Program-made: the position numbers and the translations under genes
NCBI RefSeq assembly: GCF_002163875.1
Contig: NZ_CP019333.1
Location: forward strand, 2,782,864 to 2,846,863
Origin: Gilvibacter sp. SZ-19
Lineage (GTDB): Bacteria; Bacteroidota; Bacteroidia; Flavobacteriales; Flavobacteriaceae
DNA length: 64,000 nt
Direction of reading: 5' to 3'
Shown here: piece by piece, positions 1-64,000 of the stretch
How the letters are laid out: the number at the start of each line of letters is the position of its first letter
How positions within the stretch are numbered: the stretch's first letter is position 1
Notes under the pieces: generated by a model
The model's database searches: none
What the model was told of the DNA's origin: nothing
What the model saw: only the letters and a program-made list of their open reading frames with translations

Positions 1-1055
1 CCGCCAACACCAATGGCCACATCGTTACCCATAACTTGAGCACAGACCATGGTCAAGGCCTCACATTGAGTTGGATTCACCTTACCTGGCATGATGGACG
101 ATCCTGGCTCGTTAGCAGGAATAATGATCTCTCCAATTCCAGAACGCGGGCCACTTGCCAATAAACGAATATCGTTGGCGATCTTATTCAGCGATACTGC
201 CAATTGCTTCAAAGCACCGTGGGTCTCTACTATAGCGTCATGGGCAGCTAGGGCCTCGAATTTATTATCCGCACTCACAAAAGGAAGCTTGGTAAACTCT
301 GCTATGTATTCAGAAACGCGTTTGGCATATCCTTTTGGAGTATTGATCCCGGTTCCAACGGCAGTTCCTCCTAAAGCCAACTCACTTAGATGCGCTAAGG
401 TGTTCTTTAATGCAGCCAAACCGTGATCCAACTGAGATACGTAGCCTGAGAATTCTTGTCCCAGGGTCAGGGGAGTGGCATCCATAAGGTGAGTTCTCCC
501 GATCTTTACAACATCTTTAAATTCTTTGGATTTGGCTTTTAGGGTATTGCGAAGCTGTTCTACACCAGGGATGGTGGTCTCCACTACTTTTTTGTAGGCA
601 GCGATATGCATCCCAGTTGGGAAAGTATCGTTAGAAGACTGGGATTTGTTCACATCGTCATTAGGCTGTAAGGTCTTTTCACCTTCTCCCACGGTTTTAC
701 CAGCCAACTGGTGGGCCCGATTGGCGATCACCTCATTGACATTCATATTACTCTGTGTACCACTTCCTGTTTGCCAAATTACCAAAGGGAACTGATCGTC
801 GTGTTTTCCTGCTAAGATCTCATCACATACCGCCGCAATAAGATCGCGTTTGGCTACGTCCAGAACTCCCAATTCACAATTGGTGTAGGCAGCAGCTTTC
901 TTTAGGTAAGCAAAACCATAAACGATCTCCAAAGGCATGGAAGCAGGTCTTCCTATCTTGAAATTGTTTCTAGAGCGCTCTGTTTGAGCTCCCCAAAGTT
1001 TGTCTGCAGGTACTTTAACTTCTCCTAAAGTGTCTTTTTCTATGCGGTATTCCAT
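1..1055 (-). CDS. fumC: Fumarate hydratase class II (partial, C-terminus outside window)
   Basis: Interconverts fumarate and malate in the TCA cycle in the cytoplasm. About 351 N-terminal residues of the usual ~465 are visible; the gene runs off the left edge. The class II signature [11 protein letters not shown] lies near residues 317-327, and the [14 protein letters not shown] and [10 protein letters not shown] substrate-site segments are present. It starts at ATG 1055, with a -7 box about 20 bases upstream. It is an oxygen-stable homotetramer family, unlike the iron-sulfur class I enzymes. Identification is by residue pattern and is secure. Confidence 0.95.
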
Positions 1056-1074
1056 GGTCTTTTATTTAAGACTA

Positions 1075-1082
1075 CAAAGGTA
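1075..1082 (-). promoter_or_regulatory. -7 box TAccTTTG for fumC
   Basis: Matches the Bacteroidota -7 consensus TAnnTTTG on the minus strand, 19 bases before the fumC ATG. No well-spaced -33 TTG is visible. Confidence 0.55.
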
Positions 1083-1161
1083 AATATTGAAGGGCAAAAG
1101 TGCGAGAGCAGAGGGATATAATTTTTTTAACTGCGGACGAAATATTTTTTAGATTTTCGAT

Positions 1162-1169
1162 TATCTTTG
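1162..1169 (+). promoter_or_regulatory. -7 box TAtcTTTG for the 54-aa ORF
   Basis: A consensus TAnnTTTG box 23 bases before the ATG at 1193. It supports the small ORF being a transcribed gene. Confidence 0.55.
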
Positions 1170-1192
1170 CAGTGTATTAAAAACACTTACCC

Positions 1193-1357
1193 ATGTTCGA
1201 ATTTGACCAATATTTAGGATTTTTAGCATTCTTAACCATCTTGACCATCGGTTTTTGGTTGATGATCTTTCTAATTAGCATCATCCCTTATTGGATCGGC
1301 GGGGCACTAATCGAAAAAATGAAGATGAAGCGCGAAGCCAAAAAGGCACAGCAATAA
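1193..1357 (+). CDS. Small one- or two-pass membrane protein, 54 aa
   Basis: Reads MFEFDQYLGFLAFLTILTIG at its start, then a long hydrophobic stretch (about residues 8-42) and a basic tail of Lys/Arg-rich residues ending KKAQQ. The shape suggests a small inner-membrane protein with a cytoplasmic positive tail. It has its own -7 box and is followed 20 bases after its stop by a strong terminator, so it forms a complete small transcription unit. I do not recognise a family and no function can be assigned. Confidence 0.65.
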   Translation: MFEFDQYLGFLAFLTILTIGFWLMIFLISIIPYWIGGALIEKMKMKREAKKAQQ

Positions 1358-1377
1358 GCTTTCTTTAAACAACATAA

Positions 1378-1412
1378 AAAAAAGAGCGGTCAATTCGACC
1401 GCTCTTTTTTTG
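1378..1412. terminator. Bidirectional intrinsic terminator
   Basis: An 11-bp perfect stem (AAAGAGCGGTC / GACCGCTCTTT, 5-base loop) with A-run before and T-run after. It serves both the small ORF on the plus strand and the receptor gene on the minus strand. Confidence 0.85.
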
Positions 1413-1416
1413 TTCC

Positions 1417-3894
1417 TTATGGACGTCCTTGGAATTCAAAGTCGTCATCACCACCTCCAGGACCGCCACCTCTTTGTTGGCGTCTCTTTTGCTGGTTGAA
1501 TCTGTAGGTAAAGGTAAGATTGAACTGGCGTTCTCTCCACTGAAATTCGCTCTCTTGTCTAAAAGTGGCCGTATTGGTCTCGCTAATACGCTTTCTGCTG
1601 TTAAATAGGTCGCGTACGTTAAAACCTAGAGTAGCATTATCGTTAAAGAGATCCTTAGCAAAAGCAAGGTCTATAGACAGAATTCCTTTGTTTCTGGTCT
1701 GGGCGTCTTCTCTAGGGCCACGGTAAAAAGCATTGGTCTGCCAATCGATCTTAGCAGGTAGGGTCACTTTAGAGGAGAATCTTGCAAACCAACTGGTGTT
1801 GTCTGCGCTAAAGTCAGTACCGTTAAACTCACCTTCTGTTACAAAACGGAAAAAGTTAAAGCTTCCGTTCAGGCGCAACCATTTGGTAGGGTTGTATAGT
1901 ACTCCGGCTTCCGCTCCAAAGCGCTCATTAGTCGCTAGGTTGATCGGAATGGTTCGCACTACAGGCACACCGTTTGGCGTAACATCTCCTGTGTTCTCTC
2001 TAATGAACTGAAACGCATCGGTCTCGTATTGATAGTATACCGAACTGGTTAGTGTGATCTTTTCCCAACGTTTTAGGTAACCCAAGTCGAAGGCAGAAGC
2101 AAAGGCAGGGTTCAGCCCTGGATTTCCTTGAAAGATATTCGCCTCACTAGAACGCGAAGGGAATGGATTCACAAAGAAACCGCGCGGACGGTTAATACGT
2201 CTGTTATAACCAAAAGTGATGTTCTCGCTTTCTCCAAGTTCATAGATGAGGTTCACCGTAGGGAAAAGCCCGTCAAAGGTCTCGTCAAAGTCAACTTCGA
2301 AATCATCGCCTACCGTTGGGTCGAAATCAGATACCTCTCCTTGTTGGCGAGTAGATTCGTAGCGAAGTCCTAATAAGAAAGAGAACTTGCCAAACTTATT
2401 TCCGTACTGGGTGTAGATCGCATTGACGTCTTGGCTAAAGGTAAATACGTTAGACAGGTTTCCGTTGCGTTCAAATACACCGCTAGTGCCAACTTCTTCC
2501 AACACTTCAAAATCGGTCACTGTTTCGCGGAATTGTCCGCGATAACCCGCTTCGAATTGGGCGTTTTCGCCGATTGGTAAAACATAGTCCGCCTGCAACA
2601 AATAATTGTCGCGAGACTCGTCTGTGGTAATATCTTCGGCCGGAAGTGTTTCCATATCTGGGAATGCATTGCGCTCGCCAATAAAATTGGATTCCACTTC
2701 GTTTCGCGTATCGTACTGCAGATCAATGGCCAGATTGTGGCCTTCGTCATTGAAATTATTGGTATAATTCAAGGCAACTTGGTAACTATCTCCAGTTTCT
2801 GCCTCATCTTCTATACGCACTGTCGATTCAGCGAGCTCGTTAGAAGCGTTGAACTCGTCTGTAAAGTTTGCAGTTCTAGAATCGTCGTTTCCGGTTCTGT
2901 AAAATCCGGAAGCAGTAATGGTAGATCGATCGGTCAAATTATAAGTCACTCCCAAGTTGGTAGTGATCCCTCTGCGGATTCGATCGATATCGCGATCTTC
3001 TATTACTAGCGGATTCTCAACACCATCTATAAAGAAGTTATTGCTAAAGAAACCGTTTCCTGGAGATTCCTGATAGCGTACTGAAGTGGTGTTAAAAATA
3101 TTAAATTTCTTCTGGCGGTAATTGATATTACCGGTAAGACTGCTTCCCCAAGGGAAACCAACATTGGTAATGATAGAGCCGTTAAAACCTAGATTCTTGT
3201 CTTTTTTAAGTACAATGTTTATGATTCCTGCGGAGCCTTCGGCATCATAACGAGCAGAAGGAGAAGTGATCACCTCTACGCGCTCAATGGTCTCTGCTGG
3301 CAATTGTCTAAGTGCATCCGTGTTTCCAAAGCCTGCAAGCGCACTTGGTCTTCCATTTATCAAGATCTGAACATTGCCGTTTCCTCTAAGGTTGATAGCG
3401 CCATCTACATCTACAGTTACCGAAGGTACATTATTTAAAGCGTCGCTAACTGTTGCTCCGCTAGTAGTAAGGTCCTTACCGATATTGTAGATCTTCTTGT
3501 CTAAGCGCACCACAACCTCTGTGGTCTCTGCAGTAACGACTACTTCGTCCAAACTTGCAGCGTCCAGGGCCATAGCCACTGGTGGTAATTCGGTGTTCTT
3601 GTTTACCAAGACATTTTCTTTCCTAACTGTTTTGTAGGAGATGTAATCGTACTGCACGGTGTAGATACCTTCTGGTACCGAGATCGAATACTTCCCATCT
3701 ATTTCTGTGATTCCTCCTGCAACCAGATCATTGGTAGCATTAAAAAAGGAAACGGTTGCAAATTCTAAGGGTTGTCCAGTTTGCTCATCAACTATTAATC
3801 CTTTAACGGTATAGTTGCGGGCATTGGCTTGACCATAACTCAGTTGTATAGTAAATAGGAGTAGGGCAATATAGGTTAGCGTTTTTAGCTGCAT
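1417..3894 (-). CDS. TonB-dependent receptor-like outer membrane beta-barrel protein (OMP_b-brl_3 type)
   Basis: An outer membrane receptor of 825 aa. A signal peptide (about 1-21) is followed by a carboxypeptidase-D-regulatory-like beta-sandwich (about 27-110), a plug domain (about 115-235, with the NLRGNGNVQILINGRPSAL segment) and a large barrel. This arrangement fits the Bacteroidota outer-membrane beta-barrel family that resembles TonB receptors; the substrate cannot be read from sequence. Oddly, the last strand is followed by a tail of about 25 residues, rich in Arg/Gln, Gly and then Asp, instead of ending on an aromatic residue as barrels usually do. It stands alone, with no SusD partner beside it. 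Confidence 0.85.
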   Translation of the reverse strand: MQLKTLTYIALLLFTIQLSYGQANARNYTVKGLIVDEQTGQPLEFATVSFFNATNDLVAGGITEIDGKYSISVPEGIYTVQYDYISYKTVRKENVLVNKNTELPPVAMALDAASLDEVVVTAETTEVVVRLDKKIYNIGKDLTTSGATVSDALNNVPSVTVDVDGAINLRGNGNVQILINGRPSALAGFGNTDALRQLPAETIERVEVITSPSARYDAEGSAGIINIVLKKDKNLGFNGSIITNVGFPWGSSLTGNINYRQKKFNIFNTTSVRYQESPGNGFFSNNFFIDGVENPLVIEDRDIDRIRRGITTNLGVTYNLTDRSTITASGFYRTGNDDSRTANFTDEFNASNELAESTVRIEDEAETGDSYQVALNYTNNFNDEGHNLAIDLQYDTRNEVESNFIGERNAFPDMETLPAEDITTDESRDNYLLQADYVLPIGENAQFEAGYRGQFRETVTDFEVLEEVGTSGVFERNGNLSNVFTFSQDVNAIYTQYGNKFGKFSFLLGLRYESTRQQGEVSDFDPTVGDDFEVDFDETFDGLFPTVNLIYELGESENITFGYNRRINRPRGFFVNPFPSRSSEANIFQGNPGLNPAFASAFDLGYLKRWEKITLTSSVYYQYETDAFQFIRENTGDVTPNGVPVVRTIPINLATNERFGAEAGVLYNPTKWLRLNGSFNFFRFVTEGEFNGTDFSADNTSWFARFSSKVTLPAKIDWQTNAFYRGPREDAQTRNKGILSIDLAFAKDLFNDNATLGFNVRDLFNSRKRISETNTATFRQESEFQWRERQFNLTFTYRFNQQKRRQQRGGGPGGGDDDFEFQGRP

Positions 3895-3958
3895 GATGGG
3901 TAATTTTCGGCGAAGTTAGACCGATAAATCACGCAGCTAAGCCAACATTTTGTTAATG

Positions 3959-4318
3959 TTATATAATGTTTTGTAAAAAATCTTGAACCGCATCGATAGG
4001 TCTACCAACCACTGCTTTTTGACCATCGCTTAAAATAGGACGCTCTATTAGTTTTGGATGTGACACCATAGCGGCTATTAACTCTTTTTCTGACAGGCTT
4101 TTACCTTTAAAATCAGATTTCCAGATAGCCTCGCCTTTACGGATCAAGGCATCTGCCGTTATCCCCAGTTGCCCTAGCAGCTGGGTCAATTCCGCAGCAG
4201 TTAAAGGATCGTTCAAATACAAGCGAACTTTATGGTCCAAACCACTTGCCTCAAGGGCTTGTAGTCCTTCTCTAGATTTTCTGCAACGCGGATTATGATA
4301 TATGGTGATCATGGGCAT
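3959..4318 (-). CDS. arsC: ArsC/Spx-family arsenate reductase-like protein
   Basis: A small thioredoxin-fold protein of 119 aa. It has the ArsC pocket NPRCRKS (Cys12 as catalytic thiol) and the RPI motif near residue 93 that lines the arsenate site in this family. It resembles the short YfgD/ArsC group, which uses glutathione or glutaredoxin-type thiols in characterised members. No ars operon genes (arsB, arsR) are near, so a general thiol-redox role is as likely as arsenate reduction. The start overlaps the upstream gene by 26 bases (20 if the second Met at 4312 is used). It is last in the prfB operon. Confidence 0.85.
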   Translation of the reverse strand: MPMITIYHNPRCRKSREGLQALEASGLDHKVRLYLNDPLTAAELTQLLGQLGITADALIRKGEAIWKSDFKGKSLSEKELIAAMVSHPKLIERPILSDGQKAVVGRPIDAVQDFLQNII

Positions 4319-4802
4319 AAGGTTTTATTAAAGCTTCTAATTCTAGGGTGTAATCGTGCTGGAGATCTTCGTGTAATTTCTCGATCTTTTGCTCGATCAA
4401 GTGGATCTGTCGCCAGAATATATTGGTCAAAACACGATTCTCGAAAATTGTTGGTTTTATTAAGGTCATGCGATAACAGAAGTGCATGAGCAATTCCACC
4501 GCAGTCTCGTTTCGGTTGGAGTATCTTATAAATCGACGCAGTTCCCTTAAGATCTTGCGTACGCTTTTCTTTATATAATAATGAGATTGGTTATTTATGC
4601 TGTCAAAGCTTTGATCCATATCGGCCTGAAGGGCGCTAATGTAGCTTTCCTCATCTTGCCGATCAAAAAGCAAATAGCTCAGCATTTCTTTATTGTCTCG
4701 TTTAAAACGGGCCAATTCCAAACAGAGGTTTATAAGACTATCTCTGTCTTGAAGATTTAGCTCTTTTTTGATCTGAGATAAAGGTTGTGGCTTTATACCC
4801 AT
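4293..4802 (-). CDS. Conserved hypothetical helical protein, 169 aa
   Basis: I do not recognise the family. The sequence is soluble, charged and almost entirely helical by composition, with no signal peptide or membrane segment. A central KKSVRKILRELRRFIRY stretch is strongly basic and amphipathic. It lies between a PfkB kinase (9 bases upstream) and arsC (overlapping start), so it is translated as part of the prfB-led operon. Confidence 0.7.
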   Translation of the reverse strand: MGIKPQPLSQIKKELNLQDRDSLINLCLELARFKRDNKEMLSYLLFDRQDEESYISALQADMDQSFDSINNQSHYYIKKSVRKILRELRRFIRYSNRNETAVELLMHFCYRMTLIKPTIFENRVLTNIFWRQIHLIEQKIEKLHEDLQHDYTLELEALIKPYAHDHHIS

Positions 4803-4811
4803 AGCCCGTAT

Positions 4812-5804
4812 TTACGCCTTTGGAGATTTACCCGAGATATGACCGGCCACGATCATTGCATCAGTTTCTGCAAGAGAGCGAAACACTTCAAATGTCTTTC
4901 CTTGAGTGCGCTGTGCTCCCATAGCATTGCCGTATTGTGCCGCCTTGACATAGGCCGTGTCCTCTTCTAAAAGACCAAAGGCAATACCTCCGGCAAAGGA
5001 ATCTCCGCAACCCGTAGTATCTACAACATGATCCACAATGACCGGGGCAACGTGCTCGGCATGCAGCTCGCCCGCTTTTAGGCTGTAGACCATAACGCCG
5101 CGTGCATCTAAGGTAACATAGAGCGATTTTAGTCCTTGTTTTAAACAATGCGAGGCAAATTCCGGGAGTTGTGATTCACTCATGGCATCGTGCGTAGCCA
5201 ACTCACCCAGATCGTATTCGTTCTTAAACCAGCTGCAATTCGCCTCTTCCAAATTCATCTTCAAAACATCGATATAGGGAAGCCAACGGTCGCGATCCAC
5301 CCAAAACTTGGTCACGCGATCTCCGCGATGGGTCAGGGCAGTGGTGGGGCCATGGGCATCAAAAACCACGGTGGCCTCACTGTTGTTCTTTATATATTGT
5401 AGGGTCTCTAAAGGAACTTCGAAATCGGTAACAGGGACACAGACAAAAACATCGCAATCCAGCAGTGGCGCTACATCTTCTGGGGTTATTGGCGGCATAA
5501 AGGCCGTTTGTTTTTCTTTTCTGTTATTCTGATCTAAGAACTGTAGTTGGATCACATCGCCTTGGTCACTAGCAGCAGAGATATGATCTGTATTGATGTT
5601 TTCATAGGGAGCCAATACATCGAGTACACCCTGATAGTCCACTTTGCGAACATGCGTTACCGGATACACAACGCCTTGGTCGCCCAGAAGTTTGGACAAG
5701 GCTATGGCCGTATGGGTAGCTGCTCCGTATTTTTGGATCACTTCTCCGTGGTGTGTGACTATATGATCCCTTGGGATCGGACCTAAAACTGCAATTTTAT
5801 ACAT
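4812..5804 (-). CDS. PfkB-family carbohydrate/nucleoside kinase
   Basis: A ribokinase-fold kinase of 330 aa. The C-terminal PfkB signature DTTGCGDSFAGG starts at residue 262, with Asp268 as the expected catalytic base and the preceding Gly-rich turn forming the anion hole. The N-terminus (GPIPRDHIV, then KYGAATHTAIALSKL) corresponds to the usual substrate-binding half. The substrate cannot be decided between sugar and nucleoside. It begins 3 bases after the prfB stop, so it is co-transcribed with release factor 2. Confidence 0.85.
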   Translation of the reverse strand: MYKIAVLGPIPRDHIVTHHGEVIQKYGAATHTAIALSKLLGDQGVVYPVTHVRKVDYQGVLDVLAPYENINTDHISAASDQGDVIQLQFLDQNNRKEKQTAFMPPITPEDVAPLLDCDVFVCVPVTDFEVPLETLQYIKNNSEATVVFDAHGPTTALTHRGDRVTKFWVDRDRWLPYIDVLKMNLEEANCSWFKNEYDLGELATHDAMSESQLPEFASHCLKQGLKSLYVTLDARGVMVYSLKAGELHAEHVAPVIVDHVVDTTGCGDSFAGGIAFGLLEEDTAYVKAAQYGNAMGAQRTQGKTFEVFRSLAETDAMIVAGHISGKSPKA

Positions 5805-5807
5805 ATT

Positions 5808-6915
5808 CTAAAGTTCGTCGGCCGGTTTCTCTTGCCCGGTCATCATTAAATATTCCTTCAAGAATTCGTCTATATTTCCGTCTAGAACGGCATCTGTATT
5901 ACCGCTCTCGTAATTGGTCCTCACGTCTTTGATCAATTTATACGGATGCAAGACGTAGTTTCTGATCTGTGAGCCCCATTCGATGGATTTCTTTTCTGAT
6001 TCGATCTGATCTCTGGCAGCTTGACGTTTTCTGAGTTCTATCTCATACAGCTGCGATTTAAGCATCTGCATGGCCTTTTCACGGTTCTCCAGTTGTGACC
6101 GCGTTTCACTATTGTGTATCACGATCCCAGAAGGGTGGTGGGTCAAGATCGCTTTGGTCTCTACTTTATTCACGTTCTGTCCACCGGCACCGCTAGATCG
6201 CGCAAAATCCCAGCTAATATCCGCAGGATTTATATCTATCTCTATACTGTCATCTGCAAGTGGATAAACATAGACCGAAGCAAAACTCGTATGGCGTTTT
6301 GCATTGCTGTCAAAAGGAGAGATGCGCACCAAGCGGTGAACACCGTTCTCACTTTTTAACCAACCAAATCCGTATTCTCCATCGATCTCTAAGGTAACGG
6401 TTTTTACACCAGCTACATCTCCCGCTTGAAAATTTAGTTCTTTTACTTTAAACCCTTTCTTTTCTGCCCACATCAGATACATGCGCATAAGCATTTGTGC
6501 CCAGTCGCAACTCTCCGTGCCTCCTGCGCCAGCTGTGATCTGCAGTACAGCGCTCATATCGTCACCCTCGTCGCTCATCATATTTCTGAACTCCAGGCTT
6601 TCTGTAGCATCTAAAGCTTTGGTAAAGGCAGCATCAACCTGCGCTGCAGTGGCTTCGTCCTCTTTATAGAATTCTAAGAGCACTTCGGCTTCGTCAATCA
6701 AAGTAACAGCCTCTTCAAAATCACTGACCCATTTTTTTTGGCCGCGTAATTTTTTCATAAAAGCTTCTGCTTCTTTGGGATTGTTCCAAAAGTTTGGGTC
6801 AAAGGTCTTTTCTTCGTCGTTGGCTATAATGACACGCTTTCCGGCTATGTCAAAGATACCTCCTTAACGCATCCTGGCGCTCTCTAAGATCTTTAATCTG
6901 ATCTGTTGTAGTCAT
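5808..6915 (-). CDS. prfB: Peptide chain release factor 2 with programmed +1 frameshift
   Basis: Terminates translation at UGA and UAA. The gene is in two frames. A 21-codon leader (MTTTDQIKDLRERQDALRRY-Leu) starts at ATG 6915 and ends at an in-frame TGA at 6852-6850. Shifting +1 at CTT-TGA-C continues as DIAGKRVIIANDEEKTF into the main frame, giving 368 aa. An AGGAGG element sits just before the shift site, as in the E. coli autoregulatory signal, so low RF2 favours frameshifting. In the full protein the stop-recognition SPF is at about 199-201 and the GGQ peptidyl-hydrolysis motif at about 244-246. Annotation from the internal ATG at 6758 would lose 52 residues. Confidence 0.97.
6849..6865 (-). 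promoter_or_regulatory. prfB programmed frameshift signal
   Basis: On the minus strand this reads AGGAGGTATCTTTGAC: an internal Shine-Dalgarno-like AGGAGG, then CTT, the in-frame TGA and the C that opens the +1 frame (GAC). It is the canonical RF2 recoding site and contains the only zero-frame stop between the two halves. Confidence 0.95.
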
Positions 6916-6933
6916 ACTTGCTTGTTAGAGAGA

Positions 6934-6941
6934 CAAAAATA
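6934..6941 (-). promoter_or_regulatory. -7 box TAttTTTG for the prfB operon
   Basis: A consensus -7 box 18 bases before the prfB leader ATG at 6915. It supports that upstream start rather than the internal ATG at 6758. Confidence 0.6.
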
Positions 6942-7006
6942 AAACTTCAGCCTCTGCGATGAAACATTTTTGATGTATTTTTATGGCACTAGCAAACCAT
7001 TTATTT

Positions 7007-9418
7007 ATGAAGCGATTGATTTGCCTTTTGGCAATTGTATGTGTCATCTCCCCAGTTAAATCACAATTTTTAGACAAGAAAGAAGACCTACAGACCTTTG
7101 ATGGGTTTTTCAAGTTTCATTACAGCCCTTCTGAAGACGCTATTTTTCTAGAGGTCGACAAGCTCGATGAAGAATTTCTTTATGTTCATTCACTCACCTC
7201 AGGACTCGGTTCCAATGATATTGGATTAGACCGCGGTCAGTTAGGTGATGGTGTCATAGTCAAGTTTGTCAAAGCAGGGAACAAGCTGTTGCTTATGCAA
7301 CCCAATCAGGAGTATCGCGCCGTTACAGACAATCAGGCCGAGAAACGTTCGGTAGAGCAGGCCTTTGCTAAGTCAGTACTTTTTGGTTTTCCCATAAAAG
7401 AGACCAAGGGCAGCACTTATGTTATTGATCTTACTCCTTTTTTGATGCTCGATGCCCATGGTGTTTCCAAACGTTTGGCCCGAGCAAAAGAAGGAAAATA
7501 CACCTTAGACAAAAGCAGAAATGCCCTTTGGATGGAGCGCACCAAGGCCTTCCCGAAGAATGTTGAGTTCGAGGCCATGCTTACCTTTAAAGGTGACCCT
7601 ACCGGACGCCATGTAAGTAGTGTGGCGCCAGATGCTTCTGCGCTTACTGTTATCCAACATCACAGTTTTGTACAATTACCCGATGATGGATACAGCCCAA
7701 GAGCCTTCGACCCGCGAAGCGGCTTGAATATGCGTAGTTATTTGGACTATTCCACTCCAATTTGGGAGCCTATACGAAAGCGCATCATTGTACGTCACCG
7801 TTTGGAAAAGAAGAATCCATCCGCAGCAGTAAGCGAAGCTGTTGAACCTATAATATACTATCTGGATCCTGGCACTCCAGAACCTGTGCGTTCCGCGCTT
7901 TTAGAAGGAGGGCGTTGGTGGAACCAAGCTTTCGAGGCTATTGGTTATAAGGATGCCTTTCAAGTAAAAATGCTGCCGGAAGACGCTGACCCGATGGACC
8001 TCAGATACAATGTGATCCAATGGGTGCATCGCTCTACACGCGGCTGGAGTTATGGCGCTAGTATAGTAGATCCAAGAACCGGCGAAATACTAAAAGGACA
8101 TGTAAGTTTAGGGAGCTTGCGAATCCGTCAGGATTTTATGATAGCCCAAGCACTCATGAACAAGCCCTTTGCCATTAGCGATCAGAATTACAAACCCATG
8201 TTGGCCATGGCGCTATCGCGTATTCGTCAACTCTCTGCTCACGAAATAGGACACACTTTGGGCTTTGCACATAATTTTGCAGCTAGTCCAAGTGGACGCT
8301 CTAGTGTAATGGACTATCCGCATCCTTTACTGCGGATGAAAAACGGAAAGCTCGATTTTTCGGAGGCCTATGACACCGGAATTGGAGCATGGGATAAGGT
8401 TACAGTGGCTTATGCCTATGGCAACCCAAGCGGCGATGAAACCGAGAGTTACTATTTGAATAAGGTATTGGAGCAGGCTAAAAAAGACGGGCTGCAGTTT
8501 ATTTCTGATAGTGATGCTCGCGCTCAAGGCGGGGCCCACGCCTTTGCTCACCTTTGGGATAACGGTGCTGATGCTGTTTCTGAATTGAACGAGGTTTTAA
8601 AGCTACGTGCTCAGGCTATGGAAAATTTCTCTGTAGACAACATTCGCTCGGGAGAACCACTTACGGTATTGGAAGATGTCTTTGTGCCCTTGTATTTCTT
8701 CCATCGCTATCAAACAGAAGCGGCGGTGAAATTGGTGGGTGGAATGAACTACAACTACGCCGTTAAGAACGATGATAATTTAATTACCTCAGTTTTACCA
8801 AAAAAGGAGCAAAAGAAAGCCTTAGATGCCGTATTAAAGACGTTGTCGGCAGACGCTCTTGCCATACCATCCGATGTGTTAGAACTGTTCCCACCCCGTG
8901 CTTTTGGGTATTGGCGTGGAAGAGAGTCTTTTAAAAGTAAGACCGGAGTTGCTTTCGATGCTATTGGCGCCAGTGCAACTGCTGCGGATTTTACTTTAGG
9001 TTTATTACTCAACTGGGAACGTGCCAATCGCTTGAGCCAACAAGCTGCATTAGATGCCGATAATATGAGTTTTTCAGATATGCTCAACGGATTGAATACT
9101 GCTGTGTTTAATGCAAATGCGGGTAAGGATGCCTACAAAACGGCTATTGTACAAACAGTTCAACATCAAAGTTTACAGCACTTGTTTAATTTGGCCTTGA
9201 ACCCCAACAGTCGTCCGCAGGTAAAAGCCGATGTGTACGCCTTGGTAACTACTTTACAACAGCAGTACAAATCAAAATCCGACGCATTTAGCAAGCAACT
9301 GCTGCGAGAGATAGCGCAATTCTTAGACGATCCGGAGGAGTTTAAACCGCAAGCGGCTCCGCAGATACCGGACGGTAGTCCGATAGGGAGCTTTCAATGC
9401 TTTTACCCAACAAACTAG
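7007..9418 (+). CDS. Secreted zinc-dependent metalloprotease (DUF4953/DUF5117-type)
   Basis: An extracytoplasmic peptidase of about 803 aa. I chose ATG 7007 because a signal peptide (MKRLICLLAIVCVISPVKSQ) begins exactly there; the upstream in-frame ATG at 6983 only adds a polar leader. The extended zinc motif HEIGHTLGFAH starts at His412 (HExxHxxGxxH), with Glu413 as catalytic base; it is followed by a SVMDYPHP segment resembling a Met-turn. The N-terminal region matches the large Bacteroidota zinc-protease family that carries DUF5117/DUF5118-like segments. It opens an operon with two closely spaced downstream genes. Substrate unknown. Confidence 0.88.
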   Translation: MKRLICLLAIVCVISPVKSQFLDKKEDLQTFDGFFKFHYSPSEDAIFLEVDKLDEEFLYVHSLTSGLGSNDIGLDRGQLGDGVIVKFVKAGNKLLLMQPNQEYRAVTDNQAEKRSVEQAFAKSVLFGFPIKETKGSTYVIDLTPFLMLDAHGVSKRLARAKEGKYTLDKSRNALWMERTKAFPKNVEFEAMLTFKGDPTGRHVSSVAPDASALTVIQHHSFVQLPDDGYSPRAFDPRSGLNMRSYLDYSTPIWEPIRKRIIVRHRLEKKNPSAAVSEAVEPIIYYLDPGTPEPVRSALLEGGRWWNQAFEAIGYKDAFQVKMLPEDADPMDLRYNVIQWVHRSTRGWSYGASIVDPRTGEILKGHVSLGSLRIRQDFMIAQALMNKPFAISDQNYKPMLAMALSRIRQLSAHEIGHTLGFAHNFAASPSGRSSVMDYPHPLLRMKNGKLDFSEAYDTGIGAWDKVTVAYAYGNPSGDETESYYLNKVLEQAKKDGLQFISDSDARAQGGAHAFAHLWDNGADAVSELNEVLKLRAQAMENFSVDNIRSGEPLTVLEDVFVPLYFFHRYQTEAAVKLVGGMNYNYAVKNDDNLITSVLPKKEQKKALDAVLKTLSADALAIPSDVLELFPPRAFGYWRGRESFKSKTGVAFDAIGASATAADFTLGLLLNWERANRLSQQAALDADNMSFSDMLNGLNTAVFNANAGKDAYKTAIVQTVQHQSLQHLFNLALNPNSRPQVKADVYALVTTLQQQYKSKSDAFSKQLLREIAQFLDDPEEFKPQAAPQIPDGSPIGSFQCFYPTN

Positions 9419-9421
9419 ATC

Positions 9422-10057
9422 ATGAACAGAATTTTTATATGCTGTCTAGGATTACTGCTCATGAGTTCTGCTTATGGGCAGCGCAAACGCGGAAGTATCG
9501 CTTACCTAGACTCTATTGCTAAACAGCAAGTAGAAACTTTGCGAACCCAGCAAGTGGATACCTTATTCGTTTGGGCAAGAAGTTGTGAAGGAGATGTCCA
9601 GGCTTTCCGCATGAAGGATGGTAAATTCTGCAGTTCTAAAGACACCTATATAGAAGCAGCTGTGATCTATATGAAAGAGGGGAAGCCCATGGTGACCAAA
9701 ATGGACAATTGCGGCTTGTACAAACCAGTAGCATTACCCAATAAAGAGGTAATTGATTACTATCTGGCAAATCAGGGTGAGCTCAAGAAGTCTGGAGTGA
9801 AATCTTACGAAACAGATGCTGTCTACGATACACCCACAGCTAGGACTGAAGTATATCGTTGTCAACGTAATTATGTATTCTTTGACGATGATGGCGAGTA
9901 CGAGTTTCGGTATAAAGAATTGGATCTGACCAACGATCCGCAGTATCCTAATAAGAACTACACCTATAATAATAACCACCCTCAGGTAAAACTAGACGCG
10001 CTGATCAGTCCACTAATGGACCAATTAGAAACGCAAGCCAAGTTCAGAAGACAATAA
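9422..10057 (+). CDS. Secreted hypothetical protein, 211 aa
   Basis: A signal peptide (about 1-19, ending SSAYGQ) precedes a soluble charged domain with several Tyr-rich segments and a few Cys residues (near 58, 69, 97 and 147) that could form disulfides in the periplasm. It starts 3 bases after the protease stop and ends 4 bases before threonine aldolase, so it belongs to that operon. I do not recognise the family and assign no function. Confidence 0.75.
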   Translation: MNRIFICCLGLLLMSSAYGQRKRGSIAYLDSIAKQQVETLRTQQVDTLFVWARSCEGDVQAFRMKDGKFCSSKDTYIEAAVIYMKEGKPMVTKMDNCGLYKPVALPNKEVIDYYLANQGELKKSGVKSYETDAVYDTPTARTEVYRCQRNYVFFDDDGEYEFRYKELDLTNDPQYPNKNYTYNNNHPQVKLDALISPLMDQLETQAKFRRQ

Positions 10058-10061
10058 TACT

Positions 10062-11075
10062 ATGATCGACCTAAGAAGCGATACAGTTACCAAGCCAACG
10101 CCTGGCATGCTACAGGCTATGCTACAAGCAGAGGTTGGCGACGATGTATATAAAGAAGACCCCTCGGCTAATGCTTTAGAAGCCCGTATGGCCGAAATGT
10201 TTGGAAAGCCTGCAGCACTTTTCTTTCCCACAGGAAGCATGGCCAATCAGGCAGCCATTAAATTACACACCCAATCTGGAGAGCAGCTGATTTGCGATAA
10301 ATACGCACACGTATATAATTATGAGGGAGGCGGAGTGTCTTTTAATAGTGGAGTCTCCTGTAAATTATTAGACGGAACACAGGGCAAAATTACTGCTGCC
10401 CAGGTTGAAGCAGCGATCAATCCGCCAGACTTTTACCACAGCCCGCTTACTAGTCTCGTGTGTTTGGAAAATACAACTAATAAAGGTGGAGGAGCCTGTT
10501 ATGATCTGGAAACTATAGATGAGATCCGAGCAGTTTGTGATAAACACGGCCTCGGATTGCATTTGGATGGAGCCAGACTCATGAACGCCATAGTGGCCAA
10601 AGGACAAGATCCGAAGGAATTCGGGAAGCGTTTCGATACCTTGACCGTTTGCTTTAGTAAAGGCCTTGGCACTCCTATAGGAACTGTTTTGATCGGAGAC
10701 CAAGAACTCATGGACAATGCCATACGCGTGCGCAAGGTCTTAGGAGGTGGTATGCGGCAAATAGGCTATATGGCTGCAGCTTGCCTTTACGCGCTCGATC
10801 ATCATGTGGAACGTTTGGCAGCAGACCATCAGAAGGCAAAAGAAATAGGGGACTTACTAGAAAGCCTCCCGCAAGTGACCAAAGTATCTCCGGTAGAAAC
10901 CAATATTGTGATCTTTCACGTTAAAGACGAAGCTGGGTTTTCTAAAGCCATGGCAGCTCGCAATATCATTATTAGTAATATGGGGCAAGGCGCTTTGCGC
11001 GTGGTAACTCATTTAGATTATACCGATACTATGCACGCAGACTTTTTGCAGGTACTGCGCGAAACCTTATCATAA
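10062..11075 (+). CDS. ltaE: Low-specificity L-threonine aldolase
   Basis: A PLP enzyme that cleaves threonine/allo-threonine to glycine and acetaldehyde. Its 337 aa are close to the family norm. Opening DLRSDTVTKPT, the GDDVYKEDPSAN segment and the PLP-lysine context CFSKGLGTPIG (Lys200) are all typical; the LHLDGARLMNA segment supplies the PLP-binding Asp. It is the last gene of the protease operon and is followed directly by a terminator. Confidence 0.93.
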   Translation: MIDLRSDTVTKPTPGMLQAMLQAEVGDDVYKEDPSANALEARMAEMFGKPAALFFPTGSMANQAAIKLHTQSGEQLICDKYAHVYNYEGGGVSFNSGVSCKLLDGTQGKITAAQVEAAINPPDFYHSPLTSLVCLENTTNKGGGACYDLETIDEIRAVCDKHGLGLHLDGARLMNAIVAKGQDPKEFGKRFDTLTVCFSKGLGTPIGTVLIGDQELMDNAIRVRKVLGGGMRQIGYMAAACLYALDHHVERLAADHQKAKEIGDLLESLPQVTKVSPVETNIVIFHVKDEAGFSKAMAARNIIISNMGQGALRVVTHLDYTDTMHADFLQVLRETLS

Positions 11076-11077
11076 AA

Positions 11078-11110
11078 AAAGCCCTGCGCTGGCAGGGCTT
11101 TAATTTTTTG
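11078..11110 (+). terminator. Intrinsic terminator after ltaE
   Basis: Stem AAAGCCCTGC / GCAGGGCTTT with a 4-base loop, then TAATTTTTT. It begins 3 bases after the stop codon. The preceding A-run could also serve the opposite strand. Confidence 0.8.
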
Positions 11111-11122
11111 AAGGCGCAGTGA

Positions 11123-11446
11123 CTATACTTCTTTAACGTCCGCGTCCGGAGCGTTGTTTTTGATAGACTGAATTCCATTTTCCATTCCAGCTTCTGCAGC
11201 ATACATCTGGCTAGTACCGATGATCTGGCTGTTTGCAGCTTTTAGGTTAAAGTAGAATTTGCCGTTCTTAGCTGTGTTACGCTCAAACTTAGCGTCATCG
11301 CTAGCGTTCTTACGAACAGACTCGATACCGTTCATTGCTCCGCTCTTGCTCGCGTAAACTTGGCTAGAAAGGATTACCTGCCCGTTTTTGGCCTTCAGTA
11401 CAAAGTGATACTGATCGGATCCTTCTTTTTGCTTCAATTCAAACAT
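11123..11446 (-). CDS. YegP-family protein with two DUF1508 repeats
   Basis: 107 aa made of two tandem DUF1508 units, roughly 1-52 and 53-105. Each has an F-x-L-K-A-x-N-x-Q-(V/I)-I core followed by a (Y)A-S/A-x-x-G-x-x-N-G-I-x-S-(V/I) helix. The protein is small, soluble and has no signal peptide. The family is widespread; its function is poorly defined. It is monocistronic. Confidence 0.88.
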   Translation of the reverse strand: MFELKQKEGSDQYHFVLKAKNGQVILSSQVYASKSGAMNGIESVRKNASDDAKFERNTAKNGKFYFNLKAANSQIIGTSQMYAAEAGMENGIQSIKNNAPDADVKEV

Positions 11447-11677
11447 GTTTGTATTATTTGGTGTTAAACTTCGCTTTGTTTAGTAAATATCCGAAAAAAA
11501 AGCTGAAAATCGATTTGGAGTAGTGCTATCGTTCAAAAAAAGAAATACAATGCATTTTGTCGATGATTTGTGTATTACATCGATTCGCCTCTGCGGTTTT
11601 TTGGGAGTGATGTTAAAAAAGATTTAAAGAAAAGGACATTTGCGGCAGATTAAAACAAATCACTAATAAACATCACA
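11447..11677. other. Intergenic region between divergent yegP-like and ompA-like genes
   Basis: 231 bases without a credible ORF. The best -7-like element toward the plus-strand gene is GACATTTG at about 11635, one base off TAnnTTTG. I see no strong hairpin or repeat. Confidence 0.5.
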
Positions 11678-12772
11678 ATGAGAAAAATTGTATTACTAAT
11701 CCTGGCCGTAGGTCTCGCGAATCTTACTCATGCACAAGACCTTCCGACCAACCCAGAACCCGGAAAGTGCTATGTACGTTGTACTACACCAGACGTTTAT
11801 GTAAATGAAGATGTGCAAGTAATGGTTAAGCCTGCTTACAAGGTGTTAAAAACTATTCCTGCACAGTATGAAACCGTAACCGAGCGTGTTATGGTGAAAG
11901 CTGCTGGAAAGAAGTTAGTAGTTGTACCAGAAAAATAGGGAACTGAAACTATTTCTTATGTAAAGAAACAAGGAGCTTCTACACTACGTGTTATTCCTGC
12001 AAGCTTTTCTACAGATTCAGAAACACTTGAGATCAAACCAGCATACGCACAATGGGAGCTAGGAACTGCCGCTCCTGACTGTGCTTCTGCAAATCCAGAC
12101 GACTGTCGTTACTGGTGTTACAAAGGGTACCCAGCCGAATACGAAACCGTATCTGTACAGCGTTTGGCTAACGATGCTAGCACTACATCAACTCCAGTTG
12201 CCGAAGTTCCTGCTACCTATACAAAGCGTGTGGTTATTGAGCCAGCTCGTGTTGAAGAGGTAGAGATTCCTGCAGAGTATGCAAACATCACTAAGACTGT
12301 TTTGGTAAAAGACGCACAAGTTGTTGAAGAAACTATTCCAGCTGTTTACAGAACGATCACTCGTGAAGTTTTGCAAACTAAAGGTGGACTTACTACTTGG
12401 AAAGAAGTAGAGTGTGAATTGCTAGAGTACAACGATCTTAACATCAACTGGAACCTTGGTTCAGCTACTTTGACTGCCGAGGCTAAGCGTGAGATCGACA
12501 GCAAATTACTACCTGTATTGAAAGACGGTGTTCGTGTAGAGATCGCATCTCACACAGACTCTAGAGGTACTGCTTCTAGCAACAAAGACCTTTCAGAGCG
12601 TCGTGCGCAAGCGGTAACTAACTACCTGATCTCTAAAGGGATCAACGCTAGCCGTATCGTTTCTAACGGTTACGGAGAGTCTCAGCTACTTAACCGTTGT
12701 GCTGATGGAGTTTCTTGTTCTGAGCGTGAGCACAGAGCTAACCGTAGAACTCAATTTAGAATTATCCAGTAA
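11678..12772 (+). pseudogene. OmpA-family outer membrane protein interrupted by in-frame TAG
   Basis: One continuous frame of 365 codons, apart from a TAG at 11936-11938 (codon 87). A signal peptide (ends THAQ) is followed by repeated P-A-x-Y-x-T-V units (such as PAQYETVTERVMVK and PAEYANITKTVLVK), then a C-terminal OmpA peptidoglycan-binding domain (about 256-364, with SHTDSRG and NRRTQFRI). Aligning the repeats puts the TAG where a Tyr normally sits (P-A-Q-Y versus P-E-K-stop), so a single TAT/TAC to TAG change explains it. Everything after the stop is intact and shows no decay. It is either a fresh nonsense allele, a sequence error or read through. A terminator follows. Confidence 0.85.
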
Positions 12773-12799
12773 TCACCAGATTGCTGTGAACTATCTACT

Positions 12800-12835
12800 G
12801 CGAAGTCCCATAAATTTGGGACTTCGCTTTTTTTT
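12800..12835 (+). terminator. Intrinsic terminator after the ompA-like gene
   Basis: Perfect 11-bp stem GCGAAGTCCCA / TGGGACTTCGC, 6-base loop, then eight T. The intact terminator fits a recently functional, well-expressed gene. Confidence 0.88.
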
Positions 12836-12843
12836 ATTCATTT

Positions 12844-12859
12844 TTGGCACGATATCTGT
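12844..12859 (+). promoter_or_regulatory. Sigma-54-like element TTGGCACG-N4-CTGT
   Basis: The -24 half TTGGCACG is a perfect match to the RpoN consensus; the -12 half is CTGT where TTGC is expected, at the right spacing. It lies 17 bases before the thioredoxin ATG. It resembles the two elements near 26.1 and 27.0 kb. Confidence 0.4.
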
Positions 12860-12875
12860 TCCCAAATCAAGCAGT

Positions 12876-13331
12876 ATGAGAATCCTTTTATTGGTAATGA
12901 CGGTCTTATTTAGCCAACTGACATTGGCGCAGACCGAGGAGCAACTTCCTTGGATGACTAATCTGGAGGCAGCTCAAAAACAAGCTCGTAAAGAAAAGAA
13001 GCCCGTATTGCTTTATTTTACGGGTAGTGATTGGTGTGCTCCCTGCATTCAATTAAAGGAAGATTTTTTCTCAACCGACGAGTTTAAAGCAATGACCAAA
13101 GATTATTTATTGGTCATGATAGACATCCCGCGTCGTATCGATATAGTAAGTCCGGAGCAGCTAACTTATAATAAAGACATCCTTAAGAGATACAATCCCG
13201 AGCGTTCGTTTCCCTTGTTAATTGCATACAATCACAAAGGAAGAAAAATAGGAGAGGTATCTGGTTACAGCAGTCTGCGCGACACGTCCTACCACTTTGA
13301 GCTATTGGAAAAGATAGCGGAGAATTATTAG
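12876..13331 (+). CDS. Exported thioredoxin-family protein (WCAPC)
   Basis: A periplasmic thioredoxin-fold protein of 151 aa. I chose ATG 12876 because the signal peptide [18 protein letters not shown] starts there; the longer in-frame extension upstream runs through a terminator. The redox motif WCAPC has Cys54 and Cys57 after a GSDW turn, typical of DsbD-gamma/TlpA-like proteins, and the cis-Pro segment RSFPLLIAY is present. A likely role is thiol-disulfide exchange on envelope proteins. The stop interlocks with the convergent ybaB stop. Confidence 0.85.
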
Positions 13332-13654
13332 CCAAACATATTGTCTAGCCCAGGAATATTGGGCATTCCCTCTTTAGCTACTGCAGCTAATTCTGTTTCA
13401 TTTACAGTAGTGGCTCGAGCGATCGCTTTGTTTAAGGTGATCACCAAATAATCTTCTAATTGCTCTTTGTCGCTCAAAAGTTCTTCGGCGATGCTGATAT
13501 TTTTTATCTCACGATTGGCCGTAAGGGTTACTTTTATAGTTCCTTCTGAGTTTTGCTCGTCAATTAAAACAGTATTGAGTCGTTCTTTGGTCTGAGCGAC
13601 CTTCTCTTGGGTTTCTTTGAGTTTACCCATCATTCCCATGATATCTCCAAACAT
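13328..13654 (-). CDS. ybaB: YbaB/EbfC-family nucleoid-associated protein
   Basis: A small DNA-binding protein of 108 aa with the family layout: an N-terminal helix with [19 protein letters not shown], a central beta-sheet ([18 protein letters not shown]), and C-terminal helices with the LNKAIARA-type segment. Members bind DNA as dimers and are often linked to recR; recR is not next to it here. The ATG at 13654 lies in the leader of the divergent protease gene. Its stop overlaps the thioredoxin stop by 4 bases. Confidence 0.9.
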
Positions 13655-13727
13655 AGCTTTAAGATTTTATTCCCTGCAAATTTACTACTTTAGAGGGCTT
13701 ATACCTAAACCTTCGAAAAACAAAATC

Positions 13728-15866
13728 ATGATCAAGCAGATCCTCATCTTAGCAGTTTGCACTATTTTTGCAGCTTCCTGTAAACAAGATCAAAAACCAA
13801 AAGCGGCCATGAATATTACGCCACCCACGGCAGATAAAAAGCCCAAGAACCTAGAAATTCACGGAGACGTCCGCGTTGATGATTATTATTGGCTCAACGA
13901 CAGAGAAGACGAAGAAGTGATCGACTACTTGGAGCGAGAGAACGACTACTTTGAAAAAATGACCGCGCATACCAAGACCTTCCAGGAGGACTTGTTCCAA
14001 GAAATGAAGGGCCGTATTAAAGAAGACGATGCTTCTGTGCCTTATTTCTATAACGGTTACTACTACATTACCCGTTATGAGACCGGGAAGGATTATCCTA
14101 TTTACACACGCAAGAAAGGATCTATGGACGCGGAAGAAGAGATCCTCTTTAATGTGAACGAAATGGCAGAAGGATACCCGTACTACAATTTACGTGGTAT
14201 CAACGTTAGTCCTAACAACAAGCTTGTGGCCTTTGGTGTAGATACGGTGAGTCGTAGAAATTACACCATCTATGTTAAGAATCTAGAAACTGGCGAGATC
14301 TACGACGAGGCCATTCCTATGACCACTGCAGGATCCGAATGGGCTAACGATAACGAGACCTTATTTTTTACAGGAAAAGATCCGGTTACTCTCCGCAGCG
14401 ATAAGATCTATCGCCACAAGCTGGGAGATGATCCTAAAAATCCAACTTTGGTTTTTACCGAGGAGGACGACACTTTTTACACCTATGTATATAAAACCAA
14501 GTCCGACGATTATTTGATGATCGGTAGCACCAGTACCTTAACTTCGGAGTTTCAGTATCTGGATGCCAATGACCCAGAAGGGGAATTCAAAGCCATTCAG
14601 CCAAGAGAGCGCGGTCTGGAGTATTATGTTTCTCATTTTGGAGATAACTTCTACATTTTGACCAATAAGGACGGAGCTAAGAACTACAAGCTCATGAAGA
14701 CCTCCGTTAACAATACCACGAAGGAAAACTGGGAAGAGGTCATTGCGCACGACCCAAAAGTGCTCTTAGAGGATATAGACATATTTAAGGATTATTTGGT
14801 GGTAAGTGAGCGTTCTGACGGACTTAATAAACTCAAGATCATTCCTTGGGCAAACCCGGAGGGAGCGTATTACCTGCCCTTTGACAGTGAGACCTATACG
14901 GCCTACACCACGCAAAACGTGGACTTTAACACAGACGTTTTACGCTACGGTTACAATTCTTTGACCACTCCGTCTTCGGTGATCGATTTCAATATGACCA
15001 CCAAAGAGTCTAAGGTGATGAAAGAGACCGAGGTCTTGGGCGGTAAGTTCGACAAAGACAATTACGCTTCAGAGCGCGTATGGGCCACAGCAGAAGATGG
15101 AACCAAAATTCCGATCTCTTTGGTTTACCGTAAAGGAATGGAAAAGAATGGTAAGAATCCAGTATTGCAGTATGCTTACGGTTCTTATGGTTCTACGACC
15201 AATCCGCGTTTTTCAACCACACGCCTTAGCTTGCTGGATCGCGGTTTTATCTACGCTATTGCGCACATTCGTGGCGGACAGTATATGGGGCGCCAGTGGT
15301 ATGAAGACGGAAAGATGTTTAAAAAGAAGAACACCTTTACCGATTTTATCGACTGCTCTAAGTTCTTGATAGCAGAGGGTTACACCTCGAGTGATCATTT
15401 ATATGCCTACGGCGGATCTGCGGGAGGCTTACTTATGGGAGCTGTTGTAAATATGGCTCCGGAGCTGTACAATGGTGTAATCGCCGCTGTACCTTTTGTG
15501 GATGTGGTTACCACCATGCTAGACGATTCTATTCCACTTACAACTGGAGAATACGACGAGTGGGGGAACCCGAACAACAAAGATTCCTACGACTATATGT
15601 TATCTTATTCACCCTATGATCAGGTGAGTGCTCAGGACTATCCGAACCTATTGGTCACCACAGGATTGCATGATTCTCAAGTACAATATTGGGAGCCGGC
15701 AAAATGGGTTGCCAAACTCAGAGATATGAAGACAGACGACAATCTATTGTTGTTGTACACAGACATGGAAGCTGGCCACGGCGGAGCTTCCGGACGCTTT
15801 GAGGCTTTGAAAGAAGTGGCGAGAAATTGGGCCTTCTTACTTGATTTGGAAGGGATAACCGAGTAG
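13728..15866 (+). CDS. ptrB: Oligopeptidase B-like S9 serine peptidase, predicted lipoprotein
   Basis: Cleaves oligopeptides after basic residues in characterised homologues. The 712-aa protein has an N-terminal beta-propeller and a C-terminal alpha/beta-hydrolase domain with Ser564 (GGSAGG), Asp649 (GLHDSQVQYWEPAKW) and His684 (GHGG). I chose ATG 13728 because a lipoprotein signal (IFAAS-Cys) begins there, predicting an envelope-anchored enzyme, as is common for this family in Bacteroidota and unlike cytoplasmic E. coli PtrB. Alternative upstream starts would spoil the lipobox position. Confidence 0.92.
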   Translation: MIKQILILAVCTIFAASCKQDQKPKAAMNITPPTADKKPKNLEIHGDVRVDDYYWLNDREDEEVIDYLERENDYFEKMTAHTKTFQEDLFQEMKGRIKEDDASVPYFYNGYYYITRYETGKDYPIYTRKKGSMDAEEEILFNVNEMAEGYPYYNLRGINVSPNNKLVAFGVDTVSRRNYTIYVKNLETGEIYDEAIPMTTAGSEWANDNETLFFTGKDPVTLRSDKIYRHKLGDDPKNPTLVFTEEDDTFYTYVYKTKSDDYLMIGSTSTLTSEFQYLDANDPEGEFKAIQPRERGLEYYVSHFGDNFYILTNKDGAKNYKLMKTSVNNTTKENWEEVIAHDPKVLLEDIDIFKDYLVVSERSDGLNKLKIIPWANPEGAYYLPFDSETYTAYTTQNVDFNTDVLRYGYNSLTTPSSVIDFNMTTKESKVMKETEVLGGKFDKDNYASERVWATAEDGTKIPISLVYRKGMEKNGKNPVLQYAYGSYGSTTNPRFSTTRLSLLDRGFIYAIAHIRGGQYMGRQWYEDGKMFKKKNTFTDFIDCSKFLIAEGYTSSDHLYAYGGSAGGLLMGAVVNMAPELYNGVIAAVPFVDVVTTMLDDSIPLTTGEYDEWGNPNNKDSYDYMLSYSPYDQVSAQDYPNLLVTTGLHDSQVQYWEPAKWVAKLRDMKTDDNLLLLYTDMEAGHGGASGRFEALKEVARNWAFLLDLEGITE

Positions 15867-15882
15867 TTTGAAATTTTTGACT

Positions 15883-15890
15883 TAACTTTG
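15883..15890 (+). promoter_or_regulatory. -7 box TAacTTTG for the cysteine-synthase-like gene
   Basis: A consensus -7 box with about 59 bases of leader before ATG 15950. A TTTG lies 12 bases upstream, which is too close for a standard -33. Confidence 0.5.
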
Positions 15891-15949
15891 CAGGGTTGAA
15901 ACCGTAAATCATTGCTGATAAGCGTGTTTCTACTGACTAAGCAGAATTT

Positions 15950-16990
15950 ATGAAGGACAAAATCCAAGCACATGACAACGTGCTTTCTCTTATTGGGAAC
16001 ACACCGCTTGTCAAATTGAGCAATATTACTGCCGATATTCCCGGTAATTTCTACGGAAAAGTTGAAGCTTTCAACCCCGGACACTCTTCTAAAGACCGCA
16101 TCGCCTTACACATCATTGAGGAAGCAGAGCGCCAAGGTATTTTAAATCCTGGTGACACCATTATTGAGACTACCTCTGGTAACACTGGTTTTAGTATTGC
16201 TATGGTGAGTATCATTAAAGGGTATGAATGTATCCTAGCGGTGAGTTCAAAGTCGAGTGGTGACAAGATCGACATGTTGCGCGCCATGGGTGCACAAGTT
16301 TATGTTTGCCCCGCTCACGTAGCTGCAGACGATCCGCGTTCGTACTACGAAGTGGCCAAGCGTTTGCACAATGAGATCAAAGGATCGGTTTATATCAATC
16401 AGTATTTCAACAAACTAAATACTGCCGCTCACTACAAGACCACAGGCCCAGAGATCTGGGAACAAACCGGTGGACAGATCACGCATTTGGTTGCTTGTAG
16501 CGGTACCGGCGGAACTATTTCTGGTACGGCTCAATATTTGAAGGAGCAAAATCCAAATATTCAGATCGTGGGTATTGATGCTTACGGATCTGTCTTAAAG
16601 AAATACCATGAGACCCGCGAGTTCGACAAGAACGAGATCTATCCGTATCGCATAGAAGGTCTTGGTAAGAATTTGATTCCTACGGCTACAGATTTTGACA
16701 GCATTGACCAGTTTGTAAAGGTAACAGACGAAGAAAGTGCGCATAAAGCTCGTGAGTTGGCCACTAAAGAAGGTTTGTTTGCCGGATATACCTCCGGAGC
16801 GGCTCTTCAAGGTGTTCAACAATTAGCAGAAGAAGGATACTTCAAAAAAGACGATGTAGTGGTCGTGATTTTACCAGACCACGGTTCTCGATATATGAGC
16901 AAAGTCTACTCAGACAAGTGGATGAAAGAGCAGGGCTTCTTTGACGCTCAGCACGAAGAGGTGGTTGGGAACATACAATACGTCAAATAA
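15950..16990 (+). CDS. Cysteine synthase / cystathionine beta-synthase-family PLP enzyme, candidate cysteate synthase
   Basis: A fold-type II PLP enzyme of 346 aa. PLP-lysine Lys48 lies in NPGHSSKDR, where housekeeping cysteine synthases have PGGSVKDR. The substrate loop [11 protein letters not shown] and the phosphate-binding GTGGTISG are present, and there is no C-terminal CBS domain. The altered lysine loop and the neighbouring alpha-oxoamine synthase suggest a specialised role: O-phosphoserine plus sulfite to L-cysteate for sulfonolipid synthesis, rather than ordinary cysteine synthesis. The family assignment is seen; the cysteate role is inference. It is followed by a terminator. Confidence 0.85.
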
Positions 16991-17009
16991 GACCCTTAAA
17001 CAAAATAGC

Positions 17010-17038
17010 TAAGCCCTGCATTTGCGGGGCTTTTTTAT
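17010..17038 (+). terminator. Intrinsic terminator
   Basis: Stem AAGCCCTGC / GCGGGGCTT (one T-G wobble), 4-base loop, then a T-run. It separates the cysteine-synthase-like gene from the next gene and covers the in-frame ATG at 17022, arguing against that start. Confidence 0.8.
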
Positions 17039-17082
17039 GGGCAGGAATTCAGGAAAAACCCTGATAATTAGGAATAAATTTA

Positions 17083-17090
17083 TACTTTTG
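17083..17090 (+). promoter_or_regulatory. -7 box TActTTTG deciding the start of the alpha-oxoamine synthase
   Basis: A consensus -7 box that puts the transcription start near 17095-17097. That is downstream of the in-frame ATG codons at 17022 and 17037 and just upstream of TTG 17115. Confidence 0.55.
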
Positions 17091-17114
17091 CCCGGAAACT
17101 TTAATAGCAAAGAT

Positions 17115-18377
17115 TTGGCAAAGGATTTATTCGAAAAGATTTACAGAGATAAAGGACCTCTAGGGAAATGGGCGGAAGCTGCAGAAGGATATTTTGTATT
17201 CCCAAAATTAGAAGGGCCTATCGGTAATCGAATGATGTTCAACGGCAAGGAAGTCATCACCTGGAGTGTGAACGACTACTTGGGATTGGCGAATCACCCA
17301 GAAGTTCGTAAGGTTGATGCAGAAGCTGCTGCACAATACGGTTCGGCTTATCCAATGGGTGCTAGAATGATGAGTGGTCATACCAACCTCCACGAACAAC
17401 TTCAGAATGAGCTTGCGGCATTTGTAAACAAGGAAGCTGCTTATTTGTTGAACTTTGGTTACCAAGGAATGGTTTCTACCATCGACGCCTTGGTTTCTAA
17501 AGACGACGTTATCGTTTATGATGTAGACGCTCACGCCTGTATCATTGACGGGGTGCGTTTACACCTTGGTCAGCGTTTTACTTACAAGCATAACGATATG
17601 GAAAGTATCGAAAAGAACTTGAAGCGTGCTGAGAAAGTAGCAGAGAAGACCGGCGGTGGGATCCTTTTGATCTCCGAAGGTGTTTTTGGAATGCGCGGTG
17701 AACAAGGAAAGCTAAAAGAGATCGTAGCCCTAAAGGAAAAATACAACTTCCGTTTGTTCGTTGACGATGCTCACGGTTTTGGGACACTTGGAAAAACTGG
17801 TGCTGGAGCAGGTGAGGAGCAAGGCGTACAAGACGATATCGACGTGTACTTCGCTACTTTCGCTAAGTCTATGGCATCTACTGGAGCTTTTATCGCAGGA
17901 GATGAAGAGATCATCAATTATTTGAAATACAACCTGCGTTCGCAAATGTTCGCCAAGTCGTTACAAATGCAGTTGGTTGTAGGTGCTTTGAAGCGTTTGG
18001 ATATGATGCGTTCAAGCACAGAATACAAAGACAAGCTTTGGGCCAATGTAAACGCCTTACAAGGTGGTTTACGGGAGCGTGGTTTCGACTTAGGAACTAC
18101 CCAGAGTTGTGTGACTCCGGTATATCTTAAAGGAAGTATTCCAGAAGCTATGGCTTTGGTTAAGGACCTACGTGAAAATCACGGAGTATTCTGTTCTATA
18201 GTGGTTTACCCAGTGATACCTAAAGGATTGATTCTACTTAGAATGATCCCTACGGCATCGCACACCATGGAAGATATTGACCAGACTTTAGATGCATTCT
18301 CTGCCATTAGAGAGCGATTGGAGAACGGTACTTACAAAAGACTATCTGCTGCATTAGCAGCCTCTATGGGCGAGTAA
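17115..18377 (+). CDS. Alpha-oxoamine synthase (serine palmitoyltransferase-like), candidate cysteate acyltransferase
   Basis: A PLP-dependent acyl-CoA:amino-acid C-acyltransferase of 420 aa, the first step of sphingoid or sulfonolipid base synthesis. PLP-lysine Lys251 is in TFAKSMAST; DAHACIIDG, VDDAHGFGTLG and the C-terminal VVYPVIPKGLILLR segment are typical. I chose TTG 17115 because it follows the promoter and yields an MAKDLFEK-type N-terminus; upstream ATGs lie in a terminator. If the upstream neighbour makes cysteate, this enzyme would condense it with a fatty acyl-CoA to 3-ketocapnine. Serine palmitoyltransferase or glycine C-acetyltransferase activity remains possible. Confidence 0.85.
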   Translation: MAKDLFEKIYRDKGPLGKWAEAAEGYFVFPKLEGPIGNRMMFNGKEVITWSVNDYLGLANHPEVRKVDAEAAAQYGSAYPMGARMMSGHTNLHEQLQNELAAFVNKEAAYLLNFGYQGMVSTIDALVSKDDVIVYDVDAHACIIDGVRLHLGQRFTYKHNDMESIEKNLKRAEKVAEKTGGGILLISEGVFGMRGEQGKLKEIVALKEKYNFRLFVDDAHGFGTLGKTGAGAGEEQGVQDDIDVYFATFAKSMASTGAFIAGDEEIINYLKYNLRSQMFAKSLQMQLVVGALKRLDMMRSSTEYKDKLWANVNALQGGLRERGFDLGTTQSCVTPVYLKGSIPEAMALVKDLRENHGVFCSIVVYPVIPKGLILLRMIPTASHTMEDIDQTLDAFSAIRERLENGTYKRLSAALAASMGE

Positions 18378-18397
18378 TTATCGTATGAGATAAAAAT

Positions 18398-18430
18398 AGA
18401 AAAGCCACCAGATCGGTGGCTTTTTTTTAT
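18398..18430. terminator. Bidirectional intrinsic terminator
   Basis: Stem AAAGCCACC / GGTGGCTTT, 5-base loop, flanked by A-run and T-run. It is shared by the convergent oxoamine synthase and GNAT genes. Confidence 0.85.
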
Positions 18431-19545
18431 AGGTCTTTTCTAAAAGTGCTGCGTTCTTTGTGTTGCTGCGGACCGTAATCCTTCCAAAGCAACTGAACAG
18501 CTGTATTCTCAGCGAGTTCCGGGTTGGTCTCCACTTCTTTAATCCCTTTATTGTTAAAGAGCTGCTGCATTTCTGCAAATATGATAGCCGTAACTCCCTT
18601 ACCTTGATATTCAGGGTCTATACCAATTAAATAGAAGGCGGCGGTGTCGTTCTTCTTTTGCGCTTGCAATAAATGATACCATCCAAAAGGGAATAGTTTG
18701 CCGTTGGCCTTCTTTAAGGCCTTAGAAAAGCTAGGCATTACCACAGAAAAGGCGATCAGTTTTCCGTCGGAATCCTTAATGCATGTAATATAGTCTGGGT
18801 GGATAAAGTTGAAATACTTCTCCTTGTAATAGTCTATCTGATACTGTTGTATCGGCACAAAGGTCTGTAAACTGTTATAGGTATTGTTCAGTAACCCGAA
18901 CATATCATCCACATAAGGGATGATCTCCTTTTTGGACTTAAAACGGATCACTTCCAATTCGTACCGTTTTTTAATGATCGCTGAGAACTTTTTAACCTTT
19001 TCCTTCATCTCTGCCGGGATCTGCATGCGATACTCGACCCAAGTAGCCTGTTTTTCAAAGCCTAGCTTTTGGAAATGTTCGGCATAGTAAGGGTAGTGGT
19101 ACCAAGTGATCATGGTATTGAGTTCCTCATATCCCATGGTAAGTATACCGGCCTTTTCCATATTAGAGAATCCTACAGGACCTTCCACATATTCTAAGTT
19201 GTGGCTTCGCCCGATCTTGTTTACTTCTTCTAATAAAGCCTTGGTAACCTCCAGATCATCGATCATATCTAGCCAGCCGAAGCGCATCTTTTTCTTACCC
19301 TGCTCATTGATCTCCAAATGATTTACAATAGCAGCTATGCGTCCAACTACCTTGTTGTTCTTATAGGCCAAGAAATAATGTGCCTCTGCATTTTTAAAAA
19401 CAGGGTTCTTTTCTTGACTCAGGGTTTCTAGTTCGTCATTGATCAATGGCGGAACCCAATATTTACAGTCCTTGTAGAGTGTAAACGGAAACTTGACGAA
19501 GGTTTTAAGGTCTTTTTGGTTGGTTATTTTCTTGACTTCGATCAT
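18427..19545 (-). CDS. Large GNAT-fold acyltransferase, candidate sphingolipid/sulfonolipid N-acyltransferase
   Basis: 372 aa, much longer than a simple acetyltransferase. The GNAT acetyl-CoA-type motif lies near the C-terminus (YLIGIDPEYQGKGVTAIIF), and the N-terminal half carries the FPFTLYKDCKYWVPPL and VEGPVGFSNMEKAGIL segments of a Bacteroidota family. From memory, this family resembles the GNAT-type bacterial ceramide synthase described in Caulobacter. With the convergent alpha-oxoamine synthase, that suggests N-acylation of a capnine or sphingoid base. The fold is confident; the substrate is inference. It is co-transcribed with the upstream outer membrane protein through an ATGA overlap. 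Confidence 0.75.
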   Translation of the reverse strand: MIEVKKITNQKDLKTFVKFPFTLYKDCKYWVPPLINDELETLSQEKNPVFKNAEAHYFLAYKNNKVVGRIAAIVNHLEINEQGKKKMRFGWLDMIDDLEVTKALLEEVNKIGRSHNLEYVEGPVGFSNMEKAGILTMGYEELNTMITWYHYPYYAEHFQKLGFEKQATWVEYRMQIPAEMKEKVKKFSAIIKKRYELEVIRFKSKKEIIPYVDDMFGLLNNTYNSLQTFVPIQQYQIDYYKEKYFNFIHPDYITCIKDSDGKLIAFSVVMPSFSKALKKANGKLFPFGWYHLLQAQKKNDTAAFYLIGIDPEYQGKGVTAIIFAEMQQLFNNKGIKEVETNPELAENTAVQLLWKDYGPQQHKERSTFRKDL

Positions 19546-20546
19546 GGGCGATTTCTTAAAATACTGCCGCCATCATCTTCTATCTCGACATCGTCACGGC
19601 GTTTGCGTCGCTTCTTTTTGTTGTCCTTTTTGTTAATGGCTTCTCCATCCGGACCTTTTTCTTCCAAGTACTCATCTTGGCCATGCATGTCAAAGCGATA
19701 GCTAGCTCCGATCTTGAAAAAGGTTCTGGTAGGAGTGTCTTTCCAATTCAGGAGCACTGAAGCATCTAATTGAAAATCATTGTTAAAGAGATAGGCGGCG
19801 CCACCTCTAAAGAGTTGATCTGCATAGAAATCACTCTTAATTCCTTCATTTTCAACAAAAGCCGAAAACTTCTCACTAAAGGCATGTGTAAGTGTAAGTA
19901 GATAGCTGTACGATGGAAACTCGGTGGTTACACGATCTACAATGATATTGGTAACAAATACCCATCCGCCTAAAAAGTTATTCTGCGTAATAATGGCGAT
20001 TCTCGGACTTATGGTCAATTCATCCTCTGGAGTGAAAGGGTTATCCTCAAAGTCGAAATTGGCCCCAGCATAAACAGAGATAGCCGGAATAAGATCTCTC
20101 CACTGAAAAGTATTATTAGCCTTCCAACTGTAAAGATTCGGGCCCTCCAACTCTCGTTTTCTGTAAGGGTCGTATAACAAATACTTTGCCCCGAGGCTGT
20201 TGAGTCTAAAGTTTGCTTGGGTGAACTCACCGGTTACAAAACCATCGTCAAAGGTAACCTCATTGCGCTGATAGGCGCCAATTGCATTGATCTCAAGTCG
20301 CTCCATAAACAAGCCGTATCTCACGGCATAGTCCAAGCTAAAAGCGCTTGCTTCTGTATTGAGCAAATCGTGATTCTCTTGTCCAAGACCCAATCCGAGC
20401 TCTAGTTGCAGGACATTGCGGCCCACGGCAAAAGCCCCTTGAGAATTTCCAGGTCTGTTTGAATTTATGGTTTCAGTGTATTGGCTCAGAACAGCCTGAG
20501 TACTTGCTATAAATAGGCAGGCAATAAGCCAAAAGCGGGTGTTCAT
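19542..20546 (-). CDS. Outer membrane transporter-like protein (phenol-MetA-deg type)
   Basis: A predicted outer membrane beta-barrel of about 334 aa. I chose ATG 20546 (MNTRFWLIACLFIAS signal peptide) because the -7 box lies between it and the upstream in-frame ATG at 20567. The segment ETINSNRPGNSQGAFAVG followed by alternating amphipathic strands resembles the MetA-pathway transporter family. The C-terminus departs from a simple barrel: a Lys/Arg-rich stretch (KKDNKKKRRKRRDD) and then an acidic tail, probably periplasmic. It overlaps the GNAT start by 4 bases. Confidence 0.75.
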   Translation of the reverse strand: MNTRFWLIACLFIASTQAVLSQYTETINSNRPGNSQGAFAVGRNVLQLELGLGLGQENHDLLNTEASAFSLDYAVRYGLFMERLEINAIGAYQRNEVTFDDGFVTGEFTQANFRLNSLGAKYLLYDPYRKRELEGPNLYSWKANNTFQWRDLIPAISVYAGANFDFEDNPFTPEDELTISPRIAIITQNNFLGGWVFVTNIIVDRVTTEFPSYSYLLTLTHAFSEKFSAFVENEGIKSDFYADQLFRGGAAYLFNNDFQLDASVLLNWKDTPTRTFFKIGASYRFDMHGQDEYLEEKGPDGEAINKKDNKKKRRKRRDDVEIEDDGGSILRNRP

Positions 20547-20564
20547 GGGGTACTGGTTTGCAGT

Positions 20565-20572
20565 CAAAGATA
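20565..20572 (-). promoter_or_regulatory. -7 box TAtcTTTG for the outer membrane protein-GNAT operon
   Basis: A consensus -7 box 19 bases before ATG 20546. It overlaps the alternative ATG at 20567, which therefore cannot be the start. Confidence 0.6.
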
Positions 20573-20653
20573 GCAGAATTTATTAGTTTTTTAATAGTTC
20601 TTTAGCGGCTTCTTCAGCCCTGAATCCCTACCTTTACAGTAAATTTAAAGTGC

Positions 20654-20911
20654 ATGGATGCATTAAGAACGTTTTTGATTGTCATTTTGGTATTGTTGCT
20701 CTTGCGTTTCGCATTGAAGCTTGCAGCGCCTTATATACTGAGTTATGCGAGCAAAAAGCTACAGCAGCGATTCGAAAGCCAGTTCGGGGCCTTTGAGCAG
20801 CAGCAACCCCCTAAACCAGAAGGCAGTGTCCATGTCCACAGTAAACCACAGCCCAAAAGAGAATCTACTAAGGTTGTTGGCGACTATATCGATTATGAAG
20901 AAATTGATTAA
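20654..20911 (+). CDS. DUF4834-family small membrane protein
   Basis: 85 aa with one N-terminal transmembrane helix (about 5-32) and a soluble tail rich in Gln, Pro and Lys ending in an acidic DYIDYEEID motif. This matches the DUF4834 pattern of Bacteroidota. A TAccTTTA box lies about 18 bases upstream. It is followed 23 bases later by the YfhO gene; the same operon is likely. Function unknown. Confidence 0.8.
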   Translation: MDALRTFLIVILVLLLLRFALKLAAPYILSYASKKLQQRFESQFGAFEQQQPPKPEGSVHVHSKPQPKRESTKVVGDYIDYEEID

Positions 20912-20934
20912 TTTGGAAGCCTAAATCCGCACTT

Positions 20935-23394
20935 ATGGCCGCCTTAAAAAAAGCGCTTCCTCACCTTGTTGTTTTAATTTTATTTATCCTCGCCTCGCTG
21001 ATCTATTTTAGCCCCGTACTGCAAGGCGAAACCATATTTCAGAGCGACATTGCTCAGTTTAACGGTATTGCTAAACAACAGCGTGATTATAAAGCCGCGA
21101 CAGGAGAGGAGACCTATTGGACCAATGGTGCTTTTGGCGGAATGCCAACCTATCAGATGGGAGCGCGTTATCCGAATCACCTCATTAAAAAATTAGACCT
21201 TACGCTGCGGTTCTTACCACGGCCAGCAGACTATCTGTTTCTATACCTGATCAGCATGTATGTTTTATTGCTGGTTATGAAAGTAGATTACAAATTGGCT
21301 TTCCTGGGTGCGCTCGCCTTTGGCTTCTCTACCTACCTTATCATCATACTCGGGGTGGGGCATAACTTAAAAGCGCATGCTATCGCCTATATGCCTTTAG
21401 TGCTCAGTGGAATAATTCTGACCTTTAGGGGTAAGTATCTCTGGGGATTTGCACTCACAGCTATTGCCATGGGCTTGGAACTGGTGGCCAACCATTTTCA
21501 GATGACCTATTATCTTTTGTTATTGGTTGTGGTCTTGGGCTTGGCGTATTTAGTAGATGCCTTCCGCAGAAAACAGTTGCCGCATTTCTTTAAATCCGTA
21601 GGGATACTCTGTGCTGCGGTGCTTTTGGCCATCGGGTTCAACAGTGCAAATATTTTAGCTACGGCCGAATACGCTCCTTATTCCATGCGTGGAAAAAGTG
21701 AGCTCACAATTAAGCCAGACGGAACTCCCAAAGAAGTGACCAACGGCCTACCTTATGACTATATCACCGAATACAGTTACGGCAAGCTGGAGAGCTTTAA
21801 TTTAATGGTACCGCGTTTTATGGGTGGAGGTTCTGGAGAACCTTTGCCAGAAGAAAGCCAACTTATTGATGCATTGCGCGGCTTAGGAATTCCGCCTCAA
21901 GAAGCCAACAATATCTTGCGACAAGTGCCTTTGCCCATGTATTGGGGTGATCAACCCATAGTAGAAGCACCTGCATATGTTGGGGCTATAGTGGTCTTTT
22001 TAGCACTTTTAGGATTCTTTTTAATAAAGGGTCGACTGCGCTGGTGGCTCTTGGGAGGTATACTGCTGAGTCTTTTATTGTCTTGGGGAAAGAATTTTGC
22101 CTTCCTGACCGAATTCTTTGTAGACTATGTTCCGCTTTACAACAAGTTTAGAGCGGTTAGTTCTATACAAGTCATTATTGAGCTACTGCTTCCTATAGCC
22201 GCTGTTATTGGACTGCACCAACTCTTTAATGATTTCAACACCAAAGAGGCCAGACGAAAGGCCTTGTTGATCTCCGGAGGAATTGTCTCCGGTTTACTGC
22301 TTGTTTTTTACCTTTTAGGATCCAGTCTGTTTGACTTCCAAGCTCCTTATGATGCCGATGTTGCAGCGGCCCTTGGAGAGGCTGGTCCTGTACTAATTGA
22401 GGGAATACAGGCCGATAGGATAGCCGTGTTCAAAGCAGACAGCCTGCGTTCTTTAGGCTTGGTTCTGGCAACTATAGCGGTACTTTTTGGCTTGCTTAGA
22501 AATGCAATTAAAGAACCTTTGGCTGTTGGCCTATTGGCGGTCTTGTTATTGATCGATTTGGTAGGAGTGGACAAGCGTTATGTAAACGAAGAAGACTTTG
22601 TAGACACGCGTGTTATGGAGCAGCCCTACCAACGCAATGGCGCCGATATTCAGATAGAGCAAGATAAAGATGGCTTCTTTAGAGTCTACGACATGACCAC
22701 AAGTGCCTTTACCAGTGGCCGTGCGAGCTTTTTCCACAATGCGCTGGGTGGTTACAGTGCAGTTAAAATGGGGCGTATTCACGATCTGTACGAGTTCTAC
22801 CTGATGGGAGAACAACCCAATATGAACATCATCAATATGTTCAATGTGCGTTATTTGATTCGCTTTGGAGATAATGGCGGGCCTTATGCGCAGCGGAATT
22901 CCGGTGCCAATGGCAATGCCTGGTTTGTCACCGATTACGACTTGGTAGCTTCGGCAGACGAGGAGATTCAGGCTTTGGCTAATATCAATACCAAACAAAA
23001 GGCTGTAATTCACCAAGAATTTGCGGGTATGCTCAGTGGGAAGCGTTTTGCTGCGGATTCTACCGCAACCATTACACTCAAGGAGTTTGCTCCGAATCGA
23101 ATGGTTTACAACAGCAAGAGTACCACCGAAGGCTTAGTGGTCTTTTCTGAGATGTATTACAAGCCGGGTTGGAAATTAACGATAGACGGACAAGAGGCCG
23201 ATTATTTTAGAGCGAATTATACCCTTAGAGCAATGGTCTTGCCTGCTGGGGAGCATGAGATCGTTTTCTCCTTTGAGCCAGAAGTGGTACAGCGCGGCAG
23301 CATGCTCAGCTTGCTATCTGCAGGAATCTTTGTTTTGGTACTTCTGGGCTTTGGTTATTGGAACTACAGAAATTCGCAGTCTGAATCAGCATAA
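20935..23394 (+). CDS. YfhO-family polytopic membrane protein
   Basis: 819 aa with about a dozen hydrophobic segments, an extracytoplasmic loop between TM1 and TM2 (the EETYWTNGAFGGMPTYQMG region) and a C-terminal soluble domain followed by a last TM near 790-812. This is the GT-C-like YfhO architecture; in Firmicutes YfhO helps glycosylate lipoteichoic acid. Here it is directly joined (no spacer) to a glycosyltransferase gene, so a role in moving sugars to an envelope glycan or glycoprotein is plausible. Confidence 0.88.
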   Translation: MAALKKALPHLVVLILFILASLIYFSPVLQGETIFQSDIAQFNGIAKQQRDYKAATGEETYWTNGAFGGMPTYQMGARYPNHLIKKLDLTLRFLPRPADYLFLYLISMYVLLLVMKVDYKLAFLGALAFGFSTYLIIILGVGHNLKAHAIAYMPLVLSGIILTFRGKYLWGFALTAIAMGLELVANHFQMTYYLLLLVVVLGLAYLVDAFRRKQLPHFFKSVGILCAAVLLAIGFNSANILATAEYAPYSMRGKSELTIKPDGTPKEVTNGLPYDYITEYSYGKLESFNLMVPRFMGGGSGEPLPEESQLIDALRGLGIPPQEANNILRQVPLPMYWGDQPIVEAPAYVGAIVVFLALLGFFLIKGRLRWWLLGGILLSLLLSWGKNFAFLTEFFVDYVPLYNKFRAVSSIQVIIELLLPIAAVIGLHQLFNDFNTKEARRKALLISGGIVSGLLLVFYLLGSSLFDFQAPYDADVAAALGEAGPVLIEGIQADRIAVFKADSLRSLGLVLATIAVLFGLLRNAIKEPLAVGLLAVLLLIDLVGVDKRYVNEEDFVDTRVMEQPYQRNGADIQIEQDKDGFFRVYDMTTSAFTSGRASFFHNALGGYSAVKMGRIHDLYEFYLMGEQPNMNIINMFNVRYLIRFGDNGGPYAQRNSGANGNAWFVTDYDLVASADEEIQALANINTKQKAVIHQEFAGMLSGKRFAADSTATITLKEFAPNRMVYNSKSTTEGLVVFSEMYYKPGWKLTIDGQEADYFRANYTLRAMVLPAGEHEIVFSFEPEVVQRGSMLSLLSAGIFVLVLLGFGYWNYRNSQSESA

Positions 23395-24714
23395 ATGGAA
23401 CCTAAGAAAGTTCTGGTAATTACCTATTACTGGCCGCCAGCTGGTGGGCCAGGTGTACAGCGCTGGTTAAAGTTCTGCACGTATTTGCCCGAATTTGGTA
23501 TTAAGCCAACGGTCTACACTCCAGAGAATCCGTCGTATCCTATCGTCGATGAGGCCTTAGTTAAAGAGGTTCCCGTAGACTTGGAAATTTTAAGACATCC
23601 TATTTGGGAGCCATACGCAATAGGTAAACGCGTGGGCAAAGACGCTACACAGACCTTGAGCAAGGGCATTATAGACGAGGATCCTTCTCTTTTAAAGAAG
23701 TTCTTATTGTTTGTTAGAGGTAACTTCTTTATTCCTGATGCGCGTAAGGCCTGGGTAAAACCATCGGTCAAGTTTTTAAAGCGTCATTTAGAAGAGAACA
23801 GTTATGATACAGTAGTAACGACAGGGCCACCGCACAGTGTTCATCTTATTGGCTTGCAACTTCAAAAGGAGTTGGGAATTCCTTGGGTTGCAGATTTTAG
23901 AGATCCCTGGACAACTATCGGCTACCACAAATCCCTGCGTTTATTGCCTTGGAATGCCAGAAAGCACAAAAAGCTAGAGGCAGCTGTGCTGCAAGCAGCA
24001 GATCATATCTTGGTGACCAGTCCATCAACAAAAAAGGAATTCGAAGAAATATCTAAGCGGCCAATTAACGTCATTACCAACGGTTATGACAGGTCTAATA
24101 AACCGGAAAGTCAAATTGATCTTGATAAAAGTTTCAGTATAGCGCATATCGGTTCACTTTTGGCCAAGCGCAATCCAGAACCGCTCTGGAAGATGCTAGC
24201 TTATTTATGCGCCAATGACGCTGCCTTTAAAAAAGATCTGAAACTCGTCTTTGCCGGGGTGGTTGCAAAGGAAGTGAAAGACTCCTTAAGAGCCCACGGT
24301 CTTCTCGAACATGCTGAGTTTAAGGGCTATGTAGGGCACAGTGAGGCTATAGCCTTACAGCATCAAAGTCAATTGCTTTTATTGCTCGAGATAAACTCAC
24401 CAGAAACACGTGCCATCTTGCCCGGAAAGCTGTTTGAATATATGATGGCCAAAAGACCAATACTAGCCTTAGGGCCTAAAGGCAGTGATATTAAACAACT
24501 ATTGGAAGAGTCGGGTAGTGGTGAATTCTTTAATTACGATGAACTCACAACAGATTATTTGGGGGCCTATCTTTTAAAGGCCTATGGGGCTTATAAAAAG
24601 CAATCCCTTGAATTAGAGCAACAGGCCATTGCTAAATTCGACAGAAAAGCACTTAGCAAACAATTGGCTGCAGTCCTTAAAAGCGAAACCCTTGCCAGAC
24701 AAAGTTCGTCTTGA
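23395..24714 (+). CDS. Glycosyltransferase, GT4-like (GT-B fold)
   Basis: 439 aa. The N-terminal Rossmann half opens VLVITYYWPPAGGPGVQRW with the glycine-rich loop, and the C-terminal half has VFAGVV and the PGKLFEYMMAKRPILALGP segment that binds the nucleotide-sugar donor in GT4 enzymes. Its start abuts the YfhO stop codon exactly, indicating translational coupling and a shared pathway. Donor and acceptor are unknown. Confidence 0.87.
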   Translation: MEPKKVLVITYYWPPAGGPGVQRWLKFCTYLPEFGIKPTVYTPENPSYPIVDEALVKEVPVDLEILRHPIWEPYAIGKRVGKDATQTLSKGIIDEDPSLLKKFLLFVRGNFFIPDARKAWVKPSVKFLKRHLEENSYDTVVTTGPPHSVHLIGLQLQKELGIPWVADFRDPWTTIGYHKSLRLLPWNARKHKKLEAAVLQAADHILVTSPSTKKEFEEISKRPINVITNGYDRSNKPESQIDLDKSFSIAHIGSLLAKRNPEPLWKMLAYLCANDAAFKKDLKLVFAGVVAKEVKDSLRAHGLLEHAEFKGYVGHSEAIALQHQSQLLLLLEINSPETRAILPGKLFEYMMAKRPILALGPKGSDIKQLLEESGSGEFFNYDELTTDYLGAYLLKAYGAYKKQSLELEQQAIAKFDRKALSKQLAAVLKSETLARQSSS

Positions 24715-24722
24715 CAAGGGTT
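24687..24722 (+). terminator. Hairpin spanning the glycosyltransferase stop codon
   Basis: Left arm AACCCTTGCCAGAC pairs with right arm GTCTTGACAAGGGTT (one mismatch, one bulge), with the TGA stop inside the right arm. No T-run follows, so it may act in 3'-end protection or Rho-independent termination only weakly. Confidence 0.4.
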
Positions 24723-24749
24723 CCTAACTAACCAACCAAAAAATGATCT

Positions 24750-26045
24750 TTAGAATCCTCTACCTCGGCGTGAGTTGCCTGTAGAGTTCTGTCTTTTATT
24801 ACCGCCGCCGCGAGATACACTTGCAGATCTAGAACCTCTGGAGCTGTTTGATGTTGCTCTGCTGTTGTTTCTAGAACCACCAGATCGATTTGCCTGTGAT
24901 CTGGTATTGCTGCTGCGTCCCATGCTGCTGCGGCTATTTGATCTACTCGTCGTAGCTCTCTGGTTGCTACGAGAAGACGAGCTTCTCATATTACCAGTTG
25001 ATCTATTTGTGCTTCGCTGAGATCTCATGTTCCCAGATGATCTATTGGTATTACGCTGTGTACGCATGTTACCAGAAGATCTGCTGTTGGAGTTCCCATT
25101 GCGAGCTACAGTTCCACGATTGTTCTGTTTCTTATCGCGAGTAGCCATATTGCTGTTTCCGCCGCGATTCGTGTTGGCAGATGTTCTGCGCATATTGCTA
25201 GATCTACCATTGTTAAAGTCTCTAGAACTGTTTGTGGCACGTGTATTGGCCGCAACACTTCTACGATTGTTATTCGCTGTTGTAGCTCTAGAGCCACGCC
25301 GGCTGTTGTTAGCTACCGCATCTCTTCCCGATCTACGAGCTGGACGGTAATCTGGGTTTGCAGCGGTTCTACCGTTGCGATAGTGAATTCTGCTACCCGG
25401 ACGATAGAAATCTCTTCTACCATTTACGTAAGCTCTACGCCCTCTGTTGTTATAGTAGCGAATGTGGTTCGCGTAGCTGTAACGGATAGGCGTGTAGTAG
25501 GTGCGATACGGATAGTTATACACGATACAGTTGCTCCAGATTGGTGGCGCATAAAATACGTGCCATGGTCTGTATATATAGGTTCTGTAGAAAGGGCTGA
25601 TGTATCCAACGGTGTAGTCAAACAGACCGTAGTTGTTATAAAAGACACGCAATCCTCCTACGCGAACAATGCGTCTGTTGTTGTATACGATATCTACGCT
25701 TCCAGCTCTAGAGATACGACCCCAGTTATCATAGAAGATCGGTACATTCTCGATCTGGATAACTGCTCCGTAGTCATCGTACTGTACAAAAGCGTCGTAA
25801 TTGTAACCAGAATTGTAGTTGATACTAACTCCAGGTGTATTCACATTAACGTTCAATCCGTCGTTACCCAAGAAAACAAAATCAAATTGTCCGTCTGGGA
25901 ATACTGAGAATTCTACACCTCCTTCAACAAAGATGTATGAAGATCCGTCAAAGTTGTATCGTCTGTCGTCTGCGCGGGCTTCTGAAAACAATCCAGAAAC
26001 ACTCAGTAAGAGTCCGCTAAGTAGTAAGGCAAGTTTTTTCATCAC
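24750..26045 (-). CDS. Exported protein with Tyr-rich domain and long Arg/Ser/Asn-rich disordered tail
   Basis: 431 aa. A signal peptide (about 1-25, ending EARA) and a folded half with two related segments (IFVEGGVEFSVFPDGQFDF and VGGLRVFYNNYG) are shared with the neighbouring 26.2-26.9 kb gene. From about residue 200 the sequence becomes almost entirely Arg, Ser, Asn, Gly and Thr, with three near-repeats of N-R-S-(S/T)-G-N-M-R, giving an extremely basic, low-complexity tail. Such a tail would bind polyanions such as LPS, extracellular DNA or acidic polysaccharide. I recognise no named family. A sigma-54-like element lies about 55 bases upstream. Confidence 0.78.
   Translation of the reverse strand: MMKKLALLLSGLLLSVSGLFSEARADDRRYNFDGSSYIFVEGGVEFSVFPDGQFDFVFLGNDGLNVNVNTPGVSINYNSGYNYDAFVQYDDYGAVIQIENVPIFYDNWGRISRAGSVDIVYNNRRIVRVGGLRVFYNNYGLFDYTVGYISPFYRTYIYRPWHVFYAPPIWSNCIVYNYPYRTYYTPIRYSYANHIRYYNNRGRRAYVNGRRDFYRPGSRIHYRNGRTAANPDYRPARRSGRDAVANNSRRGSRATTANNNRRSVAANTRATNSSRDFNNGRSSNMRRTSANTNRGGNSNMATRDKKQNNRGTVARNGNSNSRSSGNMRTQRNTNRSSGNMRSQRSTNRSTGNMRSSSSRSNQRATTSRSNSRSSMGRSSNTRSQANRSGGSRNNSRATSNSSRGSRSASVSRGGGNKRQNSTGNSRRGRGF
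24772..25330 (-). repeat. Low-complexity Arg/Ser/Asn coding repeat
   Basis: DNA-level repetitiveness in this stretch comes from the disordered tail of the surrounding gene. It includes three imperfect 30-45 base units encoding N-R-S-(S/T)-G-N-M-R at about 24960-25090. Confidence 0.65.
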
Positions 26046-26097
26046 TTTAAATTTTAGTTTGTAATTGCATTCTGGTTAGCATTACGCTTTCATAAAC

Positions 26098-26113
26098 ACA
26101 AAGGGCGTGCCAA
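26098..26113 (-). promoter_or_regulatory. Sigma-54-like promoter TTGGCACG-CCCT-TTGT
   Basis: A perfect -24 half and a -12 half TTGT (consensus TTGC) at RpoN spacing, about 53 bases before the ATG at 26045. The same element precedes the paralogous gene. Confidence 0.5.
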
Positions 26114-26142
26114 ACTTTTAAAGTGTTGATTATCAGTAATAA

Positions 26143-26176
26143 AAAAAACACTGCCCTCCAAAGAGAGCAGTGTTAC
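26143..26176 (-). terminator. Intrinsic terminator for the acidic-tail protein gene
   Basis: Read on the minus strand, AACACTGCTCTC and GAGGGCAGTGTT form a stem with one mismatch and a 4-base loop, followed by a run of T. It lies about 20 bases after the stop of the 26195 gene. Confidence 0.8.
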
Positions 26177-26194
26177 ATCAACTAAATCATGATA

Positions 26195-26917
26195 CTAGTT
26201 GCGGCTGCGACGACCGCGTCTGTTATCATTGTCATCATCGTCCCAATCGTCATCCCAATCATCATCATCCCAATCGAATTCCCAATCGTCATTGTTTGTC
26301 TGACCTCTAGAACGATTTCCTACTCGATAAGTAGTGTCGTAATGCCCGTTACCGAAATAACGGTCTGCAAAGGTAAAGGTTGTGCTTCCGGCTACACCAC
26401 AGGTTCCGTAGATCACGTTCAAACGGTTTATATGTCCTAAAGTATGGCTTACGTTTCCGCGTCTAGAATATATAATATCCATACCGCCAACACCGACCAG
26501 TCTTCCTCTGCGGTAGCGTAAGGGTACATCGCCAATAAAACGAACCTTGCCATTTGGTTTGTAAAATATATGCGTACGGCCAATGCTGTGGATAACCCCG
26601 AATCGGTCCATGTTCATTCTGTAATGGCCACGACCACGATGTCCGTTGGCATGTACAGGGAGGTTTCGTCTGGCGTTACGTCTGCCAATTACGCGACCGC
26701 GTCTGTTGTATTGTACGGCATTTGGAAGGACATAGCTAAAACTGCCATCCAAGAACACTTCAAACAAGATACCGTCTTCGTAAAAAGTTACCGATTGTGT
26801 ACTTAAATAGCGTTCGTAGTTCCCCCAAGGATTGTAAACCTTAGATTCCGTAGTCACATTTGCCTGTGTAGAAATTCCGATTAGGAATATACCTACTGAA
26901 AGAATTGCTTTTTTCAT
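26195..26917 (-). CDS. Exported paralog with Asp/Trp-rich C-terminal tail
   Basis: 240 aa starting at ATG 26917, where the signal peptide MKKAILSVGIFLIGISTQA begins; the longer frame upstream runs through the promoter. The folded half (about 30-200) is related to the neighbouring 24.75-26.05 kb protein, with VTFYEDGILFEVFLDGSFSY matching its VEFSVFPDGQFDF and VGGMDIIYSRRG matching its VGGLRVFYNNYG. The tail is the opposite in charge: repeated W-D-D-D units (about 208-232) capped by RRGRRSRN. A sigma-54-like element lies upstream. Function unknown; metal or cation binding or pairing with the basic paralog is possible. Confidence 0.78.
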   Translation of the reverse strand: MKKAILSVGIFLIGISTQANVTTESKVYNPWGNYERYLSTQSVTFYEDGILFEVFLDGSFSYVLPNAVQYNRRGRVIGRRNARRNLPVHANGHRGRGHYRMNMDRFGVIHSIGRTHIFYKPNGKVRFIGDVPLRYRRGRLVGVGGMDIIYSRRGNVSHTLGHINRLNVIYGTCGVAGSTTFTFADRYFGNGHYDTTYRVGNRSRGQTNNDDWEFDWDDDDWDDDWDDDDNDNRRGRRSRN

Positions 26918-26983
26918 AATCCTGAAATTTTGGGTTTTGCCTACTCTTAAAGCTTTTCGGCTTGCGCTATTGCTTTTAGTAAA

Positions 26984-26999
26984 CCAAAGCGCGTGCCAA
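26984..26999 (-). promoter_or_regulatory. Sigma-54-like promoter TTGGCACG-CGCT-TTGG
   Basis: A perfect -24 half and a -12 half TTGG at RpoN spacing, 67 bases before ATG 26917. It is nearly identical to the element at 26098-26113. Confidence 0.5.
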
Positions 27000-27034
27000 A
27001 AATTCAAGTAATTGTTTATGAGTAAGTTACAGGA

Positions 27035-29812
27035 TTAAAGCTTGACCTTAAGGTGTTTTGCTGTATATGACCTTTCTTCTTTAACGATCTCTTCCGGAGT
27101 CCCGGAAGCGATAACAGTTCCTCCTTTATCGCCACCCTCTGGACCGAGATCGATGATGTAGTCTGCACATTTGATAAGGTCTAGATTGTGTTCTACAACA
27201 ATAATAGAGTGACCGTTCTCTAACAGGGCATTAAAGGAATCCAGCAGTTTTTTTATGTCGTGAAAATGCAGCCCGGTAGTTGGTTCGTCAAAGATGAATA
27301 GGGTGTTGTCCTTGCTGGCGCCTTTGATAAGGAAAGACGCTAACTTGATCCGCTGCGCTTCCCCACCAGAGAGGGTAGAGGAACTTTGTCCTAATTGCAC
27401 ATAGCCCAAACCTACAGCCTGCAAAGGTTGCAGCTTGTCATGGATCTTTTTCTCGCCATGCTGATCAAAGAAGGCTATGGCCTCATCAACCGTTAGGTTT
27501 AAAATATCGTCTATGCTCTTTCCATTGAATTGAACTTCGAGCACTTCTTTCTTAAATCGCTTACCCTTACAGGTATCGCATTCCAAGTGAACATCGGCCA
27601 TGAACTGCATTTCAATGGTCACTTCACCTTCTCCTTTACAAGTCTCGCAACGCCCTCCGTCTACATTAAAGGAGAAGTGCTTGGCCTTAAAGCCACGTAT
27701 CTCAGAAAGCTTTTGCGCTGCGAACAGCGAGCGAATATCATCGTAAGCTTTGATGTAGGTGACGGGGTTGGATCTACTAGAGCGCCCAATTGGGTTTTGA
27801 TCTACAAACTCTATGTTCTGCAAGGCATTCTCTGGCAATTCCAAAGTAGAGAATTGCCCCGGCTTTTCACCGTATCCGCCGAGTTTGCGTTGCAGCGCTG
27901 GGAAGAGGATCTTTTTAACCAAAGTACTCTTTCCGGAGCCTGAAACTCCGGTAACTACACTAAAACTGCCCAAAGGGAATTGGACATCGATATTCTTAAG
28001 ATTGTTGTGTCTAGCTCCTTGTAGTTTAATGAAGTTCTTTGCCTCTCGTCTTTTAGCCGGAACGGGGATCTCTAAGCGCCCGCTAAGATAGCCAGCGGTT
28101 AAGGAATCGGATTTTAAGATCTCATCGTAAGTGCCTGTTGCAACCACTTCTCCACCAAAGGTACCGGCTTCTGGTCCGATATCAATGATCACATCTGCGG
28201 CCTTCATCAGGTCCTCGTCGTGCTCAACAACAATAACCGTATTACCTAGATCGCGCAGGGATTCTAAAACACCGATTAGTTTTTCTGTATCTCTTGGGTG
28301 CAGTCCTATACTGGGTTCGTCCAAGATATACATGGAGCCAACCAAGCTCGAACCTAAAGACGTTGCCAAGTTTATTCGCTGGGACTCTCCACCAGAAAGA
28401 GTGTTCGATTTTCGATTAAGCGTCAAATAATTCAATCCAACGTTAGAAAGAAAGCGCAAACGATTATTGATCTCTACCAAAAGGCGTTTTGCAACCTGAG
28501 TATCGTGATCGTTCAGTTCTAGCTGTTGAAAATAATTCCGAACTTCTTCTATCGGTAATTCTACAAGATCAGAAATAGACTTGCCTTGAATCTTAACGTA
28601 GTTTGCCTCTGGACGTAATCTGCGGCCGTAACAAGTGCTACAGCGTGTTTTTCCGCGATAACGAGAAAGCATTACCCTGTTCTGGATCTTGTAACTCTTG
28701 GCTTCCAACTCTTTGAAAAAACTATTAAGGCCTTCAAAGTAGCTGTTGCCTTGCCAAACCAAACGTTTGTCAGCCTCAGATAGCTCATACCAGGGCTTGT
28801 GTATCGGGAAGTCGAATTTATAAGCGTTGTTCACCAATTGGTCTCTATACCAGCTCATAGATTCACCGCGCCACGGGAAGATCGCATTTTCATAAACAGA
28901 AAGCGCCGTATTAGGCACAACCAGATCAGGATCAATTCCAATAACATCTCCGTAACCTTCGCAGCTAGGGCAGGCTCCGTAAGGATTGTTAAAGCTGAAC
29001 AGATGAACATTGGGCTCCAAAAAGGTTTGCCCGTCCATTTCAAAACGGTTGTTGAACTGTTTTTGATTCCCAGTATCTACCGCTTCTATGATAACATCTC
29101 CTTTTCCTTCGTAAAACGCCATTTCTATAGCATCTCCAAGGCGGTGATAAAAATCTTCATCCTCCTTTTTTACAATACGATCTACGACTAAGTAGATATC
29201 TTTTGGGAGTGATTTGTCTAGGCTGTCTTCTATCCGCAGTACTTTATCTGCTGCTTTTATTCTGGCAAAACCTTGTTGTAGAAGAGCCTTGAGTTTGTTC
29301 TCCAAACTGCGTCCTTCTTCTAAAACGATAGGTGCCAGTAGAAGCAGTCGCTTGCCATCCTCTAAGGTTTTGATGTAATCTAAGACATCTGTGACCGTGT
29401 CTTTTTTAACCAATTCGCCAGAGATAGGCGAGTAGGTCTTACCAATTCGCGTGAACAGGAGTTTGAGATAATCATAGATCTCTGTCGAAGTACCCACTGT
29501 AGATCTCGGGTTGGTCGCATTGACCTTTTGTTCTATGGCTATAGCAGGGGCAATACCTTTTATTGCATCCACCTTGGGTTTGCTTAATCTGCCTAGGAAT
29601 TGTCTGGCGTAGGAGGAAAGACTCTCCACATAGCGTCGTTGTCCCTCTGCGTAGAGCGTATCAAAAGCCAAACTCGATTTACCACTCCCTGAAAGTCCGG
29701 TTACAACTACCAGCTTGTTTCTTGGGATAGCTACATCAATATTCTTCAGGTTGTGCAGTTTTGCCCCTTGAATCAGGATGTTATTTTTAAAATCGGAGGT
29801 TGATTCTGACAC
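27035..29812 (-). CDS. uvrA: Excinuclease ABC subunit A
   Basis: The damage-recognition ATPase of nucleotide excision repair, 925 aa (E. coli 940). It has two ABC modules: Walker [10 protein letters not shown] near residue 38 and GVSGSGKST in the second half, each with a SGGE signature. Zinc-binding Cys pairs CPSC...CSTC and [10 protein letters not shown]...CDTCKGKRF are present. The ATG at 29812 is 23 bases after a -7 box. It is monocistronic and apparently intact. Confidence 0.97.
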
Positions 29813-29835
29813 GGTTTTGGCTTTAAAAAACCCTG

Positions 29836-29843
29836 CAAAGATA
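29836..29843 (-). promoter_or_regulatory. -7 box TAtcTTTG for uvrA
   Basis: Consensus -7 box 23 bases upstream of the uvrA ATG. No -33 TTG is visible and no LexA-like operator was recognised. Confidence 0.55.
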
Positions 29844-30047
29844 CCACTTATATGGCGTTTTTAATAGGGGTGCTGCCACACAAGTTTTAAACAAAAAGCA
29901 ATATTTTTTTTGCGTATGTAAAAACTTTGTTGTTATATTTACGAACATTAACGACTTTTTTAAAGCGCACGCCTATAGCATATTTTTACTTTATAATTAG
30001 ATAGAAACCAGAGCCCTAGCGGTTTTTGAGCCTAATAAAGTATTAAT

Positions 30048-30632
30048 ATGGAACGCAACTTAACCAGTGACGCACAGCTCGTAAGAGCATACATCGACGG
30101 CAACGAAGCAGCTTTATGCCAGCTTATTACTCGCCATAAAGAGAAAGTCTTCAGTTTTATTTATTCAAAAGTTTACGACCGGGATGTCGCCGAAGACATA
30201 TTCCAGGATACTTTCATTAAAGTAATTCGCACTTTAAAACGAGGTGCTTATAACGAAGAAGGTAAATTTTTACCCTGGGTGATGCGTATTTCGCATAATC
30301 TGGTTATCGATTACTTTAGAAAGAACAATCGTATGCCGAAGTTCGAGAACAATGGCGATTTTAATATTTTTTCTGTTTTGAGCGATGAATCACTTAATGC
30401 AGAGAAGCGATTGATAAAAGATCAAGTTGCAGATGATGTAAAAAGGCTGATAGAAGAACTGCCTGAAGATCAAAAAAATGTCTTGATCATGCGTATGTAC
30501 AAAGACATGAGTTTTAAGGAGATCTCAGAGCAGACGGGCGTTTCCATCAATACGGCTCTAGGAAGAATGCGTTATGCGCTTATAAACCTGAGAAAGGTAA
30601 TTGATAAGCATAATATTATTTTAACTAATTGA
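30048..30632 (+). CDS. RNA polymerase sigma factor, sigma-70 family (ECF-like)
   Basis: 194 aa with region 2 (about 25-95: the DRDVAEDIFQDTFIKVIRTL and PWVMRISHNLVIDYFRK segments) and region 4 (about 135-185: PEDQKNVLIMRMYKDMSFKEISEQTGVSINTALGRMRYAL, a helix-turn-helix). Regions 1 and 3 are absent, as in ECF-type factors. No anti-sigma gene with a transmembrane domain lies next to it, but a 49-aa ORF follows 59 bases downstream in the same unit. A TATATTTA box lies about 110 bases upstream. Confidence 0.9.
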   Translation: MERNLTSDAQLVRAYIDGNEAALCQLITRHKEKVFSFIYSKVYDRDVAEDIFQDTFIKVIRTLKRGAYNEEGKFLPWVMRISHNLVIDYFRKNNRMPKFENNGDFNIFSVLSDESLNAEKRLIKDQVADDVKRLIEELPEDQKNVLIMRMYKDMSFKEISEQTGVSINTALGRMRYALINLRKVIDKHNIILTN

Positions 30633-30691
30633 TACAATAAACAGTACAGCACCAACGTTCTTTAGGAACATTAACTCTTAAACAACGTTCT

Positions 30692-30841
30692 ATGCAAGAA
30701 ATGTACTCTAAGACCTCACGCAGGGACCCCGTGAATAAAATGGTCCCAAAAGAAGAGACAATTAAGTTCCTTCTGGATTATTCTAAGGCTTTAAGTGTTA
30801 TAGATTATAATAAATTGAAGTTTGAAGCACTTCTAAACTAA
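30692..30841 (+). CDS. Small protein of 49 aa downstream of the sigma factor
   Basis: Starts MQEMYSKTSRRDPVNKMVPK and continues with ETIKFLLDYSKALSVIDY to end FEALLN. It is soluble, with an amphipathic C-terminal helix. It shares the sigma factor's transcription unit and ends 11 bases before a terminator, so it is a good small-gene candidate. Its place suggests a partner or regulator of the sigma factor, but there is no motif to confirm this. Confidence 0.6.
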   Translation: MQEMYSKTSRRDPVNKMVPKEETIKFLLDYSKALSVIDYNKLKFEALLN

Positions 30842-30849
30842 ACTTTGGA

Positions 30850-30877
30850 AAAACCCGCTTAACGGCGGGTTTTTTTA
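30850..30877 (+). terminator. Intrinsic terminator after the sigma factor unit
   Basis: Stem AACCCGC / GCGGGTT with a 5-6 base loop and seven T, just after the 49-aa ORF; it touches the end of the convergent nth gene. Confidence 0.85.
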
Positions 30878-31543
30878 TGCTTTCTTTTTAGCTTTAGTCT
30901 TGTAATAATCGTTCAAGACGGATTTTCTTCCTACCGTTTTGGTTATGATGTCCTTTTCAAGATCCCAACCTCTAGCTGGGGAGTATTGCCTTCCGTACCA
31001 AATGATCTGCAAGTGCAATTTGTTCCACAGGTCTCTAGGGAACAAGCGTTTGGCATCTTTTTCGGTCTGTACTACATTCTTACCGTTGGTCAATCCCCAG
31101 CGATACATAAGCCTATGAATATGCGTATCTACAGGAAAAGCTGGTACATTGAAGGCTTGTGCCATAACTACACTCGCCGTTTTATGACCTACTGCCGTCA
31201 GTGCTTCAAGAGCTTCAAAGCTTGCAGGTACTTGTCCGTTGTGCTCGTTGATCAGAATATGAGATAGCTCATAGATGCCTTTGGACTTCATGGGTGAGAG
31301 CCCAACTGGCTTAATGATCTCTCGGATCTCTTCTTGACTGAGCTTGATCATATCATAGGGATTATCCGCTATCGCAAACAACTTCGGAGTGATCTGATTT
31401 ACGCGAACATCAGTACTTTGGGCAGACAATAATACTGCGATGAGTAGGGTATAAGGATCTTTGTGATCTAAGGGTATAGGAATTTCCGGATAGAGTTCTT
31501 GCAGAGTGTCTATGACGAATTTTACCTTTTCTTGCTTGGTCAT
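30875..31543 (-). CDS. nth: Endonuclease III-like DNA glycosylase without iron-sulfur cluster
   Basis: A HhH-GPD base-excision repair enzyme of 222 aa. Catalytic Lys121 lies in the helix-hairpin-helix GHKTASVV, and Asp139 in FPVDTHIHR. The canonical C-terminal Cys-x6-Cys-x2-Cys-x5-Cys loop that holds the 4Fe-4S cluster is absent; the whole protein contains no cysteine. The C-terminus (YGRQYSPARGWDLEKDI) replaces it and ends in a Lys-rich tail. It is divergent from bcp. Confidence 0.9.
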   Translation of the reverse strand: MTKQEKVKFVIDTLQELYPEIPIPLDHKDPYTLLIAVLLSAQSTDVRVNQITPKLFAIADNPYDMIKLSQEEIREIIKPVGLSPMKSKGIYELSHILINEHNGQVPASFEALEALTAVGHKTASVVMAQAFNVPAFPVDTHIHRLMYRWGLTNGKNVVQTEKDAKRLFPRDLWNKLHLQIIWYGRQYSPARGWDLEKDIITKTVGRKSVLNDYYKTKAKKKA

Positions 31544-31550
31544 TATTGCG

Positions 31551-31558
31551 TAAATTTG
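31551..31558 (+). promoter_or_regulatory. -7 box TAaaTTTG for bcp
   Basis: Consensus -7 box 15 bases before ATG 31574, in the 30-base gap between divergent nth and bcp; it decides the bcp start. Confidence 0.55.
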
Positions 31559-31573
31559 AACAAAAATAGCAAA

Positions 31574-32029
31574 ATGAATACACTAAAAGCAGGAGATGCG
31601 GTTCCGCATTTCAAAGTCAATGACCAGAACGGAAACCCAGTAGATTCTAACGATTTTAAAGGAAAGAAATGGGTGGTTTTCTTTTATCCGGCTGCAAGTA
31701 CTCCGGGCTGTACCGCAGAAGCCTGTGATCTGCGCGATCACTACAGCGAATTACAAGCCAAAGGATATCATTTGGTAGGCGTAAGTGCCGATACAGAGCG
31801 TAAACAAAAGAATTTTAGCGATAAGTATGACTTTCCGTTTCCGCTATTGGCGGATACCGAAAAAGAGGTTATCAATGCCTTTGGTGTTTGGGGACCCAAA
31901 AAGTTCATGGGTCGCGAATACGACGGAATTCACCGAATGACCTTCTTGATCAATGAAGAAGGAGTTGTGGAGCATGTGATCGAAAAGGTGAAAACCAAAG
32001 TCCACGCAGCTCAAATTCTAGAATTATAA
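31574..32029 (+). CDS. bcp: Thioredoxin-dependent thiol peroxidase (Bcp/PrxQ)
   Basis: A cytoplasmic peroxiredoxin of 151 aa reducing H2O2 and organic peroxides. Peroxidatic Cys46 (in PAASTPGCTAEAC) and resolving Cys51 are five residues apart, as in atypical 2-Cys PrxQ enzymes. The start at 31574 follows the -7 box; the longer in-frame extension overlaps nth and is rejected. Confidence 0.93.
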   Translation: MNTLKAGDAVPHFKVNDQNGNPVDSNDFKGKKWVVFFYPAASTPGCTAEACDLRDHYSELQAKGYHLVGVSADTERKQKNFSDKYDFPFPLLADTEKEVINAFGVWGPKKFMGREYDGIHRMTFLINEEGVVEHVIEKVKTKVHAAQILEL

Positions 32030-32043
32030 AAAGAATATTCCTT

Positions 32044-33489
32044 TTAAGACTGCAGGGCCTTTTCATTACAATTGAAGAGGCCTTCTTTTTTGATCATTTC
32101 GGCAATTCCTTCTGGTAGCATTTCTTCCCAACCCGGTTCTCCGGCTTCTATCATACGAAGTACTTCGCGAGAGAAAATGTCTAAAATATCAGAATTAAAG
32201 TCTTCAATATCAACGAGTTTTCCATTATACTTAAAGAACTTGTAAAGTTCTTTCATACGTGGGTGTACCTTTAGATTCTCGCTGGTAATATATTCCCCTT
32301 CGCTGGTTCGCATCGGGTAGAGGTATACTTTAAGGTCCTTAAAGAAGAGCTTACCAAAGGCCTCCAAAATCCCGCCAGAAAGATGGCGGTAGTATTTTTC
32401 GTCGAATACATCGACCAAGTTGTTGACACCCATGGCCAATCCAATACGATTCTTGGTGTAATTGCTAAAGTATTCCACCAATTTATAGTATTCCTGGAAG
32501 TTCGATATAAGCACCGTATGTCCTAAAGAACAGAGTAATTCCGCCCTGTCCATAAAGTCACGTTCGTCTATTTCTCCCTCTGCGCGTAAATTCGATAGCG
32601 TGATCTCAAATATGGTGATAGATCTGTTAGGATCCACCTTGTTTTCTTCCATAAACAAACGGTGGGCCGTCTCGTACATGTCTATATTAACCTTGGTTAC
32701 CGGTCTAAAGCTACCGCGCAGGGCCAAGATGTTCTTTTTGTACAAGATTCTAGCCGGAAGAATGTTATTTCCGTCAGGACCAAAGATGATGGCCTCTGTC
32801 ATCCCATTCTTAATAAGTTGTAAACTCATCAAACGGTTGTCTACAGTGGCGAATCGCGGTCCGGAGAAATTGATGGTATCGATCTCTATCTGATCTTTGT
32901 GTAGGTGATCGTAGAGGTATCGCAAGAGTTTTCTCGGCTGATCGTGCTTATAAAAGGCTCCGTAGATAAGATTAACTCCTAAGGTTCCTAAAGTTATCTG
33001 TTGCAAGCGAGCATCGTTCTCCTTAAAGCGAACGTGCAATATGATCTCGCTATAATCTTCATCCGGAGCTGTTTGAAAACGTATTCCAACCCAACCATGG
33101 CCTTTGTACTTCTTAGCAAAGTCTATGGTAGTAACCGTGTTGGCGTAGGTAAAGAAGATCTTATCTGGATGCTTGTCTCTTAGGATACGCTCTTCAATAA
33201 GCTGGGTTTCATGCTCCAGCATGCGTTTTAAGCGTGGCTCGGTCACATAACGACCATCCGGCTCAACACCGTAAATAGCATCACTAAAGTCTTTGTCGTA
33301 GGCAGACATCGTCTTTGCAATGGTTCCGGAAGCACCTCCGGCTCTAAAGAAATTACGAACTGTTTCCTGACCGGCTCCGATCTCGGCAAATGTACCGTAA
33401 ATGTTCTCGTTAAGATTTATCCTCAGGCATTTGGCGTGTATGGAGGGAATATTTTCAAATTCCTTGTCGCCTTTAATCGTTTCCGGCAT
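32044..33489 (-). CDS. Conserved protein of unknown function, 481 aa
   Basis: Soluble, with no signal peptide or membrane segment. It has several conserved-looking blocks: GAGQETVRNFFRAGGASGTIA near 37-58, HVRFKENDARLQQITLGTLGVNLIYGAF near 152-180, and the segment GPRFATVDNRLMSLQLIKNGMTEAI near 210-235. None is a catalytic motif I can name. From memory, similar Bacteroidota proteins are sometimes labelled nicotinate-nucleotide adenylyltransferase, but no HxGH or KMSKS-like site is visible. Monocistronic with a good promoter. Confidence 0.75.
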   Translation of the reverse strand: MPETIKGDKEFENIPSIHAKCLRINLNENIYGTFAEIGAGQETVRNFFRAGGASGTIAKTMSAYDKDFSDAIYGVEPDGRYVTEPRLKRMLEHETQLIEERILRDKHPDKIFFTYANTVTTIDFAKKYKGHGWVGIRFQTAPDEDYSEIILHVRFKENDARLQQITLGTLGVNLIYGAFYKHDQPRKLLRYLYDHLHKDQIEIDTINFSGPRFATVDNRLMSLQLIKNGMTEAIIFGPDGNNILPARILYKKNILALRGSFRPVTKVNIDMYETAHRLFMEENKVDPNRSITIFEITLSNLRAEGEIDERDFMDRAELLCSLGHTVLISNFQEYYKLVEYFSNYTKNRIGLAMGVNNLVDVFDEKYYRHLSGGILEAFGKLFFKDLKVYLYPMRTSEGEYITSENLKVHPRMKELYKFFKYNGKLVDIEDFNSDILDIFSREVLRMIEAGEPGWEEMLPEGIAEMIKKEGLFNCNEKALQS

Positions 33490-33514
33490 AATTCATTGCA
33501 ATTTGGATGTATTA

Positions 33515-33522
33515 CAAAGGTA
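33515..33522 (-). promoter_or_regulatory. -7 box TAccTTTG with -33 TTTTG, for the 481-aa protein
   Basis: Consensus -7 box; on the minus strand a TTTTG ends 18 bases upstream, giving a well-formed flavobacterial promoter. ATG 33489 is 26 bases downstream. Confidence 0.65.
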
Positions 33523-33555
33523 CTAATTCCAATAGGGTTTCAAAAAATTTAGAAT

Positions 33556-33563
33556 TATTTTTG
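33556..33563 (+). promoter_or_regulatory. -7 box TAttTTTG immediately before the MBL gene
   Basis: The box ends 5 bases before ATG 33569, so the transcript would be leaderless or nearly so. Confidence 0.5.
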
Positions 33564-33568
33564 TAGGC

Positions 33569-34348
33569 ATGAGATCGCCACTCAAAATCACTTTTTTAGG
33601 TACAGGAACTTCGCAAGGAATTCCCATAATTGGGAGTACACATCCCGTTTGTTTGAGCGATGATCCCAAAGACAAAAGACTGCGAGTCTCCATTCAGCTG
33701 CACTGGGATGATAAGTACTACGTGATCGATTGTGGTCCGGACTTTAGGCAGCAAATGCTTCGCGTAGGCCAAAAGCGTTTGGACGGTATTTTGCTCACTC
33801 ACGAACACAGCGATCACACAGCCGGATTAGACGATATTCGTCCCTTTTTCTTTAGACAGGGTGATGTGCCTTTTTATGCCGAGCAAAGAGTCTTTGAAGC
33901 CTTACACCAACGTTTTGCGTACATCTTTGCCACCGAGAACAAATATCCCGGGGCACCGACTATTGCCGAACACACAATTACTCCAAATGACACTTTTGAG
34001 CTGGGAGGTAAACAGATCGTTCCTATACGTGTAATGCATGGAGAGCTGCCTGTGCTGGGTTTTCGCATCGATGATTTTGCCTATATGACCGATGTGAAAT
34101 CCATCCCTCAAAACGAGCTGGAAAAGCTAAGAGGTTTGGATGCTGTTGTTATCAGTGCGCTTCGTGTGGAACCGCACCGCACCCATCTTAATTTGGAGGA
34201 AGCCATTGAGCTTGCCCAGCAGATAGGAGCCAAGAAAACCTATTTTACGCATATAAGTCATTTGCTTGGTTTCCATGAAGCCGTCTCTAAAAACCTGCCA
34301 GAAAATATTTACCTTGCTTATGACAATTTGCAACTCAATCTCCAATAA
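33569..34348 (+). CDS. MBL-fold metallo-hydrolase (PhnP-like phosphodiesterase)
   Basis: A metallo-beta-lactamase-fold hydrolase of 259 aa. It opens with FLGTGTSQGIP and has the two-metal motif LTHEHSDH (His78, His80, Asp82, His83), further ligands in RVMHGELPVLGFR and the C-terminal FTHISHLLG. The TSQGIP opening and HEHSDHTAGLDDI follow the PhnP/cyclic-phosphodiesterase subgroup. There is no phn operon nearby. It heads a two-gene unit. Confidence 0.87.
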   Translation: MRSPLKITFLGTGTSQGIPIIGSTHPVCLSDDPKDKRLRVSIQLHWDDKYYVIDCGPDFRQQMLRVGQKRLDGILLTHEHSDHTAGLDDIRPFFFRQGDVPFYAEQRVFEALHQRFAYIFATENKYPGAPTIAEHTITPNDTFELGGKQIVPIRVMHGELPVLGFRIDDFAYMTDVKSIPQNELEKLRGLDAVVISALRVEPHRTHLNLEEAIELAQQIGAKKTYFTHISHLLGFHEAVSKNLPENIYLAYDNLQLNLQ

Positions 34349-34363
34349 CAAGCATTTCTCTTT

Positions 34364-34858
34364 ATGAAGAAGTCAATCTTTATGTACCTGTTCTTTTTTT
34401 CTATCCTTTTGGTGCTATTCATGTACGTGAACCAAAAGCGCATCTACGAAGACCAGCAAGGAAAGATCGAGAAATTGGAAGCTCAAATTGATCAACTAAC
34501 AGCCGATATAGACACCCTGCAAACGCAGAACACTACCCTGAATTACTTTACCCTACAAGGCAATGATAACGCCATGACCTATTTTGAGTCTCTGGGTTTT
34601 GAAGCTGCTGATATAGAGAATTACGTGCGTGAATCTATCTATGCCTACAACGGACAAACAGAAGGGAACCCTTTAATTCCGTACGAAGGCATGGACGGAA
34701 CTATGCGTATCAATAAACTTAAATTCTTGAATCACCGCTGGCTGGTGGCAGACTTTACCGACGGCCGTTACTGGGGAGAAATGGTCTTGGAATATTTTAT
34801 AGAAGACGATAAACAGATCACCTTCAACACCCTTGGATCCTTGATGTATCCAAATTAG
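34364..34858 (+). CDS. Membrane-anchored coiled-coil protein, 164 aa
   Basis: One N-terminal transmembrane helix (about 4-22) is followed by a short coiled coil (about 28-60, IEKLEAQIDQLTADIDTLQ) and a globular domain (about 65-164) with a LNHRWLVADFTDGRYWGEMV segment. It likely faces the periplasm. I recognise no named family. It sits 15 bases after the MBL gene, and its stop interlocks with that of the convergent esterase. Confidence 0.7.
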   Translation: MKKSIFMYLFFFSILLVLFMYVNQKRIYEDQQGKIEKLEAQIDQLTADIDTLQTQNTTLNYFTLQGNDNAMTYFESLGFEAADIENYVRESIYAYNGQTEGNPLIPYEGMDGTMRINKLKFLNHRWLVADFTDGRYWGEMVLEYFIEDDKQITFNTLGSLMYPN

Positions 34859-35511
34859 AGGTGTTTTTCTAACCAAGCTTTGAACTCGTAGAAATTCTGC
34901 GGAGCCACACCGTGGCCTACCGGAAACTCGCTAAACACATTTGGAATTCCCAACTCGTCTAGAAAGCCTGGGGTTTTACGGGCCCAATCTACAGGAATAA
35001 CGGCGTCAACGCTTCCATGGGAACTGTAAACCTTAAGCCCACTAAAATCATTTTCTCGATAATTCTTCGCGTACATTTCTTCTACGATATATCCGCTTAA
35101 TCCAACTACGCATTTTATGCGCTGCGGATAGGAGAGCGCATAGGCAAAACTCAGTATGGTTCCCTGGCTGAATCCTACCAAAGCCACTCGCTCAGGGTCC
35201 ACGGGATATGCCTCCAATACTTGTTCTAAGAATTCACCTAAGAGTTCTCTAGAGGCTACGGCCTGCTCAATATCATTGAATTTACCACCTCCAACTTGAT
35301 CCCAATGAATAGCATACCAGGCATTGCCATAAGGTTGCATTTTATGTGGGGCTTGTGCAGAAATTATCGCGTACTGCTCCGGCAGTTCAGAAGCAAAGGA
35401 AAACAGATCGTTCATATCGCTGCCATAACCATGTAGCAATACTAAAAGCGGTGCTTTTTCGGCCGCATTGACGGCAGGTCGGTATAAGTGTTCTAAAGCG
35501 AAGTTGGCCAT
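34855..35511 (-). CDS. Phospholipase/carboxylesterase-family alpha/beta hydrolase
   Basis: A 218-aa serine hydrolase. The catalytic triad is visible: Ser115 in GFSQGT, Asp169 in SHGSVDAVIP and His200 in PVGHGVAP; LLHGYGSD forms the oxyanion region. It is the short carboxylesterase family (acyl-protein thioesterase-like) that acts on small esters. No signal peptide, so cytoplasmic. A -7 box sits 18 bases upstream. Confidence 0.88.
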   Translation of the reverse strand: MANFALEHLYRPAVNAAEKAPLLVLLHGYGSDMNDLFSFASELPEQYAIISAQAPHKMQPYGNAWYAIHWDQVGGGKFNDIEQAVASRELLGEFLEQVLEAYPVDPERVALVGFSQGTILSFAYALSYPQRIKCVVGLSGYIVEEMYAKNYRENDFSGLKVYSSHGSVDAVIPVDWARKTPGFLDELGIPNVFSEFPVGHGVAPQNFYEFKAWLEKHL

Positions 35512-35528
35512 AATTCTAATTTGTCAGG

Positions 35529-35536
35529 CAAAACTA
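35529..35536 (-). promoter_or_regulatory. -7 box TAgtTTTG for the esterase
   Basis: Consensus -7 box 18 bases before ATG 35511, adjacent to the terminator of the upstream operon. Confidence 0.55.
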
Positions 35537-35541
35537 GGCAT

Positions 35542-35570
35542 AAAAAAAGCCACCGTAAAACGATGGCTTA
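35542..35570 (-). terminator. Intrinsic terminator of the dihydroorotase-like/DUF4870 operon
   Basis: On the minus strand, AAGCCATCG and CGGTGGCTT form a stem (one mismatch) with a 5-base loop and seven T. It lies 20 bases after the DUF4870 stop. Confidence 0.8.
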
Positions 35571-35589
35571 GATATCTTATGTCTACGGT

Positions 35590-35916
35590 TTAGGCAACAC
35601 CCTTGAACCAATCTTGAAAGAGTGAACCAACAAGGGGAACTTCTTTTTCCTCGCCTTGGATAGCTCCAACTAGGCCAAGCACCCAAAGCACTAGAAGTCC
35701 TAGGTTAAGCACCCAAAGTACAAGCGCTAGACCTGTAATCTGGCCAACAATGCTAATGGCAAGAGAAAAAAGCATTAGCCCTAACATTTGTCTAATATGA
35801 AAGGCGCCTAAACTGGTTTTATTGCTTTGATGCATTACTAAGGCAATGATCCATCCGATCAAGGTAATGTAGCTAATAATGGCAATGGTTTTGCCGTCTT
35901 CTGCGGTCTCTGACAT
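35590..35916 (-). CDS. DUF4870/Tic20-like small membrane protein (copy 1)
   Basis: 108 aa with about three to four hydrophobic helices and the DUF4870 layout: an N-terminal KTIAIISYITLIGWIIALVM segment, FHIRQMLGLMLF in the middle and a C-terminal amphipathic tail with PLVGSLFQDWFKG. It is clearly related to the next gene upstream. Function unknown. Confidence 0.82.
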   Translation of the reverse strand: MSETAEDGKTIAIISYITLIGWIIALVMHQSNKTSLGAFHIRQMLGLMLFSLAISIVGQITGLALVLWVLNLGLLVLWVLGLVGAIQGEEKEVPLVGSLFQDWFKGVA

Positions 35917-35962
35917 GGTAAGTTGTTTTTAGTTAGTGATTTAGCTTTTTAAATATAGCTAA

Positions 35963-36283
35963 TTACTTTAAAAACTGAAACCACTCTTCGAATTTATTGC
36001 TCAGAAATGGGATTGACGGCTTCTTACCAATTATGGCAGTTACCAAGCTGAACGCCCAGGCTATAAAGGCAGCTATCCACAAAGTATCCCCTATGATAGG
36101 GTTCATATAGCGATAGGCAACTTGTGCGCAAAACAAGACAAGCAGTAAACCAAACATGTTCTGAATGTGCTTTGTAGCGAAGGTGTGCTTGGGTTCTCGA
36201 TTCATAAAATAAGCGATCAAGGTCCCGATAAAAGTAATATATGCGATTATCGCGATGGATTTAGCCGATGGAGATTCGCTCAT
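35963..36283 (-). CDS. DUF4870/Tic20-like small membrane protein (copy 2)
   Basis: 106 aa, paralogous to the 35590-35916 gene: KSIAIIAYITFIGTLIAYFM matches its first helix, and KHIQNMFGLLLVL its FHIRQMLGLMLF. Tandem duplication followed by divergence. The start overlaps the dihydroorotase-like stop by 4 bases (ATGA), indicating translational coupling. Confidence 0.82.
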   Translation of the reverse strand: MSESPSAKSIAIIAYITFIGTLIAYFMNREPKHTFATKHIQNMFGLLLVLFCAQVAYRYMNPIIGDTLWIAAFIAWAFSLVTAIIGKKPSIPFLSNKFEEWFQFLK

Positions 36284-37536
36284 GAGTTCAAATGGTATTT
36301 TTCTCCTAATATCATGCCGTAGGCTTTTCCTTTAAGCTGATGTCCGTTGAATATGCAATTTTTAGAAAAGGTGGGAAGCTGCTTCGCATCCACAGTCCAT
36401 TGCAAATCCGGATCAAACAAGCTCAAATCGGCCTTTTCACCTACTGCGATTTTTGTTTGTGCTATCCCAAAGTTGGATCTTAATCCAGTTAAAGCGTCAA
36501 TCGCTTCGTCTAGACCTAAGGTCATATTGGCCACACCAAATAGGCATTCCAAGCCAATAGTACCAAAATCGGCATGATCAAATTCTTTTTTCTTGGCCTC
36601 TATATCCAAGGGGTTATGGTCTGAGGTGATCCCGTCAATGGTTCCATCTTTAAGACCAGCTATAAGTGCATCTTGATCCTCTTTTGTACGCAAAGGAGGC
36701 ATTACCTTGTATTGGGTGTCAAAACTGTCGAGTACTTGGTCTGTCAACAGTAAATGATGCGCAGCAACACTACAACTTACATTAAGGCCTTCATTTTTGG
36801 CAGCCCTGATCAAGGCCACGCTGGCTGCAGAAGAAATGGTAGGAATATGCAATTGCCCACCGGTATAGCCCAAAATGCCAAGGTCTCGCTGAATTCTCAG
36901 TATTTCAGAGGTGGTTGGGATACCTTTAAGTCCTAACATAGTGCTTTGAACACCTTCGTGCACAACTCCTTTTGGCGATAAACCGTGTTCATAGGGAAAC
37001 GACTGCACCAGACCCCCAAAGGGCTGGGTGTATTGCAGTGAAAGCTTCAATAAGTTTACGTCGTCTACCGGACGTTTGTAGTCGTAAAAACTCTTGCAGC
37101 CCGATTGGAACATATCGAACATCTCTGCCTGATCCACACCCAGACTCTTTTGAGTAAGTGCTCCGATGATCAAAGCATTTACAGCTGCAGCTTCTGTGCG
37201 TTGCGCTATAAAGCTTACTGCGGATTTATTATCGGTAATGGGATCTGTATTGGCATTTATGGCAACATGACAAAGGCCAGAAGCGGCGCTTACAGCCATA
37301 CCATTGGCAAGGGTTTCTCGCTGCTCGTAACCCGGTTCTCCAAAACTCACACTAGAGTCGAACCAACCAGGAGAGAGGTGTAAATTCGGTTTATCTATAA
37401 CCAGATCTGCATCTGCCGCCTCTATGGAGGCTGCGATCTTTTGAATAGTTCCGTTAAAAATAAGGATGTCGCGCTTCTTTTTGTGGTGATCACTAGCACG
37501 ATCGATGACGGTTGCGGATTTTATTAGCACCTGCAT
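36280..37536 (-). CDS. Dihydroorotase-like amidohydrolase lacking the HxH metal motif
   Basis: An amidohydrolase-fold protein of 418 aa with the dihydroorotase frame (SPGWFD...GEPGYEQRETLANG, later SDHNPLD and HIPTISSA). The metal-binding His-x-His after the first strand, normally DxHxH, is replaced by Ser62-Val-Ser64, so the canonical binuclear zinc site cannot form. This resembles the inactive dihydroorotase partners (PyrC' type) that scaffold aspartate transcarbamoylase. It may therefore be structural in pyrimidine synthesis, or act on another substrate. It leads the operon with two DUF4870 genes. Confidence 0.85.
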   Translation of the reverse strand: MQVLIKSATVIDRASDHHKKKRDILIFNGTIQKIAASIEAADADLVIDKPNLHLSPGWFDSSVSFGEPGYEQRETLANGMAVSAASGLCHVAINANTDPITDNKSAVSFIAQRTEAAAVNALIIGALTQKSLGVDQAEMFDMFQSGCKSFYDYKRPVDDVNLLKLSLQYTQPFGGLVQSFPYEHGLSPKGVVHEGVQSTMLGLKGIPTTSEILRIQRDLGILGYTGGQLHIPTISSAASVALIRAAKNEGLNVSCSVAAHHLLLTDQVLDSFDTQYKVMPPLRTKEDQDALIAGLKDGTIDGITSDHNPLDIEAKKKEFDHADFGTIGLECLFGVANMTLGLDEAIDALTGLRSNFGIAQTKIAVGEKADLSLFDPDLQWTVDAKQLPTFSKNCIFNGHQLKGKAYGMILGEKYHLNS

Positions 37537-37541
37537 TGGCG

Positions 37542-37549
37542 CAAAGATA
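37542..37549 (-). promoter_or_regulatory. -7 box TAtcTTTG immediately before the dihydroorotase-like gene
   Basis: Consensus -7 box ending 5 bases before ATG 37536, predicting a leaderless or near-leaderless mRNA. Confidence 0.55.
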
Positions 37550-37570
37550 ATACTATCTTTAAAAATTATC

Positions 37571-39493
37571 CTACTTAAAGAATCTCAAAATCGCCATTTC
37601 TAGCAGTAAAAAGATAACACACAAGAGTACGAACCATTGCCAAAGTGGTCGTTGTTCCCCGGCTTGCTGCAGTTCGCTGAGCAATTCGCTCAGGTTATCG
37701 TAGAAATCTATTCCGTTTAGATCTGTAGCTTCGAACAGACGCAGATCGGCTTCTGCTCTTGGATTGTTGTAGCTAAGAACTGCGAGGGTATCGGATTGGT
37801 TGAGCGCAAAATAATGTCCTGGTTCGGTTGGATGCTCTTCGGATTGTAAAACGAGCTTGTTGGCAAATCGCTGTTGTAAAGGAATGAACTGCTGCTGGCT
37901 CCCGTTTAACTGCACGATCTGATCTTCAGACAAACTAACCGCTAAGGCGATCTCTTGTGGTTTACCGAGCTCGTAATAAAGCACCGGAATTGGCAGTGCT
38001 TTTTTGGCCATATTGTAAAAGCTAGGTACAATGAGTGGCGATTCTTTGAAATTAGAATGCGGGCTACTCAGCGGCGAAGCAAAGACATACACATTTTCAA
38101 ATTGAACTAAAAACGGATTCTGACCTTCTAGAGTTAAAGGATCATTTCCGCTACTGCTCAGGTCGAAAAAGGTATTTACAGTAGGATATTGAAAATTAGT
38201 GACCTGCTGGTTAAAAACTCCATTAAATAAAGGATGATCAAAGTTGATTGTATTGAGCTTACGCTCCTGAGAAACAGCCTCCGAAAAGCTGCCGGCATCT
38301 AATTGTGACAACAGGCGTTGGTATTCGGTGGTATCCGCATTTGCGGCAGGAACAACTATAATAACTCCTCCGTTTTCTTTAAAGCGCAAAAGGGCGGTGG
38401 ACAATCCTGCTGGTATGCGCTCCAATTCGTTCAATACAACCACATTTTGCTGCAGAATTGCATTGTAATCTGCCGCGGTATGCGAGTTGTGCACCAATTC
38501 AAACTCCGGAGCAGGAAATAATTTATCTAGGTAATTGCGCTCTGCTTGGTTGATACTCATCACCTTAATGGCTGTTTGCTCACCAATACTAAAATAGAGC
38601 TCATTGTCAAATTCCAGTTCTTGGTCATTTATGCTGAGTCTACCTAGGTAAGATTCCTCCAGAGTTATAGGAAATTCAACTTCGGCCTTTAAAGACTCCC
38701 TAAAACTAACAGCCGACTTTGCGCTTAAGGCGTCTGCCTTAAAAAGTGAGACAGGATAATTAGCATTGCTGCGAGCAGCTGCGCTGAGTTGTACTTTTAA
38801 AACTGTGTTTCCTGCAGCTGTGGTCTGTATATAGGCAGAATCTATGCTTACATTTGCTGCGGATCTAGGCCTTAGCTGAACTGCTAAGACATCTATGTTC
38901 GCAATAGTGTCCGCATTCGCAAAGGCTCGCGACTGAAAATCCGATAGCAGCACCAACTGTTTGTTCGTGTCTTGACTAGAGAAGCTTCCAGCGGCCTTTA
39001 GCAATAATTCTTTATAGGTGTACTGTTTAAAGGTAGGGTTAACCTCTAGAAGACTGTTCCTAAAATCTGCTTCGGATTCACTGAAGTAATCTTCGGTATT
39101 GGTAAACCATCTGAAATTCCCTCCTAAAGGCGGATTGTCATACAAGCGTTGCACCGCATCTGCCAATAAGTTCGCATTGTCGCTACGCGCTGTCATGCTG
39201 TAACTGTTGTCTAAGTAAAATAGGTATTCGTCTTCCTTATCGTCTGCTTGTTTTTCTGCTAAGAAGGGTTGTGCAAAGGCTGTGACCAAGGCAGCTAAGG
39301 CTAAACATCGCAGCGTTAATACCAACCATTTTTTTAAAGTAGAGCTCTTGCGGGTCTTTAATTGAATCTCTTTTAAGAAAGCGACATTGGTAAAAGGGAC
39401 TTTCACAAAGCGCCGCAGCTGAAACAGATGTACCAAAATTGGTATCAACAGCAGTAAAAGGGCGTAAAAGATCTCGGGGTTCTTAAATTGCAT
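37571..39493 (-). CDS. BatA/VWA-domain membrane protein
   Basis: 640 aa. The N-terminal BatA segment (FKNPEIFYALLLLLIPILVHLFQLRRF) and a second TM near 58-76 precede a von Willebrand A-like domain with the MIDAS-type DNSYSMTARSD. A long periplasmic region follows, and a final TM helix sits at about 617-637. Similar proteins in Bacteroidota lie in or near bat (aerotolerance) operons; here it stands alone. A role in envelope assembly is possible but not shown. Confidence 0.85.
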   Translation of the reverse strand: MQFKNPEIFYALLLLLIPILVHLFQLRRFVKVPFTNVAFLKEIQLKTRKSSTLKKWLVLTLRCLALAALVTAFAQPFLAEKQADDKEDEYLFYLDNSYSMTARSDNANLLADAVQRLYDNPPLGGNFRWFTNTEDYFSESEADFRNSLLEVNPTFKQYTYKELLLKAAGSFSSQDTNKQLVLLSDFQSRAFANADTIANIDVLAVQLRPRSAANVSIDSAYIQTTAAGNTVLKVQLSAAARSNANYPVSLFKADALSAKSAVSFRESLKAEVEFPITLEESYLGRLSINDQELEFDNELYFSIGEQTAIKVMSINQAERNYLDKLFPAPEFELVHNSHTAADYNAILQQNVVVLNELERIPAGLSTALLRFKENGGVIIVVPAANADTTEYQRLLSQLDAGSFSEAVSQERKLNTINFDHPLFNGVFNQQVTNFQYPTVNTFFDLSSSGNDPLTLEGQNPFLVQFENVYVFASPLSSPHSNFKESPLIVPSFYNMAKKALPIPVLYYELGKPQEIALAVSLSEDQIVQLNGSQQQFIPLQQRFANKLVLQSEEHPTEPGHYFALNQSDTLAVLSYNNPRAEADLRLFEATDLNGIDFYDNLSELLSELQQAGEQRPLWQWFVLLCVIFLLLEMAILRFFK

Positions 39494-39516
39494 ATTCGTC
39501 CAAAGCGTACAACACT

Positions 39517-39524
39517 CAAAGATA
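39517..39524 (-). promoter_or_regulatory. -7 box TAtcTTTG for the BatA-like gene
   Basis: Consensus -7 box 24 bases before ATG 39493; no clear -33. Confidence 0.5.
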
Positions 39525-39627
39525 CACTTTTGCTCAGCTTCCTAAGGGCTTTTAACGTCCTTGCAACATTTTTATACAAAGCTGTGATAAATCGGTTCTA
39601 ATTTTAATTGAAACAACACCCTAAAAA

Positions 39628-40395
39628 CTAGAATTTTTCATCCACCCCCAAACCAAACAAGGCAAAGTCGTACTTCACCGGATCTGTCGGATCTAACTTG
39701 CGTAAGGCCTTGTCTAATTCCTGCAAGGCTTTGGCGTCGTTTTGTTTGCGTTTGAGCAGTTTGAGTTTTCGAGCCACACGCCCGCTGTGCACATCTAAAG
39801 GGCAGGAGAGTGCCGAGGTGGGAATTTGTGTCCAAAGCCCAAAGTCTACGGCTCTTGCATCACTGCGGACCATCCAACGCAAATACATATTGATCCGCTT
39901 AGCAGCAGAACCGCGTAAAGGGTCGGGCAAGTGTTTTAAAGTTCTATCTGGCGGATCATAGGCAAAGAACTCTTTTTTAAAATGATGCAGGGCCAATTGC
40001 AGTTCTCCATGCTCCATAAAAAGTCTGCCAAGACTTTGTTCTAAACCTTGTTGTTGGGTGTAAATTTCCTGTAAGGCCTTTAAGAAGTATTTGAGGTCTT
40101 CTGCCTGAAATGTACGGTGAACAAAGCCATCAAATACAGCCAGATCCTTGGGCTTATGATTTAACACAAAATCATGAGGCGCATTGCCCATAAGTTCCAT
40201 CATACGGCCAGCGCTATTAAGGATACTGCGCCTGTTTCCCCAAGCAATCACCGCCGTAAGAAACCCACTGATCTCTATATCTTCTTTTAAAGTGTACCGA
40301 TGCGGAATTTGAATCGGATCCTGTTCTAAAAAAACAGGCTGTTCGTAGTGGGCTGCTTTTTCGTCTAAAAAATCTTTGAGTTCTGTCTTGTTCAT
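39628..40395 (-). CDS. TIGR02757-family protein (DUF2400)
   Basis: 255 aa, soluble, with the family blocks [40 protein letters not shown] and [20 protein letters not shown]. The arrangement of helices recalls HhH-type DNA glycosylases, but catalytic function is unproven. It overlaps the LolD-like ATPase by 4 bases (ATGA), so the two are translated together. Confidence 0.87.
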
Positions 40396-41051
40396 GACAC
40401 GATCTTACCGTCTACCATGGTGAGTTTTCGGTCTGCCATATCGGCCAAAACATTGTTATGGGTAACAATAATGAAGGTTTGCCCCATTTGATCGCGAAGT
40501 TCAAAGAACAACTGATGTAGCTTGTCTGCCGCTTCCGAATCCAAGTTCCCAGAAGGCTCGTCGGCCAATATTAGATCCGGATTGTTAATCAGCGCCCTTG
40601 CAACTGCTGCGCGCTGTTGTTCCCCGCCAGAGAGTTCACTGGGTTTGTGGTGGTAGCGCTCTTTTAGGCCTAACAGATCGAGTAGTTCTTGCGCTCTTTT
40701 TTGTACTTCGGATTTTGGAGTGCCAGCTATATAGCCGGGAATACAAACATTCTCTAAGGCCGAGAACTCTGGTAAGAGTTGATGAAACTGAAAAATAAAG
40801 CCCAAATGTTTGTTTCTGAACTCTGCGAGTTCTTTTTTACTCAGGCCTTTAAGCTCTTTACCTTGAAACTGAAGTGAGGTGGTATCCTTATCTGGACGGT
40901 CTAAGGTTCCTAAAAGTTGGAGTAGGGTGGTCTTACCTGCCCCGGAGGCGCCAACCACAGAAACAATCTCTCCTTTTTTTACTTTGAGATCCACGCCCTT
41001 AAGTACATGGAGGTCACCGTATGATTTATGTAGATTGATTGCTTGTATCAT
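40392..41051 (-). CDS. ABC transporter ATP-binding protein, LolD-like
   Basis: 219 aa. Walker A GASGAGKT is at about 34-41, Q-loop [16 protein letters not shown], signature [15 protein letters not shown], Walker [13 protein letters not shown] and the H-loop VTHN. It matches the MacB/LolD group, which powers lipoprotein release or efflux complexes; the membrane partner is not in the window. I chose ATG 41051 ([12 protein letters not shown]) because the promoter lies just upstream of it; a longer in-frame start at 41099 runs through the promoter. Confidence 0.9.
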
Positions 41052-41068
41052 TCGCAGATTCTTGACCG

Positions 41069-41099
41069 CAAAATTAGCACAATAAATTGTGCGGTGCAA
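41069..41099 (-). promoter_or_regulatory. Promoter TTG-N20-TAatTTTG with palindrome in the spacer
   Basis: The -33 TTG (41099-41097) and -7 TAATTTTG (41076-41069) are 20 bases apart, a full flavobacterial match. The spacer contains a perfect 16-base dyad at 41077-41092 (GCACAAT-AA-ATTGTGC on the plus strand), a likely repressor operator. Confidence 0.65.
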
Positions 41100-41107
41100 C
41101 GGGCCAA

Positions 41108-43516
41108 TTAGAACCAGTTCCCAAAGTTGCTCACATCCACAAAATAGGTGATACGCAGCGAAAGTGTATGCTGCGCAGGCTGATCAAACAAGGCTTCCAA
41201 ACTCTCGGAATAATTTAGGTTGGCCAAATCGTTTTGGTTAAACATCTGGTTTCTATAGAGGAGTGTTGCTTCGCTCCCCGGGGCGAATCGCCAACGGAAG
41301 CTCAAATCCAAGTTCCAAATGTTGAAGTTAGTGTCTGGATCTCTGTTCTCCAGATCGTATTCTGTGCGGGTTCTGCTGCCGTCATCATTGAGCATCCAAT
41401 ACACATTGTCGCTGTGATTGGCGGTACTCCAAAAATTACGAAATCGTAGGTCTATGGCCTTATAGGGGTCAAAATTATAGCTCGCAGTTAAGCTGTTCTC
41501 TATATTGGTCAGATCGCGTTGCCCAATAATGATCCCGTTGTCGTCGTTGAAGATCCAACCGAAATTATTCTCGTTCTTGGAATAGTTGGTAGACCATACA
41601 ACCAAGAAATTATCTGTAAAGCGGTAACGCGGAGATAAGTTGATGTTATAGCGATATTGCTGCTCTGCATCCCATTTCCGATAGCCGAGGTTTAGATCGT
41701 AAGCAAATTTCTTTCTAAAATCCGAAGAGACAAATCCGCCGAAACCATAATTGGACGGATAAGTCAGAAAACGCCCTGCTACACGCGGTTCAAAGTAATC
41801 GTCACTTTCGGTATTGTAACTGGCGTCAACTCCAAAGGCAAAACGTTCAGGGGTTACAAAGAAGGCGTTGGTAAAGATGCTGTTTCCTGTTTGCACATCC
41901 GGCTCATAAAGGCGTCTGTGTCTAACTGTTAGATTAATACGGTAAAAATTAAAAGTCTCTGTAGGTTCAAAGATCTGATAGCTTCCGCCCACAACAAAGT
42001 TGTTGAAGTTGTTGCGAAAGTTAAGTCCTAAATCGTTGATATCTAAGGTTGTATTTGCTAAATCGTGTCCAAAGCGATACCGGAACTTTCCTTTGGTCTT
42101 AAAAATGTCGAACTCTGTTCGCAAACCCGTTTTAAAGCCGTTCCCCTCATTCACATTACTTACTACCACACGGCCAGAGGTTCTAAAGGTATTGGCTTTG
42201 TCGGCTACATCAAAAGCCAAAGCAGTAACGTTAGCATCTCTAAAATTACCGTTTCTAAGTACATTGGTATTGATCAGGGAAATAGAAGAATTGTCATTCC
42301 ATTGTTGATCCAACACAAATATGTTGTAATTGGCAAGTGGCTCTATAAGGACCTCTCGACGCTCTCCCGTAAGGGTATCTTCTATACTGGCAAAGGTACG
42401 CTCAGTAATTGCATTGAAAAAACCAACACCCAACTTCTCTTTGGTTCTACCCGAGATCTTTAGTGCGTTGAGCAGATTTACTTTGGAGGGCTGTTCTACT
42501 ATTCTTTCGTTTTCCTCTAAAGGGCCAACACTACCCGTAGGGGCGTTACCAACTCGTCTGGAAAAGAAAATATCCCCTTTATTGAACAGCTCTATCCCTT
42601 CTACAAAGAACTGTCGGTTCTCTCTGAAGGTCTGTTCAAAAGGCCCTAAATTGAGTCGGACCTCGTCAAAAGCGGCTTGCCCAAAGTCAGGGATCAAGGT
42701 TGTATCCAAAGTAAAACTGTCACTCAAACCGTATTTTATATCCATTCCGGCAGAGAAATTGGTGTCAGATTCTCCGTCAAAGGAAGTGCCTACACCTTGC
42801 ACAAAAGGGAATAGGGTCAATCGCAGCGGTGGGTTTATTCCGCGAACCCCGCTTACCGTTCCGTTGTACTGTGTTTCGTTCCCAACACTGTTCTCAATGA
42901 AATTCCAGGTATGGGTCTGATTCTGTGTTTGCAAACGACGATAAAAATTCACGCTCCAGTCTTGGACATCCACCTCAGGAAAACGCAAAGCGTTATAAGG
43001 AATGCGAAATTCTGCATACCAACCTTTGTCATCCATACTGGTGCGCGCACTAAAGACCACATTGTAACTAAAATCTGTTCGGCCGTTAGACACAAAGGCA
43101 TCGCCAATGGTTCCGGCACTGTTGATGTAAAAACGAGTCTCGTTGATGCCGTCATTGTAAGTGTTCAAGGCAATGGTAAAAACGTCGGCTTGCACAAATA
43201 CCTCATCGCGTTGCGAGAATTGCGTGAGTATGTCCTGCGGATTCGGATCGTATAAATAAGCCGCTACGTAAACAAAATTGTCGTCATAGGCGAATTTTAC
43301 TTCTGTTTGATACTCCGGAGGAATGACCCCTTCGTTTCCTGGCTCGTACATGTTAAAATCATTGAAAGCAGGCAGCGAGCTCCAAACTTCGTCATCTAAG
43401 ATCCCGTCTATTTTCGGTGGGTTTTCAATCCGGGTGGCCTCGAGGTTTTTTCGCTCTTGGGCAAGGATCGAAGTAGGCAATAAAAGCAATAATAGCGTTA
43501 AAAGACGCAAGATCAT
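41108..43516 (-). CDS. DUF5916-family outer membrane protein with CBM9-like N-terminal domain
   Basis: About 802 aa from ATG 43516, where the signal peptide [19 protein letters not shown] begins. An N-terminal carbohydrate-binding-family-9-like domain (about 30-230, [15 protein letters not shown] to [15 protein letters not shown]) precedes a DUF5916 beta-barrel-like region ending in a terminal Phe, as in outer membrane barrels. The linker LIPDFGQ and FFVEGIELF are typical. A role in binding or import of a glycan or peptide is possible. No SusC/D neighbours. Confidence 0.88.
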
Positions 43517-43680
43517 ACAGTTAATTTTCTGCGCCAAAGCGCGGGGGCGTTAGTTGAGTCAAAACTACTTTGCTCAAATCAGCAGGGCTACTAAGGAAAC
43601 GTTAAATAAATCAGGGAAAATGTCAAAAGAATTATAATTTACTCAGGAATGCGTAGCTTAGAGAAAATAATAACCCACAC

Positions 43681-44277
43681 ATGGCTTACCGACACTTTGA
43701 AGAATATTCTCAGACTACTACCGAGGACATGAAGGAAAAATACAGAGACATCATCACCAAATTAGGAGAAGATGTCTCTAGAGAAGGAATTGTTAAGACT
43801 CCTGAACGCGCGGCTAAAGCCATGCAATTCCTAACTCAAGGCTACGATCAAAACGCGGAGCAGATCCTGCGATCTGCCATGTTCAAGGAAGATTATGACG
43901 AAATGGTTATTGTTAAGGACATAGAGGTCTATTCGCTCTGCGAGCATCATATTCTGCCTTTCTTTGGGAAGGCCCATATTGCCTACATCCCCAACGGTTA
44001 TATTGTAGGTTTGAGCAAATTGCCTAGAGTAGTGGATGTCTTTGCTAGGCGCCTACAAGTGCAGGAACGCTTGACTCACGATATACTGGAATGTATCAAC
44101 AAAACCTTAAAACCTAGAGGCGTTGCCGTTGTAATTGAGGCAAGTCATATGTGCATGATGATGCGCGGCGTACAGAAACAGAACAGTGTAACAACCACTT
44201 CTGGATTTAGAGGGCAATTCGAAAAAAATGAAACAAGAAGCGAGTTTTTGCGTCTGATCAGTAATGAGCTTTCGTAG
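43681..44277 (+). CDS. folE: GTP cyclohydrolase I
   Basis: Converts GTP to dihydroneopterin triphosphate, the first step of folate synthesis. 198 aa, family length. Zinc ligands Cys87 and His90 ([10 protein letters not shown]) and Cys158 (SHMCMMMRG) are present, together with [24 protein letters not shown]. The ATG at 43681 is chosen from the fit to the family N-terminus; the next gene is 53 bases downstream. Confidence 0.96.
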
Positions 44278-44330
44278 CCCTAAAATTTGGTACGCTTCTT
44301 GCTTGATAATTAATGAACTAATAAACACTT

Positions 44331-44639
44331 ATGCGTAAATTAAAATATAAAATGTTGGCCAAAGGCTTGGTGCTGGATGCTGTTGGAATGGTGACTATGG
44401 TATTACCCGGATTGGGAACTCTTATCGACTTGGTTTGGGCACCTGTGGCTGCATGGCAGATGAATAAGATGTATCCCGGAAAGCAAGGAAAGATCGCCTC
44501 TGCTATTGTTTTCTTAGAAGAGCTGATCCCGGGCTTGGACTTTATACCCACCTTTACCTTGATGTGGTTGTATACCTTTGTTTTCAATGGAGAGGATCCG
44601 GGAGAACTGACTCCCATAAAAGTACGAGTAGACCAATAA
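44331..44639 (+). CDS. Small membrane protein, 102 aa
   Basis: Two or three hydrophobic helices (about 18-45 and 60-87) with a short hydrophilic loop containing MYPGKQGK, ending in a charged tail. I do not recognise a named family. It is followed at once by a terminator and probably shares the folE transcript. Confidence 0.72.
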   Translation: MRKLKYKMLAKGLVLDAVGMVTMVLPGLGTLIDLVWAPVAAWQMNKMYPGKQGKIASAIVFLEELIPGLDFIPTFTLMWLYTFVFNGEDPGELTPIKVRVDQ

Positions 44640-44640
44640 T

Positions 44641-44672
44641 AAAAAGCCCCTTCAATTTGAAGGGGCTTTTTG
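44641..44672. terminator. Bidirectional intrinsic terminator
   Basis: Stem AAAAAGCCCCTTC / GAAGGGGCTTTTT with a 5-base loop. It serves the small membrane protein gene on one strand and the lipoprotein gene on the other. Confidence 0.85.
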
Positions 44673-44690
44673 CTAATTCAAACGTCCAAT

Positions 44691-45251
44691 TTACTGTATG
44701 GTGACGTTATCGAAAGTTACGCTGATGTCAGTTTCTCCTCCGGCATCTGCGAGGGTTCCATCATTTGGCTTGTTCGGCTCGTGACGCAAAACAATTGTTA
44801 AGCTTCCAAAGCTGTTCTCTCCAGTTGTAAAGCCCATAAGCACTCCTAAAGGATTTCCGTTCCCGTCTCCGTCTAAATAAGTAGGAGTAAGGTTAAGGGC
44901 ACTACTTGGCAAATAAAATACTTGGTGCTCGTCGGCTTCTTGAATAACTTCTAGAGTAATGTTCTCAGCCGGATCTTCCGTAGCATTTAAAAACACGATA
45001 GTACTTGTGTAAGTTGTGTTAGGAGCCAATTGACCGCTAATTGTCAATTCAGGCTCTCCGGGGCCGTCGCCGTCAAGATCCTCCGATTGGAAAGTTACTG
45101 TTGGGCCTCCACCTTCTGGAGTCAAAGTAAGTATCAAGGTAGTGATCACTTCTTCCTCATTCACTTCATCTGGAGTGTTGTCGTCATCATTGGAACAAGC
45201 TCCAAACACCAAGGAAACGGCTGTAGCGAGTAATAAAAGATTCTTTTTCAT
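44691..45251 (-). CDS. Predicted lipoprotein, last gene of a TonB-receptor operon
   Basis: 186 aa from ATG 45251. The lipobox is VFGA-Cys in MKKNLLLLATAVSLVFGACS, followed by an acidic linker (NDDDNTPDEVNEEE) and a beta-rich domain with DGDGPGEPE and DGDGNGNP loops that look like calcium-binding DxDG turns. It lies 19 bases after the TonB receptor, so it is likely a surface-exposed partner of that receptor. No named family recognised. Confidence 0.75.
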   Translation of the reverse strand: MKKNLLLLATAVSLVFGACSNDDDNTPDEVNEEEVITTLILTLTPEGGGPTVTFQSEDLDGDGPGEPELTISGQLAPNTTYTSTIVFLNATEDPAENITLEVIQEADEHQVFYLPSSALNLTPTYLDGDGNGNPLGVLMGFTTGENSFGSLTIVLRHEPNKPNDGTLADAGGETDISVTFDNVTIQ

Positions 45252-45270
45252 AATTCTAAGATTAAACATT

Positions 45271-47672
45271 TTAATAATTGATTTTTAAACTGACTCTTAT
45301 ATTTCTACCCAGATCATCTGCGTAATAACGCAAACGATTCAAGTAGTTTCTATAAGATGTATTAAACATATTGGTTATTTGCAGGCCGAGCTGCAAGTCT
45401 GATTTTTCGTTGAGATTAAATTTTGCCGATGCGTTCCAGTTCCACAACTGATAAGCAGCAGGCGGGGTACTTACATCTACAACTGCTGTAGTTTCTGTCT
45501 CCGGTAAGAACACCTCGAAATTATTGTCCGGAAATTCGTTCTGTCTAAAAACGTATTGACTTTCAATTCCGGTTTGAAAGTCAAACCAGTTTGGAAGTCG
45601 AAACTGTATGCCGTTATTCAAACTGGCCGGAGGCATATTGATAAGTGGCAGATCTCTAGTCTGGTCGTAACCTTTAACGATGCTAAACTGAGCTGTTGTT
45701 GACCAGTGTTCATTGAAAATATAGGTCGCATCCAGATCAATTCCTGTTAGAAAGGCAGCAGTTTGTCGGTATTCCCAAACTTGGAAATTCCCGCGAATGG
45801 TCTGCTGCACTCCAGTAGGCTCGATTAGGATAAAATCATTGATCCAATTCACAAATGGAGCGGCTGTAAAGCTAAAGGCATTCCCTTTTTTCTCTAGGCT
45901 TAGCGATACGCGATTGGCCACCTCGCTCTTAAAACGAAGATCTCCCAACTCAATTCTTGAAGCACTGTGGTGCAAGCCTTCGCTGAACAGCTCCGAAGCA
46001 TTTGCGCTCTGCTGGCCAAGGCATAATTGAAGAACAAACGGTATTGATCGTCTATCTTATAATTAAAGCCCGCAGTTGCTGCTAGATTATTGAACTCCAA
46101 TTCTGGATTCGCCAAGATCTGCGTGCCCAAGTCTTCTACCACGATGTCTGCAAATTCTTCTTGATATCCACGTTGTTCCCAAAAAGTAGAACGATAGAAC
46201 TTAAAAGCATCCATTAGCGTATAATCAAAACGCAAACCGGCTTCGAAAAGCAGTCTATCGTTTATCGTCCAATCCGCAATGGCGAATGCACCAATTGTAT
46301 ATTGCTCATAATCGGGGATCAAACGGCGTACTCCTGTAGAAGGATCTGCAACATTCTCTTGATAGATCAGGTTGATCCCAGTATTGATGTTAAGCACCTC
46401 GTTAAGCTCACTTTCCAAACTGGCCACAAAGTTATGGGTGGTCAACTCCAAGTCTACAGCAGCTCGGTCTATATCCTCTCCGCGGCGCACATCGAACTCA
46501 AAGCGTTGGTTCCACTGCAGATCGTACTGCAAGCTGAGTTTGCCCAAGTTCTCAAATTGCTTGAAATAGGAAAGCCTACCGGTTAGGTGTTTTACCTCCT
46601 GTCTAGGAACTAAGATGTCGTAAGTGAAATCCTCAACAATCAAAGGCCTATCGCTGTTTATGGCAGCCACCTGATCTTCGGCACCGCCTAAATGACTCGC
46701 TCTAAGAATACCTATAGTGGTTTGGAAGTAACTCATATAGGCCTCAAAGCCAGAAGCTATATTATTCTTACCTAGTCGCAGAGAGAAATCTCCTTCTTCT
46801 ACGCCCGTATTGCTTAACACATAGTCTGGAGCTTCAAAATCACCAAAGCGCTTGGCCGTACCCTGTATGGCTGCATACCAACCATTCTCATAACCTTTAA
46901 AGAGTTCTGAGGTTATACTGCCGCCACGACCATTGGTTGCACCACTTAAGATCGTTTTGCCGTATAAGGTGTCGGTAAGCAAAACACGTCTAGGTTCTGC
47001 AATTATGACTCCGCCCACAGCATTTCCGGAATACTGCAGGGTAGAGGCTCCTTTTAAAACAGTGATCTGTCCGGCGCTATTGATATCGATATTAGGAGCG
47101 TGTTCTGCACCCCATTCCTGGTCCTGCAAGCGCACGCCATTATTGATAATACTGACCCTGCTGCTATGTAGTCCGTTGATAACGGGCTTAACCACCGTAT
47201 TTCCGGTATTTAGCGAGGAGACTCCGCTAAGGGTATTAAGCACATCACCCAGGCTGCCACTGCTGTATTGTTCTATAGTAGCAAGGTCTAAGGTGTTGTT
47301 GAGCTGTGTTTCTGATTGCGTTCTGAATGATCTGCCGGTTATCAGAACCTCGTTCAAGGCCTCTAAATGATGCTCTAAAAACAGCGTGCGCTCTGTATCC
47401 TTGCGCAGATTGATCTCGAAGCGTTGTGTTTTACACTGCGGATGCTGAACTTCCACCACGTAGATAGCCGGACACAATCCGGAGAAAGTAAAACGTCCAT
47501 CCAGATCCGTATAAGCAATAGCAGTACCGCCTACGATACTCAGCGTAGCTCCATTTAAAGCTGTATTCTCATGACTGTCTATAACACTGCCACTAAACTT
47601 GAGTTGGCAATCTTGTGCTATAGCACAGAGGGTACACAGGCATAAACCTGCAGTAACTAAAAATTTATTCAT
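45271..47672 (-). pseudogene. ZnuD-like TonB-dependent receptor with a -1 frameshift
   Basis: An outer membrane receptor of about 800 aa if continuous. The N-terminal part (signal peptide, CarboxypepD-like domain about 22-90, plug with DVLNTLSGVSSLNTGNTVV) is in one frame and the C-terminal barrel from GLHHSASRIELGDLRF onward in another. A single base is missing near 46003: GCG-CAA-ATG should be GCG-CCA-AAT to restore the family motif SRAPNASELFSEG. No other lesion. The first half's sequence resembles zinc/heme receptors (HP-Cys and GDFEAPDYVLSN blocks). Real null mutation or sequence error. Confidence 0.85.
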
Positions 47673-47712
47673 TAGGGGATTCCTTGATTAAACAATCCTG
47701 TTGACGGAGTGC

Positions 47713-48033
47713 TTAAGCAAGGGGTGGTGCACGACCAGTGGCGCTAATTGCCTGCGCCTTATGCGTGGAATCTAACCAGTTTGGGTAGCTTACTAGGACT
47801 TTTTGAGCGAGTGGCTCTTCCAATTCACTAAAAAAGAGCTCGTCAAAAAGCGGCAAGCGCAAATCATCCAATTCACAAACCGGTGCGTCCTCGTGCATGT
47901 GCACATCGGTCTCAATACAGACCTCGTGCTGATGTAGATCTAATACGTGAACATATTGCGAAGCTGTAGGAAACAGCAACAGCCCCAAAAAGAAAAGGGC
48001 GGCCAATTGCGATATGTAGGTATAGTTTTTCAA
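47713..48033 (-). CDS. Small exported His/Cys-rich protein, candidate metal-binding
   Basis: 106 aa with an N-terminal signal anchor (about 8-27) and a short region containing LHQHEVCIETDVHMHEDAP, with several His and two Cys as possible zinc or copper ligands, then an acidic region. Small proteins of this shape sit upstream of ZnuD-like receptors in Bacteroidota, as here (40 bases upstream of the receptor). It may be a periplasmic metal sensor or carrier. It overlaps the preceding gene by 4 bases. Confidence 0.72.
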   Translation of the reverse strand: MKNYTYISQLAALFFLGLLLFPTASQYVHVLDLHQHEVCIETDVHMHEDAPVCELDDLRLPLFDELFFSELEEPLAQKVLVSYPNWLDSTHKAQAISATGRAPPLA

Positions 48034-48332
48034 TCTTTTAATAAAAATGATAGGCCTAATGCGCGTAACATCTTTTTCTCAAAGTTCCAGAAAAATTTAA
48101 ATTCTCCAAACAACCAACCAAAAAATACCAACAAAACCTGATAAATAGGGAAGATAAGTAGTATTCTAGCCGGCCAATAGATCCAAGCACTGCCAGATCT
48201 TGAAATTCCTAGGAACTCTACCAAAGGCCCAGCAAATTTAGCCGCTGTGCTCCCTGTAATGGCAAAAACTAGGAAAATTACAGTGAGTTGCCAATTGTTC
48301 TGAATGTTCCAACGTGCTTTTAGTTTTTCCAT
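48030..48332 (-). CDS. DUF6787-family small membrane protein
   Basis: 100 aa with two transmembrane helices (about 15-38 and 52-75) and a basic C-terminal tail, matching the DUF6787 shape as I recall it. Its ATG shares a base with the upstream stop (TAATG), and it overlaps the downstream gene by 4 bases, so it is embedded in the operon. Function unknown. Confidence 0.7.
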   Translation of the reverse strand: MEKLKARWNIQNNWQLTVIFLVFAITGSTAAKFAGPLVEFLGISRSGSAWIYWPARILLIFPIYQVLLVFFGWLFGEFKFFWNFEKKMLRALGLSFLLKD

Positions 48333-48736
48333 CAGAGCTTTTGTTTATAGGTCTGTTGAAAATAAATGAACCAATTGTATAGCAGATAATTCACTTCCTT
48401 TCCGTATTTCACATTAGGCTGATAGTCTATCTGCCAGAGATACAACTGAGAATCGTATTGATTCGGGTTGATCACCCTGCGGTTGTATTCTTGCACATAG
48501 AACAAATTCCTATTTTCTAAAAAGCTCAAGGTGTAATAGTCTTCTGGAAACTGGGTCACCAGCCAATTGTAGAATCCTGGTTCTATGATAATGATCTCGT
48601 AATCTAGGCTGTCATTGGCAATACGAACAGTGTCATTTACAGCAGCAGTATTTCTGGCCGTTTGAGACGGCGCCTTGTAACCGTCACAGCTAAATAGAAT
48701 TAATCCCGTAAGTAGGAATCCTAGAAGATACTTCAT
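48332..48736 (-). CDS. DUF6146-family lipoprotein
   Basis: About 134 aa. I chose ATG 48736 (MKYLLGFLLTGLILFSCDG, lipobox LFS-Cys); two further in-frame ATGs lie 6 and 12 bases upstream. The domain contains IIEPGFYNWLVTQFPEDYYT and a QYDSQLYLWQIDYQPNVKYG block typical of DUF6146. It leads the operon DUF6146-DUF6787-His-rich-TonB receptor-lipoprotein. Function unknown. Confidence 0.72.
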   Translation of the reverse strand: MKYLLGFLLTGLILFSCDGYKAPSQTARNTAAVNDTVRIANDSLDYEIIIIEPGFYNWLVTQFPEDYYTLSFLENRNLFYVQEYNRRVINPNQYDSQLYLWQIDYQPNVKYGKEVNYLLYNWFIYFQQTYKQKL

Positions 48737-48805
48737 CTGCATTCGCATTGCAGCTGTAAATTTACTAAATCTACAGGCAACCCCTAAATTTCTTTAACGT
48801 CCTTT

Positions 48806-48833
48806 AACAAAAAAAGAGGCCATAAGCCTCTAA
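48806..48833 (-). terminator. Intrinsic terminator of the DUF937 gene
   Basis: On the minus strand AGAGGC and GCCTCT form a stem around TTATG, followed by eight T; 26 bases after the DUF937 stop. Confidence 0.8.
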
Positions 48834-48857
48834 TTCTGTTGTTATTTGGAGTTTTAT

Positions 48858-49508
48858 CTAGCGCCCGCCAAAAAGTCCACCGAGTAAACCACCCAGTCCA
48901 CCTTTTTTCTTGTTGCCTCCGGAATTCAATACCATTCCAGCTACATCGTCTAAGATACTTCCGTCGCCATCACCATCTAATAAAGATTCGATCATGGATT
49001 GTTGCTTAGGTTGTTGAGAAGCACTGCCGCCCATCAATCCGCCTAGAAGATCTCCTAGACCAGCACTTGATTGTACATTTTGTTGACGTTGTTGTTTTCC
49101 TAAATATCCCAGTAGAATAGGAGCTGCAATTTTTAGAATATTTCCTACGGTATTGGAATCTAATCCAGATTTTGAGGAAAGGGCAGAAGTTACATTCTGT
49201 TGAGATCCTCCCAATACGTGTCCTAAGATACCAGCACCATCGTCCATCACGCTCTGATCAACACCGCCGCCAAAAAGGCCACCTAGGTTATCTAAGATAC
49301 TTCCGTCATGTTTCCCGGAAAGCGCACCCATAAGGCCTTCTGCACCTTCTGGAGAAGCAGCATTGCGTTTCATAGCACCCATTAAAACAGGCAAAGCCAT
49401 AGACAATACTGACTGTGTTTGTGACTGAGAAGCATTTGTTTGAGAGCTAACTCCGTTTATAATTTGTTTGCCCATATCGCTTTGGAGCAAATCCATTAAT
49501 CCTTCCAT
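48858..49508 (-). CDS. DUF937-domain protein
   Basis: 216 aa, soluble, no signal peptide. DUF937 occupies about 1-150 (MALPVLMGAMKRN and LKIAAPILLGYLGKQ helices). Between and after the helices are Gly/Gln-rich linkers with two short D-G-D-G-S-I-L-D-type turns. The C-terminal GGLGGLLGGLFGGR is strongly Gly-rich. Function unknown. Confidence 0.85.
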   Translation of the reverse strand: MEGLMDLLQSDMGKQIINGVSSQTNASQSQTQSVLSMALPVLMGAMKRNAASPEGAEGLMGALSGKHDGSILDNLGGLFGGGVDQSVMDDGAGILGHVLGGSQQNVTSALSSKSGLDSNTVGNILKIAAPILLGYLGKQQRQQNVQSSAGLGDLLGGLMGGSASQQPKQQSMIESLLDGDGDGSILDDVAGMVLNSGGNKKKGGLGGLLGGLFGGR

Positions 49509-49545
49509 GTTTATTGTTTAGTAATTAATTCTGACTACAAATTAA

Positions 49546-49582
49546 AAAAGGTGAGGTACAAAAACTAGTACCTCACCTTAAA
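49546..49582 (-). terminator. Strong intrinsic terminator of the serC-serA operon
   Basis: Perfect 12-bp stem AAGGTGAGGTAC / GTACCTCACCTT with an 8-base loop and flanking T-run on the minus strand. Confidence 0.88.
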
Positions 49583-49631
49583 AATTTGTCTAAACATCGG
49601 TTAAAGCGCTGAGTTTAACCGACCAAATGCA

Positions 49632-50585
49632 CTATCCAAGCAAACTCACAATCTGTTCTGCAAGCTCTGTTCCGATTCGATCTTGAGCCTCTTGGGTTGC
49701 TGCACCGATGTGTGGTGTCAAAGAGACCTTTGGGTTCATCAAGACCTTGATCGCTGGTTTGGGTTCTTCCTCAAAGGTGTCTAAGCCGGCGAAAGCGAGT
49801 TTTCCGCTGTCCAAAGCCTCTATAAGAGCCACTTCGTCTATCACCCCGCCGCGAGCGGCATTGATAAGAGCAGCACCCTCTTTCATTTGTGCCATTTCTG
49901 CCTTGCCGATCACATAATCTTTTTGTGCAGGTACGTGTAGGGTAACAAAATCAGCATTTCTCAATACCTGATCCATAGTGGTTGTTTTGATCTCAAAATC
50001 TAAAGATCGACCGTCAAAGAAATCCAAGTGTAGCGTAGCTGCTTCGGTAAACTTGTCATGTGCAAGTACTTTCATCCCGCAACCAATGGCGATCTTCGCA
50101 ACGGCTTGGCCAATTCGTCCAAAACCTATGATCCCCAAAGTCTTACCTCTTAATTCGGCACCTTTGGCATAGCTCTTTTTTAGATCTTTGAATTTGGTAT
50201 CACCATCAAGGGGCATATTTCTGTTGGAGTCATAAAGGTATCGCACCCCAGTGAAAAGGTGAGCAAAAACCAATTCAGCTACTGAGGCAGACGACGCCGC
50301 CGGAGTGTTGATCACGTGCAATCCTTTCTCGCGGGCATAATCCACATCAATATTATCCATACCAACTCCGCCGCGACCAATAAGCTTAAGGCTAGGGCAG
50401 GCATCTATAAGGTCCTTTCTAACTGTAGTTGCAGATCGGACAAGCAGACCTGTTATCTCATGCTCGTTGATATAATTCTCTAATTGCTCTTGAGCCACTT
50501 TAGTGGTGATCACTTCATAGCCTGCCGCTTCTAAAGCGTTAACTCCACTTTGTGAAATACCGTCATTGGCTAAAATCTTCTTCAT
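49632..50585 (-). CDS. serA: D-3-phosphoglycerate dehydrogenase (short form)
   Basis: First step of serine biosynthesis, oxidising 3-phosphoglycerate. 317 aa with no C-terminal ACT domain, the short form common in Bacteroidota, so it should lack ACT-based serine feedback. Rossmann motif GIIGFGRIGQAVAKIA, the catalytic Arg region NAARGGVID and the active-site His in LTPHIGAATQEAQDR are present. It starts 18 bases after the serC stop; the operon order serC-serA follows the pathway in reverse. Confidence 0.9.
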   Translation of the reverse strand: MKKILANDGISQSGVNALEAAGYEVITTKVAQEQLENYINEHEITGLLVRSATTVRKDLIDACPSLKLIGRGGVGMDNIDVDYAREKGLHVINTPAASSASVAELVFAHLFTGVRYLYDSNRNMPLDGDTKFKDLKKSYAKGAELRGKTLGIIGFGRIGQAVAKIAIGCGMKVLAHDKFTEAATLHLDFFDGRSLDFEIKTTTMDQVLRNADFVTLHVPAQKDYVIGKAEMAQMKEGAALINAARGGVIDEVALIEALDSGKLAFAGLDTFEEEPKPAIKVLMNPKVSLTPHIGAATQEAQDRIGTELAEQIVSLLG

Positions 50586-50603
50586 TATTCCTGCTGATTT
50601 TTA

Positions 50604-51671
50604 TTAAGCTGTTCTTTGAAATTCTTGCATTACATCGACCAAAACCTGTACGCTGGCCAGTGGTAAGGCGTTGTACATAGAAGCGCGATATCCTCCAACA
50701 CTGCGGTGTCCGTTCAGGCCATTAATGCCTGCATCTTGCCACATCTTGTTGAAACGATCTGCTTGTGATTCATCGTTAATGGTAAAAGTGGCATTCATAG
50801 TAGATCGGTCTGCCGGATCTGCCACAAAACCTGTAAAGAGTTCATTGCTGTCGATCTCATTATATAACAGAGACGCTTTTGCCTCGTTGATCTGGGCTAT
50901 GGTTGCAACACCACCTTGCGCCTTTAACCACTCCAGGGTCAACATAGAGGTGTATACTGCAAATACTGGCGGCGTGTTAAACATACTGTCTTTTCCAATA
51001 TGTACCTGATAGTCCAACATAGAAGGAATGCTGCGCTGAACTTGCCCAAGGATTTCCTCTTTTACAACTACCAAAGTAGTTCCTGCTGGTCCCATATTCT
51101 TTTGAGCCCCGGCATATATAAGATCGAATTGACTAAAGTCTAATGCACGTGAAAAGATATCACTACTCATATCGCATACCAATGGCGCATCCGTTTGCGG
51201 AATTTCTTTGATCTGAGTACCGAAAATGGTGTTGTTGGTAGTTAGGTGCAAATAATCCAAACCTGAGGGTATCTCATAGGCTTTTGGAATATAATTGAAA
51301 TTCTTGTCCTTGGACGAAGCTACTTCAACCAGATCTCCAAAGAGCTTAGCTTCTTTAATTGCTTTAGAGGACCAAGTTCCTGTATTGAGATAACCGGCTT
51401 TGGTGTTTAGTAAATTGTAAGCTACCATTAGGAACTGCATGCTGGCGCCGCCTTGCAAAAACAAGGCCTGGTAACCTTTACCAGTTAAACCGAGATGTTC
51501 CAAAGCCAGGCTTCTGGCGTTTTCCATTACGGCAACAAATTCCTTACTTCTATGTGAGATCTCGATTATAGATAGCCCTATTCCGTTGTAATCTACCACT
51601 GCATCTGCAGCTTTTTGCATAACAGATTGAGGTAAAATACATGGACCGGCGCTAAAATTGTGTTTCTGCAT
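50604..51671 (-). CDS. serC: Phosphoserine aminotransferase
   Basis: Transaminates 3-phosphohydroxypyruvate to O-phosphoserine. 355 aa; opens NFSAGPCILPQSV and has the LFLQGGASMQF phosphate-binding block and the PLP-lysine context AGAQKNMGPAG. O-phosphoserine from this step would also feed a cysteate synthase if the 15.9-kb gene has that role. Two direct repeats lie upstream of its start. Confidence 0.96.
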   Translation of the reverse strand: MQKHNFSAGPCILPQSVMQKAADAVVDYNGIGLSIIEISHRSKEFVAVMENARSLALEHLGLTGKGYQALFLQGGASMQFLMVAYNLLNTKAGYLNTGTWSSKAIKEAKLFGDLVEVASSKDKNFNYIPKAYEIPSGLDYLHLTTNNTIFGTQIKEIPQTDAPLVCDMSSDIFSRALDFSQFDLIYAGAQKNMGPAGTTLVVVKEEILGQVQRSIPSMLDYQVHIGKDSMFNTPPVFAVYTSMLTLEWLKAQGGVATIAQINEAKASLLYNEIDSNELFTGFVADPADRSTMNATFTINDESQADRFNKMWQDAGINGLNGHRSVGGYRASMYNALPLASVQVLVDVMQEFQRTA

Positions 51672-51696
51672 GCTTGTTTTATTAAGAGTACAAAGA

Positions 51697-51729
51697 TGTT
51701 AATTAAGTGAACGTCCTGTGTTAATTAAG
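51697..51729. repeat. Two direct repeats TGTTAATTAAG, 22-bp period
   Basis: Exact 11-base copies at 51697-51707 and 51719-51729, each holding the palindrome TTAATTAA, in the 72-base gap between serC and the acyl-CoA reductase stop. A 22-bp spacing equals about two helical turns, suiting cooperative binding of a regulator upstream of serC. Confidence 0.5.
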
Positions 51730-51743
51730 CAATAAATTATCAA

Positions 51744-52775
51744 CTAAAGTTTTAACAAGAAATCCATAGTATCCACGCCATCAGCATAGTCGTTGAGTCC
51801 AGGACTTTGAGAAGTTCCAAAGGGAATAGCCTTTGACATACTTTTTGGCCCTACAATACATTGGATTTGATCTTGCTTTGCTTGGATTTTATCCTCCAGA
51901 TCTTCCTTGTTTTTATAGGTCTCGTAAAAGACACTGGCAATAGGAGAAGCCATGCGCTCGTCTTGCTTTATCATAAAGAAGCCATTTTCGAGAAAATCGA
52001 ATTGACTCATTAAAAAGACAGCTTTGTTGTAATCGTAATTGTTTTCGTATTTCTTATGTTCGAGCAAGTGTTTCCAAGCGTATACAGCCTTGAAAACCTT
52101 ATCAAAATCATAGCCTACAGGAACAAAGAGTTTCGATACCGAGCGGCAACCTAGTCCGTAATAGCGAAATATATCATTGGATAGGCCAGCCAATTCTTCG
52201 ACAGATTCATCACCAGACAAAACAGCAACAGAGTTTCTATTGCGTCTAATTATGTGGGGCTTACCTTTAAAGTAATGTGCAAAATAACGAGCAGTATTAT
52301 CGCTCCCTGTTGCAATTACCGCATGGTAATCCGAGACAGCTTCCTTTCTAATTTCGATATAGTCTTTCCAAGCCGGCTCAATGGCTATTAATCGGTTAAA
52401 GAGATAGGGTAGTAGTAACTGATCGTTGGAGGAGAGTTTTATTTGCAGCTTGTTCCCGCTTAAAAGCACGCAAAGCGCATCATGCAGACCTACCATAGGA
52501 ATATTTCCAGCGGCTATTACTGCTATGGTCTTAGGCTCATTGTCATTAATGATATAAGGAGCTAGCCAATTCTCAAGTCTTCGAGCCTGCAATTCGGCTG
52601 CCCAAGCCGCTAAAGCAAATCGCACTTGCTCTTCGGTAAACCAGCCGTTATGGGCCTCAGCGCGGTTCAATAAGTGCTTAAGATCTTCAGAAGGTGGGTC
52701 CTGGGCAATTAGGGCTTTGAGTTCATCTCCTAGCTTGCTCCAACTCGCAATGCGTTTTTCTAGATCCAACTTCAT
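51744..52775 (-). CDS. LuxC-type acyl-CoA reductase
   Basis: 343 aa. An aldehyde-dehydrogenase-like fold of the acyl-CoA reductase family (PF05893), which makes fatty aldehyde from acyl-CoA using NADPH. Visible are the [22 protein letters not shown] Rossmann region, [13 protein letters not shown] and the [13 protein letters not shown] block with the expected active-site Cys. It is divergent from a ferredoxin gene 59 bases away. Lipid remodelling is a plausible role. Confidence 0.85.
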
Positions 52776-52806
52776 TTGTGATTACCGCTTTTAGGCTTTA
52801 TTTTTG
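52775..52806 (+). promoter_or_regulatory. Promoter TTTG-N20-TAttTTTG for the ferredoxin gene
   Basis: TTTG at 52775-52778, a 20-base spacer and TATTTTTG at 52799-52806: one of the best -33/-7 matches in the window. It places the transcript start near 52812 and rules out the in-frame ATG at 52778. Confidence 0.7.
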
Positions 52807-52834
52807 CATGGCAAAGTTAGAAAAAGAAAATGCT

Positions 52835-53182
52835 ATGGCGATCATAATTACCGACGAATGTATCAATTGCGGCGCCTGTGAGCCAGAGTGCCCAAACACT
52901 GCCATATATGAGGGTGCCGACGATTGGCGTTATGCAGACGGAACAGATCTCACCGGAGACTTGGTATTGCCCAACGGAGCTGCAGTGAACGCAGAGGAGA
53001 CCCAACAACCTATAAGTGATGAGATCTACTATATAGTACCCGATAAATGTACGGAGTGCATGGGCTTTCACGAAGAGCCGCAATGCGCAGCCGTTTGTCC
53101 GGTAGATTGTTGTGTTCCGGACGAAAATCATGTAGAAGACGAAGAGACCTTGCTCGGAAAGCAGGCTTTTATGCACCACTGA
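52835..53182 (+). CDS. 4Fe-4S dicluster ferredoxin
   Basis: 115 aa from ATG 52835 ([20 protein letters not shown]); an in-frame extension to 52778 runs through the promoter. The first cluster ligands are Cys9, Cys12, Cys15 and Cys19; the second set sits in [22 protein letters not shown], with the insertion typical of this ferredoxin type. It transfers low-potential electrons; its partner is not obvious here. Confidence 0.92.
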
Positions 53183-53199
53183 TCATAAAATAACTTATT

Positions 53200-53228
53200 C
53201 GAAACGCCGCTTAGTCGGCGTTTTTTTA
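53200..53228 (+). terminator. Intrinsic terminator after the ferredoxin gene
   Basis: Stem AAACGCCG / CGGCGTTT with a 6-base loop and T-run, about 20 bases after the stop. Confidence 0.85.
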
Positions 53229-53283
53229 TGTCCTATTTCCGGCGGTGAACTCTAGATTTTATTATTTTAGAGGAAATCACATT

Positions 53284-54150
53284 ATGCCTATCTGGTTAAA
53301 TATCACGCTCACTGTCCTTGCCATTTACCTGGCAATAAGCTTGGTATTGTACTATGTTCAGGATTATTTCTTGTTCAAACCCGAGAAGCTGCCTAAAGAT
53401 TTTCAGTTCTATTACGAAAATCAGATCGTACAAGAATACAACCTAGAAACCCGCGATGGAGGTGTAATAAACGGTTTGCATTTTAAAGTAAAAGATCCTA
53501 TTGGCGTTGTGCTTTACCTAAAAGGGAACTCCAAGAGTATAAAAGGATGGGGGAAGTTCGCCGTGGATTTTACGCGTCATAAGTACGATGTGATCATGTT
53601 AGATTACCGCGGATTTGGTAAGAGTACAGGCAAACGAAGCCAAAAGGCCATAAAACGCGATGTACAATATGTCTACAATAAGATCCGTGAACGCGTTAGT
53701 GAAGAGTACATCATTATCTACGGCCGTTCCATGGGTTCTGGTTTTGCTGCCAAGATAGCTTCGGAGAATCATCCGCGGATGCTCATTTTGGATGCGCCTT
53801 ATTACAGTCTTACTAAAACCACTTCGAGATACATGCCCTTTATGCCGCTATCGGTCATTTTATAGTATCCGATGCCCACCTACAAATGGCTCAAGTATGT
53901 ACGTTGCCCAATACACATAATCCACGGCACACAAGACAAGTTAATACCCTTTAAGTCTAGCATTAAGTTGTCAAAGATAAACCCCAGCAGAACAAGACTT
54001 TACGCGGTTATTGGTGGAGGACATAAGAATTTGAATAATTTCGAATCCTACCATCGTATGCTCAGTGAAATACTAACTTCTGAACCAATGGAGATCGATC
54101 TGGAAACAACTAGTATGAAAGTAAAACACAGTTCTAAGGCCAATGCGTAA
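53284..54150 (+). pseudogene. Alpha/beta hydrolase (copy 1) interrupted by in-frame TAG
   Basis: 289 codons in one frame with TAG at 53863-53865 (codon 194). N-terminal membrane anchor (about 5-25), then an alpha/beta-hydrolase domain with nucleophile Ser149 (GRSMGSG) before the stop and the acid (HGTQD) and His (GGGHKNL) after it. Against the downstream paralog the TAG aligns with Lys193 (WLI-Lys-YEFPSF versus VIL-stop-YPMPTY), so an AAG to TAG change explains it. No other lesion. Only a truncated, triad-less protein can be made unless the stop is read through. The His-Gly oxyanion pair of the paralog is Lys-Gly here. The 3' end overlaps the next gene by 8 bases. Confidence 0.85.
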
Positions 54151-54940
54151 ACTGTTCTTTGGGGTCGCCATTTTTACGATACCGTATACGGTTTTTTCAA
54201 TATTTATGTATTTCATTCAAGACAATATCATGTTTCAGCCGCAGCCCCTGGCCTCGGACCATGTCTATCAGTTTGAATCCAAGTTTGAGGAATTCAACCT
54301 CTGGACTCCAGATAGTATAGCGCTGAATGCCCTTCATTTTAAAGTTCCTGAACCCAAAGGGGTGATTTTATACTACCACGGGAATGCGGGTAATTTAGAT
54401 CGCTGGGGAGGCATAGCTGAGCAGTATACACGCTACGGTTACGATGTTATAGTGATGGATTACCGCGGTTATGGAAAAAGCGGAGGCGAGCCCGCAGAGC
54501 CGAGTATGTATACCGATGCGCAACTTTTTTACGATCATGCTAAAGGGCAATATCCGGAGCAGAACATTACCGTATTCGGCCGTTCTTTAGGAACTAGTGT
54601 CTCAACCTTTTTGGCTGCGGAGAATAAACCCGGCCGCCTGATCTTAGAAACCCCGTTTTACAGCATAGAAGACATTGCCAATACGCGTTTTAGATATTTG
54701 CCCGTTCAATGGCTTATAAAATATGAGTTCCCCAGTTTTCAGTATGCCCCAGCCGTAGACTGCCCAACGCTGATCTTGCACGGTACCCGAGACGGAGTGG
54801 TTCCTTTCAGTTCTGGACAAAAATTATTTATGGAATTCAAACCGGCCTATGCCCATTTTGTCACCATAGAAGAAGGGCGGCATAACAATTTGGATGAGTT
54901 CGATAAATACCGCGCTTCCTTAGACCAATTCATTCGATGA
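54143..54940 (+). CDS. Alpha/beta hydrolase (copy 2), membrane-anchored
   Basis: 265 aa with an N-terminal TM helix (about 5-26) and an intact triad: Ser148 in FGRSLGTS, Asp217 in LHGTRDGVVPF and His247 in GRHNNL; the oxyanion region is YYHGNAGN. It resembles the ABHD/BEM46-type serine hydrolases of Bacteroidota. It is a tandem paralog of the preceding gene and overlaps its stop, so the two are translated together. Substrate unknown. Confidence 0.87.
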   Translation: MRKLFFGVAIFTIPYTVFSIFMYFIQDNIMFQPQPLASDHVYQFESKFEEFNLWTPDSIALNALHFKVPEPKGVILYYHGNAGNLDRWGGIAEQYTRYGYDVIVMDYRGYGKSGGEPAEPSMYTDAQLFYDHAKGQYPEQNITVFGRSLGTSVSTFLAAENKPGRLILETPFYSIEDIANTRFRYLPVQWLIKYEFPSFQYAPAVDCPTLILHGTRDGVVPFSSGQKLFMEFKPAYAHFVTIEEGRHNNLDEFDKYRASLDQFIR

Positions 54941-54980
54941 TTTAATTCACTTTCCTGCTTCGGGAATAGGGGGCAATTCT

Positions 54981-54988
54981 TATCTTTG
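54981..54988 (+). promoter_or_regulatory. -7 box TAtcTTTG for ychF
   Basis: Consensus -7 box 21 bases before ATG 55010; it overlaps an in-frame TTG at 54986 and so excludes it as a start. Confidence 0.6.
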
Positions 54989-55009
54989 CCGCCAAATCGA
55001 ATAGCGCTC

Positions 55010-56104
55010 ATGAAAGCCGGAATTGTAGGATTACCCAACGTAGGAAAATCAACACTATTTAATTGTTTGTCTAACGCGAAAGCGCAAAGTGCCAACTTTC
55101 CTTTCTGTACCATAGAACCTAACTTAGGGGTGGTGAACGTACCAGACACGAGATTGGAAGTATTAGAGAAACTCGTAAATCCGGAGCGTGTGGTTCCTGC
55201 CACTGTTGAGATCGTGGATATTGCAGGGCTTGTAAAAGGCGCTAGTAAGGGTGAAGGTTTGGGGAATCAATTCTTAGGGAACATTCGTGAGACCGATGCT
55301 ATTTTACATGTACTTCGCTGTTTTGACAATGACAATATTGTCCACGTTGACGGTTCGGTGGACCCAGTTAGAGACAAGGAAACCATAGACATCGAGCTGC
55401 AGCTAAAAGATCTAGAAACTGTAGAAAAGCGCTTGGACAAAGTAAAGCGCGCTGCCAAAACAGGGAATAAAGAAGCTCAAAAAGAAGAAGCAGCTTTGAA
55501 TTTGATCAAAGCAGGCTTGGAGGCTGGTAATTCTGTACGTGCTATAGACGTGCCAGAGGACGCCAGAGAGGCTTTTGTAGATCAACTACAACTCATTACC
55601 GACAAACCTGTAATGTATGTTTGTAATGTGGATGAGTCCAGTGCAGTTAGTGGTAACGCTTATGTAGAACAAGTGAAGGCCGCGGTAGCACAAGAAAACG
55701 CAGAGGTTTTGGTATTAGCCGTAGGAACTGAGGCAGATATCAACGAGCTGGAAGATTACGAAGAACGTCAAATGTTCTTGGACGATATCGGTTTGGAAGA
55801 GCCTGGAGCCTCCAAATTGATACGCGGAGCTTACAAACTACTTAACTTGCAGACCTATTTCACAGCAGGAGAAAAAGAGGTTCGTGCTTGGACTGTGCCA
55901 ATTGGAGCCACAGCACCACAAGCTGCGGGCGTTATTCACTCAGACTTTGAAAAAGGTTTTATTCGCGCAGAGGTAATTGCCTATGACGATTATGCCGAGC
56001 TAGGCTCCCGAGAAAAGGTCAAGGAAGCCGGTAAACTCGGAATAGAAGGTAAGGAATACATTGTTCAGGACGGAGATGTTATGCTGTTCCGTTTTAACGT
56101 CTAA
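55010..56104 (+). CDS. ychF: Redox-regulated ATPase/GTPase YchF
   Basis: An Obg-like P-loop NTPase of 364 aa that hydrolyses ATP in characterised members and associates with ribosomes. The start MKAGIVGLPNVGKST carries the G1 loop at the very N-terminus; DIAGLVKGASKGEG is G3; YVCNVDE replaces the NKxD base-recognition site, as expected for ATP-preferring YchF. The C-terminal TGS-like domain ends VQDGDVMLFRFNV. Its stop interlocks with the convergent gene. Confidence 0.95.
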   Translation: MKAGIVGLPNVGKSTLFNCLSNAKAQSANFPFCTIEPNLGVVNVPDTRLEVLEKLVNPERVVPATVEIVDIAGLVKGASKGEGLGNQFLGNIRETDAILHVLRCFDNDNIVHVDGSVDPVRDKETIDIELQLKDLETVEKRLDKVKRAAKTGNKEAQKEEAALNLIKAGLEAGNSVRAIDVPEDAREAFVDQLQLITDKPVMYVCNVDESSAVSGNAYVEQVKAAVAQENAEVLVLAVGTEADINELEDYEERQMFLDDIGLEEPGASKLIRGAYKLLNLQTYFTAGEKEVRAWTVPIGATAPQAAGVIHSDFEKGFIRAEVIAYDDYAELGSREKVKEAGKLGIEGKEYIVQDGDVMLFRFNV

Positions 56105-56703
56105 CGATTCTCATACATAGACACATAGCGGGTTTCTCCAAGTTTTTTCATTTTACGTACTCCAAGGGCATCCAATTGTTCATTGGTATTGGCTATCCAC
56201 GCAGGTGCCAAACAATGCTGAGGCGACAGCGCCAAGGCTTTTTCGAACATTTTTAGTGCTCGCCGGTATTGTCCAGAATAAAAGAACTCTCTACCAAAGA
56301 TCATGTATTGCTCTGCTTTAACATCTTTTGATTGCACATAAGGATCTTCAGATACCTCTTCCAGATCTGTTTGGTTTTTAGAAAACTGTTTAGCGGCAAC
56401 AGGAGCAGCGTGAGACTCTGGCTTGTGGTAACTGCCAAAGCTGCTGAATATAAATAGCAAAGCGGCAAAGATCAGCAAAAGGACAATTGCAGTTTCTACA
56501 CGTCTTCTGCGACGTAGCTTTCTACCAACTCGTTTTATTTCTGAGGCGCTCCATGTTGTGAGCTTTTTGTTTTCGGATTCATCTCTGCGGATGTCCTTGT
56601 CTTTCAGGCCCATAATAGTGCGCTTGCTCTTAAAACGGCTGGAGCGTTTTTTAAGCAGCTTACGGTTGTTTCTCAATATGGTATTTGCGCCACCTGAATG
56701 CAT
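56101..56703 (-). CDS. Membrane protein with TPR-like C-terminal segment, 200 aa
   Basis: An N-terminal basic region (rich in Arg/Lys, about 10-75) is followed by one transmembrane helix (about 70-92) and a C-terminal segment with one or two TPR-like helices (AEQYMIFGREFFYSGQYRRALKMFEKALAL). The start may instead be ATG 56613 (MGLKDKDIRRDES). Not a recognised family. It may anchor a periplasmic or cytoplasmic TPR complex. Confidence 0.65.
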   Translation of the reverse strand: MHSGGANTILRNNRKLLKKRSSRFKSKRTIMGLKDKDIRRDESENKKLTTWSASEIKRVGRKLRRRRRVETAIVLLLIFAALLFIFSSFGSYHKPESHAAPVAAKQFSKNQTDLEEVSEDPYVQSKDVKAEQYMIFGREFFYSGQYRRALKMFEKALALSPQHCLAPAWIANTNEQLDALGVRKMKKLGETRYVSMYENR

Positions 56704-56905
56704 GATAAGAGGAAAGGGTTTACGGTATTAGTCGCAAAAAAGCTCAAAATGTTAATAAAACCTTAAAGGATCCGAATGAAAATCCGCTTAAGCCCTGTAT
56801 TTCTTAACAATTTCAGGAGTCTTATTGTTAATTACTTTAGGCAATTCTGGTTTTAAAAAAGTAGTCGAAATCCTATATTAGCAGGCATACTCCCACAACA
56901 GATTA
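56704..56905. other. Intergenic region before parE
   Basis: 202 bases, AT-rich, between divergent genes. I see a TATATTAG element about 30 bases before parE, but no consensus -7 box, hairpin or repeat. Confidence 0.4.
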
Positions 56906-58759
56906 ATGGCAAAAGAAGCACAATATACCGAGGATAATATACGCTCGCTGGATTGGAAGGAACACATCCGCATGCGTCCCGGAATGTACATCGGGAAGCT
57001 GGGAGATGGTTCTTCTCCAGACGATGGTATATACATCTTACTCAAAGAGGTAATAGACAACTGTATCGATGAATTCGTCATGGGCGCGGGTAAGACCATC
57101 GAGATCCGCATCAAAGACAAAGAAGTCCACGTACGCGACTACGGCCGTGGAATACCTTTGGGCAAAGTAGTGGATGTGGTGTCCAAAATGAATACTGGAG
57201 GTAAATACGACTCCAGAGCCTTTAAAAAATCTGTAGGTTTGAACGGGGTAGGTACCAAAGCCGTAAATGCGCTATCTACTAGTTTTCGTGTCGAGTCTGT
57301 TAGAGACCAGCAGATCAAAGCCGCCACTTTTGCATACGGCGAGTTGGTAGAAGACCTACCTGTGGAAGACACTTCCCGCAGGAAAGGTACCAAGGTGAGT
57401 TTTGTGCCCGATCCGGAGATCTTTAAGAATTACAAGTACCGTTCGGAGTATGTGGCCAAGATGCTCAAGAACTATGTGTATCTCAACCCTGGGCTTACCA
57501 TTGATTTTAATGGAGAAAAGTATCATTCTGCCAATGGTCTAAAGGATCTGTTGGAGGATAATATGAACAAGGAGGATATGCTGTATCCTATCATCCATTT
57601 ACGCGGTGATGATATTGAAATAGCAATAACCCATTCCAAAACACAGTATAGTGAAGAGTATCACTCCTTTGTCAACGGGCAGAATACTACCCAAGGAGGG
57701 ACGCACCAAGCTGCTTTTCGTGAGGCCGTTGTAAAAACTGTTCGTGAGTTCTACGGCAAGAACTATGACGCCAGTGATATTCGCAAGTCTATAGTAGCAG
57801 CCATTAGCGTTAAAGTGATGGAGCCTGTTTTTGAGTCGCAGACCAAGACCAAGTTAGGTTCCACAGAAATGGGAGACGGTTTGCCTACTGTAAGAACGTA
57901 TATCAACGATTTTGTCAAAACTCAAGTTGACAACTTCTTGCACAAGAATCCAGAGACAGCAGAAAAGCTGCAACGCAAGATCATGCAAGCCGAACGCGAG
58001 CGCAAGGAACTTTCCGGTATTCGCAAATTGGCTAAGGAGCGTGCTAAAAAAGCGAGTCTTCACAACAAAAAACTTCGCGACTGCCGTGTGCATTTAGGTG
58101 ATATGAAGAACGATCGCCGTTTGGAGTCTACGCTATTTATAACGGAGGGAGATTCTGCAAGTGGTAGTATTACTAAGAGTCGTGATGTGAACACCCAAGC
58201 GGTATTCTCACTTAGAGGAAAGCCTCTGAACTCTTATGGGATGAGCAAGAAGATCGTTTACGAGAACGAAGAGTTCAACCTCTTGCAAGCGGCACTCAAC
58301 ATAGAAGAGTCACTAGAAGACTTAAGATACAATAACATTGTAATAGCTACGGATGCCGATGTGGATGGGATGCACATTCGTTTGCTACTTATCACTTTCT
58401 TTTTGCAGTTCTTTCCAGAACTTATCAAAGAAGGGCATCTTTACATTCTACAAACCCCACTGTTTAGAGTGCGAAACAAAAAAGAGACCATCTATTGTTA
58501 TTCGGAACAGGAGCGAATAGACGCCATAGAAAAACTCAAGCCCAAGCCAGAGATCACCCGATTCAAGGGATTGGGCGAGATATCTCCGGATGAGTTCAAG
58601 CATTTTATAGGCAATGATATTCGTTTAGATCCTGTGATGCTAGACAAGGCCATGTCCATCGAGTCTCTGCTGAATTTCTATATGGGCAAGAATACCCCGG
58701 ACCGACAAGAATTTATTATCAATAACCTAAAGGTTGAATTGGACCGTGTAGAGGACTAG
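56906..58759 (+). CDS. parE: DNA topoisomerase IV subunit B
   Basis: 617 aa, the ATPase subunit that drives strand passage for chromosome decatenation. GHKL ATP-binding motifs [15 protein letters not shown] and [13 protein letters not shown] are present, and TOPRIM motifs are EGDSASG and [10 protein letters not shown]. It is shorter than GyrB (no ~170-residue C-terminal insert). It pairs with the A subunit 24 bases downstream. Confidence 0.93.
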
Positions 58760-58783
58760 AGCCTTAACACGCGTAGACAGACT

Positions 58784-61447
58784 ATGAGCGATCAAACTCC
58801 TTTGAATTCAGACGAATTAAACCCAGAAGATTCTCAAGATACCATCACCAAGGTAACAGGAATGTACCAGGATTGGTTCTTGGATTACGCCTCTTATGTG
58901 ATCTTAGAACGCGCGGTTCCTGCCATTGAAGATGGTTTTAAACCTGTGCAGCGTCGGATCATGCATTCCTTAAAAGATCTGGATGATGGCCGCTACAACA
59001 AAGTAGCCAATATTGTTGGGCATACCATGCAGTACCACCCGCACGGGGATGCGTCTATAGCGGATGCTATGGTACAAATAGGTCAGAAGGACCTGCTTAT
59101 TGACACGCAAGGTAACTGGGGAAACATACTTACTGGAGATAGGGCAGCGGCTTCTCGTTATATCGAGGCCAGATTGTCTAAGTTCGCTTTAGATGTTGTC
59201 TATAACCCAAAGACCACGGATTGGCAATCCTCTTACGACGGCCGAAAGAAAGAGCCGATCCACCTTCCTGTAAAATTTCCATTGCTGTTGGCCCAGGGAG
59301 CAGAAGGGATTGCAGTTGGGCTCTCAACCAAGATCATGCCGCACAACTTTGTAGAGCTTATCGATGCTTCTATAAAACACTTGCAAGGTAAACGCTTTAC
59401 GATCCTCCCAGATTTTCCAACGGGCGGAATCGCTGATTTTACAAACTATAACGACGGTTTACGCGGAGGTAAGATCCGCAGTAGAGCGCGTATCAGCCAA
59501 TACGATAAGAATACACTTGTCATTACCGAAATCCCGTTTGGTACTACGACGAGCTCGCTTATCGATTCGATCTTAAAGGCTAACGATAAAGGCAAGATCA
59601 AGATCAAGAAGATCGAAGACAACACTGCCGCAGACGTGGAAATCTTGGTGCATCTACCAAGTGGTATTTCTCCAGATAAGACCATTGATGCCTTGTATGC
59701 CTTTACCAATTGCGAGACTTCTATTTCGCCTTTAGGCTGTGTGATTGAAGACAACAAACCACTCTTTATAGGCGTCTCTGAAATGCTCAGAAGTTCAACG
59801 GACCGCACTGTAGAGCTGCTTAAAAGTGAATTGGAGATTCAATTAGGAGAATTAGAAGAGCAGTGGCATTTTGCCTCCTTGGAGCGCATCTTCATTGAAA
59901 ATCGTATTTATCGCGACATAGAGGAAGAAGAAACCTGGGATGGCGTTATCAGTGCTATCGACAAGGGGCTTAAGCCGCATATCAAACATTTGAAGCGCGC
60001 AGTTACTTCAGAGGATATTACGCGTTTGACAGAGATTCGAATTAAAAGAATTTCCAAATTTGATATAGACAAGGCTCAACAAAAGATAGAGGCCTTAGAA
60101 GAGCAGATCGCAGCGGTGAAACACCATCTTGCACATCTGATCGAATATGCGATAGATTATTTTAAGCGACTAAAGAAAACCTATGCGGCGGGCAAGGAGC
60201 GCAAAACTGAGATCCGTGTCTTTGAAGATATAGAAGCAACCAAGGTAGTTATTCGCAACACCAAACTGTACGTCAATAGAGAAGAAGGTTTTATCGGTAC
60301 GTCCTTGCGCCGAGACGAGTACGTTACCGACTGTTCTGATATAGATGACATCATCGTCTTTACCCAAGACGGTCAAATGATGGTGACCAAGGTAGACAAC
60401 AAGACCTTTGTCGGCAAAGGGATCATTCATGTCGCTGTGTTTAAAAAGAAAGACAAGCGCACTATCTACAACATGATTTATAAAGACGGGACTCGTGGAG
60501 CAACTTATGTCAAGCGATTTGCCGTTACTGCAATAACAAGAGACAAGCACTACGATCTTACTGCGGGCAATAAAGGCAGTAAAGTACTGTATTTTACAGC
60601 GAATCCCAATGGAGAAGCAGAGCTAGTTACCGTGCTTTTACGCCAATCCGGCAGTATAAAGAAACTCAAATTCGATCTGGATTTTGCCGATCAGCTGGTA
60701 AAGGGCCGCAATTCCAAAGGAAATATTGTGACCAAGTATCCTGTAAAGCGCATTGAGCTTAAGGAAAAGGGCTTGTCTACACTTAAGCCTCGTAAGATCT
60801 GGTTTGACGATACCGTACAACGCCTAAATGTAGATGGCCGTGGAGATTTCTTGGGCGATTTTAGAAGTGAAGATCGCTTGCTTATCATCAATCAGTCCGG
60901 TATGGTCAAAACGGTCATTCCAGAGATGACCTTGCATTTTGACAGCGATATGATCGTACTGGAGAAATGGGATCCGAAGAAACCGCTCACAGCTATATAC
61001 TGGGAGGGAAGCAAGGAACTCTATTACGTAAAACGCTTCTTGATAGAAAACCCAGACAAAGAAGAGAGCATAATAGGTGACCACAGTGATTCTCAATTGG
61101 AATGCATCTTTACAGACTATCGCCCGCAAGCCGAGGTTGTTTTCGCCAAGAAGCGTGGTAAGGACAGAAAAGAGAATCTAGTGATCGATCTGGAAGAGTT
61201 TATAGCGGTCAAGGGAATCAGTGCTATGGGCAACCAGCTCACCAAAGACAAGGTATTAGAGATCAACGCAATGGAACCATTGCCATATGAGGCTCCAGAA
61301 GCCTTACCAGCAGAGGATATGGAAGTTGTGGACGAACAAGACGTAAGTCCTGCTCAACAGGCCGTAGATGACTCAAAAGCTACAGATACGGCTGCGGAAG
61401 ACGCTAAAGACGATTCTGGAGAAGAAGGGCAGACTACTTTGTTCTAG
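58784..61447 (+). CDS. parC: DNA topoisomerase IV subunit A
   Basis: 887 aa, the DNA-cleaving subunit. The winged-helix breakage domain has catalytic Tyr126 in AAASRYIEAR, and the gyrase/topo IV quinolone region HPHGDASIADAMVQ has Ser91 and Asp94-like positions. A coiled coil (about 410-460) and a C-terminal beta-pinwheel follow, then an acidic Gln/Asp-rich tail. It overlaps the convergent lipoprotein gene by 14 bases. Confidence 0.93.
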   Translation: MSDQTPLNSDELNPEDSQDTITKVTGMYQDWFLDYASYVILERAVPAIEDGFKPVQRRIMHSLKDLDDGRYNKVANIVGHTMQYHPHGDASIADAMVQIGQKDLLIDTQGNWGNILTGDRAAASRYIEARLSKFALDVVYNPKTTDWQSSYDGRKKEPIHLPVKFPLLLAQGAEGIAVGLSTKIMPHNFVELIDASIKHLQGKRFTILPDFPTGGIADFTNYNDGLRGGKIRSRARISQYDKNTLVITEIPFGTTTSSLIDSILKANDKGKIKIKKIEDNTAADVEILVHLPSGISPDKTIDALYAFTNCETSISPLGCVIEDNKPLFIGVSEMLRSSTDRTVELLKSELEIQLGELEEQWHFASLERIFIENRIYRDIEEEETWDGVISAIDKGLKPHIKHLKRAVTSEDITRLTEIRIKRISKFDIDKAQQKIEALEEQIAAVKHHLAHLIEYAIDYFKRLKKTYAAGKERKTEIRVFEDIEATKVVIRNTKLYVNREEGFIGTSLRRDEYVTDCSDIDDIIVFTQDGQMMVTKVDNKTFVGKGIIHVAVFKKKDKRTIYNMIYKDGTRGATYVKRFAVTAITRDKHYDLTAGNKGSKVLYFTANPNGEAELVTVLLRQSGSIKKLKFDLDFADQLVKGRNSKGNIVTKYPVKRIELKEKGLSTLKPRKIWFDDTVQRLNVDGRGDFLGDFRSEDRLLIINQSGMVKTVIPEMTLHFDSDMIVLEKWDPKKPLTAIYWEGSKELYYVKRFLIENPDKEESIIGDHSDSQLECIFTDYRPQAEVVFAKKRGKDRKENLVIDLEEFIAVKGISAMGNQLTKDKVLEINAMEPLPYEAPEALPAEDMEVVDEQDVSPAQQAVDDSKATDTAAEDAKDDSGEEGQTTLF

Positions 61448-61847
61448 TAGTGGCTTCGCTGACTTTCGTGGCAGTGCCTTGGCGAACGTAACGTTTGCTG
61501 GCCTTATTCTTTTTAATCACCATTGCATATTCGAAGGTGTAATTACTTCCTTCTGTTTTTAAGATCTTAAAGTGGACCGGGCGTTCTTCGGCTTGATTCT
61601 TAGGACGTAAATTCTTCATCACGTACTCACAGTCGTTGATCCAACGTATACTAAAGGTATCTATCTTTTCGTCATAATAATCGATCTCGATAGTATCGTT
61701 ACGTACAAAGGTGGTCTGCTTGAGCTCCCCATTAACAAACTCCTCAAAAGTAAAGGTACCTGTTTTGAAGTCGGCACAATTGCGCTCCGGCTCCTGACAA
61801 GCAATTAGACTTAAAAATATAGTAGCGAGTAGCAGTATTTTTTTCAC
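61434..61847 (-). CDS. Predicted lipoprotein, 137 aa, GTG start
   Basis: Starts at GTG 61847 (V/M-KKILLLATIFLSLIA-Cys), a clear lipobox; longer in-frame extensions overlap the XRE gene and lack a signal. The domain has NCADFKTGTFTFEEF and a basic C-terminus with KKNKASKRYVRQG. It follows the XRE regulator by 25 bases, so both are likely on one transcript. No family recognised. Confidence 0.75.
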   Translation of the reverse strand: MKKILLLATIFLSLIACQEPERNCADFKTGTFTFEEFVNGELKQTTFVRNDTIEIDYYDEKIDTFSIRWINDCEYVMKNLRPKNQAEERPVHFKILKTEGSNYTFEYAMVIKKNKASKRYVRQGTATKVSEATTRTK

Positions 61848-61872
61848 TTTACAAATTTCGTGAAAATGCCGC

Positions 61873-62256
61873 TTAATTGGGTCGGTATTTCTTAAAACTT
61901 CCGTCTTTGTAAAAGATGATGATCTGTTCAATTGAAGAATCGTTAACCATTTGTTGCTCTTGCTTTTTCTCTGGCTCAATTTTGGTTTGTTCAATTTCAG
62001 GCGTTTCCTCTGTATAAGTAGTTGCGCCCGCTTTTGGAAATTCGCCTTTTCCATTGAGCAGCCAATAGAGTTCAACTTCCTCAAAAGACTCGACCACCTT
62101 TATCACAAAATCCAAACTGGGTTTATTTCGTCCGGAAAGTAGGTGAGAGATACTAGATCTGTTCACACCAATAGTCTCTGCAAATGCTGCCGAGCTAAGA
62201 CCGTAATAGTCCATGATCTGCTTTAAACGCTTAGAAAAGGCTTCTGTGTTTACCAT
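61873..62256 (-). CDS. XRE-family transcriptional regulator
   Basis: 127 aa. The N-terminal helix-turn-helix (about 6-62, RLKQIMDYYGLSSAAFAETIGVNRSSISHLLSGRNKP) is a standard XRE domain. After a charged linker it ends in a short segment, EQIIIFYKDGSFKKYRPN. Its promoter overlaps a TTACA-NN-TGTAA dyad, and three more dyads lie in the divergent region, so autorepression and control of the M14 carboxypeptidase gene are likely. Confidence 0.87.
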   Translation of the reverse strand: MVNTEAFSKRLKQIMDYYGLSSAAFAETIGVNRSSISHLLSGRNKPSLDFVIKVVESFEEVELYWLLNGKGEFPKAGATTYTEETPEIEQTKIEPEKKQEQQMVNDSSIEQIIIFYKDGSFKKYRPN

Positions 62257-62269
62257 TAGAACAAAGTGT

Positions 62270-62283
62270 GTTACAAATGTAAC
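62270..62283. promoter_or_regulatory. Operator dyad 1, overlapping the XRE -7 box
   Basis: GTTACAAATGTAAC, read on the minus strand as GTTACATTTGTAAC. It contains TAcaTTTG, the -7 box for the XRE gene (ATG 62256, 18 bases away), so a bound protein would block that promoter. Confidence 0.6.
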
Positions 62284-62450
62284 GCAATAAGGGTTATGAG
62301 GCTACAGTTTTAACAAAAACAGAAGTATTTAATCTAAACTAACAGTACACATAAAATATATTAAAGTATTGAAAGTAAGATATATATAGGTTACATATAC
62401 TTTAATAATTATTTTTCTCTATGATACAGTCTCACACGGCATTGATGTGT

Positions 62451-62462
62451 TTACATGTGTAA
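62451..62462. promoter_or_regulatory. Operator dyad 2
   Basis: TTACA-TG-TGTAA, perfect 5-bp arms. The second of four copies in this intergenic region. Confidence 0.55.
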
Positions 62463-62484
62463 CTAATTTCATTAAACTATTTGT

Positions 62485-62496
62485 TTACAATTGTAA
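62485..62496. promoter_or_regulatory. Operator dyad 3
   Basis: TTACA-AT-TGTAA, a perfect palindrome, 34 bases after dyad 2. Confidence 0.55.
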
Positions 62497-62508
62497 ATTA
62501 TTGATTGT

Positions 62509-62520
62509 TTACATTTGTAA
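62509..62520. promoter_or_regulatory. Operator dyad 4, overlapping the carboxypeptidase -7 box
   Basis: TTACATTTGTAA, identical to dyad 1 read on the minus strand. It embeds TAcaTTTG at 62510-62517 as a -7 box for the GTG at 62541. Confidence 0.6.
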
Positions 62521-62540
62521 CAACATAGTTTGTCTCTAAA

Positions 62541-63644
62541 GTGAACCTAACCCATCGTTACCTACCATTACGTACCATTACGCCAGTTTTAAATCGCTTA
62601 GCCGCTTCAGATCTTTTTACTTTAAAAGACCTAGGGCTCTCTGTGGAGAACAGACCCATAAAGGCTCTTAGATTTGGGCGTGGTGATTTTAAAGTACTTT
62701 GTTGGTCTCAAATGCACGGTAATGAATCGACCACCACAAAAGCATTATTAAATTACTTCTTAGCGCTCGAGTCTGATCCAAAAGCTACACAGTTATTTAA
62801 GAGTTTGACGATACTTGCGATTCCTATGCTTAACCCTGACGGTTCGGAACGTTTTACACGCGAGAATGCCCACGAGGTCGATCTGAATCGCGACGCTCAG
62901 GCCCTGACGCAGCCAGAAAGCAAGATCTTGGCAGATGTTTTCACTGCGTTTAAACCAAACCTCTGTTTGAATTTACACGGACAGCGCAGTATCTATGGCC
63001 TAACTGGGACAGAGAATCCTGCGGTTTTGTCTTTTTTGGCGCCTGCGGCCGATGCGGATAGAACAATTACCCCAGCGCGACTAAAAGCGATGGCTCTAAT
63101 TAATCGCATTACCAATAAGTTGCACGAGGATCTAGGCAAACAAATTGGCCGCTATGATGATAGCTTTAACCTAGACTGTGTAGGCGACACCTTTACTTCT
63201 AGTGGCGTGCCTACCATTTTATTCGAAGCGGGTCAATACCTCCTGGATTATCAGCGCAATAACACTGCAGCCCTTATTCAACGCGCATACAAGGTCTTGT
63301 TCGATAGTTTGCTTGTGCAAGATGAGCTGCCCCCAGCGGATAAAATATTATCGGCTTATCTGGAATTGCCGGAGAACACTGTCAACTACTGCGATATCAT
63401 AGTAAAAGGCGGTTTGCCAGAATCTTCCGGACAGCATAAAGACCTGCAGTTTCAATACCAAGAAGTTGTTGAAAACGATCGTTTGCGATTTATACCGCAG
63501 CTATTACCCAAGGAGGAAACTCCTAGGCTTTATGCCCATCGCTATATTGATGGTTCTGAACTAAGTACTTTACTCAAACGTTTGAATAGAGACAGTTGGC
63601 CCTCATTTATTGACGATTATGTACAAAAAAAGTACAGTCTTTAA
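62541..63644 (+). CDS. M14-family zinc carboxypeptidase
   Basis: 367 aa, GTG start at 62541 chosen because no earlier in-frame ATG is possible and the -7 box is 24 bases upstream. Zinc ligands His59 and Glu62 (MHGNEST) and His146 (LCLNLHGQ) are in place, with Arg117 (NRDAQ) binding substrate and Glu229 (ILFEAGQY) as general base. No signal peptide, so cytoplasmic; murein-peptide or amino-acid-ester cleavage are both possible. Confidence 0.88.
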   Translation: MNLTHRYLPLRTITPVLNRLAASDLFTLKDLGLSVENRPIKALRFGRGDFKVLCWSQMHGNESTTTKALLNYFLALESDPKATQLFKSLTILAIPMLNPDGSERFTRENAHEVDLNRDAQALTQPESKILADVFTAFKPNLCLNLHGQRSIYGLTGTENPAVLSFLAPAADADRTITPARLKAMALINRITNKLHEDLGKQIGRYDDSFNLDCVGDTFTSSGVPTILFEAGQYLLDYQRNNTAALIQRAYKVLFDSLLVQDELPPADKILSAYLELPENTVNYCDIIVKGGLPESSGQHKDLQFQYQEVVENDRLRFIPQLLPKEETPRLYAHRYIDGSELSTLLKRLNRDSWPSFIDDYVQKKYSL

Positions 63645-63685
63645 AAATTCTTCAATAAAATCTGTGATTTTGCCTATTTTTCTCA

Positions 63686-63693
63686 TAATTTTG
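63686..63693 (+). promoter_or_regulatory. -7 box TAatTTTG for the Lrp/AsnC gene
   Basis: Consensus -7 box 37 bases before ATG 63731. Confidence 0.5.
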
Positions 63694-63730
63694 CAATGAG
63701 ATTGTTGTTTAACACCTATCAGTTGCTATT

Positions 63731-64000
63731 ATGGCTAAATTCAAACTTGACGACGTAGATCATCAGATCCTAGACATCCTAATACAAAACACCCGTGTGC
63801 CTTTTACGGATATTGCTAAGAAATTGTTAATCTCAGCAGGTACCGTACATGTAAGAGTAAAAAAGATGGAAGAGGCAGGGATCATCACTGGTTCTTCTTT
63901 AACCTTAGATTATACCAAATTAGGGTACTCGTTTATCGCCTATGTGGGAGTATTTCTTCACAACACTTCTCAGACACAATTCGTGTTAGAGCGAATTCAT
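63731..64000 (+). CDS. Lrp/AsnC-family transcriptional regulator (partial, C-terminus outside window)
   Basis: 90 residues visible. An AsnC-type helix-turn-helix (LDDVDHQILDILIQNTRVPF, then DIAKKLLISAGTVHVRVKKMEEAGII) leads into the start of the RAM ligand-binding domain (GYSFIAYVGVFLHNTSQT). It regulates amino-acid-linked genes in characterised members. It runs off the right edge. Confidence 0.9.
   Translation, partial: MAKFKLDDVDHQILDILIQNTRVPFTDIAKKLLISAGTVHVRVKKMEEAGIITGSSLTLDYTKLGYSFIAYVGVFLHNTSQTQFVLERIH

Follow-up and report, generated by a model that had tools for sequence, protein, structure and literature searches.

The window (the whole 64,000-nucleotide stretch of DNA analysed here) almost certainly encodes, judging from sequence comparisons, CapA and CapB, which carry out the two opening steps of capnine (sulfonolipid) biosynthesis; this reading of the core is correct and already known, from related gliding bacteria. 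Sulfonolipids are reported as outer-membrane lipids of Bacteroidota tied to gliding, to host immune effects and to choanoflagellate development. In the predicted pathway, CapA would swap the phosphate of O-phosphoserine for sulfite, forming cysteate; CapB would then produce 3-ketocapnine by condensing that cysteate and an acyl thioester, which for the characterised homologue is acyl-ACP. Reduction of 3-ketocapnine to capnine would probably fall to a KDSR-like SDR encoded elsewhere in the genome, and a tandem GNAT of the CerS family, convergent with capB, may N-acylate the base to a sulfobacin-type sulfonolipid. The original prediction of a sulfonolipid locus at this site is thus borne out for CapA and CapB.

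Layout of the locus

The features discussed below are as follows.

15950..16990, + strand: capA, cysteate synthase by family, a PLP enzyme with loop PGHSSKDR (NF053679 CysteaSynCapA, 9k2p, GHS loop)
17011..17032, + strand: terminator-like site in the capA/capB gap (9 pairs, 6 of them G-C, and a T run; consensus scan)
17083..17090, + strand: TANNTTTG box 5' of capB, possible Bacteroidota -7 element (sequence reading)
17115..18377, + strand: capB (CFAT/SulA), PLP alpha-oxoamine synthase by family (28eh, 7u7h, SulA residue equivalents, tree)
18400..18424, no strand given: terminator-like stem where capB and the GNAT gene converge (assigned by the scan to the - strand)
18427..19545, - strand: tandem GNAT (YghO/CerS family), a candidate for N-acylating capnine or 3-ketocapnine (PF00583, YghO homology, AlphaFold)
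49632..50585, - strand: SerA-type D-3-phosphoglycerate dehydrogenase, general serine pathway (TIGR01327, 290 bits, cut-off 454)
50604..51671, - strand: SerC phosphoserine transaminase, which makes O-phosphoserine, general serine pathway (NF003764, 467.8 bits, cut-off 253)

The three open reading frames lie where they had been placed originally (15950-16990, +, 346 aa; 17022-18377, +, 451 aa; 18427-19545, -, 372 aa), and curated models uphold their families, with CysteaSynCapA over its cut-off for the first, the alpha-oxoamine synthase superfamily for the second (all model matches of the 17022-18377 frame being under cut-off) and GNAT for the third. The capB frame is open from 17022, but its homology to relatives starts only around codon 34 (counted from 17022), so that TTG 17115 is the likelier start; TTG 17022 itself falls within the terminator-like site at 17011-17032. 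It had also been proposed that capA lies directly upstream of capB, and the two genes are indeed adjacent, yet this intrinsic-terminator-like site parts them. It is the first of 17 sites listed by the terminator consensus scan, for which shuffles of the region give 7.4. In the stem at 18400-18424, a T run on the + side was read by eye. The TANNTTTG box, which may be a Bacteroidota -7 element, is one of 22 such boxes that the window has on its + strand, and no -33 match was seen with it; the promoter scan was set aside (6 sites versus 14 in shuffles). We dropped the idea of one joint operon, since a terminator-like site follows capA and the GNAT gene is convergent; each of the three genes probably forms a transcription unit of its own.

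Family membership of CapA and CapB

The protein encoded at 15950-16990 is a CapA-type cysteate synthase by family membership: as a whole protein it scores 644.2 bits against the NCBIfam model NF053679 CysteaSynCapA (cut-off 600), and among the matches listed (24 of 38 other families) all are under their own cut-offs. Its closest solved relative is 9k2p, at 518 bits. The altered lysine loop that first drew attention to this enzyme is no chance variant: PGHSSKDR in the window corresponds to VGHSAKDR in 9k2p, and PGHS[STA]KDR recurs in all 15 pattern-readable CapA proteins (17 examined, window included), while the genome's nearest paralogue has PGNSVKDR. The form GHSxKDR, with His for the second Gly, may be diagnostic of CapA. 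The CapA tree is weak (stars on two of nine inner branches, and one row that is very long), and the identity consequently rests on the curated model. By analogy with characterised homologues, the substrates would be O-phosphoserine and sulfite.

The protein encoded at 17115-18377 is likewise a member of the CapB/CFAT/SulA family, nearest to characterised cysteate acyltransferases and not to SPT, Kbl or BioF. It matches 28eh, a solved cysteate C-fatty acyltransferase, at 712.6 bits and 7u7h (SulA, Alistipes finegoldii alfi_1224) at 573.7 bits, compared with 244.9 bits for SPT, and in the tree it groups with the 28eh CFAT and 7u7h SulA, apart from SPT. All five residues compared with SulA and the 28eh CFAT are shared, that is, the equivalents of SulA K251, K281, H140, N53 and R376. 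The K281 equivalent, K312 of the frame counted from 17022, lies 30 residues past the PLP lysine K282 and is a Lys in all 61 CapB-like proteins compared, the window's among them (59 of 60 capB stretches, L177 and the window; L147 was omitted because its reading frame fell outside the cluster). Elsewhere this position is Ala in nine SPT-type enzymes, Asn in the genome's glycine C-acetyltransferase and Thr in its putatively BioF-like enzyme, and the SulA paper suggests that K281 may tell SulA from SPT. The substrates of CapB, like those of CapA, are predicted from characterised homologues, of which few sequences are available for comparison. The condensation by an oxoamine synthase that had been proposed for this step fits these data; as to the proposed donor, acyl-CoA, the characterised enzyme is reported to use acyl-ACP, acyl-CoA being a poor substrate. 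Co-expression of CFAT with a reductase in E. coli has been published.

It is highly improbable that the locus makes cysteine and ceramide, with 15950-16990 encoding a housekeeping cysteine synthase or cystathionine beta-synthase and 17115-18377 an SPT. The superfamilies are the same, and the corresponding models do match (cysta_beta 396.5 bits, SerpalmtaseCFB 305.4 bits), but both matches are far under the cut-offs of 510 and 640, the CapA and CFAT scores are far higher, and the position that is Ala in SPT holds a Lys. Placement of CapA within housekeeping CysK is further disfavoured by a separate CBS/cysteine-synthase-like paralogue in the genome, and grouping of CapB with glycine C-acetyltransferases by the genome's own glycine C-acetyltransferase, which is over its cut-off. 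A third PALP protein of the genome (L003), initially taken for CysK, was withdrawn, as its sequence resembles threonine/serine dehydratase.

The rest of the CapA-CapB pathway can be followed in part in this genome. A genome search with CapB returned three such enzymes (CapB, the glycine C-acetyltransferase and a third labelled BioF-like), and no match to the SPT model was found in this genome at E 1e-150; no long-chain-base condensing enzyme other than CapB was found. One SDR, elsewhere in the genome, has KDSR as its best family (262.3 bits, under the cut-off of 400) and, from homology and context, is probably the 3-ketocapnine reductase. CysD exceeds its cut-off; a CysH-like protein also occurs, under its own. 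The serA-serC pair that had been noted near 50 kb is real (49.6-51.7 kb), with SerC over its cut-off and the SerA-type short form under.

The same CapA and CapB families, with the same predicted chemistry, occur in the capnine pathway described from Capnocytophaga ochracea CapA and CapB and Ornithobacterium CapC (Liu et al. 2022, as cited by other papers). Unlike that system, the window has a terminator-like site between capA and capB and a CerS-family GNAT facing capB, and the candidate reductase is encoded elsewhere in the genome. Alistipes, by contrast, reportedly makes cysteate with an archaeal-type synthase and not with CapA. Among 296 genomes sampled across the phylum, 30 belong to the window's family (probably Flavobacteriaceae), and CapA is over its cut-off in exactly these 30, each of which also has CapB; of 75 named loci with sufficient flank, 73 have capA immediately 5' of capB.

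The convergent GNAT as a candidate N-acyltransferase

The GNAT (18427-19545) matches PF00583, and its AlphaFold model (pLDDT 92.7) has structure matches to tandem GNATs. As had been proposed at the outset, it is ceramide-synthase-like: in a set of eight sequences it is homologous to E. coli YghO over its full length (27% over 379 aa, E 6e-47), and the match to YghO recurs in a plasmid collection at E 1e-38. YghO is listed in one paper with Caulobacter CC_1154 as an N-acyltransferase gene for ceramide, and CC_1154 is termed CerS; our comparison with CerS/bCerS was made with YghO, and with CC_1154 by description. NCBIfam and PHROGs hold no defining family for the GNAT (rimI at 25 bits and a phage acetyltransferase at 21 bits are both weak), and no solved relative was found by sequence, two matches at E 0.11 being taken as chance. 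Among plasmid-borne relatives, one in Roseomonas has no alpha-oxoamine synthase within the 17 kb examined, and those in E. coli, Sphingomonas and Aureispira have one. The gene for cerS is reported to be its own transcription unit, as the window GNAT probably is. Unlike CerS/bCerS, the window GNAT sits in a genome without an SPT partner, for which reason we do not file it as a ceramide synthase; its partner condensing enzyme would be CapB, and its acceptor would therefore be capnine or 3-ketocapnine.

Pathway genes for sulfonolipids are reported for three steps, and in the open-licence papers, as searched through listings and passages, no gene is named for N-acylation of capnine. From homology and context, there is about an even chance that the GNAT is this missing N-acyltransferase in the window's family, acting on capnine or 3-ketocapnine as a CerS relative that serves lineages with CapB in place of SPT. 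In SPT genomes, the family GNAT lies just downstream of an SPT-type gene on the same strand in 23 of the 26 with both places listed (10 further SPT genomes, with no GNAT place listed, are outside the 26). The window's family has SPT matches in none of its 30 genomes and keeps the GNAT in 29. The N-acylation step attributed to the GNAT in the original prediction thus stands as to family membership, while its role on capnine faces real counter-evidence.

That evidence favours a GNAT unrelated to sulfonolipids, which acylates another amine and lies beside capB through conserved gene order; we consider this a serious possibility, slightly short of an even chance. The GNAT is less than 1 kb from capB and convergent with it in 22 of the 30 family genomes, but the whole block of pop, capA, capB, GNAT, omp and membrane-protein genes is syntenic, and we dropped adjacency as functional proof. 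The same omp and membrane-protein genes are retained in all six family loci that were centred on the GNAT and have capB far away, so that adjacency to capB may be passive; outside the family, no gene recurs beside the GNAT in most loci examined, four mutually syntenic f2 loci excepted, and in three loci that retain capA-capB the GNAT is absent between capB and omp. A close orthologue is present in 66 genomes, 27 of them without close CapB (6 with a distant CapB-like form, 21 without any CapB-like match at E 1e-120), and 31 of 70 CapB genomes have no close orthologue. In 40 stretches with close orthologues away from capB, one SPT adjoins and one CapB-like gene is 7 kb off; of 20 stretches with more distant GNATs of the family, 9 lack such an enzyme alongside. 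In a quick tree, the window GNAT clusters with two proteins from f23 and not with other family members (support 83). Against this, the GNAT family counts among its members YghO, whose gene belongs to a ceramide-type cluster, and proteins encoded next to SPT, and the genome keeps one GNAT of this family with CapB as its sole long-chain-base condensing enzyme found. The distribution is of limited help: in the wide sense the family is nearly universal (285 of 296 phylum genomes), and CapB genomes without SPT hold it no more often (59 of 63). Close GNAT and close CapB do co-occur (odds ratio 9.3, P 6e-13), to which we give little weight because the genomes are related.

N-acylation of capnine and genomes without the GNAT

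If the GNAT does N-acylate capnine or 3-ketocapnine, the locus supplies one concrete candidate gene for this step, in a group with cultivable and manipulable relatives and with a natural control, namely genomes that retain capA-capB without it. The GNAT is absent in 6 of 25 genomes checked, and no match was found in Psychroflexus curvus, Mesonia mobilis, Salegentibacter lacus or a Gillisia MAG (one genome each), all of which keep capA-capB; it should be noted that genome G053 and the P. curvus genome are probably one and were counted as a single observation. For the GNAT-less genomes sampled in these genera, free capnine or a replacement enzyme would be predicted; a literature search for sulfonolipid reports on the genera returned nothing useful. 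Such genomes, together with the free capnine reported in Capnocytophaga lipids (PMC9304779), also fit a pathway that ends at free capnine in the window's organism, the GNAT acylating something else. We regard this as unlikely, since sulfobacin A, which is N-acylated, is reported as putatively identified in Leeuwenhoekiella parthenopeia, and L. polynyae, a congener with a sequenced genome, carries capA-capB together with a GNAT of 66% identity.

The capA-capB locus

The three open reading frames of the locus lie where the original prediction had placed them, in a window that is part of a single-contig genome of 3.10 Mb:

15950-16990, forward strand, capA, CapA-type cysteate synthase
17083, TANNTTTG box upstream of capB
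17115-18377, forward strand (frame open from 17022), capB, CapB/CFAT/SulA enzyme
18427-19545, reverse strand, convergent with capB, tandem GNAT of the YghO/CerS family

The proposal that capA and capB are the first genes of a sulfonolipid pathway is borne out: the capA protein reaches 644.2 bits against a cut-off of 600 for the curated CysteaSynCapA model, and capB is nearest to CFAT/SulA, with Lys at the position of SulA Lys281. Among the 38 other families that match the capA protein, all 24 shown fall under their own cut-offs. Among solved chains the nearest is 9k2p (65% identity, 518 bits), which shares with the capA protein a GHS loop at the place where cystathionine beta-synthase 4ofx has GGS. 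The nearest paralogue in the genome (54% identity, loop PGNSVKDR) reaches 464.5 bits on the CapA model, under the cut-off, and the remaining three superfamily proteins are much more distant. Across the 296 Bacteroidota genomes sampled, CapA is above cut-off in 30, which are exactly the 30 of the window's family (taken as Flavobacteriaceae).

Of the solved structures, capB is most closely related to 28eh, a cysteate C-fatty acyltransferase (712.6 bits), and to 7u7h, which is SulA of Alistipes (573.7 bits), as compared with 244.9 bits for serine palmitoyltransferase (SPT). We read 7u7h as SulA from residues described in the SulA paper (PMC9304779), according to which SPT has Ala in place of Lys281, a difference that may tell the two kinds apart. 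Lys occupies this position in 61/61 CapB-like proteins compared (that of the window counted), Ala in nine SPT-type enzymes, Asn in the genome's own glycine C-acetyltransferase and Thr in a BioF-like protein; a tree of capB relatives gives the same outcome, with capB apart from SPT. CapA and CapB are a fresh instance of an already known pathway. The listed capB start (TTG 17022) falls within a terminator-like site, and TTG 17115 is a better match to the start of the homologues. The box at 17083 together with TTG 17115 would suit transcription of capB as a unit of its own; capA, too, has a similar box upstream, at 15883.

Distribution of capB

A search of named genomes confirmed 581 CapB stretches, and the titles of the best 80 name Flavobacteriaceae or genera that we take to belong to it, except for several unclassified Bacteroidetes MAGs. 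Of these 80, the closest is from a Flavobacteriaceae MAG at 95%, followed by a Bacteroidia MAG at 93% and an Altibacter MAG at 91%; Aequorivita and Ulvibacter are at about 90%. It is from these titles that the window's family is inferred to be Flavobacteriaceae. In the genome sample, CapB is found at E 1e-120 or better in 106/296 genomes, including all 30 of the window's family; in 36 of the 106, which belong to two other families (f23 and f44), the form present is more distant, at about 50% identity. CapA is encoded upstream of capB in 73 of the 75 named loci with enough flank. In eight stretches fetched from one genus (probably Flavobacterium), capA does not lie near capB, and there is no CapA match in the fetched stretches, which reach at most about 10 kb to either side, around CapB-like loci L138-L147 (f23, f44) and around L123-L137 and L148-L157, which come from the same class. 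The K281 lysine is present in all CapB-like proteins counted from L123-L157 (L147 left out).

The facing GNAT and its possible role in capnine N-acylation

For the pathway's missing N-acylation enzyme, the GNAT facing capB is a plausible candidate, as yet unproven; a search of open-licence papers, in the portions of text retrieved, gave no named gene for this step on capnine. The AlphaFold model of the GNAT (mean pLDDT 92.7) best matches tandem GNATs (7q3a: Z 22.8, rmsd 3.4, 303 aligned) and also N-myristoyltransferases (1iyl: Z 15.4, rmsd 5.1, 289 aligned); the acyl group cannot be named from this predicted fold alone. E. coli YghO is a full-length relative (27% over 379 aa). On a plasmid record, the neighbours of yghO encode a PLP enzyme of the aminotransferase class, an acyl carrier protein, an epimerase/dehydratase and an acyl-AMP ligase. 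A Sphingomonas relative sits among similar genes, and no such neighbourhood is seen within the 17 kb fetched around a Roseomonas relative. In the excerpts consulted, yghO and Caulobacter CC_1154 are listed as the N-acyltransferase gene for ceramide (PMC9386255), and CC_1154 is named CerS, with cerS in a separate operon from the other ceramide genes (PMC11324152).

The SPT model matches 36/296 genomes at E 1e-150 (10 above the model cut-off). Where the place of the family GNAT is listed (26 of the 36; the other 10 lie beyond the list), it is directly downstream of SPT on the same strand in 23 and elsewhere in 3; one of the 23 has a close orthologue (42%) of the window's GNAT adjoining an SPT above cut-off (stretch L161, genome G033). 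In 20 stretches fetched around distant family GNATs, such an enzyme adjoins the GNAT in 11 and is absent beside it in 9. The 36 SPT-matching genomes include none of the 30 from the window's family, yet 29 of those 30 keep a family GNAT, and the GNAT may therefore acylate capnine, as is also suggested by the CapB search, which gave no further long-chain-base enzyme in the window's genome. By a coordinate count, the GNAT is convergent with capB and <1 kb off in 22 of the 30, apart in 7 and absent in 1.

The whole surrounding block is, however, syntenic, so the GNAT may instead not acylate capnine. An outer-membrane-protein gene (omp) and membrane-protein neighbours stay with the GNAT where capB lies elsewhere, and in 40 stretches around close orthologues away from capB, SPT adjoins in 1 and a CapB-like gene is 7 kb off in 1. 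The GNAT follows capB in 43/73 named loci with enough flank; L252, L253 and L266 (Mesonia, Gillisia, Salegentibacter) keep capB and omp without a GNAT between them. For 25 of the 34 loci lacking a flanking GNAT, the whole genome was searched: 19 have one elsewhere, and at E 1e-5 no match is found in the other 6, which are Mesonia mobilis, a Gillisia MAG, Salegentibacter lacus, Psychroflexus curvus, and an Aquimarina and a Flavobacteriaceae MAG (the MAGs may be incomplete). Among the 296 genomes, close CapB (E 1e-150) occurs in 70, close GNAT (E 1e-80) in 66 and both in 39. If the GNAT is the N-acyltransferase, sulfonolipid makers without an orthologue would need a different enzyme.

In L238-L247, the eight GNATs present are 73-81% identical to the window's, and in most of L251-L263, at the same locus, identity is about 50%; CapB is far less variable across these two sets. 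Three f23 genomes (L176, L178, L179) carry copies 54-59% identical to the window's GNAT, which in a quick tree clusters with two f23 proteins (support 83), apart from other family members. This clustering also counts against a role of the GNAT in capnine acylation. The identity pattern and the f23 copies are a hint of lateral transfer.

Other pathway steps and neighbouring genes

Among 18 SDR-type matches in the window's genome, eight were scanned, and for one of them 3-ketodihydrosphingosine reductase is the top family, with 262.3 bits, short of the 400 of its cut-off. This reductase-like SDR is encoded some 280 kb away from the window, far from capA-capB, in line with the available text of PMC11211663, where reductase genes are reported as unclustered with the first two sulfonolipid genes. 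CysD passes its cut-off, a CysH-like protein falls short of that set for its family, and SerC is encoded 32 kb from the capA-capB locus; none of these genes, the SDR included, is sulfonolipid-specific.

After the GNAT-omp pair, 20935-24714 holds a gene for a large membrane protein and another that looks glycosyltransferase-like by eye; the membrane protein has no NCBIfam match and is part of the conserved block in the window's family. Two further frames, 11678-11938 and 12164-12772, share one reading frame and, judged by eye, carry repeated motifs that resemble each other and end in an OmpA-like part; they are possibly a single interrupted gene.

Follow-up and report, generated by a model that had tools for sequence, protein, structure and literature searches.

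Promoters of Flavobacteriaceae carry an unusual -7 box, TAnnTTTG, and we know of few transcription-factor operator systems described in this family. In systems that loop DNA, the preservation of helical phase has otherwise been studied by engineered insertions. The closest working precedent for the locus described here is Rco of the Bacillus plasmid pLS20, a tetrameric protein for which phase was examined by a 5-bp insertion, whereas our own evidence on phase is comparative (PMC4207663). For repressors of the BlaI/MecI/CopY type the reported operator core is TACAnnTGTA (PMC7253601). The -7 consensus is TAHHTTTG, 4-5 nt from the start site, in Flavobacterium johnsoniae (PMC6847099) and TAnnTTTG in F. 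psychrophilum (PMC9723704), and the -33 element is weak in Flavobacterium generally (PMC6847099). Here we describe a locus of Gilvibacter sp. SZ-19 at which an XRE-type protein would act as an autorepressor, covering the -7 boxes of its own promoter and of a divergent peptidase promoter and coupling the two by looping. We give this reading as a whole a probability of about 0.8.

The window analysed is a 64-kb stretch of the Gilvibacter chromosome. Two genes diverge in it from a 284-bp intergenic region: an XRE-type repressor gene (61873..62256, minus strand, 127 aa), assigned from the list of open reading frames and Pfam HTH_19, and an M14 zinc carboxypeptidase-like gene (62541..63644, plus strand, 367 aa, GTG start), assigned from Pfam Peptidase_M14 and the divergent orthologs. 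The XRE protein matched HTH_19 with E=2e-10, and HTH_19, HTH_3 and the CI-repressor HTH all scored above the cut-off; Pfam returned no family other than these HTH domains. In an alignment of 42 sequences the protein consists of an N-terminal HTH_19/HTH_3 domain, a variable linker and a conserved C-terminal beta-hairpin, IIIFYKDGSFKKY. The AlphaFold2 monomer model (pLDDT 85) places helices at residues 4-68 and strands at 112-115 and 121-124, with a low-confidence linker, and its fold matches were C.BclI, SinR and the 434 repressor (probability 1.00, with modest E-values of about 2e-3 to 1e-2). The modelled hairpin is a candidate interface for oligomerisation. The M14 protein matched Peptidase_M14 above the cut-off (E=6e-14) and contains QMHGNE, LNLHG and FEAG, which we take to be the HxxE and H zinc ligands and the catalytic E of the M14 family. 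No obvious signal peptide was seen in its sequence, and the peptidase is probably cytoplasmic. Its likeness to the murein tripeptide amidase MpaA is weak (18.9 bits against a cut-off of 157 for the NCBIfam equivalog), and this identity was rejected. Downstream of the XRE gene lies a lipoprotein-like gene (61434-61850, minus strand) with no match in Pfam or NCBIfam; its synteny is kept across much of the family, and it may be co-transcribed with the XRE gene.

The preliminary description of this DNA had reported four TTACAnnTGTAA dyads between the two genes. All four proved exact and correctly placed, at 62271-62282 (TTACAAATGTAA), 62451-62462 (TTACATGTGTAA), 62485-62496 (TTACAATTGTAA) and 62509-62520 (TTACATTTGTAA); we refer to them, as dyads 1 to 4, as boxes D, C, B and A, respectively. 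As had been stated, reading dyads 1 and 4 each towards its own gene gives one and the same sequence, TTACATTTGTAA, which contains TACATTTG. The window holds no match to TTACAnnTGTAA beyond these four, and 100 dinucleotide-preserving shuffles of it gave a mean of 0.08 matches, none of them reaching four. The possibility, raised earlier, of a motif common at random positions did not hold up in genome scans. The 3,095,863-bp chromosome contains only seven matches, namely the four at this locus, one by tsaE (2852667) and two within genes (1193935 and 1850229). A search of 18 genomes with the 15-mer TTTACAnnTGTAAAC placed nearly all matches at the XRE-M14 locus, with three elsewhere (L212, L220 and L222). 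This near confinement of the full operator to one locus indicates that the regulator is a local one.

The same counts bear on whether the dyads are chance palindromes of AT-rich intergenic DNA, generated in part by -7 boxes, TACATTTG being most of a half-dyad. The single match upstream of tsaE may be such a case. At the locus itself, however, 0.08 matches are expected per window, neither B nor C is a -7 box, and position and spacing are kept over many genera. We regard a chance origin as already refuted by this conservation and leave it a practically negligible probability.

The tsaE dyad is a lone perfect match to TTACAnnTGTAA, located 16-17 bp upstream of the gene (G000 C1:2852667-2852678; L008:8068-8079). 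It is kept in a second Gilvibacter (G001; L248:2188-2199), with TACATTTG in the direction of tsaE. It is possible that this is a second target of the XRE protein, or a mere -7 box plus a chance half-site.

Comparison of the intergenic region over relatives, which had been proposed as a check, showed the dyads kept beside XRE orthologs in Flavobacteriaceae and in other families of the order. XRE relatives were detected in 116 of 149 related genomes. Nearly all Flavobacteriaceae loci keep the XRE gene with a divergent M14 gene, and most also keep the lipoprotein-like gene behind XRE. The boxes are retained in nearly all of these orthologous loci, with A, B and C at the M14 side and D at the XRE promoter. 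Read from M14 on the XRE-sense strand, the order is A, 24 bp, B, 34-35 bp, C, an AT-rich block, D and, in most relatives, a fifth box, E. Of 397 Flavobacteriaceae genomes, 162 carried the two-dyad pattern B-N-D, and a reversed-pattern control gave 0 among the genomes listed. The emphasis of the preliminary description on dyads 1 and 4 was justified to the extent that both are conserved, but the most conserved box is B (dyad 3). Its family form is GTTTACAnnTGTAAAC, with nearly invariant flanks and a free central dinucleotide (AT, AA, TT and others). Box C, a putative auxiliary operator, occurs in roughly two thirds of the orthologs and is degenerate in others, and its central dinucleotide is variable.

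Box E is intact in most relatives (GTTTACA-AT-GgTAAAC), where it overlaps the XRE start codon, some 35 bp from D. In Gilvibacter it is an eroded fifth dyad (62245..62260) of which only the right half remains, and D is 14 bp nearer the XRE ATG. In loci of the Olleya type (L053, L056 and L077) E is shifted 11 bp from the ATG and the D-E distance is still 35 bp. Because this distance is maintained despite the shift of the start codon, box E appears to be a real operator rather than a translation signal alone. The AT-rich conserved central block (62330..62388) lies at an almost constant distance from D whatever the spacing class; it is possibly a bend or the binding site of another factor.

The preliminary description had also placed the -7 boxes of both promoters inside dyads 1 and 4, and the orthologs bear this out. 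By comparison with the TAHHTTTG consensus (PMC6847099), the predicted sigma-A -7 boxes, each TACATTTG, lie at 62274..62281 on the minus strand for XRE, within box D, and at 62510..62517 on the plus strand for M14, within box A. Of 79 orthologous D boxes, 72 have TT (XRE sense) as their central dinucleotide, and 66 of 69 A boxes have AA on the XRE sense, thus TT on the M14 sense. Only in these two boxes is the dinucleotide fixed so as to complete TACnTTTG and with it the general TAnnTTTG. Furthermore, at the other variable base of box A, read on the M14 sense, A, T or C is found and G hardly ever, which fits the -7 consensus TAHHTTTG (PMC6847099). The overlap of operator and -7 box at A and D is thus supported by two separate constraints. 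In some lineages, L030 and L070 among them, the A dyad is lost and a -7-like TATTTTTG remains. We saw no conserved -33 element at either the XRE or the M14 promoter.

The protein that binds the dyads is very likely the XRE protein itself, judging from the company the dyads keep. A conserved dyad stands at the promoter of the XRE gene across families, including loci that lack M14. In L106, L110 and L112 (other families) and L119 (Flavobacteriaceae) a dyad accompanies the XRE gene and no M14 gene is present in the fetched stretch. Conversely, the M14 loci of genomes in which XRE was not detected had no dyad, even with one mismatch allowed. In G053 (L234) and G067 (L235) the lipoprotein gene, M14 and asnC are syntenic, and XRE and all the dyads are gone; since the flanking lipoprotein gene and asnC remain, XRE and the dyads were lost together, and these natural deletions are useful controls. 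In G003 a contig end beside M14 cuts off XRE, and two dyads 24 bp apart are kept. It is this association, with dyads standing where M14 is missing and disappearing along with XRE, that points to the XRE protein as the binder. In three further loci (L115, L117 and L118) the dyad stands at XRE and the M14 start is about 900 bp away. These loci have the dyad plus at least one near-dyad before XRE, two of them with a spacing of 33-34 bp, and this is apparently another operator layout for the same regulator.

A repressor of the BlaI/MecI/CopY type was considered as the binder, since the dyads share its 10-bp core TACAnnTGTA (PMC7253601) and the Gilvibacter genome has three BlaI-family genes. However, the stretches taken at BlaI-family genes carry TTCTACAnnTGTAGAA dyads, whose flanks differ (L247, L249 and L258), no TTACAnnTGTAA occurs in the 1-kb stretches at the three Gilvibacter BlaI genes, and the dyads at our locus follow XRE. 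We rejected BlaI/CopY on the flanks and the gene association, and consider such a binder very improbable. The TTCTACAnnTGTAGAA dyads are paired, 27-28 bp apart, at the BlaI-family genes (L247:430-470, L249:437-477 and L258:525-566), of Flavobacteriaceae, and these pairs are probably BlaI operators. Bacteroidetes LexA was also rejected as the binder, as its motifs differ.

The suggestion that dyads 2 and 3 could allow cooperative looping gained support from helical phasing of the operator spacing over about 150 genomes, the loop itself being our interpretation. B-D distances fell into modes near 202, 213.5, 224 and 234 bp, with near-empty gaps between them. In 115 genomes with a B-D distance within an even window of 195-225 bp, the distances were 197-205, 211-215 and 219-225 bp, and none lay at 206-210 or 216-218 bp. 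In 107 of these 115 genomes the distance, taken modulo 10.5, was no more than a quarter turn away from 213.5, a centre that was derived from the data and favours the modal class. A second set comprised 51 loci picked by XRE homology irrespective of distance: 49 were in phase, including loci at 190, 234, 254 and 256 bp, and so were 23 of the 25 that remained when the modal 213 and 214 bp were left out. Kinship was controlled for with a tree of XRE and M14, on which, by parsimony, the length class had to change 36 times. A difference of more than 3 bp was seen in 22 of the 73 non-overlapping tip pairs. Eighteen of these 22 independent changes lay near a multiple of 10.5 where half were expected (binomial p=0.002), with some of the box assignments, including those of pairs differing by 14-16 bp, made automatically and liable to err at degenerate loci. 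Length changes of whole turns are the trace expected of a DNA loop, or of some other protein contact that depends on helical face.

The changes in length map to the interval from C to the central block, in a spacer that is poorly conserved, whereas the block keeps its distance from D to within 1-3 bp at nearly every locus. Two alternatives to a loop formed by XRE were weighed against this pattern. In the first, XRE would repress each promoter independently, with local cooperativity within each cluster and no loop, and the spacing would be kept for some other reason. The nearly fixed A-B, B-C and D-E spacings (24, 34-35 and 35 bp) could reflect such local cooperativity, and some lineages without a recognisable D keep A and B; whole-turn changes of a poorly conserved spacer are, however, left unexplained, and we consider this alternative unlikely. 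In the second, a nucleoid protein or activator bound to the central AT-rich block would bridge to A, B and C, with D as a local operator only, so that phase could be kept for contact with this other protein instead of box D. The nearly fixed distance of the block from D and the location of the phased indels between C and the block agree with such a bridge. Yet the block is AT-only with no sharp recognition sequence, no candidate protein is known, and its weak helical A/T periodicity fits a passive bend; this second alternative seems to us unlikely as well. In the spacer, AA/TT power was 1.3-1.6 times that of shuffled sequence at 9.5, 10.5 and 11.5 bp and about 1.0-1.1 times at 10 and 11 bp, a weak signal. 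Cooperative looping by XRE is favoured by the B-D modes, the in-phase genomes and the whole-turn changes, and a loop between the two clusters is likely on this comparative evidence. Because the effective in vivo helical repeat is not known, absolute distances do not reveal which operator pair closes it. A small number of genomes break the phase, with distances such as 199, 209, 217 and 219 bp, and in some lineages, among them L030, L036, L038, L040 and L070, no -7-type D box could be recognised in the 75 bp next to the start; a loop, should it exist, is thus not universal.

The mechanism that we propose is as follows. The XRE protein would be a local autorepressor whose dimers bind TTTACAnnTGTAAA dyads. 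Box D would cover the -7 box of XRE itself and box A that of M14, so that the repressor, once bound, would keep sigma-A RNA polymerase off both promoters; from this position of the operators we infer that the effect on both genes is repression. Together with A, box B and, beyond it, box C would form a high-affinity cooperative cluster at the M14 side, and a like role at the XRE side would fall, in most relatives, to box E, which lies 35 bp downstream of D. Repressor on A, B and C would then contact repressor on D (and E) through a loop of about 214 bp. The occupancies of the two promoters would be coupled, and inactivation of the repressor would release both genes together.

A literature search, with most subscription journals outside its coverage, found no description of an XRE-M14 regulon or circuit in Flavobacteria. 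We put at about even the chances that the phased spacer is a natural record of looping and that the looped XRE-M14 switch is a core, previously undescribed circuit of Flavobacteriaceae, in which the peptidase or its product perhaps acts back on the repressor. The locus offers a defined regulator, an operator, two promoters and a testable mechanism in many genera, and its operators that double as -7 boxes would let one sequence serve both repressor and sigma factor. It also provides a large natural data set on how strongly selection keeps helical phase in looping systems. If the reading is true, comparative genomics alone can reveal a DNA loop.

Among described systems, the non-canonical LexA of Bacteroidetes is likewise a local repressor in Flavobacteriaceae, but it recognises GGA-N5-TCC or CTAA-N5-TTAG motifs and governs a multi-operon regulon, and the XRE protein has only 127 aa (PMC8565304). 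Operators of BlaI/MecI/CopY share with ours the core TACAnnTGTA and the overlap with promoters (PMC7253601); these repressors are however winged-helix proteins and not XRE proteins, and their flanks in the Flavobacteriaceae genomes studied are TCTACAnnTGTAGA. Phage lambda CI at OL/OR resembles the XRE protein in its broad HTH fold, two operator clusters and autoregulation, with looping proposed in our case, but its loop spans 2.3 kb and it has a large C-terminal oligomerisation domain where the XRE protein has a C-terminal hairpin instead (PMC4207663). Rco differs in its operator sequence, in serving as a plasmid conjugation switch and in also activating its own promoter; its divergent promoters overlap, whereas those of XRE and M14 are more than 200 bp apart, and its loop is 75 bp against the roughly 214 bp proposed here (PMC4207663). 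The Rco spacer has an AT-tract bend (PMC4207663); in the XRE-M14 spacer the AA/TT periodicity is a weak signal. Like Rco, the XRE protein is an HTH repressor with its own gene at one side of divergent promoters and with several operator motifs in two clusters, between which a loop has been shown for Rco and is suggested here by helical phase (PMC4207663).
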